The position numbers and the translations under genes were made by a program. Shown here piece after piece: positions 1 to 64,000 of a DNA stretch of 64,000 nucleotides. The stretch covers positions 2,928,001-2,992,000 of the forward strand of contig NZ_LN831790.1 in the NCBI RefSeq assembly GCF_001013905.1, written 5' to 3'. Each line of letters opens with the position of its first letter. The stretch's first letter is position 1. The stretch is from Streptomyces leeuwenhoekii. Lineage in GTDB: Bacteria; Actinomycetota; Actinomycetes; Streptomycetales; Streptomycetaceae. Under the pieces are notes generated by a model that worked only from the letters and a program-made list of their open reading frames with translations, had not been told where the DNA came from and searched no databases.

Positions 1-1575
1 CTGCTGATCGGTGCCCGCCTCGTCCCCGTCACCGTCCTCCTAGTTCTCGGTACGACGGCCGGCCTGCTGTGGGCCCGGCACAAGAACAGCGGTGGCCGGA
101 AGAAGAAGATCGCGGCGATGGCCAAGCCGAAGGACATCGAGCCCCTGATGGCCAAGGCGATCACCGACAAGGCGCGTTCGCTGCGTCCGAGCCTGAAGAC
201 CGCCAAGCACATCGCACCGCGGGACACCGGCATCCTCCTGGGCAACCTGCAGGGCAACAGGCACGAGGTCCGCATGGGGTATGAGGACGTGGCCGTCGCG
301 ATCATGGCGCCGCGGTCCGGCAAGACGACGTCCCTGGCGATTCCGTCCATCCTCGCCGCGCCCGGCCCTGTCCTGCTCACCTCCAACAAGGCGGCGGGTG
401 ACGCCTACACCGCCACTCTCGACGCCCGCCGCCGGGTGGGGCGGGTGTGGTCGATGGACCCGCAGCAGATCGCCCACGCAGCCCGCGAGATGTGGTGGAA
501 CCCGCTCTCGGACGCCAAGACCCTTGACGGCGCCGGCCGCCTGGCCGGCCACTTCCTCGCCGCTTCCGTGGACGCGAGCCAGCAGGGCGACTTCTGGTCC
601 AAGGCCGGGTCCAACATCCTGTCCCAGTTGTTCCTCGCCGCCGCGCTGGATGAGCGGCCGATCACCGACGTGATGCAGTGGCTGGCCTTCCCCGCCGACC
701 GCACCCCGCTCGACATACTGCGCGACCACAAGTTCACCGCGGTCGCCGCCCAGCTCAAGGGCACCGTCGAAGGCCCGCCCGAGACCCGCGACGGCATCTA
801 CGAGACCGCCCGCCAGTACGCCGCCGCCCTCCTCAACTCCGAGATCGCTGCCTGGGTCACCCCGCAACGGGCTGTCCCCGAGTTCCGCCCGGCCGACTTC
901 GTCACCTCCACCGACACCCTGTACCTGCTGTCCAAGGACGGCGGCGGAGGCGCATCCGCCCTGATCGCGGCCTGCGCCGACTCCGTCATGCGGGCCGCGA
1001 CCGCCCAGGCCGAACGCGCCGGCGGACGCCTCGACCCGCCCATGCTCGCGATCCTCGACGAGGCCGCCAACGTCTGCAAAATCAGCGACCTGCCCGACCT
1101 GTACAGCCACTTGGGCTCGCGCGGGATCATCCCGATCACGATCCTGCAGTCCTACCGCCAGGGCCAGAAGGTCTGGGGCGACGCGGGCATGGACGCGATG
1201 TGGTCCGCCGCCACCGTCAAGGTCATCGGCTCCGGTATCGACGACCCCGACTTCGCGGACAAGCTCTCCCGGCTGATCGGCGACCACGACGTGGAGACCA
1301 CCTCCACCTCCACCTCCGAGTCCGGCAAGTCGACCTCGGTGTCGATGCGGCAGGAGCGGATCCTGCCCGCCGACGCCATCCGCGCCCTGCCCAAGGGCAC
1401 CGCCCTGCTCTTCGCCACCGGCATGCGCGCCGCCATGCTCGACCTGCGCCCGTGGTACCTGGAGCCCGGCGCCGCCGAACTGACCGCCGCCTCCAAACGG
1501 GCCTCCGACGACATCACCAAGCGGGCCGTCGCCAAGCACACACCGCGACAGAGCGACTTCGGGACCGCAGCATGA
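1..1575 (+). CDS. VirD4/TraG-like type IV coupling protein, 5' end missing
   Basis: The reading frame is already open at base 1 (L-L-I-G-A-R-L...), so the true start lies left of the window; 524 residues are visible. The first ~24 codons are hydrophobic and look like a membrane anchor. A P-loop (APRSGKTTS, near base 310) is followed by a DEAA Walker B motif (LAILDEAAN, near 1045-1071). The C-terminal part (LGSRGIIPITILQSYRQ, then WSAATVKVIGSGI) matches the TraG/VirD4 recognition region. Coupling proteins are inner-membrane ATPases that deliver relaxed DNA to a type IV channel. Classical Streptomyces elements use the FtsK-like TraB instead, so this points to a T4SS-type conjugative element. 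The stop overlaps the next ATG (ATGA), suggesting translational coupling. The family call is firm; its activity is inferred. Confidence 0.85.
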   Translation: MLIGARLVPVTVLLVLGTTAGLLWARHKNSGGRKKKIAAMAKPKDIEPLMAKAITDKARSLRPSLKTAKHIAPRDTGILLGNLQGNRHEVRMGYEDVAVAIMAPRSGKTTSLAIPSILAAPGPVLLTSNKAAGDAYTATLDARRRVGRVWSMDPQQIAHAAREMWWNPLSDAKTLDGAGRLAGHFLAASVDASQQGDFWSKAGSNILSQLFLAAALDERPITDVMQWLAFPADRTPLDILRDHKFTAVAAQLKGTVEGPPETRDGIYETARQYAAALLNSEIAAWVTPQRAVPEFRPADFVTSTDTLYLLSKDGGGGASALIAACADSVMRAATAQAERAGGRLDPPMLAILDEAANVCKISDLPDLYSHLGSRGIIPITILQSYRQGQKVWGDAGMDAMWSAATVKVIGSGIDDPDFADKLSRLIGDHDVETTSTSTSESGKSTSVSMRQERILPADAIRALPKGTALLFATGMRAAMLDLRPWYLEPGAAELTAASKRASDDITKRAVAKHTPRQSDFGTAA

Positions 1576-1913
1576 GATCGATACGGCTCCCGGATGGTGC
1601 CCGGCTCGCCACCTACATCGACGGCCCCGCACAAGCACCCGTCACGGCAGTCCTCGTGCACGGACTCTCGGTCACCGCTGCCCTTTGGCGCTCGCACGTA
1701 CCGCCCCTGCTCCGTGCAGGAATGCGCGTCGTGCGCTACGACCAGCGCGCGCACGGCTACTCCACCCGCGGCACCGCCGCCCTGAGCCTCAACCAGCTGG
1801 CCGATGACCTCGCCCAGGTTCTTGAGAGGACAGCGCCACGCGGCCCACTCGTGCTCGCCGGCCACTCCATGGGGGCGATGACGCTCATGCGCCTGATCGC
1901 GCCACCCTCATAA
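1572..1913 (+). pseudogene. Truncated alpha/beta hydrolase (113 aa)
   Basis: The protein opens like an alpha/beta hydrolase: RSIRLPDGARLATYIDGP, then the oxyanion strand VLVHGLS, then RYDQRAHGYS and the nucleophile elbow GHSMGAM. It stops about eight residues after the elbow. Family members are usually 270-300 residues and place the catalytic acid and histidine in the missing half, so it is unlikely to be active. The ATG overlaps the coupling-protein stop by 4 bp. It may be an abandoned 3' fusion or a truncation by rearrangement; no downstream remainder is visible nearby. Confidence 0.65.
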
Positions 1914-1921
1914 ACCGAGCA

Positions 1922-1955
1922 CCGGCACACCCGGGGCCCCGGCTTCAGGTGCCGG
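1922..1955 (+). terminator. Nested GC-rich hairpin after the truncated hydrolase
   Basis: CCGGCAC (1922-1928) pairs with GTGCCGG (1949-1955), enclosing a self-complementary CCGGGGCCCCGG (1931-1942). It lies just after the hydrolase stop. There is no T-run, which is common for Streptomyces terminators. The terminator role is inferred from position. Confidence 0.4.
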
Positions 1956-2126
1956 GCGCCGCCGCTGACCTCCCCCGAACAGCACTACCGCTGGGAAAGG
2001 CACCATTCTGACCACCACCGACCCCCTCCTCACCCGACCCCGTCGTGCCTTGGGCATGTCCCTCCCCGCTGCTCTGCCGACATCGACCGCTCAGCGGACC
2101 ACGGCCGCGGACGTGCTGCCCACACC

Positions 2127-3104
2127 GTGGCCGATAGGACTCAGCCGGTGACCCCGACCTCCGACGAGCCCGTAGAGGAGCGTAGACACCGAACCAAGGG
2201 CGGACGCACCGACCGCTACAACTGGGAACTGGCCCGCGGACGCATCACGGCCCTTGGCGAGTCGAAGACTCTCCGAGCCTGGGCAGCGGACGAACGCTGT
2301 GCCGTCACCCGGGAAGCGCTCCGTACCCGACTGGCCCTGGGGTGGGAACCTGCGGCTGCCATCACCACGCCCCGGCACGACAAGCCGGACATGCAGTTCA
2401 CCTACGCGGAGCGGACGTTGTCGCTACGCGGTTGGGCCGACCAGAGCGGAATCGGCTACCACACGCTATACAACCGGATCAAGAAGTCCGGTATGACGTT
2501 CGCCGAGGCCCTGGAGAAGGGCGGCGACGGACCTCATTTCACCCTTCCTATCACCGCATTCGGGGAAACGAAGCCGCTCAGCCACTGGGCGGTCGACCAC
2601 CGGGCGAACTCCTCGTACACCACGATCCGTCGACGCCTGGCCGAGGGCTGGGACCCGGAACAGGCGATCACCGAAGAACCCCACCAGCGCTCCACGCTGG
2701 GCACAGGCGTCCCGCACCGCGCCTTCGGACTAAGCATGGGGCTGGAGGACTGGGCCCGCCACACCCAGATCCCCGCCGGGCACCTGCGCCACCGAATCGA
2801 CCAGTACGGCCTGCCGCTGGAAGCCGCGTTGACCAGCCTGGGCTGGACGCCCCACTCCGGCGCACCCGCCGAACACGACCTGCTGCGCATCCCCGCCGCC
2901 CAACTGCAGCCCGGCGACCACATCCTCGGCGTCGAGCAAACCGGCGCCGCCCAGCAGTTCCTCACCGTGCGCCGCTCCGGCACGAGTGCCGCACCGCTTA
3001 ATGCGGCGCCTCACCGCACAAGGCGCCCCCAAAGGGCGTCGACTGCCACGACCCCGACCCCATCCCTGCCCCCAGCGTCCCGCCCTCCCCGCGTACGACG
3101 TTGA
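2127..3104 (+). CDS. Protein with four tandem HTH-like repeat modules
   Basis: 325 residues from a GTG start. Four units of about 45 residues occur in a row. Unit 1 begins ITALGESKTLRAWAADERC, unit 2 FTYAERTLSLRGWADQSG, unit 3 ITAFGETKPLSHWAVDH, and unit 4 HRAFGLSMGLEDWARHTQ. Each continues with a helix ending in R-(L/I) and a ‘GW-P-AIT’-like tail. Such modules occur in phage and plasmid proteins and resemble small DNA-binding helix-turn-helix units; the exact family is not identified. The last ~60 residues are rich in Pro/Arg/Thr and look like read-through of non-coding sequence, so the native C-terminus may have been lost by a frameshift near 3,000. The role is unknown; sequence-specific DNA binding is a guess from the repeat pattern. 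Confidence 0.6.
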   Translation: MADRTQPVTPTSDEPVEERRHRTKGGRTDRYNWELARGRITALGESKTLRAWAADERCAVTREALRTRLALGWEPAAAITTPRHDKPDMQFTYAERTLSLRGWADQSGIGYHTLYNRIKKSGMTFAEALEKGGDGPHFTLPITAFGETKPLSHWAVDHRANSSYTTIRRRLAEGWDPEQAITEEPHQRSTLGTGVPHRAFGLSMGLEDWARHTQIPAGHLRHRIDQYGLPLEAALTSLGWTPHSGAPAEHDLLRIPAAQLQPGDHILGVEQTGAAQQFLTVRRSGTSAAPLNAAPHRTRRPQRASTATTPTPSLPPASRPPRVRR

Positions 3105-3535
3105 CGCTCCCCAAGCCACCCGCCGGCCGGACACGCTGGCTTTCTCTCCCGCCGAGGACACCTCTTACACGCCTTCCACCTGTTCGCCCTCCAGCTCGCC
3201 GACCGTCTACCCGGCACCTGGACGGCCCGCTACCTCCAGTACCACCGCACCGCCGACCAGTTCGCTGACACATGCCGCGTGTGGACGCCGCTGGACGCCC
3301 GGCCATCTCCTTCCGCAGCCACGGAACCACTCTGCGGCGGGACGACGACCTGGAGCTCTACCTCGTCGAGCACCGGCGAGGCCGGGTCCTGATCTGCCCC
3401 CTGATCCCCCACGGGCTGCACGAGGACGTCACCGACCGCATCCCCCGGCCCCGGGCCGGATGGCACACCCCAAACCGGCCCCGGGCCGACCACGGCAACG
3501 ACCGCATCGCCCGGTCCCTGTGGGAAGCCCCGTGA
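3105..3535 (+). pseudogene. Frameshifted hypothetical protein
   Basis: Two stretches in different frames read like parts of one protein. Frame 3 (about 3,141-3,290) gives LLHAFHLFALQLADRLPG, then TARYLQYHRTADQFADTCR. Frame 2 from 3,272 gives AISFRSHGTTLRRDDDLE, then LYLVEHRRGRVLICPLIP, ending at 3,535. The frames swap at roughly 3,280-3,300. The first segment has no stop-free start of its own after the TGA at 3,102. Either a decayed element gene or a base-calling error. No family recognised. Confidence 0.4.
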
Positions 3536-3632
3536 ACCGGTCCGGCCGTCCCCATCCGAGGCGTTGTCACCCTCGCCATCCCTCCGCCACCCCCTTCGCC
3601 CAGCAAGTCCTGCCCCTCATTCAGGAGATCCG

Positions 3633-4232
3633 GTGTCCTTCGTGAACGTACCGGCGGTCTTCATCGGGTCCACCGATGACGGCCACACGTTCGTCGTGCT
3701 CAACCGCCTCATCCGCCCCGCCGGCCGTCTCCTGGCCGATGCCGGGTTCACCACCCGCACGATCAACGGCCGGACGGTCTACCTGCTGCCGCCCGACACA
3801 CCCGAGGAAGCCCAAGAGCGCGCCGGCACAGCCATCGGCGGGCTCCTGGCCCACACCCACGACCTGGTCGACCTGTCCTGGACCACCCGGTGGAACCCGG
3901 AGGGGCCGCAGCCGGAACCCGACATCCGTTTCACGCTCACCTCAACCAGCTTCAGCGCGACCGCCACCACCAACGTGGCCCGTCTGCTTCTGGAGCATCA
4001 CGGCTTCGCCCGCTCGGCCGACGGCACCTCGTACCAGCCGGCCACCCCGCTGGGCATGCCCAATCTGCTGGGCGCGGTCGTCCGGGCTGAAACCCATGCC
4101 TACGCCTACGGCATCGGCGTCCGCGTGGAGCTGGGCATCCCCACCCCAGACGCGATTCCCGCCCCGACCCCGCGTACCGCCGCCGTCCCCGACCGGCCGG
4201 GCGCCCGGCCGGCACGGCGTCGCTCCCATTGA
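3633..4232 (+). CDS. Hypothetical mobile-element protein (199 aa)
   Basis: GTG start preceded by AGGAGA at 3623-3628. The protein begins SFVNVPAVFIGSTDDGH and has alternating hydrophobic and charged segments. There is no signal peptide, membrane segment or recognisable catalytic motif. The Pro/Arg-rich tail (last ~30 residues) is probably disordered. It sits in a run of co-directional hypotheticals that are typical neighbours of conjugation genes in Streptomyces elements; no function can be assigned. Confidence 0.6.
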   Translation: MSFVNVPAVFIGSTDDGHTFVVLNRLIRPAGRLLADAGFTTRTINGRTVYLLPPDTPEEAQERAGTAIGGLLAHTHDLVDLSWTTRWNPEGPQPEPDIRFTLTSTSFSATATTNVARLLLEHHGFARSADGTSYQPATPLGMPNLLGAVVRAETHAYAYGIGVRVELGIPTPDAIPAPTPRTAAVPDRPGARPARRRSH

Positions 4233-4244
4233 CCTGCCCGGAGT

Positions 4245-5087
4245 CTGACCATCACCATCCGCAAGATCGATCTCTTCGCAACCCTCGACGACCTGCGCCG
4301 GCTCGGCGCTGACTTCGACGCCCTGAAATCCAGGGTCACCGCGCTGGAGGCGGAGCCGGGCAGTGAGATGCTCAGGCAGCTCGTCCCGGCAATCGCCCAG
4401 GTGCACGAGCTGACCGGACGTACCCTGCAGCATCTGGCCGTCCTGGACGGCAGCCAGTACACCGTCGTCCCCGGCAGCCGTGTCTGCCTGAAGTCCCTGT
4501 GCACCGTTGCGGAAGCAGCCGGCCTGGCCGCCCTCGACCTCACGGAAGCGGTGGCCGTCAACCCCCTGGACGCGGCGGGGTTCGCCGACGAGCCTTCCTC
4601 GGACGACGCCACTCGCCAGGCCCGGCACGCCAAGGCGCGTGCCCGGCTGACGGACATCCTCGCGGATGCCGCCCACCAGCTGGACGTCTGCGCGACGGGC
4701 TGCCACTACACCGTCTCCGATATCACCCGCGATCTCATACGGGACCCGCGGCACCTGCCGCCGCTGCCGCAGCTCACCCGTGCCCAGTACACGACGCTGG
4801 AGAGGATCGCCCAGGGCGGTGCCAGCTTCTGGCGTTCGCTGCGCGGCGGCCGGGAGACCATCCGTGCCGGTGACGGCAGCACCATCCACAGCAAGCCGTT
4901 CCACGTCCTCGCCAAGAACCGGCTCGTCCGCATCCAGGAGCGGGAATCCTCGCTCGCCGGCCAGAACGTCACGGTCACCGCCGCCGGACGGCTGGTCCTA
5001 GTCACCCAGAGCACCGTGCGCACGCCGGCGGCAACACCAGTCCGGGCCGCTTCGTCTGCCACCAGTTCGGCCGGGCGGCGGCGATGA
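4245..5087 (+). CDS. Hypothetical protein with C-terminal winged-helix-like region
   Basis: Clear coding sequence starts right after the previous gene (KIDLFATLDDLRRLGADFD at 4,263 onward), but no ATG, GTG or TTG exists in frame until 4,368. A CTG at 4,245, or an ATC at 4,251 placed 7 bases after GGAG (4240-4243), would include it. The N-terminus looks helical and coiled-coil-like. The C-terminal third (LTRAQYTTLERIAQGG, LAKNRLVRIQERES, VTVTAAGRLVL) has the spacing of a winged helix-turn-helix. About 280 residues from the CTG. The frame is the same as the upstream gene with a single TGA (4,230) between, so the start is the least certain point. It overlaps the next start by ATGA. Confidence 0.55.
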   Translation: MTITIRKIDLFATLDDLRRLGADFDALKSRVTALEAEPGSEMLRQLVPAIAQVHELTGRTLQHLAVLDGSQYTVVPGSRVCLKSLCTVAEAAGLAALDLTEAVAVNPLDAAGFADEPSSDDATRQARHAKARARLTDILADAAHQLDVCATGCHYTVSDITRDLIRDPRHLPPLPQLTRAQYTTLERIAQGGASFWRSLRGGRETIRAGDGSTIHSKPFHVLAKNRLVRIQERESSLAGQNVTVTAAGRLVLVTQSTVRTPAATPVRAASSATSSAGRRR

Positions 5088-5282
5088 ACATGTTCGCGCC
5101 CGAGGACCTCGTGCTCGTCTCACCCAGGCATCTGGCCGGGTCCGGAACCAGGCTCACCGACGCCCTCGGCCCTGATCCACCTGTTCGGCTGGTCCTACGC
5201 ACACGACCCGGCCAGCGGGCGCATCCGCCTCGACAGTCCCTGCGAGCCGGACAGCGGACTCACGACGAGCGCCCCCACCTGA
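5084..5282 (+). pseudogene. Small hypothetical gene broken by a frameshift
   Basis: It starts ATG at 5,084 (ATGA overlap) with MNMFAPEDLVLVSPRHLAG and RLTDAL. The sensible continuation is in another frame from 5,172: LIHLFGWSYAHDPASGR, then IRLDSPCEPDSGL, and a TGA at 5,280. A one-base indel around 5,155-5,172 would join them into a ~65-residue protein. In the original frame the sequence continues as low-complexity Pro/Arg/Thr. Function unknown. Confidence 0.5.
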
Positions 5283-5423
5283 CGGCAGATTCCAGGAGCC
5301 GCCGGGCGCTTACCGCCACCCTGGCCCGGCCCCGTTCCACCCCGCCTGCGGCCATCCGTCCCACGGCCAGGCCCGGCGCGACCCGTGCGACGACCCGCTG
5401 AACCCACCCAAGGAGCCCGCCTC

Positions 5424-5936
5424 TTGCCCACCTACGAGCCGGCCGACCTCGACGAGATGACGCTGGCGGAAGGAATCGACGCCGTCCTCGCCGACCTGCG
5501 CCACCACCCGGTCACCGCTTGGCCTCACAGCGTGTTCACCCTGATGCGGCACGTCGACCTGCTCTGTCACCTGACGTCCCGCGCCACCGGCGATGCCCAG
5601 TTCGGCCACGCCCACGACCACGCCGATGCCGCCGACCGAGCCCAGGTCGAGCCGCTCAGCCGGGCAGCCGCGCACCTCGGCCGCGCCACCGCCCACTACA
5701 CCCAGGCGCTGGCCCCCGCCCTCGCGCTGAGCAAGCCCGCTGCTCCAAGCACCATGCAAGCGCAGCTGGATGTGATCGACGCCCGAAGCCAGCTCACCAG
5801 GCATGTCCACGACGCCCTGAACGCGCTGTCGGACGCACGCACCTGCCTGACCGGACCCCACCCGCCCAGTGGACAAGCCGTGCCGGCAGTGCCCCCACCC
5901 GTTCCGACGCCACCCGTCTCCGCAGCCCGCCACTGA
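5424..5936 (+). CDS. Hypothetical helical protein (170 aa)
   Basis: The TTG at 5,424 is chosen because AAGGAG (5410-5415) lies 8 bases upstream; an ATG at 5,385 has no such site. The protein (PTYEPADLDEMTLAEGID, VFTLMRHVDLLCHLTSR) is largely helical and ends in a Pro-rich tail. No known domain. Its stop overlaps the next ATG by one base, so the two are probably co-translated. Confidence 0.6.
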   Translation: MPTYEPADLDEMTLAEGIDAVLADLRHHPVTAWPHSVFTLMRHVDLLCHLTSRATGDAQFGHAHDHADAADRAQVEPLSRAAAHLGRATAHYTQALAPALALSKPAAPSTMQAQLDVIDARSQLTRHVHDALNALSDARTCLTGPHPPSGQAVPAVPPPVPTPPVSAARH

Positions 5937-6766
5937 TGACGACACCGCCCGACCCCGATCACACGCCCCTGTTCGACGTGACCGTGCCCGAGCCGCTGAC
6001 ACCCGTGGAGCGGCTGCTGGCGCTCGCCGACCTCTACACCCAGCACAACGACCGGCTCGACCTGCTGTTCTCCAACCGTGCGCGTCTCACCCCGGACGCC
6101 TATGTGGCCTCCTCCCACCGTTTGGAACGCGAGTCCCTCGCCTGCATCAAGACGGTCCGGCAGCAGTCCCTGCCGGCTATCGAGCCGGTCGCCACCGCCA
6201 TCCTCCGGTTGAAGCAGACCGCCTACCTCACCGGCGGTGCCACGCGCTACCTCTCTGCCGCCCAGCAGGCTCTTCCCGCCGATGAGGTGGAGGTGGCACG
6301 CCCCGATCCGCGTCGCGGGTTCGGACAGTACCTGCGGCTGGCGCGTGAACTCACCGCCCTCGCGCCCGCGGCCATCGTCGAGTCCGCTGCGCATATCGCC
6401 GGCCGACTGCCCGAGAGGGCGTGCAGCCACACCACGGTCCCCGGCATGGACGCGGCCCAGCGCGGCACGTTGCTCGAAGTCGCCCAGGGCCACGTCGCCG
6501 TCCTCAACCAGCGCGGTTATGGCCACACCGTGGCGGTGGCCGTCGAAGTCCTGCGCCACCTGGAATCCCAGGGCCTGGTGAGCCGCACAGTGGCGTCCGC
6601 GCCCCCGTTCGTCCCCGGCGCCCCGTCACGCGACCGCGTACGGCTGACCGCCCTCGGCAGGTCCGCCCTCAGCACGGTCCTCGCTTCCCCTCTCAGTCCC
6701 GGCCCGCCGGCGGCCCGCCCCGTCCCCGCCCCGGCCGTGGCCAGCACCGCCCGCCCCCGCCGCTGA
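5936..6766 (+). CDS. Hypothetical protein with C-terminal winged-helix-like region (276 aa)
   Basis: ATG at 5,936 overlaps the upstream stop by 1 bp. The first ~110 residues (VERLLALADLYTQHNDRLD) look helical. The C-terminal part (AQRGTLLEVAQGHVAVLN, VAVEVLRHLESQGLVSR, VRLTALGRSAL) has a winged-helix layout like the protein at 4,245-5,087, so the two may be distant paralogues. It ends in a Pro/Ala tail. Function unknown; DNA binding is only suggested. Confidence 0.6.
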   Translation: MTTPPDPDHTPLFDVTVPEPLTPVERLLALADLYTQHNDRLDLLFSNRARLTPDAYVASSHRLERESLACIKTVRQQSLPAIEPVATAILRLKQTAYLTGGATRYLSAAQQALPADEVEVARPDPRRGFGQYLRLARELTALAPAAIVESAAHIAGRLPERACSHTTVPGMDAAQRGTLLEVAQGHVAVLNQRGYGHTVAVAVEVLRHLESQGLVSRTVASAPPFVPGAPSRDRVRLTALGRSALSTVLASPLSPGPPAARPVPAPAVASTARPRR

Positions 6767-6813
6767 CAGCCCCGCCCTCCTGCGCCCCGCCTCGCTCACG
6801 CAAGGACGTACCG

Positions 6814-7138
6814 ATTCCCCCCTCACCCACGCTCATCTGCATATCGCTCGGTGCCGGCGTTCAGTCCAGCACCCTGCTCGCCCTCTCCGCCAACGGCGTC
6901 CTGCCCAAAGCCGATTACGCGATCTTCGCGGACACCGGCTGGGAACCCCAGGCCGTCTACCGGCATCTGGACCGCCTCGAAGAAGAGATCGCCAAGCCCG
7001 CCGACATACCCGTCCTCCGCGTCTCCTCCGGCAATATCCGCCATGACGCTCTCAATCCAGATCACCGGTTCGCCTCGATGCCTCTGTACATCCTGAACCA
7101 GGACGGCCGCCCTGGAATGTCCCGGCGCCAATGCACAG
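6814..7138 (+). pseudogene. PP-loop/PAPS-reductase-like gene, 5' half (split by element A)
   Basis: Reads TLICISLGAGVQSSTLLAL (PP-loop S-x-G-x-x-S-S), then KADYAIFADTGWEPQAVY and PGMSRRQCT, where element A interrupts it. The other half is at 16,530-17,134. Joining at GCACAG keeps the frame (RRQC-TGEYKIK) and gives ~309 residues. PP-loop adenylating enzymes of this type (PAPS reductase, DndC relatives) activate a substrate with ATP, often for sulfur transfer. No ATG, GTG or TTG precedes the PP-loop. The best start is ATT at 6,814, seven bases after AAGGA (6802-6806). The gene is inactivated unless A excises. Confidence 0.75.
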
Positions 7139-7148
7139 TTATCTGCAC
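7133..7148 (+). other. Left end of element A: core GCACAG plus arm TTATCTGCAC
   Basis: The core (7133-7138) recurs exactly at 16524-16529. The arm at 7139-7148, read on the other strand, is GTGCAGATAA, matching the right-end arm GTGCAGAGAA (16514-16523) in 9 of 10 positions. In the circular form these would flank the 6-bp core as inverted arms, the usual tyrosine-recombinase crossover layout. Confidence 0.7.
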
Positions 7149-7203
7149 CAACTCCCCTCGTTGATCGACGTGATGGCCAGTGCGATCGAGGAGGAGGAAC
7201 ACC

Positions 7204-8400
7204 TTGGAACTGCGGCATGAACTGATCGAGGGGCGGGCCGAGTTGCCCCGAGTGGGGGCTGTTGTCCCCGCTCAGGGCGTCCACCCGCCGTACATCGTCG
7301 TGAACGGGTACGACGACGAGATCGAGGCGGCTACCGCTTACCTGCGGGACCTGGCGCTGAACAACTGCAGTCCGCTGACGGTACGCAGCTACGGGTACGG
7401 CCTGCTCCGGTGGTTCCGGCTGCTGTGGCTGCTGGGCGTCGCTTGGGAGAAGGCGACTGAGGCTGAGGTCGCGGTGCTGGCAGGGTGGCTGCGGACGGCC
7501 TCGAATCCGCAGCGCCAGCGGACACAGGCTGGTGGTGCCGCGCCGGGATCGGTGAACCTGAGGACCGGAAAGCCGACGCTGCGTGCCGGGTATGCGCCCA
7601 GGACGATCAACCACGCGTTGTCAGTGGTCAGCGGCTTCTACGGGTTCCATGCCCATCAGGGCAACGGGCCGGTGGTCAACCCTGTCCCTGTCTCGCCGCA
7701 GCGCCGACGGGCCCTCGCGCACCGGAGCCCGTTGGAGCCGCGGGCAGTCGTGGGTCGGGCTCGGCTTCGGCAGAAGGTCTCCGATCGGCCGCCCCGCTCC
7801 ATTCCCGACCGGCTCTGGGACGAGCTGTTCGATCGCCTGGGCTGCGAGCGCGACCGCGCCCTGCTGGAGTTCTACGTCTCCAGCGGCGCCCGCGCGGTCG
7901 AGCTGCTCGGGGTGGGGGTGGACGACATCGACTGGGCCGGCCAGCGAATCTACGTGATCTCCAAGGGCACCCGGGAAAGGGAAGCAGTGCTGGCCTCGCC
8001 GCAGGCGTTCGTCCGGCTGGCCCGCTACCTCGGCGAAGCAGGCACGCCACCACGGGGCGAGCCGGTCTGGCGAACCCGTCGCGGGAGCAATCGGCCGCTG
8101 TCCTACTGGGCGATGCGCCGGATCATGCAGCGGGCGAATGAGCTGCTGGGAACGAACTGGACCTTGCACGACCTTCGGCATACGGCGGCGTCCCGGATGG
8201 CCAACGGCGGCAAGCTCACCCCGGTCGAGGTCCAGGCAATCATGCGGCACGCCAACATCCAGACCACCAGCCGCTACCTGACCGCGCGGGTGGAGGAGAT
8301 GTTCGACAAGCTCGCCGAGCACTACAGCACTCCCCGCCCTGCGACGAGCTACCCCACCGGGTACGCCGCGGATGACATCAAGGCGGTGTTCGGTGCCTAG
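7204..8400 (+). CDS. tnpA1: Tyrosine recombinase, TnpA-like, of element A
   Basis: Start taken as TTG 7,204 behind AGGAGGAGGAAC; an upstream in-frame ATG at 7,180 overlaps that site. 398 residues. An N-terminal SAM-like core-binding region (AATAYLRDLALNNCSPLTV) precedes the catalytic domain. Visible catalytic residues are Arg in SSGARAVELL (~228), Lys in VISKGTRERE, HDLRH (~321), His in IMRHANIQ and Tyr in SRYLTARV (~356). It would cut and rejoin DNA through a 3'-phosphotyrosine link at the element ends, together with TnpB1. The stop lies 8 bp inside tnpB1. It appears intact even though its partner is interrupted. About the length of Tn554 TnpA. Confidence 0.85.
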   Translation: MELRHELIEGRAELPRVGAVVPAQGVHPPYIVVNGYDDEIEAATAYLRDLALNNCSPLTVRSYGYGLLRWFRLLWLLGVAWEKATEAEVAVLAGWLRTASNPQRQRTQAGGAAPGSVNLRTGKPTLRAGYAPRTINHALSVVSGFYGFHAHQGNGPVVNPVPVSPQRRRALAHRSPLEPRAVVGRARLRQKVSDRPPRSIPDRLWDELFDRLGCERDRALLEFYVSSGARAVELLGVGVDDIDWAGQRIYVISKGTREREAVLASPQAFVRLARYLGEAGTPPRGEPVWRTRRGSNRPLSYWAMRRIMQRANELLGTNWTLHDLRHTAASRMANGGKLTPVEVQAIMRHANIQTTSRYLTARVEEMFDKLAEHYSTPRPATSYPTGYAADDIKAVFGA

Positions 8401-10609
8401 GTCACAGGCCAGCCCGACCACAGGGGTCAGCCGCCGGCACGGGCCCATCGTGGAGGGTCTCACCTTCCCCAGCCGATTCGTGGGCGGCCCGATGAAGCCG
8501 CAGGCTGCGGTCGCGAAGACGCCACCGCGCCCACATGGAGAACTGTCCGGTGCCTCGATCAACCACATCTCCAAGCTGGCCTTCGACGTCTGGGAGGACG
8601 CTTCCACCGTCACGCGGCACCAGCGCGCCCAGGCCACCCGAGGGATTCTTCAGTACCTGTCCACCCACCCGGGCCAGACCTGGCAGGAGCGCTGGGACGT
8701 CAGCCCTCTGGGCAAGGGACTGATCAAGGCGAACAGCCTCGGAGCCCGCAGGACGACCGGCCTCGCGATCACCCCCGGGATCCGCACGCTGTTCTGCCTC
8801 CGCGTTGTCCAGCCCACGATGCTCGCCTTCCGGCAGAACCAGCTCAACAACTTCACGCCCCTGTTCATCTCCGCGCAGAACGACCCGCTACTGATCACCT
8901 TCGAGGAGCACATCGCCGCACAGGACCTGCGGCTCAAGCACCAACGGGAGGCCGTGCTCGACATGTGCACCCTCCTCACCTATCAGGGCGTCGCGCTGGC
9001 CGACGTCACGCCAGCGTCGATCCTTCAGTACGCGCACGACAACCGGCTGGCCCGCTGCCGTCTCCAGCCCGGTCAGCCTGCCTCCAACCGCCTGTTCGGG
9101 CACGGAATGTGGACGGCCCTCATCGCCATGGGCCGGTTCCCGACCTCCACGCCGACGACCATGCGGGCGGCGATGATGCGAGGCCAGCGGACCATCGAGG
9201 AGCTCGTCGACCAGTACGGTGTCCGCGACCAGGCCGTCCGGGGTCTGCTGATCGACTACTTCGGTCGGCGTCGCGCCGATCTCGACTACTCCAGCCTGAA
9301 GCAGCTCGCGCTCCTGCTGGTCAAGCACTTCTGGGTGAAGATCAAACAGCTCAACCCCGATCAGCAGGGCCTTCGGATCGCACCGGACCTCTACACACGC
9401 TGGCGCGAGACGATCCGGCTCAAGGACGACGGCACCCACAGGATGGGCCAGGACGACATCGTCATCTCCGTCCGGAGCTTCTATTACGACCTGCACACCT
9501 GGGCTGCTGACGAACCCGAACGTTGGGCGGCCTGGGTCGCACCGTGTCCCGTCCCGCCCGGTGAATTCCACGGCCTGGGCGTCCGCCGGCGGAAGGGCAC
9601 CGAACGCTCCGCGGACCGCACCCGGCAGCGCCAGCCCCTCTTGCCCATCCTGGTCGAGCACGTCGAGTCCCGCTACGACCAAGGCCGGCTCCTGCTCGAA
9701 CGCGCCGACCAAGCCGCCGACGGCGAGGAGTTCAGCCACGCTGGGACCGCCTACCGCCGGGTGATCAGCGAGTCGGATCGCAAGCTTCTCCGGCACGGCG
9801 ACGCCGTACCCACCCGCGTGCTGAACCTGAACTCCGGCGAACTGGTGAACATCGAGGCAGACGAAGAGGCCGCGTTCTGGGACTGGGCGGCGGTGGAGAC
9901 CTTGCGGCACTCCGGCGTCCGCATCGAGGAGATGTGCGAGCTCACCCACCTCAGCATCCGCCAGTATCAGCGCGCGAACGGCGAAGTCATCGCCCTGCTG
10001 GTCATCGCGCCGTCCAAGACCGACCGCGAGCGCGTCATCCCGATGTCGGCCGAACTGTTCCACGTGATCGCCTCGATCATCCGACGCCACGGCCGGCGGG
10101 GAAAGCCGATCCCCCTGGTCAGTCGCTACGACCCGCACGACAAGGTCTGGAGCGCTCCGATGCCCTTCCTCTTCCAACGCCAGAACGGAGCGATCGGATC
10201 GAAGATCTTCAACCCCGGCACCATCCAGCACATGATCAGCCGACGCTGCGAGGACCTGGCCAAGAACCACCCCGGATTCCGCGGCCTGAAGTTCACCCCG
10301 CACGACTTCCGGAGGATCTTCGCCACCGAGCTGGTCAACAGCGGCCTGCCCATCCACATCGGCGCCGCCTTGCTGGGCCACCTCAGCATCCAGACCACGC
10401 GCGGTTACGTCGCCGTCTTCGACGAGGACGTGATCCGCCACTACCAAGCCCACCTCCACCAGCGGCGCCAGATCCGCCCCGCGGACGAATACCGGGACGC
10501 CACCGAGCAGGAATGGACCGAGTTCGAGGAACACTTCGACCGCCGCAAGGTCGAACTGGGCTCCTGCGGACGCCCCTATGGCACTCCCTGCCAGCACGAA
10601 CACGCCCCG
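8393..10609 (+). pseudogene. tnpB1: TnpB1 tyrosine recombinase, 5' part (split by element B)
   Basis: GTG 8,393 overlaps tnpA1 by 8 bp. The long N-terminal region (~480 residues) is followed by the catalytic domain: Arg in SGVRIEEMCELTH, Lys in APSKTDRERVIP, HDFRRIFATE, LLGHLSIQTT and Tyr in RGYVAVF. Coding similarity stops at PCQHEHA (10,606), where element B enters. The missing tail CIRCPMLHVNP continues at 15,493. Joined, the protein has 819 residues, the same as TnpB2. In the disrupted state the frame stays open far into element B by chance. All catalytic residues precede the break, so residual activity is possible but unproven. Confidence 0.8.
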
Positions 10610-10619
10610 TTGACTGAAC
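10604..10619 (+). other. Left end of element B
   Basis: Core GCCCCG then arm TTGACTGAAC. The arm's complement, GTTCAGTCAA, matches the right arm GTTCAGAGAA at 8 of 10 positions. Confidence 0.6.
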
Positions 10620-10685
10620 GAACCCTAGAGATTGCCCAGTTCAGTGGGCGGATGGAGTCATCGAGCACTACGGTCACCGGTCGTG

Positions 10686-11927
10686 ATGAACGATGCTCCC
10701 CGACGGGATTTGGCGGCCCTGGTGGTTCCCCGGTGGGGTCGGCTGGTGGAGACCGGCGACCGGTACGAGCCCTACCGGCTGATCGATCCCGACGGAGCGG
10801 CCGTCGAGGCGGTCGCCGTCTACTTCCAGGAGTTGCTGGCCGCCGGGAAAGCCCCGTCAACGGTTCGTTCCTACGGGATGGATTTGTTGCGGTGGTGGCG
10901 GTTCCTGCAGGCCGTGGACGTTTCCTGGGACCGGGCGACCCGTCGGGAGGCCCGGGACTTCAGCTGCTGGATCCAAGAGACCGTCAAACACAGGAAGATC
11001 AAGGCACAGGGCCCGCGAGCGGTATGGGGAGCCGGTGCCGCGAACCCGGTGACCGGGAAGCCGTCGACCGGATCCGGATACGCTCCGGCCACCGTCGTGC
11101 ACAGCGAGACGGTCCTGCGCCGGTTCTACGATGTGCACCGCGATGCAGGGACCGGCCCGCTGCTCAACCCGTTCCCGCTGGATCTGTCCCGCCGCTCTGG
11201 GCGGGCTCACGCGCACCACAATCCGATGGACGGATGGAGGCCCGAGCGGGTGGGCCGCTATCGGCCGAGCCTGCCGCGGCGGATCCCGCGCTCGATTCCG
11301 GAAGCATGGTTCAACAAGCTGTTCGCGGCGCTGCCCTCCAACCGCGACCGGGCCTTGGTCGCCTTCTGGATCTCCACCGGGGTGCGGGCCTCGGAACTGA
11401 TCGGCATGCGTCAGCGCGATGTCGACCCCGGCCAGCAGTTGATCAGCGTGGTGCGCAAGGGCTCGCGGGCGGTCCAGCAGGTGCCGGCATCGGCGGACGC
11501 ATTCGTATGGCTGCGCCTCTACCAGCAGGAGGTACAAGGCCAGGTTGCACGAGGCCGCACCCAGCCGGTGTGGTGGACACGGCGAGACCCGATCCGACCC
11601 CTGACCTACCACGGTGCCCACCGGATGTTCGAGCGCGTCAACGCCTCGCTCGGCGCCGACTGGACCCTTCACGACCTGCGGCACAGCGCGGCCGCCCGCA
11701 TGGTGCGCGACCCGAAGCTGACGCTGTCCGACGTGCAGTGGGTGCTCGGACACGCTCACCTGTCCGCCACGGAGGTATATCTAACGCCGCACAAGGACGA
11801 GGTCGTGGCCGGCGTGCTTGCGCACCACGCACGCCAGGCCCGCGAGAACATCCAGCCGGCGCCTCCGCCGCCGGCACCGGGCTACGACCCGGCGTCGCTG
11901 GACGTCCTGTTCGGGCGCTCGTCATGA
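10686..11927 (+). CDS. tnpA2: Tyrosine recombinase, TnpA-like, of element B
   Basis: 413 residues from ATG 10,686; GTG at 10,683 is equally possible and no strong ribosome site is seen. Core-binding region AVYFQELLAAGKAPSTVRSY, then catalytic residues: Arg in STGVRASELIG, Lys in VVRKGSRAVQ, HDLRHSAA, LGHAHLSATEVY. It is clearly homologous to TnpA1 but divergent, so A and B are related, not recent copies. Its ATGA junction with tnpB2 indicates coupled translation. Expected to act with TnpB2 on the element B ends. Confidence 0.85.
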   Translation: MNDAPRRDLAALVVPRWGRLVETGDRYEPYRLIDPDGAAVEAVAVYFQELLAAGKAPSTVRSYGMDLLRWWRFLQAVDVSWDRATRREARDFSCWIQETVKHRKIKAQGPRAVWGAGAANPVTGKPSTGSGYAPATVVHSETVLRRFYDVHRDAGTGPLLNPFPLDLSRRSGRAHAHHNPMDGWRPERVGRYRPSLPRRIPRSIPEAWFNKLFAALPSNRDRALVAFWISTGVRASELIGMRQRDVDPGQQLISVVRKGSRAVQQVPASADAFVWLRLYQQEVQGQVARGRTQPVWWTRRDPIRPLTYHGAHRMFERVNASLGADWTLHDLRHSAAARMVRDPKLTLSDVQWVLGHAHLSATEVYLTPHKDEVVAGVLAHHARQARENIQPAPPPPAPGYDPASLDVLFGRSS

Positions 11928-14383
11928 CGGCCGTCGTCAAGCACGCGACGCGCAAGCCGTTGGAGATCACGAACGCGACCGCAGAGCAGGCCCAGGCGCG
12001 GAACAGCCGGCTGCGGGAGCAGTTCCCGGCCCGGACCGCGGAACGGTGGTGGTCGCAGACCGCGCAGTCGTCTGAGGAGACGCTGCGACGCCTGACGGCG
12101 CCGCCGTTCCTCCCCGCGGCGAACGGCACCCGAGCCGGACGCCGCCGCGGGGTGACCAAGCTCCTGCACTGGCTGTCGAGCCAGCCCGGGGATACGTGGC
12201 AGCAGCGCTGGATGGCCACGGGGGCCGAGGACTTGTGCGGAGCCGCCTGGGTCGAGCTCCCACAGCGGTGGCTGAGCGAGCGTGGGCCCTCACCGTCGCA
12301 TGACCGGGAAGACCTGACCTCCGGGCTGCTCATGCTGATCTGCGGAGACGTCATCCGTCCCGCTCTGCCGTGGATGCTCACCCGCACGCACCGGTATCTC
12401 GCCTCCGTGATGGCCGAAGTCCGAGACCCAGACGGATTCGCGCGCCTGCACCAGCTGGCCGCCGCCGGGCCAGCGAGCTCGCGCAAGGACGCCCAGATCG
12501 CCGCGACGCGGATCGCCACCCTGCTGGCCTGCAAGGGCGGACGGATCGGCGACATCACGGTCGGCGACTGCGTGGAGCTCGTCGATACCCAGCGCCGGGT
12601 GCATGCCCGCGGCGGACAGAAGAAGGTCGACTTCTACCTGCGGCTGCGGGCCATGGGCATCCTCCCCGAGGATGCCCCGGCCACGATTCGTGCCTTCGGT
12701 CTCGCCCTGGGCCAGTTGAGCATCGAAGAGCTGGTGGACCGCTACCGGATCCGGTGCCAACCGGTACGCGATGTGATCGTGGACTATCTGCGCGAGCGCC
12801 AGCCATCGCTGGACTTCGCCAGCCTGGACGCGATCTCGCGCACGCTCGCGGGCCTGTTCTGGGCCCGGGTCGAAGTTCTGGCGCCGGGAATCGACTCACT
12901 GCGGCTGCCCCCGGCGGTGGCTCGCGCCTGGAAGGACGACCTGAAGGTCAAGAAGCGCACCGTCGTGGGTCCCGACGGCCAGAGCGTCGAGGTCTCCAGC
13001 CCGCGACTCAACGCCAAGGACGAACTCATGCGCGTCCGAGCGTTCTACCTCGACATCGCACAATGGGCGGCGGAGGAACCGGCCCGCTGGGGGCCATGGG
13101 CCGTGCTCTGTCCGATCGGCGACGACGAGATCCACAAGGCAAAGGAACGCAAGAGACGCAAAGCCCGGATGGATCAGCGCACCCGCGAGAGGCTGCCCGT
13201 CCTCCCCATCCTGGTCAGCACCACCGACCGGCGGCGCTGTGAAGCCGCCGGCCTGCTCCAGGCCGCGGGAGACACCGAGCCCGGAGAGCTGATCCCCGGC
13301 ACCGGCGGGGCCCTGCGCAGGGCCATCGCCCCGAAAGCAGCAGGCCACCTCACGTGGGCCGAAGAGACCTCCAGCGGGCGCCGACGGAACCTGTCCTATG
13401 AAGAAGAGGAAGCCTTCTGGGCGTTCGCCGCGATCGAGGTCCTGCGCCTGACCGGCGTTCGCAACGAGGAACTCCTGGAACTCACGCACCACAGCGTCAC
13501 CCAGTACCGGCTCCCGGCCACCGGCGAGGTCGTCCCGCTGCTGCAGATCGCTCCGTCCAAGACCGACACCGAGCGACTCCTGTTGGTCAGCCCGGAACTC
13601 GCCGACGTCCTCAGCGCCATCATCAGTCGACTGCGCGGCCCCGGCGGGATGGTTCCGCTGGTGGCCGCCTATGACGTCCGCGAGAAGGTCTGGAACCCGC
13701 CGATGCCGCTGCTGTTCCAGCGCGGCATCGGCTCCGAGTACCGCGCTTTCACACCGACCGCGATCCGCAAATTGCTGATCAATGCGCTGGCCGCGACCGG
13801 GCTGACCAACGCCGAAGGTGAGGCACTGTCCTTCTCTCCCCACGACTTTCGAAGGATCTTCGTCACCGACGCCATCATGAACGGACTGCCCCCGCACATT
13901 GCCCAGGTCATCTGCGGTCACAAGAACATCGACACCACGATCGGATACAAGGCGGTCTACCCTGCCGAGACGATCGAGGCCCACCGAGCGTTCATCGCCC
14001 GCCGACGGGCCTCCCGTCCCGGCGAGGAGTACCGGATCCCGACAGAGGAGGAGTGGGACGCCTTCCTCGCCCACTTCGAGAAGCGGAAGGTGTCCATCGG
14101 CACCTGCGCACGCGCCTTCGGATCCCCCTGCATCCATGAGCACGCTTGTGTCAGATGCTCGCTCCTCCGACCTGACCCGGCCCAACGGGCACGGCTTGCC
14201 GAGATCCGCGACAACTTGATCGCCCGAATCGCCGAAGCCGAGACGGAAGGCTGGCTCGGCGAGGTCGAGGGTCTCCAGGTCAGCCTGGCTGGCGCCGAGG
14301 AGAAGCTCCGCCAGCTCGATCTTGGCCACGGGCAGCATACGGCCGTGGACCTTGGCATCCCCACCATGCGTGGTGATCGATGA
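11924..14383 (+). CDS. tnpB2: Tyrosine recombinase, TnpB-like, of element B
   Basis: 819 residues; the ATG overlaps tnpA2 (ATGA). A long N-terminal extension precedes the C-terminal catalytic domain with Arg in LTGVRNEELLELTH, Lys in APSKTDTERLL, HDFRRIFVTD, ICGHKNIDTT and Tyr in IGYKAVYP. The tail contains a CIHEHACVRC cysteine/histidine cluster followed by a helical, coiled-coil-like region (IRDNLIARIAEAETEGWLGE). Equal in length to reconstructed TnpB1. Only about 50 bp separate its stop from the internal right-end-like repeat at 14,433. A separate TnpC gene is not seen; the coiled-coil tail might partly fill that role (speculative). Confidence 0.85.
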   Translation: MTAVVKHATRKPLEITNATAEQAQARNSRLREQFPARTAERWWSQTAQSSEETLRRLTAPPFLPAANGTRAGRRRGVTKLLHWLSSQPGDTWQQRWMATGAEDLCGAAWVELPQRWLSERGPSPSHDREDLTSGLLMLICGDVIRPALPWMLTRTHRYLASVMAEVRDPDGFARLHQLAAAGPASSRKDAQIAATRIATLLACKGGRIGDITVGDCVELVDTQRRVHARGGQKKVDFYLRLRAMGILPEDAPATIRAFGLALGQLSIEELVDRYRIRCQPVRDVIVDYLRERQPSLDFASLDAISRTLAGLFWARVEVLAPGIDSLRLPPAVARAWKDDLKVKKRTVVGPDGQSVEVSSPRLNAKDELMRVRAFYLDIAQWAAEEPARWGPWAVLCPIGDDEIHKAKERKRRKARMDQRTRERLPVLPILVSTTDRRRCEAAGLLQAAGDTEPGELIPGTGGALRRAIAPKAAGHLTWAEETSSGRRRNLSYEEEEAFWAFAAIEVLRLTGVRNEELLELTHHSVTQYRLPATGEVVPLLQIAPSKTDTERLLLVSPELADVLSAIISRLRGPGGMVPLVAAYDVREKVWNPPMPLLFQRGIGSEYRAFTPTAIRKLLINALAATGLTNAEGEALSFSPHDFRRIFVTDAIMNGLPPHIAQVICGHKNIDTTIGYKAVYPAETIEAHRAFIARRRASRPGEEYRIPTEEEWDAFLAHFEKRKVSIGTCARAFGSPCIHEHACVRCSLLRPDPAQRARLAEIRDNLIARIAEAETEGWLGEVEGLQVSLAGAEEKLRQLDLGHGQHTAVDLGIPTMRGDR

Positions 14384-14432
14384 ACCCACGAAGGTGGGGT
14401 GCCGCATGACCCGCAACCAAGATCGAGAACAG

Positions 14433-14451
14433 GTTCAAAGAAGCGTGCATC
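14433..14451 (+). repeat. Internal right-end-like repeat, copy 1
   Basis: GTTCAAAGAAGCGTGCATC matches 15480-15498 at 17 of 19 positions. It consists of an arm-like 10-mer plus a 6-bp core-like GCGTGC. It lies right after tnpB2 and its last two bases overlap the 3' end of the APH-type gene. It may be the former right end of element B. Confidence 0.6.
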
Positions 14452-15346
14452 AAACGCCCTTCAGAACACGATCAAGTGCCGCCCGGCCTGCAGGTCCCCA
14501 GTGCGGCTTGCCGCCGGGAAGGCCCCGATCTCCGTTCTGCCCCATGAGCATCAGGAAGAGGCTCTTCATAGCGGCCAGCCCGCGGGCGCGCTGGATCGCC
14601 GCCTCATCTGCATGCGCGTACATGTCGAAGAACCGTGAGGCCGTGCCCGCGGGCAGCAGCACCCATGCGGCGGCGAGATCCCACGCTGGATCGCCGGCGA
14701 ACATGTCACCGAAGTCGACGATGCCCGAGAGCGTTCCGTCCGAGACGACGACGTTCGCGGGATGGAGGTCGCCGTGGACCCACACTCGCGGGCCCTCCCA
14801 CGCGTGGGCCGCAACGGCGTCGTCCCAGACGGCCCGGACGTCGGCAGCGATGTCGTCGAGGGCAACGGCCTGGAAGAAGTTCTCGAAGCCGTCCGTGCAG
14901 TTCTTGGGATGGGCACCGCGGTCCGTAGAGATCGGCGCCTCGGCGGGCGCCTCCACATGGAGCGCCCGGAGGAAACCCGCCAGCGTGTCGGCCGCGTGGT
15001 TGCCGCGGCTGATCGAGCCGTGGTCCAGCGGCTCGCCGGGAACCCACGTCATCACGGTCCAGTGCTTGGGGAAGCGCTCGGACGGTTCGCCGAACCGCAC
15101 TGGGGTCGGCACCGGGAGCGGCAGGCGTGGGGCCAGCACGGGGAGCCACCGCCGTTCCTTGAGTTGGAGCTCCGGGGTGGGGTCCATGCGCTGCATGCGC
15201 ACGACCAACTCGTCCCCGAGACGCCACATCTGGTTGCCCCACCCGCCCGCCACCTCACGGATGGCCAGCCCGGCAAGGTCTGGATGTTGCTCCTGCAGCA
15301 GGTCGCGGACCAGGTCTGCGGTGATCTCGATCTCGGTGTCGGTCAT
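14450..15346 (-). CDS. Aminoglycoside phosphotransferase-family kinase
   Basis: 298 residues. The C-terminal lobe holds the APH Brenner motif HGDLHPANVVV and the metal-binding IVDFGDMFAGDPAWDLA; the N-lobe has a Gly-rich GGWGNQMWRLGDELVVR. The family uses ATP to phosphorylate small hydroxylated molecules such as aminoglycosides, macrolides or other metabolites. The substrate cannot be read from sequence, so a resistance role is only possible. It is the sole cargo of element B, opposite in strand to the recombinases and bracketed by the 19-bp direct repeats. No promoter was identified upstream of 15,346. Confidence 0.8.
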   Translation of the reverse strand: MTDTEIEITADLVRDLLQEQHPDLAGLAIREVAGGWGNQMWRLGDELVVRMQRMDPTPELQLKERRWLPVLAPRLPLPVPTPVRFGEPSERFPKHWTVMTWVPGEPLDHGSISRGNHAADTLAGFLRALHVEAPAEAPISTDRGAHPKNCTDGFENFFQAVALDDIAADVRAVWDDAVAAHAWEGPRVWVHGDLHPANVVVSDGTLSGIVDFGDMFAGDPAWDLAAAWVLLPAGTASRFFDMYAHADEAAIQRARGLAAMKSLFLMLMGQNGDRGLPGGKPHWGPAGRAALDRVLKGV

Positions 15347-15479
15347 GCGAAGTCACAGTACTGAGGCGGCAGACGGAGCGGGCTCTCGCTCTCCGGAACA
15401 TCTCGCTGTGATCCCTCGGGCATCACCAATTCGGTTTCAGAGAGCTACAGATCAGAGGCTTTGGACAGACCGGCCCCAA

Positions 15480-15498
15480 GTTCAGAGAAGCCTGCATC
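15480..15498 (+). repeat. Right end of element B (repeat copy 2)
   Basis: GTTCAGAGAAGCCTGCATC: arm (15480-15489), core GCCTGC (15490-15495), then tnpB1 coding sequence. Two further TCAGAG copies lie just upstream (near 15,437 and 15,453) and might be accessory binding repeats. Confidence 0.65.
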
Positions 15499-15738
15499 CG
15501 CTGCCCGATGCTCCACGTCAACCCCAAGATGCTGCCCCGCCTCACAGAGCTGGAAGCCGACCTGCTCGACCGTCGGACACGGGCCGAAGCCGAGGGCTGG
15601 GTCGGTGAGGTCGAAGGCATCGACCTCACCCTCACCTTCCTTCGCGCGAAGCGAGACGAGGCCCAGCGCCGGTCACAGCGCCCAGCGGTTGACTTGGGCA
15701 TGCCGCGTCCGAGGACAGCGACAGGGCGTCAGACCTGA
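15490..15738 (+). pseudogene. tnpB1: TnpB1, 3' remainder
   Basis: ACIRCPMLHVNPKMLPRL, then a charged helical stretch (EAEGWVGEVEGIDLTL) ending at TGA 15,736. It aligns by eye with the end of TnpB2 (ACVRCSLLRPDPAQRARL ... EGWLGEVEGLQVSL). It has no start of its own and is the severed tail of tnpB1. Its stop overlaps the 3' end of the convergent methyltransferase by 10 bp. Confidence 0.8.
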
Positions 15739-16382
15739 GCGATCAGCGCGTAGCGGATGTCATCCACCGGTCGGCCCCACAGGTCTGGGGCGTCGCTGAG
15801 ATCTTCCACTCTCATCGACGCCACGAGCGGTTCAACCGCAGCGGCAAGGTCGGCGGGAAGCACTCCGCCGTTCCATGGCAGCGTTTCGGCGCCCGTGACA
15901 TACGGCTCCCCAGACTGCCCTGCCTCCCCCCAGCGCCCTTCGACAAGGAGCAGAGTGCCTCCCGGGCGAAGCCGGGCCACCCACTCACGCAGCGCGTCCT
16001 CAGGAGCCGGGAGGGTCCACAGGAGATGCCGAGCAAGCACCAGATCGAACTGCTCGTCGCCCGTGGGAGGCATAGCGGCGTCCCCGACGACAAAGCGCCC
16101 CGGGAGACCAGCGGTTGACAGCTTTGCCTGAGCCCGCTCAACCATCCTCGCGGACAGGTCGACCCCGGTCACCCGGTGGCCGGCCGCAGCAAGTAGCGCC
16201 GAAAGCGAGCCTGTGCCGCAGCCGATATCCAGGACATCAGCCGGGCCAGGCGGCGCCCACCGCCGCAGCAGCTCGTCCCACGCACGGTGGGTGTGTTCCG
16301 CCCGCAGACCGTGATCCGGCTCTTCGTCGAACGACGGAGCTGCGGCGTCCCAGTAATCGGCAACCTCAGAGGCGTTGATCAT
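15729..16382 (-). CDS. Class I SAM-dependent methyltransferase (217 aa)
   Basis: Starts at ATG 16,382 with a GAGG nine bases upstream; longer in-frame starts lack homology-like sequence. It contains motif I VLDIGCGTGSLSALLAAAG, the acidic loop GVDLS and motif LRPGGTLLLVEG, as in UbiE/Methyltransf_11 small-molecule methyltransferases. The substrate is unknown. It is the cargo gene of element A, on the reverse strand between the end of tnpB1 and the right end, the same position the APH-type gene holds in element B. Confidence 0.75.
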   Translation of the reverse strand: MINASEVADYWDAAAPSFDEEPDHGLRAEHTHRAWDELLRRWAPPGPADVLDIGCGTGSLSALLAAAGHRVTGVDLSARMVERAQAKLSTAGLPGRFVVGDAAMPPTGDEQFDLVLARHLLWTLPAPEDALREWVARLRPGGTLLLVEGRWGEAGQSGEPYVTGAETLPWNGGVLPADLAAAVEPLVASMRVEDLSDAPDLWGRPVDDIRYALIAQV

Positions 16383-16513
16383 GCCTCGCATCCTCGCAGC
16401 ACCCACTGACAGCACCGCGTGCCAGCCAGTCCCCTCAACCACGCCGAACGAGCCAAAGCGCGACAAGACAGGAGAAGGCCATCGATATAACCGCAGCCAT
16501 CCATACGGGTGAA

Positions 16514-16529
16514 GTGCAGAGAAGCACAG
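16514..16529 (+). other. Right end of element A
   Basis: Arm GTGCAGAGAA (16514-16523) plus core GCACAG (16524-16529), directly joined to the 3' half of the PP-loop gene. The arm differs from the element B right arm by one base. Confidence 0.7.
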
Positions 16530-17134
16530 GCGAATATAAAATAAAGCCGATCAAGAAGAAAGTCCGGGATCTCCTCGGTTATCCCTATCCGACGCGCATC
16601 CCGAAGGATGTCTTCGTCGAGCAGTGGGTCGGCATCTCCACGGACGAGTTCCACCGCGCCAAGGACGCCGACGTCCGATACATGCGCAACCGCCACCCGC
16701 TCATCGACCTGAACTGGTCACGCGACAACTGCATCCGCTACCTCACGTCCCTGGGGCTAGCCGATACCCCGAAGTCCAGCTGCCTCGGATGCCCCTTTCA
16801 CGGAAACGCGCAGTGGCGGCACATCCGTGATACCAGCCCGGATGAGTGGCAGGACGTCATGGAATTCGACGCTGCCATCCGGAAGGGAAATGCCCGCGCG
16901 AACGCGAGCGGGAACCGCCTGCTGGGGCAGGCGTTTTTGCACCGGTCCCGGGTTCCGCTCAGCGAAGCGCCCATCGATCACGTCACCGCCGCCGAATGGG
17001 CTGCCCGACAACAGCAACTCGGCGGTCACGCCCCAGTGGTGGAGGAACTGGAGAACGGGGTCGTCGACGGCTGTTCCCCCTGGGCTTGCCGCGGCGCCGA
17101 GCCAGTGCAGGACGACTTCGGGCTGGCCTCGTGA
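16530..17134 (+). pseudogene. PP-loop/PAPS-reductase-like gene, 3' half
   Basis: Continues the protein as GEYKIKPIKKKVRDLLGYPY, IDLNWSRDNCIRYLTSLGL, a C-x-x-C element (SSCLGCPFHGNAQWRHI) and EWQDVMEFDAAIRK. This C-terminal cysteine pair is typical of DndC/PAPS-reductase relatives found in phages and plasmids. A GTGA overlap joins it to the cytosine methyltransferase, so before insertion the two were probably translated together. Confidence 0.75.
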
Positions 17135-18414
17135 GACGGATCATCCTCGACCTGTTCGCCGGCCCCGGCGGCTGGAGCCACGCCCTGACCCTCTTGGGGG
17201 CCCGTGACATCGGCCTGGAGTGGGACGCCTGGGCCTGCAAAACCCGGGCCCGCGCGGGCCAGTTGACCATCCAGACGGACGTCGCCCGCTATCCGGCATG
17301 GATCTTCTCCGGCCGCGTCCTCGGGCTGATCGCCTCTCCTCCCTGTCAGGCGTGGTCGATGGCCGGCAAGCGCCTCGGCCTGGTCGACCAGCCGCTCGTC
17401 CACCAGGCCGTGGCCGACCTCGCCGCCGGCCGTGACACCCGCGAGCGGTTGCTCGCCGTGTGCGCCGACCCGCGCTCCCTGCTGGCCGCCGAGCCCATGC
17501 GCTACCTGCACGCCCTCAACCAGACCGGCGAGCCGGAGTGGGTCGCCATGGAGGAGGTCCCCGACGTGCTGCCGCTGTGGAAGCAGTACGCCGTGATCCT
17601 GCGGGGCTGGGGTTTCTCGGTGTGGACCGGGATCCTGAACGCGGCCGACTTCGGTGTGCCGCAGACCAGGCGGCGGGCGATCCTGCTCGCCTCCCGGGTC
17701 CGTACCGCACAGCCTCCCGCGCCGACGCACGCCCGCGTCGCAGAGCCGGAAAGCCTGTTCGGGCCGGGCCGCAAGCAGTGGGTGTCGATGGCCGAGGCCC
17801 TGGGCTGGGGCCGGACCGACGGCCCGGTGCCGACCGTGTGCGCCGGCGGCGGGCCGGGAGGCGGCCCCGAGCCCTTCCCCTCCGGCTCCCGAAAGACACT
17901 GTCCGACGCCCGCGACCGCGGCACCTGGACCCCGCGGCCGGACGGCCTCGTCCTGCGTTCCCGCCGGGAAGGAACCGGGTGGGCCGCCCGGCGCGGCGAC
18001 AACCGGACCGCCGGCTCCCCAGCGCCCACGTTCACCGCGGAGGCGCACCGCTGGTCCTGGTCCCTGCGCAGCAACAACCAGGCCAACGCCACCGTGCGAC
18101 GGGCAGACGAGCCGGCCGGGACGCTGTTCTTCGGGCACCGCGCGAACGAATGCACCTGGGTCGCCGAACCCATCGCCCCCAGCCCGCCGGACGCCTCCGA
18201 AGGGCAGTCCTCGGCGTTGCCTGAGCCGATCCGCATCACCGCCGGTGAGGCGGGCATCCTGCAGTCCTTCCCGGCCGACTACCCCTGGCAGGGCAACAAG
18301 GGCCAGCAGTTCTCCCAGATCGGCAACGCCGTCCCGCCCCGGCTGGCCGCCCACCTCCTGGCTCCGCACCTGAAGGTTCCCTTCAGCCCCGACGACTTCG
18401 CCCTGGCCGCTTGA
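17131..18414 (+). CDS. DNA (cytosine-5) methyltransferase
   Basis: 427 residues from GTG 17,131. Ordered C5-MTase motifs: I (LDLFAGPGGWSHAL), IV (ASPPCQAWS with catalytic Cys), VI-like (MEEVPDV instead of ENV), VIII (QTRRRAILLAS) and X (QIGNAVPPRLAAHLL). It transfers methyl from SAM to C5 of cytosine in a specific DNA sequence. The target domain lies between VIII and IX and the specificity is unknown. There is no adjacent restriction endonuclease, so it fits a solitary, anti-restriction methylase of a mobile element. It is translationally linked to the split PP-loop gene and to the next gene. Confidence 0.9.
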   Translation: MRRIILDLFAGPGGWSHALTLLGARDIGLEWDAWACKTRARAGQLTIQTDVARYPAWIFSGRVLGLIASPPCQAWSMAGKRLGLVDQPLVHQAVADLAAGRDTRERLLAVCADPRSLLAAEPMRYLHALNQTGEPEWVAMEEVPDVLPLWKQYAVILRGWGFSVWTGILNAADFGVPQTRRRAILLASRVRTAQPPAPTHARVAEPESLFGPGRKQWVSMAEALGWGRTDGPVPTVCAGGGPGGGPEPFPSGSRKTLSDARDRGTWTPRPDGLVLRSRREGTGWAARRGDNRTAGSPAPTFTAEAHRWSWSLRSNNQANATVRRADEPAGTLFFGHRANECTWVAEPIAPSPPDASEGQSSALPEPIRITAGEAGILQSFPADYPWQGNKGQQFSQIGNAVPPRLAAHLLAPHLKVPFSPDDFALAA

Positions 18415-19595
18415 TGCCCCACGCCCCGCACCCCGACGAGGACAGTCTCCTCACCGTCACGCCGTGGCCGCCGGTGTACTACGCCGAGCAGGCCCTGCTC
18501 GGCGCTCTGCTGTCCGATCCGCAGCGCCTGGCGGAAGTGTCCGGGATCGGCCCGGAGGCGTTCTCCACCGCCGCGCACGCCGCGGTGTTCGCCGCGATCC
18601 GTAGCCTGCCCGCGCCCGGTCCTGCCGAGGCCGGCGATCACGCCGCCGCGCTGGCCGCGCTGCGCACCAAGACCGCCCCTGCCCCGGTCGAGCGCACCGA
18701 GCACATCGCCTGGCTCGACAGGGTGCTCGCCGCCGCCCGGGAGCGGGCGCGCGGTCTGACCACGGCCCACCTGCACGGATTCATCAGTGCCTGCCCCGAT
18801 CCCCGGCACGCTCCTGCCTACGCGCGGATCGTCGAGGCCGAACACGCCCGGCGCCGCCTGCACACGGCCGCCCGGCACCTGATGCACACGGCACGGGACA
18901 CCTCCCTCCCCCACCCCGTGCCGAGCGCCCTGGCGGCGGCCGACGCCCTCGCGTCCGTCGTGGACGACGTCGCCGCGGCCTGCCCTCCGCACTCCGGGTC
19001 CCTGCCCCGCACCCCCGCACCGCCACCGGCGCCCCCGCACGACGGCGAAGAGGCCGCCCAGGAGGAACGGCTGCTGCTCGCCACGGCGACCGCGCGCCCG
19101 GCCGACATCGAGAAGATGCGCTGGCTGACCGCCCAGGACTTCACCCGTCCCCTGCACGCCGGGCTCTGGCAGTGCCTGACCGCGCTGGTGCGCCGACACG
19201 CGCCCGTCGATCCCGTGACCGTTCTGTGGCAGGCCCAGCAGCGCGGCGTCCTGAGCAGAACCGACGACCCGAAAGAGCTGCTGGGCTTCCTCGCCGAGCC
19301 GGACGTGTCCGCACCCTGCCTGGGCGAGCGGATCCTGCACCGGGCCGTCCTCACCACCGCCCACCACACCGGCCGCCGCATCGAGGCGTTCACCGACGAT
19401 CCGGCCAACACCCCCCACCAGCTCATCGTCGGCAGCCGCCGCGCCCTCGCCGACCTGACCGCCCTGCGCACCCGCTGGTACCAGGCCACCACACCCCAAC
19501 CAGCCGCCCGGTCCGCGCGCCGCACCGCCAACGCGGCACCCCGCGCCTGCCCCCAGCCCACAACGTCCCCGCCCTTCAGCCGCATCACACGCTGA
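18414..19595 (+). CDS. Protein with two DnaB-helicase N-terminal-like domains, no ATPase
   Basis: 393 residues; the ATG overlaps the methylase stop by 1 bp. The first domain (YYAEQALLGALLSDPQRLAE, FSTAAHAAVFAAIRSL) and the second (EERLLLATATARPADIE, FTRPLHAGLWQCLTALV) both resemble the helical DnaB N-terminal domain. No Walker A/B follows. Such proteins occur in Streptomyces plasmids; a role in contacting primase or helicase during element replication is plausible but unproven. The tail QLIVGSRRALADLTALRTRW is echoed in a relic at 21,401. Confidence 0.65.
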   Translation: MPHAPHPDEDSLLTVTPWPPVYYAEQALLGALLSDPQRLAEVSGIGPEAFSTAAHAAVFAAIRSLPAPGPAEAGDHAAALAALRTKTAPAPVERTEHIAWLDRVLAAARERARGLTTAHLHGFISACPDPRHAPAYARIVEAEHARRRLHTAARHLMHTARDTSLPHPVPSALAAADALASVVDDVAAACPPHSGSLPRTPAPPPAPPHDGEEAAQEERLLLATATARPADIEKMRWLTAQDFTRPLHAGLWQCLTALVRRHAPVDPVTVLWQAQQRGVLSRTDDPKELLGFLAEPDVSAPCLGERILHRAVLTTAHHTGRRIEAFTDDPANTPHQLIVGSRRALADLTALRTRWYQATTPQPAARSARRTANAAPRACPQPTTSPPFSRITR

Positions 19596-19657
19596 CCAAG
19601 TCCTTGCCGGCGGCCGGACCCGACCGGCCAGGCCGCCGGCAGAAAGAGCCCCGCCTC

Positions 19658-21031
19658 GTGAACACCCCTTTCATCAACGCCCACGTCCGCCTGGACACTC
19701 ACCCCACCCACCCCAGCGCCGTGACCGCCACCGTCACCGGCCCCCACCCTCACGTCGCCCTCTTCGCTCTTGAGGCCGATGGCTGGGAAGCCGTCGCCGC
19801 AGACACCCTCGTCCTGGCCCGCATCGACCGCGAGGAGCCGTACTGGGCCAACCAGGCAGCCCAGCAGCTCGAAGCCGCCGGGATCACGACGGAGATCAGC
19901 AGCGGGCTCCGCAAGGCCATCGACGAGGAATGGACCTGGCCCAACTACCCCATGCCCTGGTGCACCCGCGCCGAAATCCGGGACGTGTCCAACCAGGCCC
20001 AAAAGATCTACGACGACATTCGGGTCGGACACCTCCTCATCCACGCCCACGCCCACGACGGTCACACCACCGTCGCCGTCGGCACCTACGTCGATGCCGG
20101 CAAAAGCGTCTACCTCCACGGCGAGAACCACCTCCGGCAGATCGCCGACACCTTCGACTCCCCCGCGCAGGCCCTCACCGCCTTCGAACGCCTCCACGGC
20201 GACAGCATGCGCCCCGGTCCCGCTCCCCTGACCGAAGCCGAACGCCAGGCCGCCCAGGCCCGCATCTCACTCCGCACGCCGGACACCGCCCTGGAAACGC
20301 CGACGCCCCAGCCGGAGCCCTCTCCACAAGGGGAGGTCGTACCGGCCTACGCCGCCGACCCCGGCGACCACGACGCCATCTTCGAGGAATTCCTCGCCGC
20401 ACACGACGACTGGGAGAAGTGGCGCACCTGGTCCGACGACACCACCCACGCCATCCACGAATCCCAGACCCTGCGCATCGAACACCTCCACGAGGCAGAC
20501 CCCCAGGCGACCTCCTGGACCGTCGCCGCGTACGAGACACCCGTCTCCGAGCGCATGTGGCACCTCACCGCGACCGGCGCCACCCCCGCCCCCATCCTCA
20601 AGGCCCTGCTCACCGTCCTTGTCTCAGACGACGCCCTGGAATCCGATGGTGACCTGATCCGCGAGAAGACTGTCACCGAGATAACCCGCCCCCTCGCCGA
20701 CGTCGGCTGGCAGCACACCAATCAGGGAAGCTACCTGCACTGGAAGCCCCAGGAGGGAGACGTCAGGCTCACCCTCGATGCCCAGAGCCCCAGCAACACC
20801 TTGGCCACCTGGAGAATCTGGGCAGGACAGGATGTTCATCGCCCCGAGTGGACCGTCAGCGCATCCAGTTACACGCCTGCTGCTGTGCTTTCCCACCTTG
20901 CCGGTGAACTGGCTTACGGGATCGGGCTCAGCCAACGTCCAGCGCAGCACAGAGCGCGCCCTCGTTCAAGCGTCAGGGGTGCCGTCATGCCGCCGCTCCT
21001 TGCCAAGCCTTCCACGCGGCGAACCCGGTAG
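19658..21031 (+). CDS. DUF317-domain protein (457 aa)
   Basis: GTG 19,658 start. The C-terminal half has two DUF317-like segments: MWHLTATGATPAPILKALL and VGWQHTNQGSYLHWKP followed by WTVSASSYTPAAVLSHLAGE. DUF317 is found almost only in Streptomyces and its mobile elements; its function is unknown. The N-terminal half (VALFALEADGWEAVAADTL, THAIHESQTLRIEHLHEA) is not recognised. The last ~30 residues are Arg/Pro-rich and may be read-through. It is the last intact gene of the run that starts with the PP-loop gene. Confidence 0.65.
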   Translation: MNTPFINAHVRLDTHPTHPSAVTATVTGPHPHVALFALEADGWEAVAADTLVLARIDREEPYWANQAAQQLEAAGITTEISSGLRKAIDEEWTWPNYPMPWCTRAEIRDVSNQAQKIYDDIRVGHLLIHAHAHDGHTTVAVGTYVDAGKSVYLHGENHLRQIADTFDSPAQALTAFERLHGDSMRPGPAPLTEAERQAAQARISLRTPDTALETPTPQPEPSPQGEVVPAYAADPGDHDAIFEEFLAAHDDWEKWRTWSDDTTHAIHESQTLRIEHLHEADPQATSWTVAAYETPVSERMWHLTATGATPAPILKALLTVLVSDDALESDGDLIREKTVTEITRPLADVGWQHTNQGSYLHWKPQEGDVRLTLDAQSPSNTLATWRIWAGQDVHRPEWTVSASSYTPAAVLSHLAGELAYGIGLSQRPAQHRARPRSSVRGAVMPPLLAKPSTRRTR

Positions 21032-21715
21032 CCCTGCGGTTTGTGCCCAGGAGCTCAGCCGGAAAACCGTTCGCAGATCAGCCCACCGGGGGCTCCTGGG
21101 CCTGCGTGCCTCGCGCCTGGCACGCCGGCGGCCTCAAAACCGCTCCGGCCGCACCCGGCTGGACGTGATGGTGCAGTACGGCTACCGGTGGTTCAACCAG
21201 GTCGATGCCCTCGCCTCCACCCTCTCTGGCCGACCGGACCTGAGCGAAGCCGAGCGGCAACTCCTCGGCGCCCGCGAGGGTTGCAGAAGCCAACCCCCTC
21301 ACCGACTGGTGACAGCATCTGACCGCGGTCCCGGCTCGTTGACGGGAAGCCTGCATGCCCGACGCGTCGAGGCCCTCCCGGGCGACCGACCACGACATTT
21401 CAGTTCGTCGTCAGCAGCCGCCGAGCGCTCGCCGACCTGACCACGGTGCGCGCCCGCTGGCACCATGCCACGTCACCGCCACCACTGGCCAGGACCGCTC
21501 TCTCCAGGCTGACTATCTCGCCCCGGGCCGACGCGTCGAGGTCCACGTCCTCGTCCTCCGCACGCCTCGCCCACTGACTGAGCCCGCCCGCGACGCAAGG
21601 CCCACAGTCCGACCACCGGCAGAAGTGACCGAGTTCGGAGACGGCAAGCGCAGCGTGCTCGGGCCTACTTCCCCGGCGGTCGGCCTGAAACCATCTGTGC
21701 ACACGAAAGAGCGCC
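21032..21715. other. Degenerate stretch with gene relics
   Basis: No intact gene is convincing. A protein-like fragment (VQYGYRWFNQVDALAST, then RPDLSEAERQLLG) lies near 21,172-21,270, and a DnaB-N-like relic begins at 21,401. The area looks like decayed mobile-element coding sequence. Confidence 0.4.
21401..21577 (+). pseudogene. Relic of a DnaB-N-like gene 3' end
   Basis: QFVVSSRRALADLTTVRARW here closely resembles QLIVGSRRALADLTALRTRW at the end of the protein at 18,414-19,595. No upstream part is present. It is a degraded partial duplicate, about 1.9 kb from its homologue. Confidence 0.6.
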
Positions 21716-22033
21716 TCAGGACTGGTTGGGCGCCTGCGCTCGATCCGGTAGTTGTTGAGCGCCGGTGGCGGGTCGTTTTCGGCGCTCGCATTCGTCATCC
21801 CATACCCGGAGCATGACAAGAGGATCGGCGCCGCATGCCCGGGCGTAGAGGTCGGTGAGGCGACGGCTGGGAAAACACTTCCCCGTCAGGACGCCGATCA
21901 GGTGGTTCGGAGTACTACCGGTTCTCCGGGCCAGGAAACTCAATGACAGACGGGACTGCTGCCGGATTGATTCCATGACCAGGCCGATGTGGGTGGGTGC
22001 CCCCGAAGTGCGGGGGACTTCTGGCTGGGACAC
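21716..22033 (-). CDS. XRE-type helix-turn-helix protein (105 aa)
   Basis: GTG 22,033 with CGGAGCG seven bases upstream. Residues ~17-60 (GLVMESIRQQSRLSLSFLA, TGSTPNHLIGVLTGKCFPS) form an XRE-like HTH; the tail DPLVMLRVWDDECERR is helical. Small single-domain XRE proteins usually repress a neighbouring gene or the element's own transfer functions. Target unknown. Confidence 0.55.
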   Translation of the reverse strand: MSQPEVPRTSGAPTHIGLVMESIRQQSRLSLSFLARRTGSTPNHLIGVLTGKCFPSRRLTDLYARACGADPLVMLRVWDDECERRKRPATGAQQLPDRAQAPNQS

Positions 22034-22116
22034 GGGACGCTCCGCGGTTTAGGAACGGGCGGTGCTGGCCGGATGCGCGGGGCGCTGCCGGGAGGGCGGC
22101 GCCCCGCAGAGGGTGA

Positions 22117-22350
22117 CTACAGGTGGTGGGCGGTCTGATGGGAGGCCAGGTGGAGACCCAGGAGGTGAAGAGTCAGCAGAAGCAGCAGGTCACAGTCGGC
22201 CTGGCCCAGGAGGAGGGCATGTCCGGCCGGTGTGGTCAGGGTCTCCGCGCATCGGGCGAGGCAGGCAAGGCACGGGCGCGGCAGGCGTCGCGTGCGGCGT
22301 GCGGGTGGCTGCGGAGGTTTGCGGCGGTGGTGCCAGGGGGAGGTCGCCAT
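22117..22350 (-). CDS. Small hypothetical protein (77 aa)
   Basis: ATG 22,350 is preceded by GAAGGAG with an ideal 8-base spacing, which decides the start. The N-terminus is Arg/Pro-rich (ATSPWHHRRKPPQPPARR), followed by a Cys-containing segment and a Leu/His-rich C-terminus. No known family. Confidence 0.5.
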   Translation of the reverse strand: MATSPWHHRRKPPQPPARRTRRLPRPCLACLARCAETLTTPAGHALLLGQADCDLLLLLTLHLLGLHLASHQTAHHL

Positions 22351-22878
22351 GGCGATTTCTCCTTCAGGGAGTCGTGGGCGCAGGGCCCCGGCAGCGGCGC
22401 CAACCACAACTGCCGGGGTCCTGCCGCTTGACCACGGTGGCCGAGCGCGACCGACGGTAAGCAGAACGTGGCCCTCGCGGCGGACGGGTCGTTCTCCGAC
22501 CGTGCAGCGCTACACGGCTTCGCTCATATGCCGGCTGCAATATCGAGTCCGCGATGTTCGAATGTGATGCTCATGGCCTGCTCCCTGCTGGCGCCGCCTT
22601 CTTCCTGATGAAATCACCGCTACCGCATAGACGGCGTGCGGATGGGAGGGCGATTGTTCGACTGCTGCGGCATGCGTCGGAGTACCGCCACGGTGGCCGT
22701 ACTGTGCGATGAACGCCTCTGAAGGGCTGACGCATTTGCATGCCAGCTAGGGGTCAGATTTCGACAAAGTTGCCCCAAGTGCGCATACAGCACGCCAGGC
22801 ATGGCCATCCTCCAGTTGGTAGGCCGGATGCAATTGCATTCGAGCAACGGGGAGTTCGTTCACCGCGGAGGTACACCG
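22351..22878. other. No gene seen; upstream region of the DUF397 gene
   Basis: About 530 bp between divergent genes. I see no supported ORF, RNA or strong repeat here. Promoters for both flanking genes should lie within it, but none matches a consensus well enough to call. Confidence 0.4.
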
Positions 22879-23094
22879 GTGAAGCAGCAGACGCAGACGA
22901 TCGCGGACGAGCCAGTGCTGTCGTGGCGCAAAAGTTCGCACAGCAACCCCCAGGGGGCATGTGTGGAGGTGGCGGAACCCGACAGCGGTCAGATGCTGTT
23001 CCGCGACTCGAAAGTGTGCAGCGGCCCAGTCATGGCCGTACGCCGCCAAGCAGCGGCACTGTTCATCGCAGCCGTGGCACGCGGTGGTGTCTGA
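22879..23094 (+). CDS. DUF397 small protein (71 aa)
   Basis: GTG 22,879 with GGAGG eight bases upstream. Diagnostic DUF397 features: SWRKSSHSNPQGACVEVAE, then FRDSKVCSGPVMAVRRQAA and a C-terminal FIAAVARGGV. In Streptomyces, DUF397 proteins are partners of XRE-DUF5753 regulators (WhiJ/AbaA-type loci) that influence development and antibiotic production, apparently through protein-protein contact. Here the partner gene is at 24,210-25,136, with a methyltransferase between. Confidence 0.85.
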   Translation: MKQQTQTIADEPVLSWRKSSHSNPQGACVEVAEPDSGQMLFRDSKVCSGPVMAVRRQAAALFIAAVARGGV

Positions 23095-23348
23095 CCGACG
23101 GACACGCAGCGGTGCCGGTGACGTATGCACATGCGACGCAGGTGCCGGCCAGCGAAGCACGGCTGGAACGGTACTGCGCCTGGTTACCGCGTCCGCTGCT
23201 CCTGCCGACGCCTCCCGCGCCGCACCGGTGTCTCCAACGGCCGCACTGGACAGATGGCGGGGGCGGCCAGTAGGCATGAGGTCGGTGCAAATGCATCGCT
23301 CCCCACCCGGGTGGCGGAAATGGACTTCAACGTAAGGAGATGACAGTT

Positions 23349-24182
23349 GTGGGGGAGCGGCAGGAACCGGCGCAGGAGCCCAGTGTCGAGGCAGCGTTAG
23401 GGCAGGACAGAGCGCACAGCGCGCGCATGTATGACTACTACCTCGGTGGCAAGACCAATTACGCCGTGGACCGGGAGGCCGCTGAGGCAGTGATGCGAGT
23501 CTTCCCCGCCATCGAAGTGGTCGCCCGAGTCAATCGGGCCTACATGCACCGCGCCGTACGCTACCTGGCCCATGAAGACGTCCGGCAGTTCATTGACATC
23601 GGCACCGGGATCCCCACCGCCCCCAACCTCCACGAGGTGGTGCAGAGCATCGCGCCTGACGCGAGGGTCATCTACGTCGACAACGATCCGATCGTCCTCG
23701 TGTACGCCGACGAACTCCTCGACGGCACCCCGGAGGGAATCACCTGCTACGTGGAGGGTGACGTAACTCAGCCCGAGAAGGTGCTGGAAGCCGTGGAAGC
23801 CGCCAAGTGCATAGATTTCGGCCAGCCGGTGGCCCTGAGCATGCACGCGCTGCTGCACTTCGTACCGGACGACAGAGACGCTTACGGGATCGTCAGCCGG
23901 CTGGTAGACCGCCTGCCGTCGGGCTCGTATCTGAGTCTGTCGCACTGTACCGGCGATTTTGAACCGGAAGCCTGGGCAGCCATCGTCGACACCTACGAGC
24001 AGCGCGGTACCCCCGCTCAGGTACGCACCAAAGCCGAGGTGCGGCGTTTCTTCGACCAACTGGAACTGGTCGATCCCGGGCTTGTCGTGGCCCACCGCTG
24101 GCGCCCCGAACCGGCGAGCGGCCCCAGTCTGGTCACTGATGCCCAGGTCTCTCTTTACGCGGGTGTGGCACGCAAGCCGTGA
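23349..24182 (+). CDS. SAV_2177-family SAM-dependent methyltransferase (DUF574)
   Basis: GTG 23,349 lies 9 bases after AAGGAG (23334-23339); the ATG at 23,340 directly abuts that site and is less likely. 277 residues with family hallmarks SARMYDYYLGGKTNYAVDR, RYLAHEDVRQFIDIGTGIPT (motif I) and VIYVDNDPIVLVYADELL. The methyl acceptor is unknown. Codon 17 is a TTA (23397-23399), so translation should need the bldA tRNA and be tied to development. It sits between DUF397 and XRE-DUF5753 genes, a recurrent Streptomyces association. Confidence 0.85.
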   Translation: MGERQEPAQEPSVEAALGQDRAHSARMYDYYLGGKTNYAVDREAAEAVMRVFPAIEVVARVNRAYMHRAVRYLAHEDVRQFIDIGTGIPTAPNLHEVVQSIAPDARVIYVDNDPIVLVYADELLDGTPEGITCYVEGDVTQPEKVLEAVEAAKCIDFGQPVALSMHALLHFVPDDRDAYGIVSRLVDRLPSGSYLSLSHCTGDFEPEAWAAIVDTYEQRGTPAQVRTKAEVRRFFDQLELVDPGLVVAHRWRPEPASGPSLVTDAQVSLYAGVARKP

Positions 24183-24209
24183 CCGTGCCGGCCACACCTG
24201 TCGCTGTGG

Positions 24210-25136
24210 TCAGCGACCGGTCCTCTTCAGGAGGTCCCGCAGACGCTGGACCGACCGCTGGGGCGACAGCGACGCTTCACGCAAGCGGTCGAAGGCCCTG
24301 GCGCGGTCGTCGACCTGGGCCTCGTCCTGAAATACCAGCCCTCCGTCGAAGACCTCCTGATAGGCAATGGTCGGCAGGATTCGCGCAGAGAAGTCCCAGA
24401 TGGTGATCGAACCGATGTGCACGGGCACGTTGTACCGGCCCTGTTCAGCTATTCGAATTAGATAGCGAGGACTGTCCGCGAGTTCGAGCAGATGCTCGAG
24501 CTGCTGGCGCATGATCCGCGGTGTGCCGTACCCGCGCATCAAAGCCCCCTCATCCACGACGCAGATCAGCTTCTTTTCGGCTCGCTGAAACCGCATCTGC
24601 CGCTCCATACGGAAGGTGACCAGTGCCTCACGCTGCCGGGCGTCCCCTCCCCCGCTGGCGATGAGCGCGCGGGCATACTCCTCAGTCTGCAACAGACCCG
24701 GCAGATGCTGCGGCTCATAGGAACGGATGCGCTGCGCCATGTCCTCGAAGCTCACCACTGCCTGCAGATGCCTCTGGGTCACGCCCGCCCACGGCTGCCA
24801 CCACGGCATTTGATTCGCCTGCTTGGCCAGCTCCCTCAACTGGCTCTGTTCCTCGGGATCAGTCACCAGATAAATGGCGAAGAAGCGAGCCAGGTCCTCC
24901 TCTTTGAACTGATGTTGGCCCGACTCGATTCGACTTACCTTCGAAGTCGACCGGCCCAGCAACCGTGCAACTTCCTCCTGCTTCATGCCGAGCTGCTCCC
25001 GGCGCACTCGCAGGGCGTCACCCACCACCATCCGCTGCGCGGACGGTACAGGCTCATCCCTGAGGTAGCGCACGCGGCGACTCGACTTCGCGCCTCCACC
25101 GCCAGGCGCATCTGCCCCTGCCAGTTCCTGCCCCAC
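24210..25136 (-). CDS. XRE-family regulator with DUF5753 (Scr1/WhiJ type)
   Basis: GTG 25,136 behind GAGGAGAGGCC; 308 residues. The HTH at ~40-85 (ALRVRREQLGMKQEEVARLL, TSKVSRIESGQHQF) is followed by the DUF5753 domain: MPWWQPWAGVTQRHLQAVV, EPQHLPGLLQTEEYARALI, PRYLIRIAEQGRYNVPVHIG. WhiJ-like proteins repress developmental genes and act with a DUF397 partner, here at 22,879. Convergent with the methyltransferase gene, 27 bp apart. Confidence 0.85.
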   Translation of the reverse strand: MGQELAGADAPGGGGAKSSRRVRYLRDEPVPSAQRMVVGDALRVRREQLGMKQEEVARLLGRSTSKVSRIESGQHQFKEEDLARFFAIYLVTDPEEQSQLRELAKQANQMPWWQPWAGVTQRHLQAVVSFEDMAQRIRSYEPQHLPGLLQTEEYARALIASGGGDARQREALVTFRMERQMRFQRAEKKLICVVDEGALMRGYGTPRIMRQQLEHLLELADSPRYLIRIAEQGRYNVPVHIGSITIWDFSARILPTIAYQEVFDGGLVFQDEAQVDDRARAFDRLREASLSPQRSVQRLRDLLKRTGR

Positions 25137-25424
25137 GGCCTCTCCTCGTTCTTCGTCAACCGACGGTGAGCATGTTGACGCTCATCGTGCACCACGACAC
25201 TCCCGTAGACGGCGGAATCGGAAATATCTTCCGCTCTTGGCCAACTGATCGACCGGATTCCGTCTTGCGGCCTGAAGCGCAGGCATGCATGAGCTGAAGC
25301 ACCAGCCGTCGCGGGCCGGGAGCCGACGCAGTCCGTGACGACTTCCGCAGTCCCGTCGTCGAGCAACTGCTGGCATTCAGGTGGCGCTCTGGTCGTCGAT
25401 TAGACGGCCAGAGCGATCAACCAC

Positions 25425-26315
25425 TCACCCCGCCGCGTAGCTCGCACGGAACAGGTCCTGCGCTCGCTCCAGATCGCGCGGGGTGCGTAGCTGCACCTCC
25501 AGGTCGCCCGTGCCGTGGTGACCGAGTCCCGTCACGTCGCGGGTAAAACCGGGTACAAGGTCGACCTCCTTCGGGTCGGCCTTGAGGTATACGAGGAGCT
25601 TGGTCTTCTGCGGCGGGCAGACGCAGGCGAAGTTCCGCAGACGCTGGTACGCCCGGTACATCTTGCGCTGCACGCGGTTCACGCCGTCCCCCAGTCCGAG
25701 GAGCGTCTCATCCAGGGCCTGGGCCAGCTCGTCCAGCGCCGCGCTCTGGCCACCGTCCACCGCCGGTGCGGTCGGCTGCCTTCGGACCCGTCGCACGGCT
25801 GGCGGCCCGCCGCTGACCGAGGCCACGGCCTCAAGGCCGAGCAGGTCCCTGCCGAAGAGTCGGTAGCGGACCAGGTCGATGCTGCGCCGGTGCTCGCGCA
25901 CGGCGTGCACGTCGTAGCGGGTGAAGTCCCCGGCGATACAGATCAGCCTCGGGTTGCTCCACAGCACCTGGGCCGCGGCCGGGCCCCCGAGCCGGTCGCG
26001 GACCAGGTGCTCGAACTCCGCCCGGTGGTCCACGAGCCAGCTCAGGTAGAACAGCCCCTGGTTAATGACGCCGGCGTCGAGACCGCGCTTGTACTCCACA
26101 ACGACGGGGGATCCGTTCTCGTCCAGGCCAAGCGAGTCAATCCGGCCTCCGTGGACCGGCCCGGTGCTGTACTCGCGCGCCAGGAACCGAACGCCCAGCA
26201 GCATCTCCATGCCCGCCTCGACAAGGCCCTGCACATGCGCCTCGGCCACGGCAAGACGCGGCGCGACCTCGGTCACGCCGCCTTCTGTGCTGTAGAGCCT
26301 CAGGTTCGCCCCCAC
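25425..26315 (-). CDS. PD-(D/E)XK nuclease-like protein with DUF5655
   Basis: Start taken at GTG 26,315 because homologous-looking sequence begins at NLRLYSTEGGVTEVAPRLA; the frame is open further upstream. It contains HGGRIDSLGLDENGSPVVVE followed by YKR (a D...E-x-K nuclease signature, as in NucS/DUF91 proteins), VINQGLFYLSWLVDHRAEF, and a C-terminal DUF5655-like region (KTKLLVYLKADPKEVDLV, GTGDLEVQLRT). Probably a DNA-acting nuclease or nucleic-acid-binding protein. It is the last gene before the attachment site, a position often used for defence cargo. Confidence 0.7.
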   Translation of the reverse strand: MGANLRLYSTEGGVTEVAPRLAVAEAHVQGLVEAGMEMLLGVRFLAREYSTGPVHGGRIDSLGLDENGSPVVVEYKRGLDAGVINQGLFYLSWLVDHRAEFEHLVRDRLGGPAAAQVLWSNPRLICIAGDFTRYDVHAVREHRRSIDLVRYRLFGRDLLGLEAVASVSGGPPAVRRVRRQPTAPAVDGGQSAALDELAQALDETLLGLGDGVNRVQRKMYRAYQRLRNFACVCPPQKTKLLVYLKADPKEVDLVPGFTRDVTGLGHHGTGDLEVQLRTPRDLERAQDLFRASYAAG

Positions 26316-26530
26316 CCCTCGTGCACCCGCTGTGACCACGAGAGAACACTCAGATTGGTCAAAGTTATTCCCAGGGAGGGCCGAGTCCAGGCCCGGGACA
26401 ACACGAGACATCGCGATTGCGGCAAACAGGGCATAGAGGCACATTTCCAAATCGCGGGACATACGCGGGATCACGTATCCGACAGACCGTCAGTCACCTC
26501 TCTGACCAGGGAAAACGTCTAGGAACCATC

Positions 26531-26576
26531 CGGCCTCCGGAGCCGTGTGCGCAGGTTCGAATCCTGCCGGGGGCAC
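26531..26576 (+). other. attR: 3' part of tRNA-Arg(CCG)
   Basis: The sequence holds the anticodon arm (stem CGGC/GCCG, loop CTCCGGA, anticodon CCG at 26537-26539), a T-arm GCAGG-TTCGAAT-CCTGC, the 3' acceptor strand CGGGGGC and discriminator A. The 5' half (D-arm, acceptor 5' strand) is absent. A bare tRNA 3' half is the standard right attachment site after integration into a tRNA gene. The element lies upstream of it, and the intact tRNA would be left of the window. Confidence 0.85.
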
Positions 26577-26584
26577 TCCGGATC

Positions 26585-26620
26585 AAGGCGCTGAACCGCA
26601 GAAATGCGGATCAGCGCCTT
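26585..26620 (+). terminator. Terminator of the tRNA-Arg gene
   Basis: AAGGCGCTGA (26585-26594) pairs perfectly with TCAGCGCCTT (26611-26620), with an inner CCGC/GCGG stem around AGAAAT, then TTT. It is the hairpin that normally follows the chromosomal tRNA, supporting that DNA right of here is the original chromosome. Confidence 0.8.
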
Positions 26621-27031
26621 TCTCGTGCCCGCCAAACCGCAACAGCCATTGGCCGTCACCGTCGGCGGCCTGAGCGCCCTTCGGAAATCCCATTCATCCG
26701 AGTCCATGGAATCGGACGATGCGGGTCACGCGTGGGGCGAGGTGCGTAAGCCGGAGTTCCCGCCAGACGGGCGAGAAACAACGCCCGGCCCAGCAGGCCA
26801 TCTGAAAGATCCTGTTCAGGAGTCGCACACCAGCGCGCACGGGGGCACCACTGCAACCGGCCTGGGACAGCCAAGGGTACGGCTGGAATCATCGCGCACG
26901 TTCACCCCTGAATCGGCCGGCGCGACTCACGGCTGGGAGAGCCTCAGGCAAGTACTGCTGACGACACCAACCCGGTGAGGGATACTGCGGAAGGCTCCGC
27001 CTGATGATCATGCACTGAGCTGGGGGAAACG
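26621..27031. other. No gene seen
   Basis: About 410 bp between the tRNA terminator and the decayed Mrr-like gene. Short open frames exist but lack ribosome sites and protein-like composition. A GGGGGA site at its end belongs to the GTG at 27,032. Confidence 0.4.
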
Positions 27032-27434
27032 GTGGCGGGCGGGAACGATCCTTACGCACGGGAGCTCGCGCGGCAGGCCAGGGAACGCGAGAGCGGGCCC
27101 GGAAGGCCGCCGAAGCCTAGGCCAAGCGACAGGCTCGCGGGGAGAGGAATGCCTACGAAGCAGCCCGCGCACAGGAAGCCGTCGACCGGACCAGCGTGGC
27201 CGAGCACGATGCCGACCAGCTCACCAAGCTGTTGAAGACGGCCGTACTGGACGGGCAGCCGCGACGTTCGATCGGCTGAAGCAAAAGTTCGTCCCCTCCG
27301 TGTTCACGCCGCCCAAGGGACGTACGAAAGCCGCACCCCTGCCTCGCTGGGAGGAGTACGAGCCGGAGGCGCCACGCGGAGGCGAGCCATACGGCGACTT
27401 CTCCGAGACCGTTTCGACCCCGAGAGTAGGATGA
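27032..27434 (+). pseudogene. Decayed Mrr-like restriction endonuclease gene (N-terminal part)
   Basis: Fragments in successive frames read AGGNDPYARELARQARERE, then KAAEAQAKRQA, ERNAYEAARAQEAVDRTSVA, LTKLLKTAVLDGQP, and after another shift LKQKFVPSVFTPPKG and EEYEPEAPRG. This resembles the coiled-coil N-terminus of Streptomyces Mrr-type restriction proteins. The PD-(D/E)XK catalytic domain is missing and there are at least two frameshifts. It is certainly non-functional if the base calls are correct. Confidence 0.65.
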
Positions 27435-27451
27435 GAGGTAGGATACATAGC

Positions 27452-27715
27452 ATGAGCGAGCCTACCGGGAAGTACTCGATCACTATGCCGCGCGACATCG
27501 CCGAGGCGGCCAAGGCCCGCAGCGGCCCCTCCGGGCTGTCCGCCTACGTTGCCGCCGCGGTGGCCCGCCAGATCGAACGCGACAACGTCAACGAGCTCAT
27601 CCAGGTCGCCGAGGCGGAGCACGGGCCCGTCACGGACGAGGAGATCCAGGCTCTGCGCGACCAGCTCCACCGGGCCCGACAGGAGCAGACACAGGACGGG
27701 GCGAACGCCGCGTGA
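27452..27715 (+). CDS. vapB: VapB-like antitoxin
   Basis: 87 residues. It starts SEPTGKYSITMPRDIAEAAK, the beta-strand plus helix of a ribbon-helix-helix DNA-binding fold, then SGLSAYVAAAVARQIERDN and an acidic C-terminus (EAEHGPVTDEEIQALRDQL) that would wrap the toxin. It overlaps the PIN gene by 4 bp (GTGA). RHH antitoxins repress their own operon together with the toxin. Confidence 0.8.
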   Translation: MSEPTGKYSITMPRDIAEAAKARSGPSGLSAYVAAAVARQIERDNVNELIQVAEAEHGPVTDEEIQALRDQLHRARQEQTQDGANAA

Positions 27716-28125
27716 CCCGCTCTCCCGCCGTCCCCGGTGGCACCCTGGTCCTCGACAGCGAAGGGCTGGCCAAGGCCGTGCTGCGCGATCGCGCGGTCAC
27801 CGCCTGGCTCGCCCTCGCACGCGCCGACGACCTGCGAGTGATCACGTCCGCGGCAACCCTCGTCGAGGTGGTCCATCCGCGGATCAATCGGCCGGCTCTG
27901 GAGTGGACACTGTCCCGCCTGGTCGTCGAACCGGTCACCGAGGCCATCGCCCGCCACGCCGCCGCGATCCTTGCCGACGCCGGCCTGCACGGCCACAAAT
28001 ACGCCATGGACGCCATGCTCAGCGCTACGGCCCTCGCCGCCCCGGGCCCGGTCACGATCCTCACCTCGGATCCCGAGGACCTCACTGCGCTGTGCGGCCG
28101 ACGCGTCACAGTCATCAAGATCTGA
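27712..28125 (+). CDS. vapC: VapC-like PIN-domain toxin
   Basis: 137 residues from GTG 27,712. PIN acidic residues are visible: Asp in LVLDSEGLAK, Glu in ATLVEVVHPR, Asp in YAMDAMLSATAL and Asp in ILTSDPEDL. VapC toxins are Mg-dependent ribonucleases that cut tRNA or rRNA until bound by VapB. Coupled to the antitoxin by a 4-bp overlap. Lies on the chromosomal side of the attachment site, right after the decayed Mrr-like gene. Confidence 0.8.
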   Translation: MTRSPAVPGGTLVLDSEGLAKAVLRDRAVTAWLALARADDLRVITSAATLVEVVHPRINRPALEWTLSRLVVEPVTEAIARHAAAILADAGLHGHKYAMDAMLSATALAAPGPVTILTSDPEDLTALCGRRVTVIKI

Positions 28126-28564
28126 CGATCTACGGGGCCAGCAAAGGGCATTGGCTGATATCGCCTGCCCCTGCGTGTGCTCGTACCTTCGAGAGCGACT
28201 CGGTCGTGGTGGGCGCTATCGCAACTCATGACGACAGGAGCCTCTGCCGCCGCACCGGGTGGCCAAAGCAGGCGAGGGAGGACGGGAGCCGGTGTCACTG
28301 GCTCCCGCCCTCCCTCGTTGCCTCTCGGCGTAGCAGCGGACGCGACTGGCACGGCCTTTCTGCGTCTGTGCCGCCGGAGGCAGCCCTCCGCAGCCAGGTG
28401 ACACCGGGCCCATCGCCACCAGGGCGGCCTCCTCTTCGTCGGCGGTGCCGGGGCGGCTGGCAAGCGGTTCTGGTTTCTGGTGGGTGGTTCAGTGGATTCG
28501 CCGGACCGTGGGCTTGTCGGCGGTCTAGGGTACGGGAACGCTGCGGTCACTCGAGGAGGTTCCC
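28126..28564. other. Gene-free stretch holding a terminator
   Basis: No supported gene. It contains the long hairpin at 28273-28317. The last ~60 bp should hold the promoter of the 28,565 gene. Confidence 0.5.
28273..28317. terminator. 18-bp-stem hairpin, likely bidirectional terminator
   Basis: CGAGGGAGGACGGGAGCC (28273-28290) pairs with GGCTCCCGCCCTCCCTCG (28300-28317), one mismatch, 9-base loop. It separates the toxin-antitoxin operon from the next gene. Confidence 0.75.
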
Positions 28565-29101
28565 GTGTCGTCACCTTGTGACCCCCAGCGCGCTCCCGCC
28601 GGTGATGTGAGCGCAGCGCTCATGATGATCGACTCCCGGCTCAAAGCCGTCTACGACGGCAAGACCGGGACCGATCCCGATCAGCAGGCGTTGGTCGAGC
28701 AGTTCGCCGCTTCCCTGGGGCCCGAGGGAGTCGACGACGTACTGGACGGCACCTGCACGCTCATCTACATGTTCATGCAGTGGCTGCGGATGGCCTACGA
28801 GGATCACGACGAGGACGTCATCGAGTGCGTGGTGCCCAACTTCGTGGCCTCGATGCGCATGATGCCCAGGAGTGTCCCCCCGGAGGTCATTCCCACCATG
28901 GCCGGCCTGCTCATCGCCGCGGGCACCGGGTTGAGCCCCAATCTGTGGCGTCAGCAGTACGGGGACTGGACCGAGGAGGAGCTGACTCCTCTGGAGGCCA
29001 CCGCTCTACTCCTGGCGGAGCACATCAACCGCCTCACCGACGACCACGACTTCGCCACTCGGCTGATCACCAAGGCTCTGTCCGATTCGGACGGCGGCTG
29101 A
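28565..29101 (+). CDS. Hypothetical acidic protein (178 aa)
   Basis: GTG 28,565 behind a strong CGAGGAGG. The protein is acidic and helical (ALVEQFAASLGPEGVDDVLD, MFMQWLRMAYEDHDEDVIE, EELTPLEATALLLAEHINRL) with no signal peptide or membrane segment. Not recognised. It converges on rppA across a short hairpin and looks like a single-gene transcript. Confidence 0.65.
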   Translation: MSSPCDPQRAPAGDVSAALMMIDSRLKAVYDGKTGTDPDQQALVEQFAASLGPEGVDDVLDGTCTLIYMFMQWLRMAYEDHDEDVIECVVPNFVASMRMMPRSVPPEVIPTMAGLLIAAGTGLSPNLWRQQYGDWTEEELTPLEATALLLAEHINRLTDDHDFATRLITKALSDSDGG

Positions 29102-29108
29102 GTGTGTG

Positions 29109-29126
29109 CCGCGCCCCTCGGCGCGG
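29109..29126. terminator. Short hairpin between convergent genes
   Basis: CCGCGCC (29109-29115) pairs with GGCGCGG (29120-29126) around a 4-base loop, placed between the stops of the 28,565 gene and rppA. Confidence 0.6.
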
Positions 29127-29136
29127 TAGGTCCTGG

Positions 29137-30264
29137 TCATGGCGCCGTAAGACCTCGGCTGCCGTTCGGGTGCGCCGCCGTGGCCGGTGGGGCGCCGCGC
29201 TGGGGGGTGATGGCCGGGGCGGCGGTCCAGCGGCCCAGGACCATCTCGGCGGTGATGCCGGGGCCGAATCCGGCGAGCAGGCCGGGGGCGTCCTGGTGGG
29301 TGCCGCCGGCGGCGAAGAAGCGGTCCAGGGCGTCGAAGACGACGGAACTGGCGATGTTGCCGCGTTCGGTGAGGGTGGCGCGGCTGAAGCGGAAGAGGTG
29401 GTCGTCCACCTCCAGGTAGTGGCACAGGTCGTCGAGGATGCGGGGTCCGCCGGCGTGGACGATGAGGAAGTCCAGGCCGTCGGCCTCCCAGCCGTGGTCC
29501 GCGGTCAGGGAGCGCAGTGCGGGGGCGAGCATCCGCATGGTGCCGGGGACGCGTTTGTCCAGCAGGAAGTGGAAGCCGGTCTCCCGTACGGCGTAGGAGA
29601 TCCAGGACTCGGTGTCCGGGACCAGGTGGGAGGCGTTGCGTTCCAGCCGCATGCCGGTGCCGCCGGTGCCGCGCACCACCGCGGCGGACAGGGCGTCCCC
29701 GAACAGTCCGTTGGACAGCAGGGAACCGACGCCCAGGTCCGTGGGCTGGTACAGCAGGGAGCAGAACTCGCAGGAGACGATGAGGACGTTGGCCGTGGGG
29801 TAGGCGGTGCAGAAGTCGTGCGCGCGGCTGACCGCCGCGCCTCCCGCGGCGCAGCCGAGCTGGGCGATGGGCAGTTGCCGGGTGTCCGGGCGGAAGCCCA
29901 TCGTGTTGATCATCCACGCGGTGAGCGACGGCATCATGAAGCCGGTGCAGGAGACGTAGACGATCATGTCGATGTCGGGTGGTTCGACGCCGGCGTGGGC
30001 CAGTGCCCGGCGTACCACCGCCGGCACGCGCTCCTTGGCCTCCGCCTCGTAGCGGCGGTTGCGGACCTCGAAGCCGGGATGGGTGAGGGTTTCCTCGATG
30101 GGTCGCACCAGGTGCCGGGTACGCACCCCGGTGTTGGTGATCAGGCGGAGGACCAGCTTCAGCTGCGGGTGGTCGGCGTGGGTACGGCGGGCCAGTTCGA
30201 GCGTCTGCTCCTGCGTGATCACGTGCTCCGGCACGGCCACCGCGGGACGGCACAAAATGGGCAT
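29137..30264 (-). CDS. rppA: 1,3,6,8-tetrahydroxynaphthalene synthase (type III PKS)
   Basis: 375 residues. The catalytic triad sits at the positions reported for the S. coelicolor enzyme: Cys138 (AQLGCAAGG), His270 (FLIVHAGG), Asn303 (TERGNIASS). It condenses five malonyl-CoA to tetrahydroxynaphthalene, which oxidises to flaviolin. The opening ILCRPAVAVPEHVITQEQ is RppA-like. It is second in an operon after the P450 gene (31-bp gap), the pair known to make and polymerise flaviolin into brown, UV-absorbing pigment. Cytoplasmic homodimer by family. Confidence 0.95.
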   Translation of the reverse strand: MPILCRPAVAVPEHVITQEQTLELARRTHADHPQLKLVLRLITNTGVRTRHLVRPIEETLTHPGFEVRNRRYEAEAKERVPAVVRRALAHAGVEPPDIDMIVYVSCTGFMMPSLTAWMINTMGFRPDTRQLPIAQLGCAAGGAAVSRAHDFCTAYPTANVLIVSCEFCSLLYQPTDLGVGSLLSNGLFGDALSAAVVRGTGGTGMRLERNASHLVPDTESWISYAVRETGFHFLLDKRVPGTMRMLAPALRSLTADHGWEADGLDFLIVHAGGPRILDDLCHYLEVDDHLFRFSRATLTERGNIASSVVFDALDRFFAAGGTHQDAPGLLAGFGPGITAEMVLGRWTAAPAITPQRGAPPATAAHPNGSRGLTAP

Positions 30265-30295
30265 GTCGGGACTCGTCTCTCCAGGGAGTGTGCCG

Positions 30296-31498
30296 TCACC
30301 AGGTCACGGGTAACGCGAGCGGGTGACGCCAGATCGACGTGGTGTTCCACCGGATGTCTTCCGGTGGCACCGCGAGCCGGAGACCGGGGAAGCGGGTCAG
30401 CAGCGCCTGAAGCGCCACCCGCATCTCCATCTCCGCCAGGGGGGCGCCCAGGCAGTGGTGGGAGCCCCATCCGAAGGTCATGTGCGGCACGGCGGGCCGC
30501 GTCAGGTCGATGTCGTGCGGGTTCGGGAACTTCTCGGCGTCCCGGTTGGCCGTGAGGTAGGAGACGTGCACCACGTCGCCGGCGCGGATGGTCACCCCGC
30601 CCAGTTCCACGTCCTCCGTGGCGACCCGGGGGATGCCGACCCCCTTGCGGAAGGGGATGTGGCGCAGCATCTCGTCCAGTGCGCGGGGCAGCAGTTCCGG
30701 CCGGTCCCGCAGCGTGGACAGCAGGTCGTCGCGGGTCAGGAGCAGATAGCCGAGGTTGGCGATCTCGTAGGTGGTGGTGTCCTGGCCCGTGATGAGGAGG
30801 ACCATGGCCATCACCGCCAGCTCCCGGTCGTCCAGCAGGTCGTCGCCGACCCGGGCGGTGGCCAGCGAGCTGATCAGGTCCTGCCCCGGGGCGCGGCGGC
30901 GCTCGGCGGTGAGTTCGGTGAAGTAGGCGCGCAGTTCCGCCTTGGCGCGTACGGCGGCCTCCTTGCCGGCGGCGCCGATGTTCATCATCGTCAGCGCGTT
31001 GTGCCGCAGCCGTTTCCGGTCGGGCTCCGGGATGTCCAGCACCTCGCAGATGGTGTGCATCGGCAGCGGGGAGGCGAGATGGGCGAACAGGTCGGGGGCG
31101 TCGTGCGCCGCCATGGCGGTCAGCAGGTCGTCCACGACGCGCTCGGTGCGCCCCCGCATCCGCTCTACCTGGCCGGCGGTGAATCCTTTGGCCACCAGGC
31201 CGCGCAGGCGGGTGACGGCGGGCGGGTCCATCAGGTTGATGGCCTCCGACTGCACGATGGGCTCGGGCGTCATGCGCGGGAAGTCGCGCCCGGTGACCGC
31301 CTTGCGGCTGAAGCGGCGGTCGGTGGTGACGGTACGCACGTCGTCGTACCGCGTCACCAGCCATGCCTCGCCCTCGCCGTACGGCATGGTGATCCGGGCT
31401 ACGGGGTGTTCTTCCAGTAACTTGCGGAGAAGCGGGTCGAATTCGAGCGCTTCCGCGAAGTCGAACGGGCAGGACCAGACGGCTTCCGCTGCTTCCAC
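30296..31498 (-). CDS. Cytochrome P450, CYP158A-like (flaviolin coupling)
   Basis: GTG 31,498 with GGAG six bases upstream; 400 residues. P450 marks: I-helix LITGQDTTTYE, ExxR in DEMLRHIPF, heme loop FGWGSHHCLGAPL (Cys349). CYP158A signatures include RAGDVVHVSYLTANRD and the end HPLALPVTW. CYP158A enzymes couple flaviolin into dimers and trimers. First gene of the rppA operon. Codon 27 is TTA (31418-31420), which predicts dependence on bldA tRNA and therefore production late in growth. The subfamily is by motif resemblance. Confidence 0.88.
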   Translation of the reverse strand: MEAAEAVWSCPFDFAEALEFDPLLRKLLEEHPVARITMPYGEGEAWLVTRYDDVRTVTTDRRFSRKAVTGRDFPRMTPEPIVQSEAINLMDPPAVTRLRGLVAKGFTAGQVERMRGRTERVVDDLLTAMAAHDAPDLFAHLASPLPMHTICEVLDIPEPDRKRLRHNALTMMNIGAAGKEAAVRAKAELRAYFTELTAERRRAPGQDLISSLATARVGDDLLDDRELAVMAMVLLITGQDTTTYEIANLGYLLLTRDDLLSTLRDRPELLPRALDEMLRHIPFRKGVGIPRVATEDVELGGVTIRAGDVVHVSYLTANRDAEKFPNPHDIDLTRPAVPHMTFGWGSHHCLGAPLAEMEMRVALQALLTRFPGLRLAVPPEDIRWNTTSIWRHPLALPVTW

Positions 31499-31980
31499 TG
31501 GGGCTCCAGAGACGGGGGACCGCTCCCGCCGCATCCGGCGGGACGAGAACGTCGTGCCCCGGGCGGCGCTCCACAACCACCGGCACCGGTCGATTCCCCG
31601 GTTCGAGGGAGCGCGCGGCGAGGGGTGCGCGTCCATGGCGGCGCCAGCGTGGAAGCGGCGGTGTGAGGGGTGGGCGGACGTGCCCGCGTGCGATCGGCGC
31701 CCGCCCGCGCTCGCTCCCGCACCGGCGCCACCCGCGGCCGGTGGCCCTCACCGGCCGTACCTGCCGCATTTGACGGTTGTCGTCGGCGCCGGCCGTGGCC
31801 GGTGGCGGCCGGTGACAGCCGCCACCCCGAACGAACGGATAATCAGAAGAGTCCGGGAGAATGATCGCGGCCGCTGGTGGTCGGTTCCCGCGTTGCGATG
31901 ATCGTGTCGAGGCCGGCTCCCCGCCCGCTTCCCCACCGCGGCCGCGCCCGCGACCCGTGTACGAGGAGGGAAAAGGGACC
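31499..31980. other. Divergent intergenic region, P450 versus GPYGD-repeat gene
   Basis: About 480 bp with no supported gene. It must carry the promoter of the P450-rppA operon and that of the 31,981 gene. A GGATAAT near 31,835 is a possible -10 on the plus strand but has no well-spaced -35. Confidence 0.4.
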
Positions 31981-32778
31981 GTGACCACTCTGGGGCCCGG
32001 CAGCGGTGACACGCCGGGAGAACCGGAGGGGACGCCGCCGGACGTCCCCGAGGAGGTCTGGCAGAAGTTCCTGGCGGACAGCGAGGACGCCATCCGGGGC
32101 TCCGCTCCCCGGGAGCCCGCCGCGCGGGAGCGGGTGCCGGGCGGGTGGCCCGGGCCGCTGACGGACGCGGGGGCACGACGGGAGGCGGCAGGTCCGTACG
32201 GGGACCACGGGCGCGACCCGTACGGGGACCGGGCTTACGGCCCCTACGAGGACCGGGTGAACGGTCCGTACGGAGACGGGGCGTACGGCCCGTACGGAGG
32301 CGGGGCCTACGGCCCGTACGGAGACCGGGGGCGCGACGCGAACGGTGGCCGGTGGCACGGCCGGTACGGCGGGCAGGCACATGCCGTGACCGGTCCCGGT
32401 GATCCGGCGGGTGCCGTCGGGGAGCTCTGGGAGCCGGAGGAGCCGCGGCGCGGGCCGGGCTGGCGGGCGCTGGACCGGCGGGCCCGTCTGCGGCTCGTGG
32501 GCCGGGTGGCCGGTGCGGCCGCCGCGGCCGCCCTGGCCGTGGCGGCGTGGTCCCTGGTGTCGGGTCCGGGCGCGCCCGGCGGTGGGCCGGGACCGGCGAC
32601 CGTGCAGCAGTTGGAGGACGCTCCGCAGGGACTGCCGACGGCGACCGCGCGTCCGGTCGGCGGACCGGCCGCGCGCATTTCCACGGTTCCGCCGGCCGAT
32701 CTGGGCGACGCCCGTTGCGCGCCACCCGTCTCCTGGCCGTCGCCGTCCCGGCAGCCGGAGCCGTGGAGCTGCGGATGA
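31981..32778 (+). CDS. Single-pass membrane protein with six GPYGD-type repeats
   Basis: GTG 31,981 after GGAGGGAAAAGGG; 265 residues. The N-terminus has an acidic PPDVPEEVWQKFLADSEDAI. It is followed by six 8-residue repeats (GPYGDHGR, DPYGDRAY, GPYEDRVN, GPYGDGAY, GPYGGGAY, GPYGDRGR; 24-nt units, 32191-32334), then a transmembrane helix near residue 175-200 (GRVAGAAAAAALAVAAWSLV) and a Pro-rich exported tail. Probably membrane-anchored with a flexible cytoplasmic repeat arm. Function unknown; the repeats are a plausible site of length variation. Confidence 0.7.
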   Translation: MTTLGPGSGDTPGEPEGTPPDVPEEVWQKFLADSEDAIRGSAPREPAARERVPGGWPGPLTDAGARREAAGPYGDHGRDPYGDRAYGPYEDRVNGPYGDGAYGPYGGGAYGPYGDRGRDANGGRWHGRYGGQAHAVTGPGDPAGAVGELWEPEEPRRGPGWRALDRRARLRLVGRVAGAAAAAALAVAAWSLVSGPGAPGGGPGPATVQQLEDAPQGLPTATARPVGGPAARISTVPPADLGDARCAPPVSWPSPSRQPEPWSCG

Positions 32779-32865
32779 GAGCGGTGCCGGCCCGGCGCCG
32801 AGGGCTGCGGCGGGCGGGCGGCCCGTCCGCGGCTCCGCCCGCCCGCGGTCGGCGGGCCTCGGGCG

Positions 32866-33915
32866 TCAGGCCGTGTGTCTGCGGGAGGGGGTCTTCTTCG
32901 CCGCCGTCTTCTTGGTGGCGGACGCCGCCTTCTCCCCGGACGCCGTCTTCTTCGCGGTGGTCTTGGCCGTCGTCTTCCTCGCGGACGCGGTCGGCTTCTT
33001 CTCCCCGGACGCCGTCTTCTTCGCCGCCGTCTTCTTCGCCGTGGACGTCGACTTCTTGCCGCCGGTCTCCTTCGGTGTCGCGCGGGACGGGGTGCCGCGT
33101 CGCGGCAGGGCCCTGACCTCGGCCTCCGCGGGTTGCCCCTCGCCCCGGGACTCGCGCGCCGCCCGGACGCTGTTCTCCAGGGCCGCCATCAGGTCCAGCA
33201 CCTTGCCCGGCGACGCCGGCTCGGGGCTCTCCGGGGGCGCCTCGCCGGCGGCCTTCGCGGCGACGACCTCCTCCAGGGCCTCGCGGTACTCGTCGTGCAG
33301 GTCGCCGAGGTCGATCTCGCCGAGGGTGTCCATCAGGGCGTCCGCGAGGTCCAGCTCCTGGTCGCGGACGGTGACGTTCGTGTCGGGGGCGACGCCCTCG
33401 GGCGCGCGGACCTCGTCCGGCCACAGCAGCCCGTGCATCGCGATCGCGTCGCCGACCACGCGCAGCATGCCCAGGCGCTCCCGGCCGCGCAGCGCGAACT
33501 TGGCGATGGCGACCCGGTTGCTGCGTTTGAGGGCCTCGCGCAGCAGGGTGTACGGCTTGGCGGCGGGGGCGCCGCTCGCGGCGAGGTAGTACGCGGCGTC
33601 CATCTGGAGGGGGTCGATCCGGTCGGCCGGGACGAACGCCACGATCTCGATCGTCTTGGCGGTCGGGATCGGCAGGTGGGCCAGGTCCTCGTCGGTGATC
33701 GGGATCATCGAGCCGTCCGCGTCCTCGTACGCCTTGCCGATCTCCGACTGGGTGACCTCGCGGTCCTCCAGCTCGCACACCTTGCGGTAGCGGATCCGGC
33801 CGCCGTCCTCCGCGTGGATCTGGCGGAAGGAGACCGCGTGGCTCTCGGTGGCGTTCACCAACTTGATCGGAATGCTCACCAGGCCGAAGGAGATGGCGCC
33901 GTTCCAGATGGATCT
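32866..33915 (-). CDS. ku: Ku, NHEJ DNA end-binding protein
   Basis: GTG 33,915 (RSIWNGAISFGLVSIPIKL) matches the usual Ku N-terminus; an ATG 48 bp upstream is also in frame. 349 residues. Ku core motifs: ISFRQIH-like (VSFRQIHAEDGGRIRYRKVC), PFVPA-like region (IVAFVPADRIDPLQMD) and YYLAASGAPAAKPYTLLREA. A ~60-residue Lys/Ala tail (AKKTAAKKTASGEKK) resembles the basic extensions of actinobacterial Ku that aid DNA binding and ligase recruitment. It forms a ring on broken ends and recruits LigD. Divergent from the LigD polymerase gene. Confidence 0.95.
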   Translation of the reverse strand, partial: RSIWNGAISFGLVSIPIKLVNATESHAVSFRQIHAEDGGRIRYRKVCELEDREVTQSEIGKAYEDADGSMIPITDEDLAHLPIPTAKTIEIVAFVPADRIDPLQMDAAYYLAASGAPAAKPYTLLREALKRSNRVAIAKFALRGRERLGMLRVVGDAIAMHGLLWPDEVRAPEGVAPDTNVTVRDQELDLADALMDTLGEIDLGDLHDEYREALEEVVAAKAAGEAPPESPEPASPGKVLDLMAALENSVRAARESRGEGQPAEAEVRALPRRGTPSRATPKETGGKKSTSTAKKTAAKKTASGEKKPTASARKTTAKTTAKKTASGEKAASATKKTAAKKTPSRRHTA

Positions 33916-33985
33916 CACGTGCAGCACCTTTCCGATCGGTGGCTGTATCGGGCGGTTCGTCATGGTTTCGTGAGATTCTCATCGT

Positions 33986-34867
33986 ATGGCGCCTATCACG
34001 GAGGTGGAGGGGCGGCGGGTCGCGCTGAGCAATCTGGAGAAGGTGCTGTATCCCGCGGCGGGCTTCACCAAGGGGGAACTGCTGCACTACTACGCGACGG
34101 TCGCCGAGGTGCTGCTGCCGCACCTGCGGGACCGCCCGGTGTCCTTCCTGAGGTATCCGGACGGGCCGGACGGCCAGCTCTTCTTCACCAAGAACGTGCC
34201 GCCGGGTACGCCCGAGTGGGTCACCACGGCCGAGGTGGACAGGTCGGAGGGGCCGACGCGGATGGTGCTGGTGCAGGACCTGCCGAGCCTGATGTGGGCG
34301 GCGAACCTCGTCACCGAGTTCCACACCCACCAGTGGGTGGCCGGCGCCTCCGGCGAGGCCGACCGGCTGGTGTTCGACCTCGATCCCGGGCCGCCCGCGA
34401 CCGTGGTCCACTGCTGCGAGGTGGCGCTGTGGCTGCGCGAGCGGCTGGCGGCCGACGGGATCGAGGCGTACGCCAAGACCTCCGGGGCCAAGGGGCTGCA
34501 CCTGCTGGCGGCCGTGCGCGGATCGTCGTCCGAGCGGGTGACGGAGTACGCCAAGGCGCTCGCGGTGGAGGCGGAACGGACCATGCCGAGGCTCGTCGTG
34601 CACCGGATGACGAAGAGCCTGCGGCCCGGGAAGGTGTTCGTCGACTGGAGCCAGAACGCCGCGCGGAAGACCACGGCCACCCCCTACACCCTGCGGGCGC
34701 GGCCCGAGCCGACGGTGTCGGCGCCGGTGACGTGGGAGGAGGTCGAGGGATGCCGGGCGGCCGGGCAACTGGTCTTCCGGGCGGGGGACGTGGGACCGCG
34801 GGTGCAGGACTACGGCGACCTGCTCGCACCTCTGTTCGAGCGACGGCGGGCGGGCGTGCTGCCGTGA
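33986..34867 (+). CDS. ligD: LigD-type polymerase (PrimPol) of NHEJ
   Basis: 293 residues, a stand-alone LigD polymerase domain without the ligase or phosphoesterase domains. Motifs: SNLEKVLYPAAGFTKGELL, TFHTHQWV-like (LVTEFHTHQWVAGASGEADR), catalytic DLDPG, the SGAKGLHLL histidine motif, and VFVDWSQNAARKTTATPY. It fills and remodels DNA ends, often with ribonucleotides, during Ku-dependent repair. Streptomyces typically has pol and ligase as separate genes. Head-to-head with ku, so a shared 70-bp promoter region is likely. Confidence 0.93.
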   Translation: MAPITEVEGRRVALSNLEKVLYPAAGFTKGELLHYYATVAEVLLPHLRDRPVSFLRYPDGPDGQLFFTKNVPPGTPEWVTTAEVDRSEGPTRMVLVQDLPSLMWAANLVTEFHTHQWVAGASGEADRLVFDLDPGPPATVVHCCEVALWLRERLAADGIEAYAKTSGAKGLHLLAAVRGSSSERVTEYAKALAVEAERTMPRLVVHRMTKSLRPGKVFVDWSQNAARKTTATPYTLRARPEPTVSAPVTWEEVEGCRAAGQLVFRAGDVGPRVQDYGDLLAPLFERRRAGVLP

Positions 34868-34907
34868 GCCCGCCCGGCCGGGCGGGACGCCGCCGCCCCC
34901 GGCGGTC

Positions 34908-35711
34908 TCACAGGCGCGCCCAGGTGCGGCGGTCCCGGGCCAGCGCGTGCAGCGCCTCCACGTCGGCCGGCTTGAGCACCCCGCCCAGGCGGGCCAGGCC
35001 GGCCAGCTCCTCGTCCCGCAGGACGCGGACCCCGCGCGGCGCCACCGTGACCGACACCTCCGCCGGGCCGACGAGGGCCAGTACGGCGCGGACCTCGGCG
35101 GTCAGGGCGTAGGAGGCCCGGTCGGCGTCGGCGCGGACCCGGCGCAGCAGCGGCTGCGCCGCCCGGCGGCCCAGCGTGACCTCCGGGTCGGCGACCCGGA
35201 CCCGCTGCCTGCGGGCGTACAGCGCGTACACGGTGAAGAGGCCGCCGGGGCCGATCAGCAGGTGGTGGATGCGGTCGCCGCCGGGCAGCGGCAGGGAGTG
35301 CAGGGTGTGCCAGCCGGCGCCGTCGAGGCCGTCCAGGGCCTCCCCCACCGTCTCCTCCGCGGCCAGGGCACGGCGGCGCGGGTCGGGGCGGAAGCGGCGG
35401 GCCGGGCCGGGGTCGCGGTCCAGGGCGATCAGATGGGCCTCGCCCGGGCGGTTGGGGGCCAGGTCGTCGTCCGGGTGGAGGGAGAGGCGGGCCAGCTCGG
35501 CGGGGGTGGGCACCGGGGGCGGGCCCACCGTGACCGGGCCGGTCAGGAAGGGGCCCAGGGCTTCCAGGACCTCGTCCCTGCGGTCCTCGCCGAGGACGTT
35601 GACCCGGGCGGCCTCCCGGTCGTACCAGGCGATGTTCCTGCCGTCCGGGAGGCAGACGTAGAGCCGCTCCCGGCCGTGCCGCCAGGCCGGTACGACGCGC
35701 ATCGCAGTCAT
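34908..35711 (-). CDS. NERD-like domain protein
   Basis: 267 residues. The middle (GWHTLHSLPLPGGDRIHHLL, IGPGGLFTVYALYARRQRV) resembles the NERD nuclease-related domain strand-turn-strand, although the catalytic acidic residues are not obvious. The N-terminus (RERLYVCLPDGRNIAWYDRE) is typical of a Streptomyces subfamily. Convergent with the LigD gene. Nuclease activity is uncertain. Confidence 0.6.
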   Translation of the reverse strand: MTAMRVVPAWRHGRERLYVCLPDGRNIAWYDREAARVNVLGEDRRDEVLEALGPFLTGPVTVGPPPVPTPAELARLSLHPDDDLAPNRPGEAHLIALDRDPGPARRFRPDPRRRALAAEETVGEALDGLDGAGWHTLHSLPLPGGDRIHHLLIGPGGLFTVYALYARRQRVRVADPEVTLGRRAAQPLLRRVRADADRASYALTAEVRAVLALVGPAEVSVTVAPRGVRVLRDEELAGLARLGGVLKPADVEALHALARDRRTWARL

Positions 35712-35812
35712 GCACCATCACCCCATGACCCATGGGAACAGGACGGGTGCTGCAGGGGCAAGAACCCGGCTACCGTGGACGGCAGGTGGCAGGGGATGGT
35801 GGGGAGGCGCCG

Positions 35813-36319
35813 TTGCGGACCCCCGGGAGGCAACCCGACGTACCGGCCCCGGACAGCCCGTGGAGCGAGATCGTGCCCGGGCTGTGGATGGGCGGGCACG
35901 AGTTCAGGAAGGACTCCGGGCGACTGGAGTTCGCCGTGGTGCGGGACGAGTTCGACCTGGTGCAGACGCTGCTGCGCCTGCCCGGCCACGGACCCGACCC
36001 CGGAGTCGAGCACCAGTGCTGGCCGATACCCGACGGGCCGCTCGACGGGACCCAGCTCGCCGGTGTGATGCGGCTGGCCGAGGCCGCGTGCGCCGCCCTG
36101 GACGCGGGCCGCCGGGTCCTCGTCCGCTGTTACCACGGCTACAACCGGTCCGGCCTGGTCGTGGCGCACACGCTGATCCGGAGGGGCAGGACCGCCGAGG
36201 AGGCCATCCGCCTGATCCGGGCCCGCCGCTCCCCCTGGGCGCTGCACAACGAGCTGTTCACGGAGTACCTGCGGGTGGGGCTGTCGACCGCGCGGCTGCT
36301 GGAGGAGCTGGCCGAGTAG
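35813..36319 (+). CDS. Dual-specificity protein phosphatase-like protein
   Basis: TTG 35,813 is preferred because GGGGAGG lies just upstream and homologous-looking sequence starts near PAPDSPWSEIVPGLWMGG; the ATG at 35,732 has no ribosome site. 168 residues. The P-loop RRVLVRCYHGYNRSGLVVA carries the Cys-x5-Arg catalytic pair (with Arg in place of the usual His before Cys). This is followed by AEEAIRLIRARRSPWALHN. It likely dephosphorylates a Ser/Thr/Tyr protein or small phosphate ester. Divergent from the NERD-like gene. Confidence 0.75.
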   Translation: MRTPGRQPDVPAPDSPWSEIVPGLWMGGHEFRKDSGRLEFAVVRDEFDLVQTLLRLPGHGPDPGVEHQCWPIPDGPLDGTQLAGVMRLAEAACAALDAGRRVLVRCYHGYNRSGLVVAHTLIRRGRTAEEAIRLIRARRSPWALHNELFTEYLRVGLSTARLLEELAE

Positions 36320-36510
36320 GCGGCCCGAACCGGGGCGGGGCCCGCCCCGCCCCCGGACGCCCCGGGGTCCTGTTCCGGACACACGGGGCTCCGGCCCCGC
36401 GGGCGCGGGCGGGGGAAGCCGCCCCTCCCACCCCTCAAAAGGGACGTCCGTGCGAATAAGGTGTACGCGGCCCCCGACGCCCCGACCTCCACCCGACCTC
36501 CAGGAGTGCA

Positions 36511-37374
36511 GTGCCTCCCAGTCGCCCCCGGCGCGCAGCCCGCCGTACGGCCCTCACCGTCGTCCCCCTGGTCCTCGTGGTCCTCGCGACCGTGGCCGGC
36601 TGCGGCGGCGCGGGCGAGCTGCAGGGCGCGGGCGCCACGCCCACCGCGGTCAGCCCGGCGCGGCTGTGGCCGGACCTGCCCCCGGCGTCCACGCCGGCCT
36701 GGGACTTCGACGAGGCCGACACCGAGACCGTCAAGGGCGTGACCGTACCGGGGGACGACATCCGCTCCGTGGACCCGGCGGCGGTGGTACGGGCGGAGAT
36801 CGCGGCGCACCCGGACGACTACGCCGGGAGCGAGGCCCCGTACCGGGAGACGGCACCCCGGATGGACGACTGCCGCCCCGGCGGGGACCGCGACCGGTGC
36901 CCGCTGCTGGAGCCGCACTACCGCGACCTGACCGGGGACGGGCGGGAGGACATGACGCTCGGGTTCCGGCTGCCGCCGACCAACCAGACCGCCGTGCGCG
37001 TCTACACGGTCACCGGTCACCGGCTCGTCCAGGTGATGTCCAACAACGACGCCGTCAGCGCGGTGGAGCTGGCCGGCCGGTCGGTGATCATCCGCTCGCC
37101 CTCCGACCTGGCCGGGTACGAGTACCGCGTGCAGTGGACCTGGGACCCGGACCAGCGCGCGATGCTCCTGACGCACGACGAGATGCTGCGCACGGGGAAG
37201 CGGACGCCCGCCGCGCGTCCCTCCGGCGCGCGTCCCTCCGCCGCGCGCTCCCCCGCCGCGCCCGCGGGCCCCGGCTCGGCCTCGTCCCCGTCGTCCCCGT
37301 CGTCCCCGTCGTCCCCGTCGTCCTCGCCTTCCTGGTCTTCCTGGTCTTCCTCGTCGTCCGCGAGCGGGCGATGA
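36511..37374 (+). CDS. Lipoprotein paired with a sensor kinase
   Basis: GTG 36,511 after AGGAG; 287 residues. The signal peptide ends in a lipobox (LATVAGCGG), so the mature protein is anchored outside the membrane by Cys30. The extracytoplasmic domain includes LEPHYRDLTGDGREDMTLG, a Ca-site-like repeat, and VYTVTGHRLVQVMSNNDAV. The C-terminus is a Ser/Pro tract encoded by 9-nt tandem repeats (TCGTCCCCG, four exact copies from 37,282 plus a variant). ATGA overlap with the kinase gene suggests it modulates or senses for that kinase, similar in layout to CseA-type accessory lipoproteins (analogy only). Confidence 0.75.
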   Translation: MPPSRPRRAARRTALTVVPLVLVVLATVAGCGGAGELQGAGATPTAVSPARLWPDLPPASTPAWDFDEADTETVKGVTVPGDDIRSVDPAAVVRAEIAAHPDDYAGSEAPYRETAPRMDDCRPGGDRDRCPLLEPHYRDLTGDGREDMTLGFRLPPTNQTAVRVYTVTGHRLVQVMSNNDAVSAVELAGRSVIIRSPSDLAGYEYRVQWTWDPDQRAMLLTHDEMLRTGKRTPAARPSGARPSAARSPAAPAGPGSASSPSSPSSPSSPSSSPSWSSWSSSSSASGR

Positions 37375-38639
37375 GGATCCGTCCCGGGCACCTGCTGCCC
37401 CCGTGGGCGGGCACGCTCGCGGCGAAGGCCGCCGCCTTCATCACCGGGATGTGCTGCGCACTCGCCGCCCTGCTCGGCGTGCTCGTCCATGTCTCGGTGA
37501 CGCACCAGACCGTCGACCAGGCCCGCGACCGGGCGCTGCAACGGCTGGCGGAGGTGACCGAGGACTACGAGGCGGGGGACACGCTCCGGCGGGGCGCCGG
37601 CGTCGATCCGCCGGGACTGCCCGCGCCGCTGCGGAAGATGGCGGCGGGCGGCGAGCGGGGCACGATGGTCGCCGTGCACCGCGGGCGGCCCACGATGTGG
37701 GCGGCGGGCCCCGCCGACGGCGGCCGGGCCCTCGCCGTCGGGATCGACTACTCCCAGCAGGCCCGCACCATCGACGGGCTCGACCGGGCGATCCTCTGGT
37801 CGTCCGCACTGGCGATCGGGGCGACGCTGCTGGTGGGCTCGTTCGCGGTGACGCGGGTGACCAGGCGGCTGCACACCACGGCCCGGGTGGCGCGGCGGAT
37901 CACCGCGGGGGACCTGGACGCACGGGTCGGCGACCCCCGTACCAAGGACGCGGACCGGCCGCAGGACGAGGTGGCGGCGGTCGCCGCGGCGCTGGACTCG
38001 ATGGCGGCCTCCCTCCAGGGCAAGCTGCTCGCCGAGCAGCGGTTCACCGCGGACGTGGCGCACGAGCTGCGCACCCCGCTGACCGGGCTGCACGCGGCGG
38101 CGGAACTGCTGCCGCCCGGGCGGCCCACCGAGCTGGTCCGGGACCGGGTGGCCGCCCTGCGCACGCTCACCGAGGACCTGCTGGAGATCTCCCGGCTGGA
38201 CACCGGGCGGGAGCGGCTGGACGCGGAGACCGAGCAGCTCGGGCCACTGGCCGAGCGGGTGGTGCGGGCGGCGGGGGCCGCGGGCGCCGGGACGACGGAG
38301 GTGAGGGTCGTCCGGGACCTGTCGGTGGAGACGGACCGGCGGCGGCTGGAGCGGGTGCTGGGCAATCTGGTCGCCAACGCGCACCGGCACGGGCGGGCTC
38401 CGGTGGTACTGACCGTGGACGGGCCGGTCGTCACCGTGCGGGATCACGGAGACGGCTATCCGGAGTACCTCCTGGCGCACGGGCCCCAGCGGTTCCGTAC
38501 GGAGGGCGGGTCGAAGGGGCACGGGCTGGGACTGACGATCGCGCTCGGCCAGGCGGAGGTGCTCGGCGCGCGGCTGGAGTTCGCCAACGCGCCGGACGGC
38601 GGGGCGGTGGCCACGCTGACGCTGCCGCAGCGGCCCTGA
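37371..38639 (+). CDS. Membrane sensor histidine kinase (no adjacent response regulator)
   Basis: 422 residues. Two transmembrane helices (~17-40 and ~142-162) bracket a ~100-residue extracellular sensor. HAMP follows, then the H-box FTADVAHELRTPLTG (His231), N-box LGNLVANAHRHG, G1 VRDHGDGYP and G2 GGSKGHGLGLTIA. It should autophosphorylate on His231. No response-regulator gene lies on either side: the lipoprotein precedes it and a small secreted protein follows. The partner is encoded elsewhere or lost. Confidence 0.88.
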   Translation: MRIRPGHLLPPWAGTLAAKAAAFITGMCCALAALLGVLVHVSVTHQTVDQARDRALQRLAEVTEDYEAGDTLRRGAGVDPPGLPAPLRKMAAGGERGTMVAVHRGRPTMWAAGPADGGRALAVGIDYSQQARTIDGLDRAILWSSALAIGATLLVGSFAVTRVTRRLHTTARVARRITAGDLDARVGDPRTKDADRPQDEVAAVAAALDSMAASLQGKLLAEQRFTADVAHELRTPLTGLHAAAELLPPGRPTELVRDRVAALRTLTEDLLEISRLDTGRERLDAETEQLGPLAERVVRAAGAAGAGTTEVRVVRDLSVETDRRRLERVLGNLVANAHRHGRAPVVLTVDGPVVTVRDHGDGYPEYLLAHGPQRFRTEGGSKGHGLGLTIALGQAEVLGARLEFANAPDGGAVATLTLPQRP

Positions 38640-38786
38640 CTTCCCTTTTCGCCCCCTCCCCCGCGTGCCCTCTCCCCTATGGCGCACTGCGGCGCGCGCT
38701 CCCCGGGTGTCGCTCCTAATGTGGCGGTGAGTCACTTGGTGTGCCCTTCGGCACCTTCCGTGCGTCTCATCCCAGGAGGTACTCGT

Positions 38787-39119
38787 ATGCCCCTGTCCCA
38801 CCCCTCACGCGCCACCGCCCGCCGTCTCGCCACGGCTCTCGCCGGGGGCGCGCTCGCCGCCGCGGTCGTCGTCACGCCCGCCGCCGCGTACGACGGGCCG
38901 AGGGACGACTCCCGGACCGCCGCCCAGAGCGGCGGCGACGGCCGGGACGACGGCCGGGACGACGGTCAGGGCAACAGCCGTAACAACGGCCGCGACGACA
39001 GGACCGCGGGACCCTCGGTGAAGGCCAACCCCCTCTGGTACCTCCTCACGGACGGCACCTGGGCGTGGGGCGCGGCCCGCTACATCGACAACCTCGGCCC
39101 CGCGCCGCGCTGGTGCTGA
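38787..39119 (+). CDS. Small secreted protein (110 aa)
   Basis: ATG 38,787 behind AGGAGGT. Signal peptide (RRLATALAGGALAAAVVV, cleavage near TPAAAYD), then a D/G/R/N-rich low-complexity stretch and a compact C-terminus (NPLWYLLTDGTWAWGAARYI). No known domain. Exported, probably free or cell-wall associated. Confidence 0.65.
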   Translation: MPLSHPSRATARRLATALAGGALAAAVVVTPAAAYDGPRDDSRTAAQSGGDGRDDGRDDGQGNSRNNGRDDRTAGPSVKANPLWYLLTDGTWAWGAARYIDNLGPAPRWC

Positions 39120-39162
39120 TGCCGAAGGGGCACACAACACATCATCCGGGTAAGTTCCGGAC

Positions 39163-40533
39163 ATGACGAAGGCCGGTCCCGGAATCACCGCGACAGCGGC
39201 GGCGGACGCGCCCGCCACCGCTGCCCGCCTCCCCCGGCGCCGTGGCGTCGAGCTCTCCCTGCTCGTCCTGGCCGTCCTGCTCAGCGTGTTCGGCTACTGC
39301 GACGTGGGCCTCGCCCAGCACGGCACCATCCCGCCCGGCGCCGCCGGTTACGGCGCCGGGCTCGGCGTGCTCGCGCTGCTCGCGCACCTCGCGGTGCGGC
39401 TGCGGGCGCCGTACGCCGATCCGCTGCTGCTGCCCATCGGCGTCCTGCTCAACGGGCTGGGGCTGGTGCTGATCTACCGGCTCGACCTGGAGACGCCGGG
39501 CGACCGGGCGGCCCCCACCCAGTTGGTGTGGTCGACGCTGGGCGTGGCGCTGTTCATCGTCGTCGTCCTGCTCCTGCGCGACCACCGCCTGCTCCAGCGC
39601 TACGCCTACGTCTGTGTCGCCGCCGCGCTGGTCCTGCTGACGGTGCCGATCCTGTTCCCGGCCGTGAACGGGGCGCGCATCTGGATCCGGATCGCCGGCT
39701 TCTCCATCCAGCCGGGCGAGTTCGCGAAGGTGCTGCTCGCGGTCTTCTTCGCCGCGTACCTCGCCGCCAACCGCAGCGCGCTCGCGTACGCGGGCCGCCG
39801 GGTGTGGCGGCTCCAGCTCCCCACCGGGCGGGTGCTCGGGCCGATCGTCGCGGTGTGGCTGGTGAGCGTGGGCGTGCTGATCCTGGAACGGGACCTCGGC
39901 ACCTCGCTGCTGTTCTTCGGCCTGTTCGTCGTCCTGCTGTACGTGGCCACCGGCCGCACCGGCTGGATCGCCGTCGGTCTGCTGCTGGCCGCGCTGGGGG
40001 CCGTCGCGGTGGGCCGGCTGGAGCCGCATGTGCACGGCAGGATCGAGGACTGGCTGCACCCGTTCGCCACGATCGAGGCCGGGCAGGGCGCCGGCCAGTT
40101 GGCCCAGTCGCTGTTCTCGTTCGCGGCCGGCGGGATGACCGGGACGGGGCTGGGGCTCGGCCACTCCGTGCTCATCGGCTTCGCCACCAAGTCCGACTTC
40201 ATCCTGGCCACCGCCGGGGAGGAGCTGGGCTTCGCCGGGCTGAGCGCCATCTTCCTGCTGTACGCGCTGCTCGTGGAGCGCGGCTACCGGGCGGGCCTGC
40301 TGCTGCGCGACCCCTTCGGCCGGCTGCTGGCGGTGGGGCTCGCCTCGATCGTGGCGCTCCAGGTGTTCGTCATCGCCGGCGGGGTCACCGGGCTGATCCC
40401 GCTGACCGGCATGGCGATGCCCTTCCTGGCGCAGGGCGGGTCGTCGGTCGTCACCAACTGGGCGATCGTGGCGCTGCTGATCCGGGTCAGCGACTGCGCC
40501 CGCCGCCAGTACGACGGGCGGGTGGCGCCGTGA
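39163..40533 (+). CDS. FtsW/RodA/SpoVE-family SEDS glycosyltransferase
   Basis: 456 residues with about ten transmembrane helices. SEDS marks: PILFPAVNGARIWIRIAGFS (with IQPGEFAKVLL), DLGTSLLFFGLFVVLL, and KSDFILATAGEELGF. The C-terminal helix holds GLIPLTGMAMPFLAQGGSS. SEDS proteins polymerise lipid II into glycan with a partner class B PBP, which here follows 16 bp downstream. Streptomyces has several SEDS paralogues; whether this one acts in division, sporulation or tip growth cannot be told. Confidence 0.93.
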   Translation: MTKAGPGITATAAADAPATAARLPRRRGVELSLLVLAVLLSVFGYCDVGLAQHGTIPPGAAGYGAGLGVLALLAHLAVRLRAPYADPLLLPIGVLLNGLGLVLIYRLDLETPGDRAAPTQLVWSTLGVALFIVVVLLLRDHRLLQRYAYVCVAAALVLLTVPILFPAVNGARIWIRIAGFSIQPGEFAKVLLAVFFAAYLAANRSALAYAGRRVWRLQLPTGRVLGPIVAVWLVSVGVLILERDLGTSLLFFGLFVVLLYVATGRTGWIAVGLLLAALGAVAVGRLEPHVHGRIEDWLHPFATIEAGQGAGQLAQSLFSFAAGGMTGTGLGLGHSVLIGFATKSDFILATAGEELGFAGLSAIFLLYALLVERGYRAGLLLRDPFGRLLAVGLASIVALQVFVIAGGVTGLIPLTGMAMPFLAQGGSSVVTNWAIVALLIRVSDCARRQYDGRVAP

Positions 40534-40549
40534 GCGGCGGGGAGGCCAG

Positions 40550-42007
40550 GTGACCCGGTACATCCGGCATGCCGCCGCCTTCTGCGTCCTGCTGCTGGCC
40601 GCCCTGCTGGTGAACGCCGCCCGCGTGCAGATCGTGCAGGCCCCCTCCTACGACGCCAACCCCGCCAACCGCCGCCCGGAGATCGCCCGCTACCAGCAGC
40701 CGCGCGGCGACATCCTGGTCGGCGGGGAGCCGGTCACCGGCTCCCGGGACACCAGCGAGCACCTGCGCTACGAGCGGACCTACGCCGACGGCCCGCTGTA
40801 CGCGCCGGTCACCGGCTTCGCCTCGCAGGAGTACGGCACCACGCTGCTGGAGCACACCGAGGACGGGGTGCTGTCGGGGACGGACCCGATGCTCGTCCCG
40901 TTCCCGCTGTGGCACGACTCCGCCCGCGGCCGCGGCCCCGGCGGGGACGTGGTGACCACGATCGACCCGGCCGCTCAGCGGGCGGCCTACCGGGGGCTGG
41001 GCCGGCGCAAGGGGGCGGTGGCGGCCGTCGAGCCCTCCTCCGGCCGCATCCTGGCGCTGGTGTCGACTCCGTCGTACGACCCCGGGGAGCTGTCCGGCAA
41101 CGGCGCGGCGGCCACCCGCACCTGGGCCCGGCTGAACCACCACCCGGACCGGCCGATGCTGAACCGGGCGGTGCGGCAGACGTATCCGCCGGGCTCGACG
41201 TTCAAGGTGGTCACCGCGGCGGCGGCGCTGGACGCCCGGGTGGTGCGCGATGTGGACGCGCCCACCCGCTCCCCCGATCCGTACACCCTGCCCGGGACGC
41301 GGACCAGGCTGACCAACGCCTCCCGCGGCTGCGCCGACGCCTCGCTGCGGGTGGCGTTCGAACGGTCCTGCAACACGGTGTTCGCGAAACTGGGCGTGGA
41401 CGTGGGCGTGGCCCGTATGGCGGCGACGGCGAGGGGCTTCGGCTTCAACGACACGGACCTGCGGATTCCGTTCTCCGTCGCGCGGAGCACCTTCGACACC
41501 TCCGTGGACCGGGCGCAGCTCGCGCTGTCGTCGATCGGGCAGTACAACACGCGGGCCACGCCGCTCCAGATGGCGATGGTGGCGGCGGCTGTGGCGGGCG
41601 GGGGGCAGGTGCGGGAGCCGTATCTGGTGGAGCGGACGGTGCGGGCGGGCGGCGGCACGGTGGCCGCGGCCGGGTCCCGGCCCGTGCGGCGGGCCATGTT
41701 CCCGTCGACCGCGGCGCGGCTGAAGCAGCTCATGACGGACGTGGTGGAGAACGGCACCGGCGCCAGGGCCGCCATCCGGGGCGCGCGGGTGGGCGGCAAG
41801 ACCGGCACCGCCCAGCACGGCGTGGGCAACTCCGGGGTGCCCTACGCCTGGTTCGTCTCCTGGGCGCAGGGCCACGGGGACCTGGAGCCGAAGGTGGCGG
41901 TCGCGGTGGTGGTGGAGGACGCGGCGGCGGACCGCGCGGACATCACGGGCGGCGGGGTGGCGGCACCGATCGCGCGGGCGGTGATGGAGGCGGTCCTCGC
42001 CTCCTGA
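40550..42007 (+). CDS. Class B penicillin-binding protein (transpeptidase)
   Basis: GTG 40,550 after GGGGAGG; 485 residues. N-terminal membrane anchor (AAFCVLLLAALLVNAARV), dimerisation region, then the transpeptidase with SxxK (PPGSTFKVVTAAAAL), SxN (FERSCNTVFAKLG) and KTG (VGGKTGTAQHG). It cross-links peptidoglycan outside the membrane with the upstream SEDS partner. Co-transcribed, 16-bp gap. Confidence 0.93.
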   Translation: MTRYIRHAAAFCVLLLAALLVNAARVQIVQAPSYDANPANRRPEIARYQQPRGDILVGGEPVTGSRDTSEHLRYERTYADGPLYAPVTGFASQEYGTTLLEHTEDGVLSGTDPMLVPFPLWHDSARGRGPGGDVVTTIDPAAQRAAYRGLGRRKGAVAAVEPSSGRILALVSTPSYDPGELSGNGAAATRTWARLNHHPDRPMLNRAVRQTYPPGSTFKVVTAAAALDARVVRDVDAPTRSPDPYTLPGTRTRLTNASRGCADASLRVAFERSCNTVFAKLGVDVGVARMAATARGFGFNDTDLRIPFSVARSTFDTSVDRAQLALSSIGQYNTRATPLQMAMVAAAVAGGGQVREPYLVERTVRAGGGTVAAAGSRPVRRAMFPSTAARLKQLMTDVVENGTGARAAIRGARVGGKTGTAQHGVGNSGVPYAWFVSWAQGHGDLEPKVAVAVVVEDAAADRADITGGGVAAPIARAVMEAVLAS

Positions 42008-42051
42008 CCCCCGTCCCGGGCCGTGGGCTCCCTCGGGACGACGGGCCTGAC

Positions 42052-42651
42052 GGCGGCGGTCGATGGCCGTGAGGTCGATGTCGACGGGGAAGGGGATGGT
42101 GAGCTTGAGGCGGTTGTGGAAGATGCCGGTCGGGCCCTAGCTCTGGGCCGCCGGGTCGAGTTCGTAGACGTGGAGGACCGGGAGGCCCTGGTTCTCCTCG
42201 ACTCGCCAGTGATGCGGAATGCCCGCCCGCGCACACTTACGTGGTTTCACCTCCCTGTCACGGTCCTCCGAGTCCTTGGAGACGACCTCGACAGCGATCA
42301 CGACATTCTCCGGGCGGTACCAGGTCTGGTCCGGACCGGAATCGGCGTCGGCGCGGAACACCAGGGGACATCGGGCTCCGGCCGCTTTCGCTCGATGAGC
42401 CGGACGGTCATCTCCCGGGTGACATCCAGCTCGTCCGGCACCTGAGCCACCAGCAGGGCGTTGTCCAGCAGACGAATGACCCGTGAGTGGAGATTGGTCC
42501 GCGGGCTCCCGAAGACGAGGCTCCCGTCGATCAGCTCCGTGTGCGGGGGGAGGCTGGGAAGCTCGTCGAGGTCGTCCGCCCTCCAGCCGCCCTCCGGCGG
42601 ACGAGGCCGCTCGTAGACGTCGTCCAGGCCGTAGTCGCGTGCGGGGCTCAT
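42052..42651 (-). pseudogene. Broken Uma2-family (DUF820) nuclease-like gene
   Basis: From ATG 42,651 the protein reads like Uma2: LDELPSLPPHTELIDGSLVF and MTVRLIERKRPEPDV. A one-base loss in a C-run near 42,377 shifts the frame; the continuation VFRADADSGPDQTWYRPENV, IAVEVVSKDSEDRDREVKP is in another frame. There is then an in-frame TAG at 42,137, after which GPTGIFHNRLKLTIPFPVDI still reads as Uma2. One frameshift plus one nonsense codon mark it as inactive. Uma2 proteins are PD-(D/E)XK-like and abundant in Streptomyces, with unknown function. Confidence 0.75.
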
Positions 42652-42793
42652 GCTCGCTCCCATGTGCCGGAGACTGCCCGATCCGGCCAGCGTACTCGGG
42701 GAGAACGCCGATTCGGCGCCCCATCGGGCGGTCACGGAACGCCTTGACGTCCCTCCCGCCTTTACTCGCGGTAAACAAGTGCGGCCCAGGGGA

Positions 42794-42830
42794 TTGACGG
42801 CCTTGCTGACAAGCAGTCTCATAAAGTCAG
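42794..42830 (+). promoter_or_regulatory. Possible promoter/TetR operator upstream of the diiron oxygenase
   Basis: TTGACG (42794-42799) could be a -35, with an A/T-rich CATAAA about 20 bases downstream. CTGAC (42806-42810) and GTCAG (42826-42830) form an inverted repeat across the same stretch. The TetR gene downstream makes an operator plausible. Spacing is not ideal; low confidence. Confidence 0.3.
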
Positions 42831-42894
42831 TGAGTGACCCCAGGTAACACCGCACGATCCCCGACGCGACCCCGTACGACGAGGTGGGACAGCC

Positions 42895-43833
42895 ATGACG
42901 ACCCTGACGGAAGCCGACGCGCTCGAAGGACTGCGCGACGCGCTCGGCCTGCTCAAGGACCGCGAGCAGGTGGCCGAGCGACTGCTCGACTCTTCCGCCA
43001 AGCACTCCTTCGACCCGGACAAGGAACTGGACTGGGACGCGCCCTTCGAGGAGGGCAAGTGGTTCTGGCCGCCGGAGCTGGTGTCGCTCTACGGCACCCC
43101 GCTGTGGAAGCGGATGAGCGAGGAGCAGCGGATCCTGCTGTCCCGGCACGAGGCGGCGGCGCTCGCCTCGCTCGGCATCTGGTTCGAGCTGATCCTCATG
43201 CAGCTCCTGGTGCGGCACATCTACGACAAGGCGGCGACGAGCGCCCACGTCCGGTACGCACTGACCGAGATCGAGGACGAGTGCCGGCACTCGAAGATGT
43301 TCGCCCGGCTGATCCAGCGCGGCGACACGCCGTGGTACCCCGTCAGCCGCGTCCACCAGCACCTGGGACGGCTGTTCAAGACGATCTCCACCACGCCCGG
43401 CTCCTTCACGGCCACGCTGCTCGGCGAGGAGGTCCTGGACTGGATGCAGCGGCTGACCTTCCCCGACGAGCGGGTCCAGCCGCTCATCCGGGGCGTCACG
43501 CGGATCCACGTGGTGGAGGAGGCCCGCCACGTCCGGTACGCCCGTGAGGAGCTGCGCCGGCAGATGGTGACGGCCCCGAAGTGGTCCCAGGAGTTCACCC
43601 GCGTCACCTCCGGCGAGTTCGCCCGGGTCTTCTCGGTCGCCTTCATCAACCCCGAGGTGTACACGAACGTGGGTCTCGACAAGCGGGAGGCGATGGCCCA
43701 GGTGAAGGCCAGCGCCCACCGCCGCGAGGTCATGCAGACCGGCGCGAAGCGGCTGACGGACTTCCTGGACGACATCGGCGTCCTGCGGGGCGTGGGCCGC
43801 CGCCTGTGGCGGTCGTCGGGGCTGCTCGCGTAG
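42895..43833 (+). CDS. AurF-like diiron oxygenase
   Basis: 312 residues. Diiron ligand motifs on four helices: LLSRHEAAALASLGIWFE, LTEIEDECRHSKMFARLI, TLLGEEVLDWMQRL and HVVEEARHVRYAREELRR. This matches the p-aminobenzoate N-oxygenase family, whose members oxidise amines or hydroxylate small molecules or fatty acyl chains. Substrate unknown. Followed 35 bp later by a TetR regulator in the same direction, which probably controls it. Confidence 0.85.
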   Translation: MTTLTEADALEGLRDALGLLKDREQVAERLLDSSAKHSFDPDKELDWDAPFEEGKWFWPPELVSLYGTPLWKRMSEEQRILLSRHEAAALASLGIWFELILMQLLVRHIYDKAATSAHVRYALTEIEDECRHSKMFARLIQRGDTPWYPVSRVHQHLGRLFKTISTTPGSFTATLLGEEVLDWMQRLTFPDERVQPLIRGVTRIHVVEEARHVRYAREELRRQMVTAPKWSQEFTRVTSGEFARVFSVAFINPEVYTNVGLDKREAMAQVKASAHRREVMQTGAKRLTDFLDDIGVLRGVGRRLWRSSGLLA

Positions 43834-43868
43834 GTGGGCCGCCGGGCCCACCGGTTACCCTGCGGGTC

Positions 43869-44522
43869 ATGACCCCGCAGGCCCCCACCCCCGCCTATCG
43901 CAGGCTCAGCGTCGAGGAGCGCCGCAGTCAGCTCCTCGACGCCGCGCTCTCCCTCTTCGCCCACCGGCCGCCCGAGGAGATCTCGCTGGACGACGTGGCG
44001 GAGCGGGCGGGGGTCTCGCGGCCCCTGGTCTACCGGTACTTCCCCGGCGGCAAGCAGCAGCTCTACGAGGCCGCCCTGCGCTCGGCCGCCGACGAGCTGC
44101 GGCTCTGCTTCGACGAGCCCCGCGAGGGACCGCTGCTGGCCCGGCTCTCCCGCGCCCTCGACCGCTACCTGGCCTTCGTCGGCCAGCACGACGCCGGCTT
44201 CAGCGCCCTGCTGCGCGGCGGCAGCGTCGCCGAGACCTCACGGACCTCGGCCATCGTGGACGGGGTGCGCCGGGCCGCCGCCGAGCACATCATGAGCCAC
44301 CTGGGCGTCGCCGACCCCGGCCCCCGGCTGCGGATGACCGTACGGATGTGGATCACGGCGGTGGAGGCCGCCTCCCTCATCTGGCTGGACGAGGGCAAGC
44401 AGCCGCCCGCCGAGGAGCTGCGGGACTGGCTGGTGGAGCAGTTCGCGGCCACGCTGTCGGTCACCGCGCGGCGCGACCCGCAGACGGACGCCCTGGTGCA
44501 GGCGCTCGCGGCGGACGCCTGA
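43869..44522 (+). CDS. TetR-family regulator
   Basis: 217 residues. N-terminal HTH: RRSQLLDAALSLFAHRPPEE, ISLDDVAERAGVSRPLVYRY, then FPGGKQQLYEAAL. The C-terminal ligand domain is helical (MTVRMWITAVEAASLIWLDE). Likely represses the upstream diiron oxygenase and itself; the ligand is unknown. Confidence 0.9.
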   Translation: MTPQAPTPAYRRLSVEERRSQLLDAALSLFAHRPPEEISLDDVAERAGVSRPLVYRYFPGGKQQLYEAALRSAADELRLCFDEPREGPLLARLSRALDRYLAFVGQHDAGFSALLRGGSVAETSRTSAIVDGVRRAAAEHIMSHLGVADPGPRLRMTVRMWITAVEAASLIWLDEGKQPPAEELRDWLVEQFAATLSVTARRDPQTDALVQALAADA

Positions 44523-44568
44523 GTCGCACCTGGCCGGGCGGCGGCGGCCGATACCCGACACTGGTGCC

Positions 44569-44865
44569 GTGAAGAGCGAAGACACCCCCTTCGAGGGCGG
44601 GCCCATGGACGGCCGGGTGCTGCCCGTGCTGGTGGGGATGACCGGCCATCCGCCGAAGACCTACCGCATCCCGGTGCCGGACCCGCACGGCGGAGCGCCC
44701 ACGGTGCTCGTCTACCGGCGGGTGCCCCGGGAGGAGGGCCGGACCGGGTTCGCCCGCTGGAAGTACCGGTACGACCCGGAGGGCCGGGCGGGCTCCCGGC
44801 GACGGTGGCCGTGGTCGAAGCCGGACGCCACGCCGCGCGGCAAGCCGGACGACGCCGACGGGTGA
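44569..44865 (+). CDS. Small conserved hypothetical protein (98 aa)
   Basis: GTG 44,569. It opens EDTPFEGGPMDGRVLPVLVG and includes TYRIPVPDPHGGAPTVLVYR, then a basic C-terminus. It looks like a compact beta-rich domain seen in Streptomyces genomes. No function known. Confidence 0.65.
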   Translation: MKSEDTPFEGGPMDGRVLPVLVGMTGHPPKTYRIPVPDPHGGAPTVLVYRRVPREEGRTGFARWKYRYDPEGRAGSRRRWPWSKPDATPRGKPDDADG

Positions 44866-44968
44866 CGCCGTTGCGCCGAACCGCGCACACTCGGCGCGCG
44901 CGCCCGCGGCGGCCGTCCGATGCTCGCGGTGCGGAGCGGACCGGCCGCCCCGCACCGGAGGTGATGGC

Positions 44969-46126
44969 GTGTCAGGAAACGTTCTGCGTCTAGTCTGCAC
45001 CGCGGCGGTGGCCGCCGGGATCGTTCTCGCACCACCCGCGCCCGCTCCCGCCTCGGCCGACCCCGCGCCCGGAACGCGTTCCGTCGCCGCGCTGCTGACG
45101 GACCTTCAGCGGCTGTACCGGGAGGCCGAGAAGGCCACCGAGCTCTACAACGCGACCGAGGAGAGGCTGAAGAGGCAGCGCGCGGAGGTCCGGCGGCTGG
45201 ACGCCGCGCTGGCCCGGACCCGGCTGTCCCTGCACGAGCGCCGGGAGGCGGCGGGGCTGCTGGCCCGCCGGCAGTACCAGGGCCACACCGACCTGTCCCC
45301 CTATCTGCGGCTGCTGCTGGCCCGCGACCCGCAGCACGCCGTCGACCAGGGGCAGGTGATCGGGCGGCTGGCGCGGGAGCGGGCCGAGGCCGTGGCGCGG
45401 CTGACCGGCAGCGAGCGCGAGGCCGGTGAGCTGGCCCGCCGGGCCCGCAAGGCCCTCGACGACCGGCTGGCCCTCGCCGAGCGGCGCAAGAAGGAGCGCG
45501 ACGAGGTACGGCGGCGGTTGCGGGACGTCGAGAAGCTGCTCGCCTCCCTCAGCGCCCGGCAGCTCGCCGCCCTCGCCGAGCTGGAGCAGCGGGGGATCGC
45601 CCGGGCGCAGGAGCGGTTCCTGGCCTCCGGGGTGCTCGGCGACGACGCCAAGCCGTCCGCGGCGGGCGACCGCGCGGTGCGCTTCGCGGTGGAGCAGCTC
45701 GGGAAGCCGTACGTGTGGGGAGCCGAAGGGCCGGACGCCTACGACTGCTCGGGGCTGACCTCCCGGGCCTGGGCGCGGGCCGGTACGGCGATCCCGCGCA
45801 CCAGCCAGGAGCAGTGGGCGCGGCTGGAGCGGATCGAGCTCGGCGAGCTGCGCCCCGGCGATCTGGTCGTCTACTTCCCCGAGGCCACCCATGTGGCGCT
45901 CTACCTCGGCGACGGGATGGTGGTGCAGGCGCCGCGCCCCGGGGCCCGCGTGAAGGTGTCGCCCATCGCGGCCAACCCGGTCCTGGGCGCGGTCCGGCCC
46001 GACCCCGGCGGGGAGCCCGTGCGGCGGTACACGCCGCCGAGGCTCCCCGCGGGGGCGGCCGAGGGGTCCCACCAGGGGTACGCGGCCCGTTACGCGCCCG
46101 CGGCCCCCGAGACCTCCATCAGGTAG
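44969..46126 (+). CDS. Secreted NlpC/P60 peptidoglycan hydrolase
   Basis: GTG 44,969 behind GGAGGTGATG; 385 residues. Signal peptide (LVCTAAVAAGIVLAPPAPAP), then ~200 residues of coiled coil (ATEERLKRQRAEVRRLDAAL ... RRRLRDVEKLLASLSARQ), then the C-terminal NlpC/P60 domain: catalytic Cys in AYDCSGLTSRAW, His in EATHVALYLGDGM, and GKPYVWGAEGPD. It should cut D-Glu-DAP-type bonds in the wall; the coiled coil resembles RipA/FtsEX-controlled hydrolases. The 3' end overlaps the convergent flavoprotein gene by 37 bp. Confidence 0.9.
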   Translation: MSGNVLRLVCTAAVAAGIVLAPPAPAPASADPAPGTRSVAALLTDLQRLYREAEKATELYNATEERLKRQRAEVRRLDAALARTRLSLHERREAAGLLARRQYQGHTDLSPYLRLLLARDPQHAVDQGQVIGRLARERAEAVARLTGSEREAGELARRARKALDDRLALAERRKKERDEVRRRLRDVEKLLASLSARQLAALAELEQRGIARAQERFLASGVLGDDAKPSAAGDRAVRFAVEQLGKPYVWGAEGPDAYDCSGLTSRAWARAGTAIPRTSQEQWARLERIELGELRPGDLVVYFPEATHVALYLGDGMVVQAPRPGARVKVSPIAANPVLGAVRPDPGGEPVRRYTPPRLPAGAAEGSHQGYAARYAPAAPETSIR

Positions 46127-47352
46127 CCCTCGGTCTTCTGCGGGTCGTAGAAGAAGTTCTCGAAGTCGGCCGGGTTGTTGAAGCCGTTGGCGAAGCGGTC
46201 CGCGACGGGCTGGAGCTGGCCGGCGGCGCCGATCAGGTTCAGGACGTGCTCCGGCGGCGGGGCGAGCATGGTGTTCGTCCACTTGGTGACGTGCTGGGCC
46301 GTCTCCCAGTAGCGGTCGAAGGTCTGCTGCATCCACTCCCCGTCGAACGGCTTGTCGCCGTGCTCCAGGATCGAGGCGAGGTAGGCGGCGGCGCACTTGG
46401 ACGCCGAGTTGGAGCCCTGGCCGGTGATCGGGTCGTTGGCCACGACCACGTCGGCGACGCCCAGGACCAGCCCGCCGCCGGGCAGCCGGCCGATCGGCTT
46501 GCGGACGGTGGGGGCGTAGCGGCCGGCGAGGGTGCCGCCGGCGTCGGTCAGTTCGACCTTGGTGGCCCGCGCGTACTCCCAGGGGACGTACCGCTCCATG
46601 AGTTCCAGGGTCAGGGAGAGGTGCTCCGCCGGGTCCTTGACGTCCTTGAAGACGTCGAGCGGGCCGCCGGGTATGCCCTCCCAGAACAGGATGTCGGCCC
46701 GGCCGGAGAGGGTGTAGGTCGGCATGATGAACAGCTCGCCGACGCCGGGCACCAGGTTGCAGCGGACCGCGTCGAAGTCCGGGTGCTCCGGGCGCGGGGC
46801 CATGCCGTGGACGTACGCCACCGCCAGGGCGCGCTGCGGCTCGCTGTAGGGGGAGCGCTCGGGGTCGCGGGCGAACATCTGCACCAGCTCGCCCTTGCCG
46901 GCCGAGACCAGGACGAGGTCGTAGGCGCGGGAGAAGTAGTCCAGGTCGCCGACGGCGGCGCCGTGGATGACGAGCTGGCCGCCGCGCTGGGCGAACGTCT
47001 CCATCCAGCCGGCCATCTTCACCCGCTGGTCGACGGACTGGGCGTAGCCGTCGAGCTTGCCCACCCAGTCGATCGCGCGGGCGGCGGGGCCCTCCGCCCA
47101 GGAGCCGGGGGCGGCGACCGAGACACCGAGTCCTTCGATCTTCGGGGCCTGGGACTCCCAGAAGTTCAGCTTCAGGTCGCGCTCGTGCTGGAGGGCGGTG
47201 TGGAACATGCACTGCGTCGACATGACCCGGCCGGTGCGGATCTCGTCCGCGGTCCGGTTGGACATCAGGGTGACCTCGTACCCGTGCGACTGGAGGCCGA
47301 GGGCGAGCTGGAGACCGGACTGGCCGGCTCCGACGACGAGTATCTTCCGCAT
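46090..47352 (-). CDS. Styrene/indole monooxygenase-like flavoprotein
   Basis: 420 residues. The N-terminal Rossmann site KILVVGAGQSGLQLALGLQ binds FAD. MSNRTADEIRTGRVMSTQCM and the middle substrate region match StyA-type monooxygenases, which epoxidise styrene or indole using FADH2 from a separate reductase. GLVLGVADVVVANDPITGQG is the second FAD contact. No reductase gene is adjacent. It starts 53 bp after cvnD on the same strand, so it is probably the terminal gene of the conservon operon, in the place P450 genes occupy in some other conservons. Confidence 0.8.
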   Translation of the reverse strand: MRKILVVGAGQSGLQLALGLQSHGYEVTLMSNRTADEIRTGRVMSTQCMFHTALQHERDLKLNFWESQAPKIEGLGVSVAAPGSWAEGPAARAIDWVGKLDGYAQSVDQRVKMAGWMETFAQRGGQLVIHGAAVGDLDYFSRAYDLVLVSAGKGELVQMFARDPERSPYSEPQRALAVAYVHGMAPRPEHPDFDAVRCNLVPGVGELFIMPTYTLSGRADILFWEGIPGGPLDVFKDVKDPAEHLSLTLELMERYVPWEYARATKVELTDAGGTLAGRYAPTVRKPIGRLPGGGLVLGVADVVVANDPITGQGSNSASKCAAAYLASILEHGDKPFDGEWMQQTFDRYWETAQHVTKWTNTMLAPPPEHVLNLIGAAGQLQPVADRFANGFNNPADFENFFYDPQKTEGYLMEVSGAAGA

Positions 47353-47405
47353 GCGGGGTGTCTCCTAGGGGGACGGAGGGTGGATCTGCTCGGGAGGGCC
47401 CGGGA

Positions 47406-48047
47406 CTACTCGGGGGTCTCCTCGAGGGCGTGGCCGACGAGGGCCAGGAGGGTCTCGATCACCGAGATGCGGCGCCGCGCGTCCATGATCAGTACGGGTA
47501 CGTGGCGCGGGATCGTCAGCGCCTCCCGTACGTCCTCCGGCTCGAACATCTGGCTGCCGTCGAAGTGGTTCACCGCCACGACGTACGGCAGGCCGCAGCT
47601 CTCGAAGTAGTCCAGCGCCGGGAAGCAGTCCTTCAGACGGCGGGTGTCGGCCATGACGACGGCGCCGATCGCGCCGCGCACCAGGTCGTCCCACATGAAC
47701 CAGAACCGCTGCTGGCCCGGCGTGCCGAACAGGTACAGCACCAGGTCGTCGTCGAGCGTGATGCGGCCGAAGTCCATGGCCACCGTGGTGGTGACCTTGT
47801 CCGGCGTGGCGGTCAGGTCGTCGTGGTCCTCGCTCGCCTCGGTCATCAGCGCCTCGGTCTGCAAAGGCGTGATCTCCGAGACGGAGGTGACGAGCGTGGT
47901 CTTGCCGACACCGAAGCCGCCCGCCACCACGATCTTCGTGGCGATCGGGGCGCGGGTGCGGTCCGTCTGCCAGGGCTGCGACGGCTCGTCGTGCTCGACG
48001 AGTGGGGAGACGCCGAAGGCGGCGGCGTCAGAGACGGCGGAGTCCAC
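47406..48047 (-). CDS. cvnD: Conservon GTPase-like protein CvnD
   Basis: 213 residues from GTG 48,047. G1 VVAGGFGVGKTTLVTSVSEI, G3-like LYLFGTPGQQRFWFMWDDL, G4-like VAVNHFDG. CvnD proteins are small Ras-like GTP-binding proteins that sit at the membrane in a complex with CvnA, B and C, compared to a eukaryotic GPCR-like relay. The start overlaps cvnC by 20 bp. Confidence 0.93.
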   Translation of the reverse strand: MDSAVSDAAAFGVSPLVEHDEPSQPWQTDRTRAPIATKIVVAGGFGVGKTTLVTSVSEITPLQTEALMTEASEDHDDLTATPDKVTTTVAMDFGRITLDDDLVLYLFGTPGQQRFWFMWDDLVRGAIGAVVMADTRRLKDCFPALDYFESCGLPYVVAVNHFDGSQMFEPEDVREALTIPRHVPVLIMDARRRISVIETLLALVGHALEETPE

Positions 48048-48453
48048 TCAGCACCCTTTCCAGCAGCACACGGTTCGGGCGGCCCGTCCCGTGGCCGGTT
48101 CCGGTTCCGTACACACGGATCTTTCCCTGGTCCGCGAGATCGCTGAGGAGCACGCGGACCACGCCGAGCGGCATCTTCAGCAGCGCGGCGATCTCGGCCA
48201 CCGTACGCATACGGCGGCACAGTTCGACGATGGCCCGCATCTCCGGCATCACGCGGGTGGTGAGCGAACCGTTCGTCAGTTCCTTGCGCTCGTCGGCCGC
48301 TTCGAGGGCGGCCGTGGTCCCCACGAACGTCTCCACGAGCAGGACGTGGCCGAAACGGGTCCGGCCGCCGGTGAGCGAGTAGGGACGTACACGGGCGGGT
48401 TTGCGGTCGGCGCCGCGCACCGGAAGCTGCTGCTTCTTCTGCACGCTGCTCAT
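48028..48453 (-). CDS. cvnC: Conservon protein CvnC (DUF742)
   Basis: 141 residues. DUF742 signature: RVRPYSLTGGRTRFGHVLLV, MRTVAEIAALLKMPLGVVRV, LLSDLADQGKIRVY, an HTH-like fold. ATGA overlap with cvnB. Links the kinase and GTPase parts of the conservon. Confidence 0.92.
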   Translation of the reverse strand: MSSVQKKQQLPVRGADRKPARVRPYSLTGGRTRFGHVLLVETFVGTTAALEAADERKELTNGSLTTRVMPEMRAIVELCRRMRTVAEIAALLKMPLGVVRVLLSDLADQGKIRVYGTGTGHGTGRPNRVLLERVLSGLRRL

Positions 48454-48953
48454 CGGGCACTCCCCATCGACTCGGACTCCAGGGACTTGCGGAGCTCGCT
48501 GCGGAGTTCGGGCGTCAGGACGTGGCCGGCCCGGCCGACGAACAGCGCCATGTGGTACGCGACGACGCTCATGTCGCAGTCCGCGGAGCCGTGGACGCCG
48601 AGCAGCGAACCGTCGCTGATCGACATCACGAACAGGCTGCCCTCGTCCATGGCCACCATGGTGTGCTTGACCCCGCCGTAGTCCATCAGCCGGGCGGCGC
48701 CGACGGTCAGGCTGCCGATGCCGGAGACGATGGTGGCGAGGTCGGCGGAGGAGCCGCGCGGACCGGTGCGCCGCTCCCCCTGTGCCTGGCGGGCCGCGTT
48801 CTGCTGGCCGGGGTCGGACGAGAGCAGCAGCAGGCCGTCGGAGGAGACCACCGCCACCGAGAGGATGCCGGGCACCTCCTCGACGAGATTGGTCAGCAGC
48901 CAGTGGAGATTGCGGGCTTCACTGCTCAGTCCGAAGGTACTGGGCGCGGTCAA
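48450..48953 (-). CDS. cvnB: Conservon roadblock/LC7 protein CvnB
   Basis: 167 residues from TTG 48,953, chosen because GAGGAGG lies seven bases upstream. Roadblock fold: NLHWLLTNLVEEVPGILSVA, VVSSDGLLLLSSDPGQ, SLTVGAARLMDYGGVKHTMV. Roadblock proteins act as GTPase-activating partners of CvnD-like GTPases. It overlaps cvnA by 4 bp. Confidence 0.93.
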   Translation of the reverse strand: MTAPSTFGLSSEARNLHWLLTNLVEEVPGILSVAVVSSDGLLLLSSDPGQQNAARQAQGERRTGPRGSSADLATIVSGIGSLTVGAARLMDYGGVKHTMVAMDEGSLFVMSISDGSLLGVHGSADCDMSVVAYHMALFVGRAGHVLTPELRSELRKSLESESMGSAR

Positions 48954-51862
48954 CTGGTTGCCTCCTCGACAGTGCCCCCCGTGGCTTCTTCGGATGTGGC
49001 TGGTCGAGCTGTTCCGGTGGTCGGTGCCTGGGTCTGGGTGGTCTGCTCCGCGATCTCCGCCTCGACGTCGCGCCGGCCGGCCTCCGCTCCGCGGTGGAAG
49101 CCGCCCAGACGGCGCCGCAGGGCCTCGGCGTCGACGGATCCCGCGCGCGGGCGCGGGGCCGAGCTGGGAGTGGTGATCTTCGGAGTCCGCTTGGGCAGGC
49201 CCTTGTCGGTGACGGGCTCGTCCTCTTCGTACGGCTCGTCGGCGACGCGGTCGTGCGCGGGTTCGGACTCGGCACCGGAGCCGGCGGGGGCGGGCCGCTC
49301 CGGGCCGGTGGCCGCGGGGTTCGGTTCCTGCGGGGCGCGCGCGGGCGCCGGGAGCAGGAGTTCCATGGTGGTCTCGGAGACGGTCTCCAGGGCCTCGGCG
49401 GGCTCCTGCGGGCGGGACTGCGCGGCCGGGCGCGGCGCGGCGTCCTCCTCGGGGGCGGCCGAGGGGCGCCGCTCGGGCACGTGGGGCTCCGGGGCGGTGG
49501 CCCGCGGCTCGGGCGCGGCGGTCTGCTCGGTGGTCTGCCCGGCCGCCTGCTGCGCGGCCCGCTCGGCGGCCTCGGAGCGGCGTACGGCCCGCTCCGCCAG
49601 CGACACCAGCAGGTCGTCGTCCTCCGAGCGGCCGTGCAGGACGTTGGAGTTGGCCTCGGCGGCGGCGCCCGGCAGGGAGACCGTCTGGGTGGCGTCGGCG
49701 GTGCGCTCCGGCACCGGCGGCTTGGGCGAGGCCGGCTCGGCGGCCAGCAGCGTGGTGGGCAGGACGACGACCGCGGCCACACCCCCCTGCTTCTGCTCCC
49801 GCAACTGCACCCGGGCGCCGTGCCGGTGGGCCAGGCGGGCCACGACGTACAGGCCGAGCCCGAGCCCGTCGTCGCCGTCCTGGTCGTAGGGGGCGTCCGG
49901 GTCGAAGTCGGTCAGGCGCGCGTTGAGCCGCTCCAGCCGCTCGGCGGTCATGCCGATGCCCTCGTCCTGGACGGAGAGCATGACCTCGCCGTTCTCCAGC
50001 AGCCAGCCGGAGACCTCGACGGGCACGTCGGGCGGGGAGAACGAGGTGGCGTTCTCCATGAGTTCGGCCAGCAGGTGGGAGAGGTCGTCGGCGGCGAATC
50101 CGGCGATGTGCGCGTGCGGCGGCAGCGCGGCGATGCGGACCCGCTCGTAGCGCTCGATCTCGCTGACCGCGGCGCGCACGACGTCGACGAGCGGGACCGG
50201 GCCGGCGGTCTGCTGGACGTGCTCGGTGCCGGCGAGGACCAGCAGGTTCTCGTTGTGCCGGCGCATGACCGTGGCGAAGTGGTCGAGCTTGAACAGGGTG
50301 GACAGGCGCTCCGGGTCCTGCTCGCGCTCCTCCAGGCCCTCGATCACGGCGAGCTGCCGCTCCACCAGGCCCAGGGTGCGCAGGGCGAGGCTGACGAAGG
50401 TGCCGCCGATGCTCTTGCGCAGGGTCTCCAGGCGGGCGGCGGACTCGGCCAGCTCGGCGCGCAGTTCCTCGCGCGCGTCGGCCATCTTCTGCCGCTGGCC
50501 GACCAGGTGCTTGCGGTCGGCCTCCAGCGTCGTGACGCGCTCGGCCAGCGCCGCGGCGTGCGCGTGCAGGGCGTTGACGGAGCGGACGACCTGGGCGAAC
50601 TCGTCGTTGCGGCCGGTGAAGGCGACGGGCTCCTGCGCGGCGGGGTTCTCCGCCTCGGCGAGCCGGGCCGAGCCGCGGCGCAGCACCGCCAGCGGCCGGG
50701 TGAGCGAGCGGGCCATGGCGGTGGCGATGCCGACGGCGAGCAGCATCAGGGCACCGAGGACGGCGACGCGGATCTCCAGCGCGGTGACGTCGTCGTCGCG
50801 CAGCCGCTCCAGGTCCTTGGTGCGGCGGTCGTACAGGGCGGCCTCCGCGCCGCGCATCGCGTCGACGCGGGCGGACAGCGCGGCGTCCAGCTTCTTGACG
50901 CTGGTGCCGAGGTCGTCGTCGGAGAGGGTGGGCCCGTCGGTGAGGGCGGCCAGGTACTTCTCGGCGGAGTTGACCTCGGGTCCGGTGACCGTGGAGTCGA
51001 AGCCGTCGCGGGCGGCCTTGGGCGCGGCCTCGCGGAAGGCGGCGAGGGCGGCGTCGGAGCGCACCCGGGCCTGCTGCGCGGCGGCGGCCAGCGCGTCGCG
51101 CTGCGCGGTGTCGGCGTCGGAGGAGGTGCCGGTGGTCGTGGGCAGGCCGGTCATCGGGTCGATGACGGTCTGGGTGCTGCGCGGTACGTCGAGGGCGGCG
51201 AGGAGCAGGCCGCGGGTGGCGGCGGCCTGCTGGACGGCGGAGTCCAGCTCGGCCAGGGCGTAGGCGCCGGCGCCCGCGCGGGGCGGCATCCGCTCGGCCA
51301 GCCGCTCGGCGAGCCGGTGCAGCTCGGTGATGACGGCGGAGTACGCCTGGTGCGCCTCGAGGGCGGTGCTCTTGCCGGTGAGCGCGGAGCGGCGCAGGGC
51401 GGCGATGCCGTCGAGGTCCTCGCGCAGCGAGGCGGGCGTGTCGGAGTCGGCGCGCAACTCCTCCACCTGCCGGTCCACGCGGGCGCTGTGCTGCTCCGAG
51501 GGCGCCTTGGCCCGGGGGCGGCCGGCGGCGATGTACGGGGTGACCTCGTCCCGCTCGTCGGCGAGGGAGTGGGCGAGCGCGAGGGCGTCCTCGGTCTGCT
51601 CGGCCAGCGTCACCAGTTCCTGGGTGTCGCTCAGTTGGCCGGAGGCGGCGACGACGGACGGCGCGCCCGCCCCGGCGATGGCGGCGGCCACCACCGCGAC
51701 GGCGACGATGAGGCGGTTGCGCACATGCGTCGGGCGGCCCTTGCCCACGGGCGCGCTCGGGGCGGCGGGGCCGGGGCTGCCGGGGGTCTGCTCCGCGTTC
51801 TGTGCGGGGGCCGTCTGCTTGCCTGTGCGACGAGGCCGCGTCTTCTGCACCGGTGCTCGCAT
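48950..51862 (-). CDS. cvnA: Conservon sensor kinase CvnA (nitrate-sensor-like)
   Basis: 970 residues. Membrane helix ~50-72 (IVAVAVVAAAIAGAGAPSVV), extracytoplasmic NIT-type helical sensor to ~370, second helix (AVLGALMLLAVGIATAMA), HAMP, then an ATPase domain with N-box LLAELMENATSFSPPDVP, VQDEGIGM and GLGLGLYVVARLAHRHG. No canonical H-box His-Glu-Leu-Arg is visible, as usual for CvnA. The last ~300 residues are disordered and Pro/Ala/Glu-rich. First gene of the cvnABCD-flavoprotein operon. Confidence 0.92.
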   Translation of the reverse strand: MRAPVQKTRPRRTGKQTAPAQNAEQTPGSPGPAAPSAPVGKGRPTHVRNRLIVAVAVVAAAIAGAGAPSVVAASGQLSDTQELVTLAEQTEDALALAHSLADERDEVTPYIAAGRPRAKAPSEQHSARVDRQVEELRADSDTPASLREDLDGIAALRRSALTGKSTALEAHQAYSAVITELHRLAERLAERMPPRAGAGAYALAELDSAVQQAAATRGLLLAALDVPRSTQTVIDPMTGLPTTTGTSSDADTAQRDALAAAAQQARVRSDAALAAFREAAPKAARDGFDSTVTGPEVNSAEKYLAALTDGPTLSDDDLGTSVKKLDAALSARVDAMRGAEAALYDRRTKDLERLRDDDVTALEIRVAVLGALMLLAVGIATAMARSLTRPLAVLRRGSARLAEAENPAAQEPVAFTGRNDEFAQVVRSVNALHAHAAALAERVTTLEADRKHLVGQRQKMADAREELRAELAESAARLETLRKSIGGTFVSLALRTLGLVERQLAVIEGLEEREQDPERLSTLFKLDHFATVMRRHNENLLVLAGTEHVQQTAGPVPLVDVVRAAVSEIERYERVRIAALPPHAHIAGFAADDLSHLLAELMENATSFSPPDVPVEVSGWLLENGEVMLSVQDEGIGMTAERLERLNARLTDFDPDAPYDQDGDDGLGLGLYVVARLAHRHGARVQLREQKQGGVAAVVVLPTTLLAAEPASPKPPVPERTADATQTVSLPGAAAEANSNVLHGRSEDDDLLVSLAERAVRRSEAAERAAQQAAGQTTEQTAAPEPRATAPEPHVPERRPSAAPEEDAAPRPAAQSRPQEPAEALETVSETTMELLLPAPARAPQEPNPAATGPERPAPAGSGAESEPAHDRVADEPYEEDEPVTDKGLPKRTPKITTPSSAPRPRAGSVDAEALRRRLGGFHRGAEAGRRDVEAEIAEQTTQTQAPTTGTARPATSEEATGGTVEEATS

Positions 51863-52262
51863 TCCTGAACTCGTGTACCCGTGGACCGGGGTGGCGCTCC
51901 GTCATTCGACCGGCCGGCGCGTACACCCTCCCCCAAGCTCTCGGCAGGAGCGGGGCGGCCCCCCAACCGGTCCCCGACCCTCCCAGTGCCGGTGGGCGCT
52001 GCACACGCATCGCCTGACCCGCCACCCGAAGGAGTGAACATCGGAGGGGAGTTGGGGAGCAAGTTTGTCCGGCGTATGCGCCGGGCCCGCGCGGGGCGCC
52101 GGTTGGACGTCCACGGCGGGCGGTGGCAATATTTGCCGCCACGCGTCGACGGAGCACCGCGTTCCACCCCAAAACCGGCACCTGACCTGCCCGTCCACGC
52201 CGTTCACGCAACCGTTGCGGGGCTTTTGCGGGCCGTGTGAAGGGCTCGTGCAGACTGACGTG
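51863..52262. other. Divergent promoter region, cvnA versus PP2C-like gene
   Basis: About 400 bp without a supported gene. It includes a run of C and CG-rich palindromic stretches; no consensus promoter could be called. Confidence 0.4.
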
Positions 52263-53048
52263 ATGCGCACCGAACTCTTCTCGCAGCCGGGCGATCCGGA
52301 CCGCCCCAACGAGGACTTCGCGAGTGTCGGACTACCGGCTTGCGGACAGGGCGGTTCGCTCGTGGTGCTGGACGGGGTGACGCCGCCGCGGGGCGACACC
52401 GGCTGTTCGCACACGGTGCCCTGGTTCACCGCGCGCCTCGGCGGCGCCCTGACCGAACTGACCGTTTCACTCCCGGATGTTCCTCTCGCCGACGCCCTGT
52501 CCCGCGCGATCGCGCGTACCGCCGAGACGCACGCCGCAACCTGTGACCTTTCTCACCCTCGAACACCTCAGGCGACGGTCGTCCTGGCGCGCTGGTCACC
52601 GGAGACGGTGGAGTATCTGGTGCTGTCCGACTCGGCGCTGCTGGCCGAGTCCCCCGACGGCACGGTCACGCCGCTCCTGGACGACCGGCTCTCCCGGCTG
52701 CCCCGCGCCGCCCTGGCCACGGACGCGCTCGTCGACGCCACCCTGCGCAACAGGGAGGGCGGCTTCTTCACGGCCGCCGCCGATCCGTCGGTGGCGGCGC
52801 GCGCGGTGACCGGTGTCCTGGCGCGCGGGGAGGTGACCGCCCTGGCCGCCCTGACCGACGGGGCGGCCCGCTGGGTGGAGAGGTTCCGGGAGGGCGACTG
52901 GGCGGACTGCTTCCGGCTGGTGCGCAAGGAGGGACCGCGGGCCCTGGTGGACCGGGTGCGGGAACTGGAGCGCGCGCGGGCCGCACAGGGCTTCGCGGGA
53001 CGGGGCAAGATCCACGACGACGCCACCGTGGTCTACGTGGAGCCGTGA
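52263..53048 (+). CDS. PP2C-like protein phosphatase
   Basis: 261 residues from ATG 52,263. PP2C acid motifs: RPNEDFASV, VVLDGVTPP, VLSDSALLAE, ALTDGAARW and the final KIHDDATVVYVE. It lacks the classic DGMGG box, so it is a divergent PP2C; metal-binding Asp residues remain. It likely dephosphorylates Ser/Thr. Divergent from the conservon, so a link is possible but not shown. Confidence 0.75.
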   Translation: MRTELFSQPGDPDRPNEDFASVGLPACGQGGSLVVLDGVTPPRGDTGCSHTVPWFTARLGGALTELTVSLPDVPLADALSRAIARTAETHAATCDLSHPRTPQATVVLARWSPETVEYLVLSDSALLAESPDGTVTPLLDDRLSRLPRAALATDALVDATLRNREGGFFTAAADPSVAARAVTGVLARGEVTALAALTDGAARWVERFREGDWADCFRLVRKEGPRALVDRVRELERARAAQGFAGRGKIHDDATVVYVEP

Positions 53049-53091
53049 CCGCCGCTTCCCGCGGGGGCCCGGCGTGGTCCGACGGGAGGCC

Positions 53092-53526
53092 CTACTTCTC
53101 CATCCCCCGGTTCAGCCGGTGCAGCAGCCGGGCCAGCTCCGCGACCTCGCGCGGGTCCCAGTCGGCGAGCCGGCCGGCGTACCGGGCGCGGCGCGCCTGC
53201 CGGACCCGGGAGACCCGGTCGTGGCCCTCCCGGGTGAGGGCGACCAGCCAGGCCCGGCCGTCGGCGGGGTCGGGCTCGCGGGCGACCAGGCCCAGCTCCT
53301 CCAGGGCGCGGAGCTGGCGCGACATCGTGGCCTTGCCGACGCCGATGTAGGCGGCGAGCTCGGTGGCCCGCTGCCGGCCGCACTCGTCCAGCCGGACGAG
53401 GATGCCGTAGGCGGACGACTCCAGGTCGGGGTGGACCTGGCGGGCCATCTCGCCCTGATTGGCGCGGGCGCGCCGCAGCAGCACCGTCAGCTCGCGCTCG
53501 AGCGCCAGGAACTCGGGCTGGTTCAC
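53092..53526 (-). CDS. MarR-family regulator
   Basis: 144 residues from GTG 53,526; GTG 53,541 directly after GGAGGA is an alternative. Winged helix: RATELAAYIGVGKATMSRQL, RALEELGLVAREPDPADGRA, wing WLVALTREGHDRVSR. Convergent with the PP2C gene and divergent from the lysozyme. Could control either itself or the lysozyme; a palindromic site lies between. Confidence 0.85.
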   Translation of the reverse strand: MNQPEFLALERELTVLLRRARANQGEMARQVHPDLESSAYGILVRLDECGRQRATELAAYIGVGKATMSRQLRALEELGLVAREPDPADGRAWLVALTREGHDRVSRVRQARRARYAGRLADWDPREVAELARLLHRLNRGMEK

Positions 53527-53872
53527 ACCACTGCCGGTCACTCCTCCGCAGAGGGCGGCCCCGGATTCACCCCGGTGTCCGCCGTCGTTTCCGTCTTCCC
53601 GCACGTCAGTCCCTGCCTCGGTTGTGCCGTTCCTGAAAGTTTCCGCCGGATCCCGCCGTCGCCGCAGCTCGGCAAGTATTTCGCAGGCGTAGACCAACGG
53701 CGGCTCCCGGCCCCCCTTCCCCCGGGTCGTCTACGTGCGTAGCTTCTTTACCAGGCAATTACTGGCATGCCCACGACACCGCCGGTCCGGCGGGCCGACG
53801 AAGCCCCGTTCTCCCCGGCCCCGGCATGCCCCCCGTCCCCACCGAGCACCACCGAGCCTTCGGAGGCACGTC
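53527..53872. other. MarR/lysozyme intergenic region with inverted repeats
   Basis: No gene. CTACG-TG-CGTAG (53731-53742) is a short perfect-arm palindrome. CCAG and CTGG separated by seven bases follow at 53751-53765. Either may be the MarR operator or part of the lysozyme promoter. Confidence 0.4.
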
Positions 53873-54700
53873 ATGCCCGTGCACAGATCCGGAACGGCCC
53901 GCACCCGGCGCCTGACCGCCATCGGGAGCCTGCTCGCCGCCTTCTCCCTGTTCCTCACCGCCCCCGCCCAGTCCGCGCCGGACGACGGCATCCCGCCCCG
54001 CGGCTCCGCCCACATGGGCATGGGCGTCCTGGCCCACGACGGGCAGCACGGCACGCCCGTCCCCGGCGACGCCACCCAGACCGAGGGCGTCGACGTCTCC
54101 AGCCACCAGGGCAACGTCGCCTGGTCCAGCCTGTGGAGCAGCGGGGTGAAGTGGGCCTACGTCAAGGCCACCGAGGGGACGTACTACACGAACCCCTACT
54201 TCGCCCAGCAGTACAACGGGTCGTACAACGTCGGCATGATCCGCGGCGCGTACCACTTCGCCACCCCGGACACCACCAGCGGCGCCACCCAGGCCAACTA
54301 CTTCGTCGACCACGGCGGCGGCTGGTCCCGCGACGGCAAGACGCTGCCGGGCGCGCTCGACATCGAGTGGAACCCCTACGGCGCCGCCTGCTACGGCAAG
54401 ACGCAGAGCCAGATGGTCTCCTGGATCCGCGACTTCCTGAACACCTACAAGGCGCGCACCGGACGCGACGCCGTGATCTACACGGCCACGAGCTGGTGGA
54501 CCCAGTGCACCGGCAACTACGGCGGCTTCGCCACCGCCAACCCGCTGTGGATCGCCCGCTACGCCACCACGGTGGGGACGCTGCCGGCGGGCTGGAGCTA
54601 CTACACCATGTGGCAGTACACGTCCTCCGGGCCGATCGTCGGCGACCACAACAAGTTCAACGGGGCCCTGGACCGGGTGGTGGCGCTCGCCAACGGCTGA
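53873..54700 (+). CDS. Secreted GH25 lysozyme (N-acetylmuramidase)
   Basis: ATG 53,873 after GGAGG; 275 residues. Twin-Arg-like N-terminus and signal peptide (RRLTAIGSLLAAFSLFLT, cut near QSAPDD). GH25 catalytic acids: Asp in EGVDVSSHQGNV, Glu in VKATEGTYY, and the D-x-E in LDIEWNPYG. The C-terminal WQYTSSGPIVGDHNKF is typical of Cellosyl-like enzymes. It hydrolyses the beta-1,4 bond between MurNAc and GlcNAc outside the cell. Confidence 0.93.
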   Translation: MPVHRSGTARTRRLTAIGSLLAAFSLFLTAPAQSAPDDGIPPRGSAHMGMGVLAHDGQHGTPVPGDATQTEGVDVSSHQGNVAWSSLWSSGVKWAYVKATEGTYYTNPYFAQQYNGSYNVGMIRGAYHFATPDTTSGATQANYFVDHGGGWSRDGKTLPGALDIEWNPYGAACYGKTQSQMVSWIRDFLNTYKARTGRDAVIYTATSWWTQCTGNYGGFATANPLWIARYATTVGTLPAGWSYYTMWQYTSSGPIVGDHNKFNGALDRVVALANG

Positions 54701-54716
54701 CCCGCCCCGCGCGCAC

Positions 54717-54756
54717 GGCGCGGGCCCGGGTCCCCGAAGGGACCCGGGCCCGCGCC
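54717..54756. terminator. Perfect 18-bp hairpin between lysozyme and lon
   Basis: GGCGCGGGCCCGGGTCCC (54717-54734) pairs fully with GGGACCCGGGCCCGCGCC (54739-54756) around CGAA. It lies between convergent genes and is a strong bidirectional terminator candidate. Confidence 0.85.
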
Positions 54757-54763
54757 GGCCGCC

Positions 54764-57193
54764 TCACGCAGCGACCGGGACCTCGGGCTCCGCGCCGCTG
54801 ACCGCCGGCGTCAGGGCCAGCTCCAGCACCCGGCGGACGTCCGTGACGGCGTGGACGTCGAGCGTGTCCAGGACCTCGGCCGGGACGTCGTCCAGGTCGG
54901 GCTCGTTGCGCTTGGGGATGATCACCGTGGTGATGCCCGCCCGGTGCGCCGCGAGCAGCTTCTGCTTCACCCCGCCGATGGGCAGCACCCGCCCGGTCAG
55001 CGAGACCTCGCCGGTCATCGCCACGTCGGTGCGGACCGGACGGCCGGACAGGAGGGAGGCGAGGGCGGTGGTCATGGTGATGCCGGCGCTCGGGCCGTCC
55101 TTGGGGACCGCGCCCGCCGGGAAGTGGATGTGCACGCCCCGGTCCTTCAGGTCGCCGACCGGCAGTTCGAGCTCGGCGCCGTGGCTGCGCAGGAAGCTCA
55201 GGGCGATCTGCGCCGACTCCTTCATCACGTCTCCCAGCTGGCCGGTCAGGGTCAGCCCCGCCGCGCCCGTCTCGGGGTCCGCGAGGGACGCCTCGACGTA
55301 GAGCACGTCGCCGCCCGCGCCGGTGACCGCCAGCCCCGTCGCCACGCCGGGGACGGAGGTGCGGCGCTCGGCCGGGTCCTGGGCCGACTCGGGCACGTGG
55401 TGCGGCCGGCCGACCAGGTCGCGCAGGTCGGCGTCGGTGAGGGTGAGGGGCAGCTCCCGCTCGCCCAGTTCGTGCTGGGCCGCGACCTTGCGCAGCAGCC
55501 GGGCGACGTACCGCTCCAGGTTGCGCACGCCGGCCTCGCGCGTGTACTCGCCGGCCAGCTTGCGCAGCGCGCTCTCGTCGACGGTCACCTCGTCCGGGTC
55601 CAGGCCCGCCCGTTCCATCTGGCGCGGCAGCAGGTGGTCGCGGGCGATGACGACCTTCTCGTCCTCGGTGTAGCCGTCCAGGCGGACGACGTCCATGCGG
55701 TCGGCGAGCGCCTCCGGGATCGCCTCCAGGACGTTGGCGGTGGCCAGGAAGACGACGTCCGACAGATCCAGCTCCACCTCCAGGTAGTGGTCCCGGAAGG
55801 TGTGGTTCTGCGCCGGGTCGAGGACCTCCAGCAGGGCCGCCGCCGGGTCGCCGCGGAAGTCGGAGCCGACCTTGTCGATCTCGTCCAGGAGCACCACCGG
55901 GTTCATCGTCCCGGCCTCCTTGACCGCGCGGACGATCCGGCCGGGCAGGGCGCCGACGTAGGTGCGGCGGTGCCCGCGGATCTCGGCCTCGTCGCGGACG
56001 CCGCCCAGGGCGACCCGGACGAACTTCCGTCCCATGGCGTGGGCCACCGATTCGCCGAGGGAGGTCTTGCCGACGCCGGGCGGGCCGACGAGCGCCAGCA
56101 CCGCGCCTCCCCGCCGCCCGCCGACGACGCCGAGCCCCCGCTCCGCGCGCCGCTTGCGCACGGCCAGGTACTCGGTGATCCGCTCCTTGACGTCCTCCAG
56201 CCCGGCGTGCTCGGCGTCGAGGATCTCCTTGGCGCCCTGGATGTCGTACGCGTCCTCGGTGCGCTCGTTCCACGGCATCTCCAGGACCGTGTCGAGCCAG
56301 GTGCGGATCCACGAGCCCTCGGGCGAGGCGTCGGAGGCCCGCTCCAGCTTGTCGACCTCCTTCAGCGCGGCCTCGCGGACCTTCTCGGGCAGGTCGGCGG
56401 CCTCCACCCGGGCGCGGTAGTCGTCGGACTCCTCGGCGGGGTCCTTGCCCTCGCCGTTCAGCTCGCGCAGCTCCTTGCGGACGGCTTCGAGCTGGCGGCG
56501 CAGCAGGAACTCCCGCTGCTGCCGGTCGACGCCCTCCTGGACGTCCTTGGCGATGGACTCGGCCACGTCCTGCTCGGCGAGATGGTCGCGGAGCTGCTGG
56601 GTGGCGAGCTTCAGGCGGGCCACCGGGTCGGCGGTCTCCAGCAGCTCCACCTTCTGCTCGGTGGTCAGGAACGGCGAGTAGCCGGAGTTGTCGGCGAGCG
56701 CGGAGACCTCGTCGATGGCCTGGACGCGGTCGACGACCTGCCAGGCGCCGCGCTTCTTGAGCCAGGCGGTGGCGAGGGCCTTGTACTCCTTGACGAGTTC
56801 GGCGACGTGCCCGGGCAGCGGGTCCGGCACGCTCTCGTCGATCCGGGTCCCCTCGACCCACAGCGCCGCGCCCGGGCCGGTGGTGCCGGCGCCGATCTTC
56901 ACGCGGGCCCGGCCCCGGATGAGGGCGCCCGGGTCGCCGTCGGCCAGCCGGCCCACCTGCTCGACCGTGCCCAGCACACCGGTGGCGGCGTACGTCCCGT
57001 CGACGCGCGGCACCAGGAGGACCCTGGGCTTGCCGGGCTCCGACCGGGCGGCGGCCTGCGCGGCCTCCACGGCGGCGCGTACCTCGGAGTCGCTGAGGTC
57101 CAGCGGGACCACCATCCCGGGCAGCACCACCTCGTCGTCCAGCGGCAGCACGGGCAGGGTGAGCGGCGCGGACGCTGCGGACTCAACAGCCAT
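54764..57193 (-). CDS. lon: ATP-dependent Lon protease
   Basis: ATG 57,193 (AVESAASAPLTLPVLPLDD) with GGGGAG upstream; 809 residues, normal for LonA. N-terminal substrate domain, AAA+ with Walker A VGPPGVGKTSLGE and Walker B VVLLDEIDKVG, then the protease with Ser in KDGPSAGITMTT and Lys in IGGVKQKLLAAH. Cytoplasmic hexamer that removes misfolded and some regulatory proteins. An in-frame ATG at 57,214 is rejected because it would leave almost no room before the HAIR site. Confidence 0.96.
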   Translation of the reverse strand: MAVESAASAPLTLPVLPLDDEVVLPGMVVPLDLSDSEVRAAVEAAQAAARSEPGKPRVLLVPRVDGTYAATGVLGTVEQVGRLADGDPGALIRGRARVKIGAGTTGPGAALWVEGTRIDESVPDPLPGHVAELVKEYKALATAWLKKRGAWQVVDRVQAIDEVSALADNSGYSPFLTTEQKVELLETADPVARLKLATQQLRDHLAEQDVAESIAKDVQEGVDRQQREFLLRRQLEAVRKELRELNGEGKDPAEESDDYRARVEAADLPEKVREAALKEVDKLERASDASPEGSWIRTWLDTVLEMPWNERTEDAYDIQGAKEILDAEHAGLEDVKERITEYLAVRKRRAERGLGVVGGRRGGAVLALVGPPGVGKTSLGESVAHAMGRKFVRVALGGVRDEAEIRGHRRTYVGALPGRIVRAVKEAGTMNPVVLLDEIDKVGSDFRGDPAAALLEVLDPAQNHTFRDHYLEVELDLSDVVFLATANVLEAIPEALADRMDVVRLDGYTEDEKVVIARDHLLPRQMERAGLDPDEVTVDESALRKLAGEYTREAGVRNLERYVARLLRKVAAQHELGERELPLTLTDADLRDLVGRPHHVPESAQDPAERRTSVPGVATGLAVTGAGGDVLYVEASLADPETGAAGLTLTGQLGDVMKESAQIALSFLRSHGAELELPVGDLKDRGVHIHFPAGAVPKDGPSAGITMTTALASLLSGRPVRTDVAMTGEVSLTGRVLPIGGVKQKLLAAHRAGITTVIIPKRNEPDLDDVPAEVLDTLDVHAVTDVRRVLELALTPAVSGAEPEVPVAA

Positions 57194-57215
57194 GATCTCC
57201 CCTTCGGCAGTCAAG

Positions 57216-57234
57216 TTGAGTTATGCCGACTCAA
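57216..57234 (-). promoter_or_regulatory. HAIR operator (HspR site) upstream of lon
   Basis: TTGAGT (57216-57221), seven bases, ACTCAA (57229-57234): exact arms of the HspR consensus. It lies 22 bp before the lon ATG. HspR control of lon is known in Streptomyces lividans, so heat or protein stress should induce this gene. Confidence 0.85.
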
Positions 57235-57439
57235 TGCTCGTGAGCCGGGGATTGTTCCCCCAGTCCTGTTCGCTCTCAGCGATCGGCAGCCGGCCCCGCG
57301 CACGCAGGGCGCGTACGCCTTCCTCGTGGCCGCGCGCACGGCGAGCCCCCGCGGCCCCCCGGCCGCCCGCTTCCCCCCACCGGCCACCGGACCGGGGCAT
57401 TCCCCCGCCGGGCCGCGGACGAAGTGTCAGGATGGCGGA

Positions 57440-58135
57440 ATGTCCATGGCGTACGACATTCCCGAAGCACCCGAAGTACTGGACCGCCGCGAGGGCCCCT
57501 ACGGCGAGGTCGTACTGCGCCGGCACGGCGCGCTGCTGCAGATCATCGCCAACGGCTGCTTTCTGATGGACACCTCCGACGGCCGCTCGGAGCGCCGGCT
57601 GGTGGACGCGGCGCTGGCCGCGCTCGACGCCTCCGCCGGCCCCCCGGCGCCGCACGTGCTGATCGGCGGCCTGGGCGTCGGCTTCTCGCTCGCCCACGCG
57701 GCCGCGCAGCCCCGCTGGGGGCGGATCACGGTCGTCGAACGCGAACCGGCGGTGATCGACTGGCACCGCTCGGGCCCGCTGTCCGAGCTCTCCCGCCAGG
57801 CCCTGGCCGACCCGCGCACCGAGGTGGTCGCAGCGGACCTCACCGAATACGTCAATGAGACTTCCGACACATTCGACGCCCTGTGTCTCGACATCGACAA
57901 CGGCCCCGGCTGGACGGTCACCGAGGGCAACGAAGCGCTCTACGCAGCGTCCGGACTGGCAAGCTGCGCAAGGGTGTTGAGGCCCGGCGGGGTACTCGCG
58001 GTGTGGTCCGCCGAGCCCTCTCCGGAATTCGAAGAAACCTTGCGTAATGCCGGGTTCCAGCAGGTGCGTACCGAAGAGATCCCCGTTGCCCGGGGCGTTC
58101 CCGACGTCGTCCACCTCGGCGTCCGACCTGGATAG
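57440..58135 (+). CDS. Spermidine-synthase-like methyltransferase-fold protein
   Basis: 231 residues from ATG 57,440 (ATG 57,446 also possible). SAM-type nucleotide site PHVLIGGLGVGFSLAHAAA, acidic VVEREPAVIDWHR, and FDALCLDIDNGPGWTV. The fold resembles polyamine aminopropyltransferases, but it is short and lacks a clear polyamine-binding gate-keeper, so the substrate is unknown. Divergent from lon. Confidence 0.7.
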   Translation: MSMAYDIPEAPEVLDRREGPYGEVVLRRHGALLQIIANGCFLMDTSDGRSERRLVDAALAALDASAGPPAPHVLIGGLGVGFSLAHAAAQPRWGRITVVEREPAVIDWHRSGPLSELSRQALADPRTEVVAADLTEYVNETSDTFDALCLDIDNGPGWTVTEGNEALYAASGLASCARVLRPGGVLAVWSAEPSPEFEETLRNAGFQQVRTEEIPVARGVPDVVHLGVRPG

Positions 58136-58258
58136 CAAAGGCCCGTCGAATCCCCGTACGCTGCTGCCCTGACGTCGATCATTCAAGCGTCAATCGCAGT
58201 CATGCGCAGACAAGGGATCACCCCACTGATTCCGGTAAGCACACCTCAGGGGCGGGCG

Positions 58259-58999
58259 ATGGAGCAGACACACACCTCCCACAACGGCACGACGGCGGCT
58301 ACCCCGGGCGCGCAGCGCCGGGTGCTGGTGGTCGAGGACGACCAGACGATCGTGGACGCCATCGCGAACCGCCTGCGCGCCGAGGGATTCCTGGTGCAAA
58401 CGGCGGGCGACGGACCGTCCGCCGTGGACACCGCCGAGGCGTGGCAGCCCGACCTGCTGATCCTCGACATCATGCTGCCGGGCTTCGACGGCCTGGAGGT
58501 CTGCCGGCGTGTGCAGGCGCAGCGCCCGGTGCCGGTGCTGATGCTCACCGCGCGCGACGACGAGACGGACATGCTGGTCGGCCTCGGCGTCGGCGCCGAC
58601 GACTACATGACCAAGCCGTTCTCCATGCGGGAGCTGGCCGCCCGGGTGCACGTGCTGCTGCGCCGGGTGGAGCGGGCCGCGCTGGCCGCCGCGACGCCGC
58701 GCAGCGGCATCCTGCGCCTGGGCGAGCTGGAGATCGACCACGCCCAGCGCCGGGTGCGGGTGAAGTCCGAGGACGTGCACCTGACGCCGACCGAGTTCGA
58801 CCTGCTGGTCTGCCTGGCGAACACGCCGCGCGCGGTGCTCTCCCGCGAGCAGCTCCTCGCCGAGGTGTGGGACTGGGCGGACGCCTCCGGCACCCGGACC
58901 GTCGACAGCCACATCAAGGCGCTGCGGCGGAAGATCGGCGCCGAACGCATCCGTACCGTGCACGGCGTGGGCTACGCCCTGGAGACGCCGACGCCATGA
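58259..58999 (+). CDS. OmpR-family response regulator
   Basis: ATG 58,259 is preferred over an ATG at 58,202; 246 residues. Receiver: acidic pair in VLVVEDDQ, phospho-acceptor Asp70 (LLILDIMLPGFDG), Lys119 (DDYMTKPFS). C-terminal winged helix: LTPTEFDLLVCLANTPRA, VDSHIKALRRKIG, IRTVHGVGYALE. Overlaps the kinase gene by ATGA. Targets unknown. Confidence 0.92.
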   Translation: MEQTHTSHNGTTAATPGAQRRVLVVEDDQTIVDAIANRLRAEGFLVQTAGDGPSAVDTAEAWQPDLLILDIMLPGFDGLEVCRRVQAQRPVPVLMLTARDDETDMLVGLGVGADDYMTKPFSMRELAARVHVLLRRVERAALAAATPRSGILRLGELEIDHAQRRVRVKSEDVHLTPTEFDLLVCLANTPRAVLSREQLLAEVWDWADASGTRTVDSHIKALRRKIGAERIRTVHGVGYALETPTP

Positions 59000-60105
59000 G
59001 CGAGGGGCGGCAGGCCGCACGGCAGAGCCCCGGGGACCCCTGGGGCGGCGTACGCCCGTTCTCGATCAAGACCAAGCTGGGGGCGCTGGTCGTCATCTCG
59101 GTGCTCATCACCACCGGCCTGATGCTGGTGGCGATGCGCACCGAGACCGAGCTGCGTTTCATCACGGTCTTCTCGATGATCGCCACCCTGCTGATCACCC
59201 AGTTCGTGGCGCACTCGCTCACCGCGCCGCTGGACGAGATGAACACGGTGGCGCGGTCCATCTCGCACGGCGACTACAGCCGCCGGGTGCGCGAGAACCG
59301 CCGTGACGAGCTGGGGGACCTGGCCGTCACCATCAACCGCATGGCCGACGAGCTGGAGGCCCAGGACCGCCAGCGCAAGGAGCTGGTGGCCAACGTCTCG
59401 CACGAGCTGCGCACCCCCATCGCGGGCCTGCGCGCGGTGCTGGAGAACATCGTCGACGGGGTCACCGAGGCCGACCCCGAGACCATGCGGACGGCGCTCG
59501 GGCAGACGGAGCGGCTCGGCCGGCTGGTGGAGACGCTGCTGGACCTGTCCCGCCTCGACAACGGCGTCGTACCGCTGAAGCGGCGTCGTTTCGAGGTGTG
59601 GCCGTACCTGTCCGGGGTGCTGAAGGAGGCCAACATGGTCGCCTCGGTGCGCGCGGGCATCGCGTCCGGCTCCGGCGGCCACACCCGCACGGACGTCCAT
59701 CTGCACCTCGATGTCTCCCCGCCGGAGCTGACCGCGCACGCGGACCCCGAGCGCATCCACCAGGTCGTCGCCAACCTCATCGACAACGCGGTCAAGCACA
59801 GCCCGCCGCACGGCCGGGTGACGGTCAAGGCGCGGCGCGGCCAGGGCCCGGACTCGCTGGAGCTGGAGGTCCTGGACGAGGGTCCGGGCATTCCGCGGTC
59901 GGAGTGGCACCGGGTCTTCGAGCGGTTCAACCGCGGCGCCGTGAGCCGTCCGCACGGCCCCGGCAGCGACGGCGGCACGGGGCTGGGCCTGGCGATCGCG
60001 CGCTGGGCGGTGGATCTCCACGGCGGCCGGATCGGCGTGGCCGAATCCGAGCGAGGTTGCCGGATTCTTGTCACTCTTCCGGGCCCCTCATCTACGCCGC
60101 GTTGA
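58996..60105 (+). CDS. Sensor histidine kinase, partner of the upstream regulator
   Basis: 369 residues. Two transmembrane helices (~28-47 and ~56-73) with only ~8 residues between, so it senses in or at the membrane. HAMP, H-box [15 protein letters not shown] (His136), N-box [16 protein letters not shown]1 [10 protein letters not shown]2 [13 protein letters not shown]. Translationally coupled to the regulator. Confidence 0.92.
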
Positions 60106-60397
60106 CGTAAAGTTCGAAGCGGAGCCACAAGATCCACAAGCGTCCCCGCTGGTCGCAGGTGAGGGAACCCGTGGGATCGGGCACAGGCCCGCGCGCGCCG
60201 CGCGCCGGGCCGCACTGCCCCCTTGCCTACTGAGCCGGAACCTCGCTTGTTTCCCGCCATTTCAAGCGGCGAAACACGCTCCTGGATGTGACTTGCGCGA
60301 CGTTGAACGGGCCCGGTCTGACCTTCCCGCCCTGGGAGGCGTAGCCTTTATTCCCGCTGTCCATCACCTTGTGAAGCGGAAGAGGGCGGTTGCCGCC
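60106..60397 (+). promoter_or_regulatory. Upstream region of kgd
   Basis: About 290 bp, no gene. CTGACC near 60,318 and TAGCCT near 60,342, spaced ~18 bp, could be a weak promoter. No other signal seen. Confidence 0.3.
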
Positions 60398-63300
60398 GTG
60401 TCGCCACAGTCCCCCAGTAACTCGAGCTCCCCCACGACCGACACCGACCGGGCGGGCAAGAACCCCGCCGCCGCGTTCGGTGCCAACGAGTGGCTCGTCG
60501 ACGAGATCTATCAGCAGTACCTCCAGGACCCGAACTCCGTGGACCGAGCCTGGTGGGACTTCTTCGCCGACTACAAGCCGGGGGCGGCCGCCGCCCAGGC
60601 TTCGTCGGGTGCTGCGGCCACGGGGGCCGCAGAGACCACCAGCACGGCCCGGCCCGCCGCCCAGGCCCCCCAGGCCCCGGCGCCGGCTGCCCAGGCCCCG
60701 GCTCCAGCCGCACAGGCCCCGGCTCCGGCCGCCCCGGAGAAGCCCGCCGCGGCCGCCAAGCCCGCCGCCGCGGCCGCGAAGCCCGCGGCCGCGCCGCAGC
60801 CTAAGGCCGCGCCCGCCAAGGCGCCCGCCGAGGGTCCCGAGCTGGTGACCCTGCGCGGTCCCGCGGCGGCCGTCGCCAAGAACATGGACGCCTCGCTGGA
60901 GATGCCGACGGCCACCTCGGTCCGCGCCGTCCCGGTGAAGCTGCTGTTCGACAACCGCATCGTCATCAACAACCACCTCAAGCGCGCCCGCGGCGGGAAG
61001 ATCTCCTTCACGCACATCATCGGGTACGCGATGGTGCAGGCCATCAAGGCCATGCCGTCCATGAACTGGTCGTACGGCCTCAAGGACGGCAAGCCGACCC
61101 TGATCAAGCCGGAGCACGTCAACCTCGGTCTCGCCATCGACCTGGTCAAGCCCAACGGCGACCGCCAGCTCGTCGTCGCGGCGATCAAGAAGGCCGAGAC
61201 GCTGAACTTCTTCGAGTTCTGGCAGGCCTACGAGGACATCGTCCGCCGCGCCCGCGAGGGCAAGCTCACGATGGACGACTTCACCGGTGTGACGGTCTCC
61301 CTGACCAACCCCGGCGGCCTCGGCACCGTCCACTCCGTCCCGCGCCTGATGCCCGGCCAGTCGGTGATCATGGGCGTCGGCTCGATGGACTACCCGGCCG
61401 AGTTCCAGGGCACCAGCCAGGACACGCTCAACAAGCTGGGCATCTCCAAGGTCATGACCCTGACGTCGACCTACGACCACCGGGTCATCCAGGGCGCCGC
61501 CTCCGGCGAGTTCCTGCGCGTCGTCGCCAACCTGCTGCTCGGCGAGAACGGCTTCTACGACGACATCTTCGAGGCGCTGCGCATCCCCTACGAGCCGGTC
61601 CGCTGGCTCAAGGACATCGACGCCAGCCACGACGACGACGTCACCAAGGCCGCCCGCGTCTTCGAGCTGATCCACTCCTACCGGGTCCGCGGCCACGTCA
61701 TGGCCGACACCGACCCGCTGGAGTACCAGCAGCGCAAGCACCCCGACCTGGACATCACCGAGCACGGGCTCACCCTGTGGGACCTGGAGCGCGAGTTCGC
61801 CGTCGGCGGCTTCGCCGGCAAGTCGATGATGAAGCTGCGCGACATCCTCGGCGTGCTGCGCGACTCGTACTGCCGCACCACCGGCATCGAGTTCATGCAC
61901 ATCCAGGACCCCAAGCAGCGCAAGTGGATCCAGGACCGCGTGGAGCGCCCGCACGCCAAGCCCGAGCGCGAGGAGCAGCTCCGCATCCTGCGCCGGCTGA
62001 ACGCGGCGGAGGCGTTCGAGACCTTCCTGCAGACGAAGTACGTCGGCCAGAAGCGCTTCTCGCTGGAGGGCGGCGAGTCCGTCATCCCGCTGCTGGACGC
62101 GGTGCTGGACTCGGCGGCCGAGTCCCGCCTGGACGAGGTCGTCGTCGGCATGGCCCACCGCGGCCGGCTGAACGTGCTCGCCAACATCGTCGGCAAGTCC
62201 TACGCGCAGATCTTCCGCGAGTTCGAGGGCAACCTCGACCCGAAGTCGATGCACGGCTCCGGCGACGTGAAGTACCACCTGGGCGCCGAAGGCACCTTCA
62301 CCGGCCTGGACGGCGAGCAGATCAAGGTCTCCCTGGTCGCGAACCCCTCCCACCTGGAGGCCGTCGACCCGGTCCTGGAGGGCGTCGCCCGCGCCAAGCA
62401 GGACATCATCAACAAGGGCGGCACGGACTTCACCGTCCTGCCGGTGGCGATCCACGGCGACGCGGCCTTCGCGGGCCAGGGCGTGGTGGCCGAGACCCTG
62501 AACATGTCGCAGCTCCGCGGCTACCGCACCGGCGGCACGGTCCACATCGTCATCAACAACCAGGTCGGCTTCACCGCGGCCCCGGAGTCCTCGCGCTCCT
62601 CCATGTACGCCACCGACGTGGCGCGCATGATCGAGGCGCCGATCTTCCACGTCAACGGCGACGACCCGGAGGCGTGCGTCCGCGTGGCGCGGCTGGCCTT
62701 CGAGTTCCGCCAGGCGTTCAACAAGGACGTGGTGATCGACCTCATCTGCTACCGCCGCCGCGGTCACAACGAGTCGGACAACCCGGCCTTCACCCAGCCG
62801 CTGATGTACGACCTGATCGACAAGAAGCGCTCGGTGCGCAAGCTGTACACCGAGTCCCTCATCGGTCGCGGCGACATCACCCTGGAAGAGGCCGAGCAGG
62901 CCCTTCAGGACTACCAGGGCCAGCTCGAGAAGGTCTTCACCGAGGTCCGCGAGGCCACCTCGCAGCCCTCCGCCGTGGAGCCCTCCGACCCGCAGGCCGA
63001 GTTCCCGGTCGCCGTGAACACCGCGGTGACCACGGAGACCGTCAAGCGGATCGCCGAGTCCCAGGTCAACATCCCCGACCACATCACGGTCCACCCGCGC
63101 CTGCTGCCGCAGCTCCAGCGCCGGGCGACGATGGTCGAGGACGGCACGATCGACTGGGGCATGGGCGAGACCCTCGCCTTCGGCTCCCTGCTGCTGGAGG
63201 GCGTCCCGGTCCGCCTGGCGGGTCAGGACTCCCAGCGCGGCACCTTCGGCCAGCGCCACGCGGTCATCATCGACCGCAACACCGGCGAGGAGTACACGCC

Positions 63301-64000
63301 GCTGCAGTACCTCTCCGAGGAGCAGGCGCGGCTGAACGTGTACAACTCGCTGCTGTCGGAGTACGCGGCGATGGGCTTCGAGTACGGCTACTCGCTGGCC
63401 CGCCCGGACGCGCTGGTGCTGTGGGAGGCCCAGTTCGGCGACTTCGTCAACGGCGCGCAGACGGTCGTGGACGAGTTCATCTCCTCCGCGGAGCAGAAGT
63501 GGGGCCAGACCTCCGGCGTCGTCCTGCTCCTCCCCCACGGCTACGAGGGCCAGGGCCCGGACCACTCCTCGGCCCGCCCGGAGCGCTTCCTCCAGCTCTG
63601 CGCCCAGAACAACATGACGGTCGCCATGCCGACCTCGCCGTCGAACTACTTCCACCTCCTGCGGTGGCAGGTGCACAACCCGCACCACAAGCCGCTGGTC
63701 GTCTTCACCCCGAAGTCGATGCTGCGCCTGAAGGCGGCGGCCTCGAAGGCGGAGGAGTTCACCACCGGCCAGTTCCGCCCGGTCATCGGCGACGCCTCCG
63801 TCGACGCGGCCGCGGTCAAGAAGGTCGTCTTCTGCTCCGGCAAGGTCTACTACGACCTCGACGCCGAGCGGAAGAAGCGCGGTGTGACGGACACGGCGAT
63901 CATCCGCATCGAGCGCCTGTACCCGCTGCCGGGTACCGAGCTCCAGGCGGAGATCGCCAAGTACCCGAACGCCGAGAAGTACCTGTGGGCCCAGGAGGAG
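60398..64000 (+). CDS. kgd: Kgd: fused E2-like/E1 2-oxoglutarate enzyme, 3' end outside window
   Basis: GTG 60,398 ([20 protein letters not shown]); 1,201 codons visible, usual length ~1,270. An N-terminal segment [20 protein letters not shown] is followed by an Ala/Pro linker (~60-145) and an E2-like acyltransferase domain ending in [16 protein letters not shown] (~residue 360). The E1 part has [20 protein letters not shown], the thiamine-diphosphate motif [19 protein letters not shown] and [13 protein letters not shown]. In actinobacteria this protein (Kgd/OdhA) supplies the E1 and succinyltransferase functions of 2-oxoglutarate dehydrogenase and can decarboxylate 2-oxoglutarate, joining the two halves of the TCA cycle. 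Confidence 0.95.

Follow-up and report, generated by a model that had tools for sequence, protein, structure and literature searches.

Nested Tn554-related transposons in Streptomyces leeuwenhoekii and a sub-clade that appears to use its relatives' recombinase gene as an attachment site

Structure of the interrupted locus

In the window analysed here, a 64,000-nt stretch of Streptomyces leeuwenhoekii contig NZ_LN831790.1, a PP-loop gene is split into halves lying 9,391 bp apart by an insert we term E1 (7134–16524; Table 1). E1 contains a tyrosine recombinase gene (tnpA1), the gene of a long tyrosine recombinase (tnpB1), a methyltransferase gene and a nested element, E2 (10605–15490), which lies within tnpB1 between its His-Ala and Cys codons and has its own tnpA2, tnpB2 and APH-fold gene. 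A first-pass annotation of the locus had listed tyrosine recombinases and the methyltransferase; to these are added the APH-fold gene and a full count of the recombinases, which form two pairs with tnpB1 cut in two. Directly 3′ of the PP-loop gene are genes for a C5 cytosine methyltransferase and a protein with a DnaB-N domain (17131–19595).

Table 1 Features of the interrupted PP-loop gene and of elements E1 and E2 (window positions).
Feature	Position	Strand	Basis
PP-loop gene, left half	6814–7133	+	Frame joining; joint-spanning homologues
E1 left spacer, CACA	7134–7137	+	Travels with the element; layout in relatives, twin copies
E1 left end, GTTATCTGCAC	7138–7148	+	Left end present in 20/20 relatives
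tnpA1, tyrosine recombinase, 398 aa, catalytic motifs present	7204–8400	+	Phage_integrase E = 1.6e-21
tnpB1 first part, long tyrosine recombinase, cut at His-Ala^Cys	8492–10604	+	Continuity in relatives
E2 left spacer, CCCC	10605–10608	+	CCCC in 18/20 E2-type rows
E2 left end, GTTGACTGAAC	10609–10619	+	Comparison with relatives
tnpA2, tyrosine recombinase, 416 aa	10677–11927	+	Phage_integrase E = 1.3e-17
tnpB2, long tyrosine recombinase, 819 aa, intact, has HEHACVRC	11924–14383	+	Phage_integrase E = 8.5e-10
Internal right-end-like sequence, GTTCAAAGAAG, then GCATC-type target letters	14433–14443	+	Possible older-nesting scar; same junction in L099
E2 cargo, APH-fold phosphotransferase family protein	14450–15346	-	PF01636 E = 9.2e-39
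E2 right end, GTTCAGAGAAG	15480–15490	+	Comparison with relatives
tnpB1 last part (CIRCPML...), split off by E2	15491–15738	+	Continuity in relatives; flank match
E1 cargo, class I methyltransferase	15729–16466	-	PF08241 E = 4.1e-25
E1 right end, GTGCAGAGAAG	16514–16524	+	Right end present in 16/20 relatives
PP-loop gene, right half	16525–17134	+	Frame joining; matches in same-genus genomes; joint-spanning homologues

The sequence GCACAG occurs at 7133–7138 and 16524–16529, and deletion of one copy with the interior joins the halves, as the annotation had stated, into an open frame of 309 codons reading RRQC/TGEYKIK. It had looked to homologues spanning the joint for confirmation. The joined halves found a one-piece match across the joint, at 79–85% identity and with RRQCTGEYKI at the joint, in all nine homologous loci checked (L106–L114); these nine compare with a right-half match in 41 of 199 same-genus genomes, the present genome counted. 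E1 is thereby confirmed as an element that inserted as a unit, with borders definable to the base and an empty site backed by intact homologues, and comparison with relatives moves the proposed borders to 7134 and 16524. Assignment of the host gene as PAPS-reductase/DndC-like is tentative: an intact homologue matched PAPS_reduct at E = 0.003 and 18 bits against a cut-off of 22.5, and profile searches with the halves alone gave no match.

The annotation had also placed a second element inside the first, and this nested insertion in tnpB1 is real. All 20 fetched relatives of E1 have a tnpB that is continuous over the position of E2, and the tail of tnpB1 resumes at 15491, just after E2. Without E2, E1 measures ~4.5 kb, similar to the 4.7 kb of relatives L033, L035, L038 and L040, and an intact TnpB homologue of E1 type, in L033, has 774 aa. 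TnpB1 would be inactive without its last ~82 codons. Because E2 sits inside E1 and cuts tnpB1, E1 probably cannot move on its own as long as E2 is present. E2 itself looks intact, its exit could restore tnpB1, and catalytic motifs are kept in TnpA1, TnpA2 and TnpB2.

Profile searches of the recombinases matched generic recombinase models only in Pfam and NCBIfam, in the latter under the cut-offs, and integrase families in PHROGs; two loci came from a scan of viral contigs, one being a reasonable relative (58%). Every NCBIfam model fell under its cut-off for the APH-fold protein of E2.

Element ends and the carried spacer

E1 and E2 share a layout consisting of a host G, a carried left spacer, roughly inverted terminal arms, tnpA-tnpB, cargo, an AGAAG right end and then host sequence. 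Relatives of E1 have the left end GTT(A/G)(A/T)CTGCAC (20/20) and a right end finishing in GTGCAGAGAA(G/C) (16/20), and relatives of E2 share both of its ends. The host G stands ahead of the spacer in all 17 rows of E1 relatives and in all 20 rows of the E2-type comparison. Family-wide, a spacer of 4–5 nt is found at the left end only; the four letters ahead of the left end are not target-derived, being CCCC in nearly all E2-type rows and CACA or other letters in E1 types. Two copies in one genome (L066 and L067 in G079) occupy different sites and are identical over 5,919 bp with 0 mismatches. Their identity continues for 5 nt outside the left motif and for 0 nt outside the right end, which establishes both termini and a spacer that moves with the element. 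The twins suggest recent movement in this element class.

The GCACAG repeat, which the first-pass annotation had used to define the borders, was considered as a target duplication and rejected: most relatives have left-spacer letters unlike those of the host, and the spacer is moved as part of the element. Since the twin copies show a carried spacer, the repeat in the window is left spacer plus adjacent letters that match the target letters by chance.

Target choice in the E2 lineage

A TnpA tree of 89 rows places E2 within a 17-row sub-clade (support 100/98) of a 25-row clade (100/97). Adding L085, which is frameshifted and was placed by 94% identity, gives a sub-clade of 18 copies. The wider E2 lineage is counted as 38 copies, comprising the clade of 25, L085 and 12 further plasmid copies outside the tree that are 70.7–71.0% identical to TnpA2, most sharing the pBD2 TnpA protein accession; L101, L171 and L179 (TnpA broken or partial) and L093 (outside the clade) were left out of this count.

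Seventeen of the 18 sub-clade copies are inserted at HEHA^C of tnpB, L130 being the exception. Across the lineage, 21 copies lie at HEHA^C (18 by left flank, L116 by right flank, and plasmid copies L195 and L197 by left flank), two in other long recombinase genes and 15 elsewhere. Both flanks match tnpB in 14 E2 relatives; the right flank of L129 has no tnpB match, and the host gene of L086 is frameshifted. Left flanks show 10 insertions in sense and 10 in antisense orientation to the host tnpB, and best matches of the host genes in the 18 left-flank cases are spread over five different reference TnpBs. Of the two remaining recombinase insertions, both in other genes for long tyrosine recombinases, L199 immediately precedes a Cys codon and L127 lacks its right side at a contig end. 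Target labels cluster on the tree, with 6 changes against a shuffled mean of 20.7 (0 of 500 shuffles as low). The recurrence of one tnpB codon in 17 of 18 copies, over several tnpB lineages and in both orientations, implies that the sub-clade uses its relatives' recombinase gene as an attachment site. In L117 an identical tnpB tail flanks both sides of a 4.8-kb contig, either a real inversion or an assembly artefact. Self-immunity of E2 through a TGC-to-TGT change in its own site was rejected by eye, as TGT hosts (L070, L124) are also hit.

The 15 lineage copies in no recombinase gene are L130, L196 and 13 Rhodococcus plasmid copies, the last with near-identical TnpA and at ~3 sites as judged on the last 36 flank letters. 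None of the 12 additional plasmid copies is in tnpB, and in the plasmid set taken alone insertions in tnpB or another recombinase gene account for 3 of 7 sites (3 of 17 copies). L197 has L198 (pBD2) as its nearest row, yet only L197 is in tnpB, indicating that target choice can change fast.

Target sites across the wider family

Relatives of E1 are inserted in UDG, NUDIX, PTS EIIC, CobW and other gene families, and T2SSE genes are also among the targets in relatives. Pfam searches of 115 left flanks in the first-choice frame returned Phage_integrase seven times, Tn3 transposase six times, T2SSE and rve three times each, and other transposase models singly; 110 second-choice frames gave fewer matches. 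Matches to tnpB were found in 22 of 129 left flanks: the 18 E2 relatives at HEHA^C, L093, which occupies a HEHAC site too while belonging to a different branch, and L146, L147 and L148, where tnpB is hit elsewhere, at residues ~553–555. For some sub-lineages these data show a tendency towards fixed sequences, often in coding motifs.

Insertions of other family branches often lie in genes for transposases (Tn3, rve, Mutator and others), CpaF-like ATPases, Ku or DNA ligase, and the left flank of L092 looks by eye like the 3′ terminus of a tRNA gene. About 8 kb left of the window lies L053 (G000:C3 2908001–2928000), a third tnpA/tnpB element of this class, which has left and right ends of its own and recombinases that share 54% identity with TnpA2 and 49% with TnpB2.

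Alternative explanations and proposed mechanism

The presence of E2 in tnpB1 could be a chance hit on mobile DNA with no target rule behind it. Insertions into mobile genes are common, the Pfam tally places further branches of the family in transposase genes too, and the lineage copies in no recombinase gene point the same way; the single codon position occupied almost throughout the sub-clade, over several host lineages and in both orientations, already contradicts such a reading, which we consider very improbable. Inheritance of one old composite, in place of repeated insertion, would account for some near copies and for the APH-fold gene shared by E2, L115 and L116, whereas the five reference TnpBs matched by the host genes and the even split of left-flank orientations argue against it and make it unlikely.

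Other readings concern the nature of the elements. A precedent for programmed excision is the nifD element of cyanobacteria, and the frame that opens after clean removal of E1 would suit a comparable switch of the PP-loop gene. Relatives of E1 in other target genes, the uninterrupted state of all nine PP-loop homologues checked and the cut in E1's own tnpB1 speak against this; regulated excision finds no support, and we give the idea hardly any credence. The cut tnpB1 could also mark E1 and E2 as dead remnants whose matching ends are coincidental, which is scarcely probable given that the ends recur in relatives, that a relative has identical twin copies and that three recombinases keep their catalytic motifs.

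We consider it very likely that E1 and E2 are actinobacterial Tn554-related transposons, and that the E2 sub-clade targets His-Ala-Cys DNA of related tnpB genes and can stack. Under the proposed mechanism, TnpA and TnpB would join both element ends and recombine them with the target after a G, and target choice would follow TnpA. E1 would have landed in the PP-loop gene; members of the E2 sub-clade would target His-Ala-Cys DNA near the end of tnpB in their kin, thereby cutting TnpB and making stacking possible. The support is comparative, coming from aligned sequences in which layout, carried spacer, target position and nesting can be seen.

Stacking, repair and cargo exchange

Series of tnpB tails are what stacks predict, and they are found as expected. 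L171, which has its left end in tnpB though it is outside the lineage count, has three junctions in series between a right end and a tnpB tail. L116 has two such junctions and then, where the contig stops, a right end; L115 has one, then another tail following a degenerate end, and finally a right end. In L197 the tnpB tail adjoins the left end, and annotated pieces of an SOS-response-associated peptidase lie on both sides of the stretch. Because right ends precede orphan tnpB tails behind a complete tnpB, repair of tnpB by recombination with the guest and carrying-off of cargo are suggested. The TnpB of L087 is 70% identical over residues 514–815 and 44% over 30–505, a chimeric pattern considered as a sign of such repair, though a normal conservation profile could also produce it. 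Overall, we favour, with some reservation, a picture in which the sub-clade attaches to His-Ala-Cys-coding DNA of its own family's recombinase gene in either orientation and in several TnpB lineages, inactivates its kin and forms recursive nests, with broken tnpB repaired from the guest copy and host cargo carried off via shared right ends.

The right-end-like sequence behind tnpB2 (14433–14443) is a possible scar of older nesting, and in L099 the same junction adjoins an APH-fold gene 96.6% identical to that of E2. It was considered as proof of cargo capture and does not provide it, no tnpB tail having been matched behind it. APH-fold cargo 95–97% identical to that of E2 occurs in L099, L115 and L116, each with a stacked or scarred tnpB. 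Within L171 (3334–8001), 4.7 kb of other DNA splits a tnpA2-like gene near residue 145.

Relation to known elements

The annotation had presented the element type as little described, although the class has been known since Van Houdt et al. 2012 (PMC3414803). The sections of that paper covered here describe actinobacterial Tn554-related pairs (Famint36/41) of one long (611–828 aa) and one normal or short (~350 aa) recombinase without TnpC. Likewise, no TnpC partner was identified for E1 and E2, which have adjacent short and long recombinases on the same strand (TnpA2 416 aa with TnpB2 819 aa; TnpA1 398 aa with the 774-aa TnpB of L033), and a TnpA of plasmid pBD2, for which that paper lists such a pair, is 71% identical to TnpA2. 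Section 10 of the same paper, on the actinobacterial class, is silent on ends, spacer, target genes and kin targeting. Downstream of tnpB, only the opposite-strand APH-fold and methyltransferase genes were identified, and no TnpC gene is among the genes identified in E1 and E2 by general gene content as opposed to a TnpC-specific model.

The Tn554-like label of the first-pass annotation holds for the dual recombinases and fails for TnpC and for the target. Tn554 has tnpC and inserts at att554, in radC, whereas the targets here are a PP-loop gene and tnpB, and in relatives UDG, NUDIX, T2SSE and other genes. As described in PMC10214605, Tn554 likewise has a TnpA/TnpB pair with one long member and carries flank letters without target duplication, as do E1 and E2 by the twin copies and by spacers that differ from host letters; here the carried letters are at the tnpA-side end.

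SE elements, in the part of their literature covered, resemble E1 and E2 in pairing a normal with a large recombinase, in being target-specific and in carrying a short flank along. A strand-biased circle, with no empty site, is a further SE trait. They differ in their four core genes (intA, tfp, intB and srap, in Gammaproteobacteria), against two recombinase genes in each of E1 and E2; one insertion in an IS3 gene is mentioned there, and no mention of a kin-targeting lineage was found in that part. RIT elements, in the sections of PMC3414803 covered, are tyrosine-recombinase elements too, some in the transposase gene of a Tn6049-related transposon; they have three adjacent tyrosine recombinases where E1 and E2 have two each, and their composites are near-identical and at one genomic location. 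E1 and E2 are not Tn554 proper, SE or RIT elements. IS4321/IS5075 and Tn502/Tn512 have other transposase types, and their sites are ends or res sites, not a coding motif in a same-family recombinase. According to the part of PMC11187229 covered, these elements, the former in Tn21 ends and the latter as 'res site hunters', likewise prefer another mobile element as target.

In the open-access literature, which lacks most subscription journals, we found no report of kin targeted at a coding motif, and as far as that search shows the target choice of the E2 sub-clade is new. It was absent from the first-pass annotation, whose reading is otherwise partly supported.

Significance

Elements that prey on mobile elements are known. 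A recombinase lineage whose main site lies in a codon of its own family's recombinase would test ideas on transposon competition, on how stacked elements gain cargo, and on how tyrosine recombinases shift target, as in L197 versus L198, which have nearly the same TnpA and different targets. For a class known only by its proteins, defined ends and a spacer provide an anatomy that is checkable in any genome.
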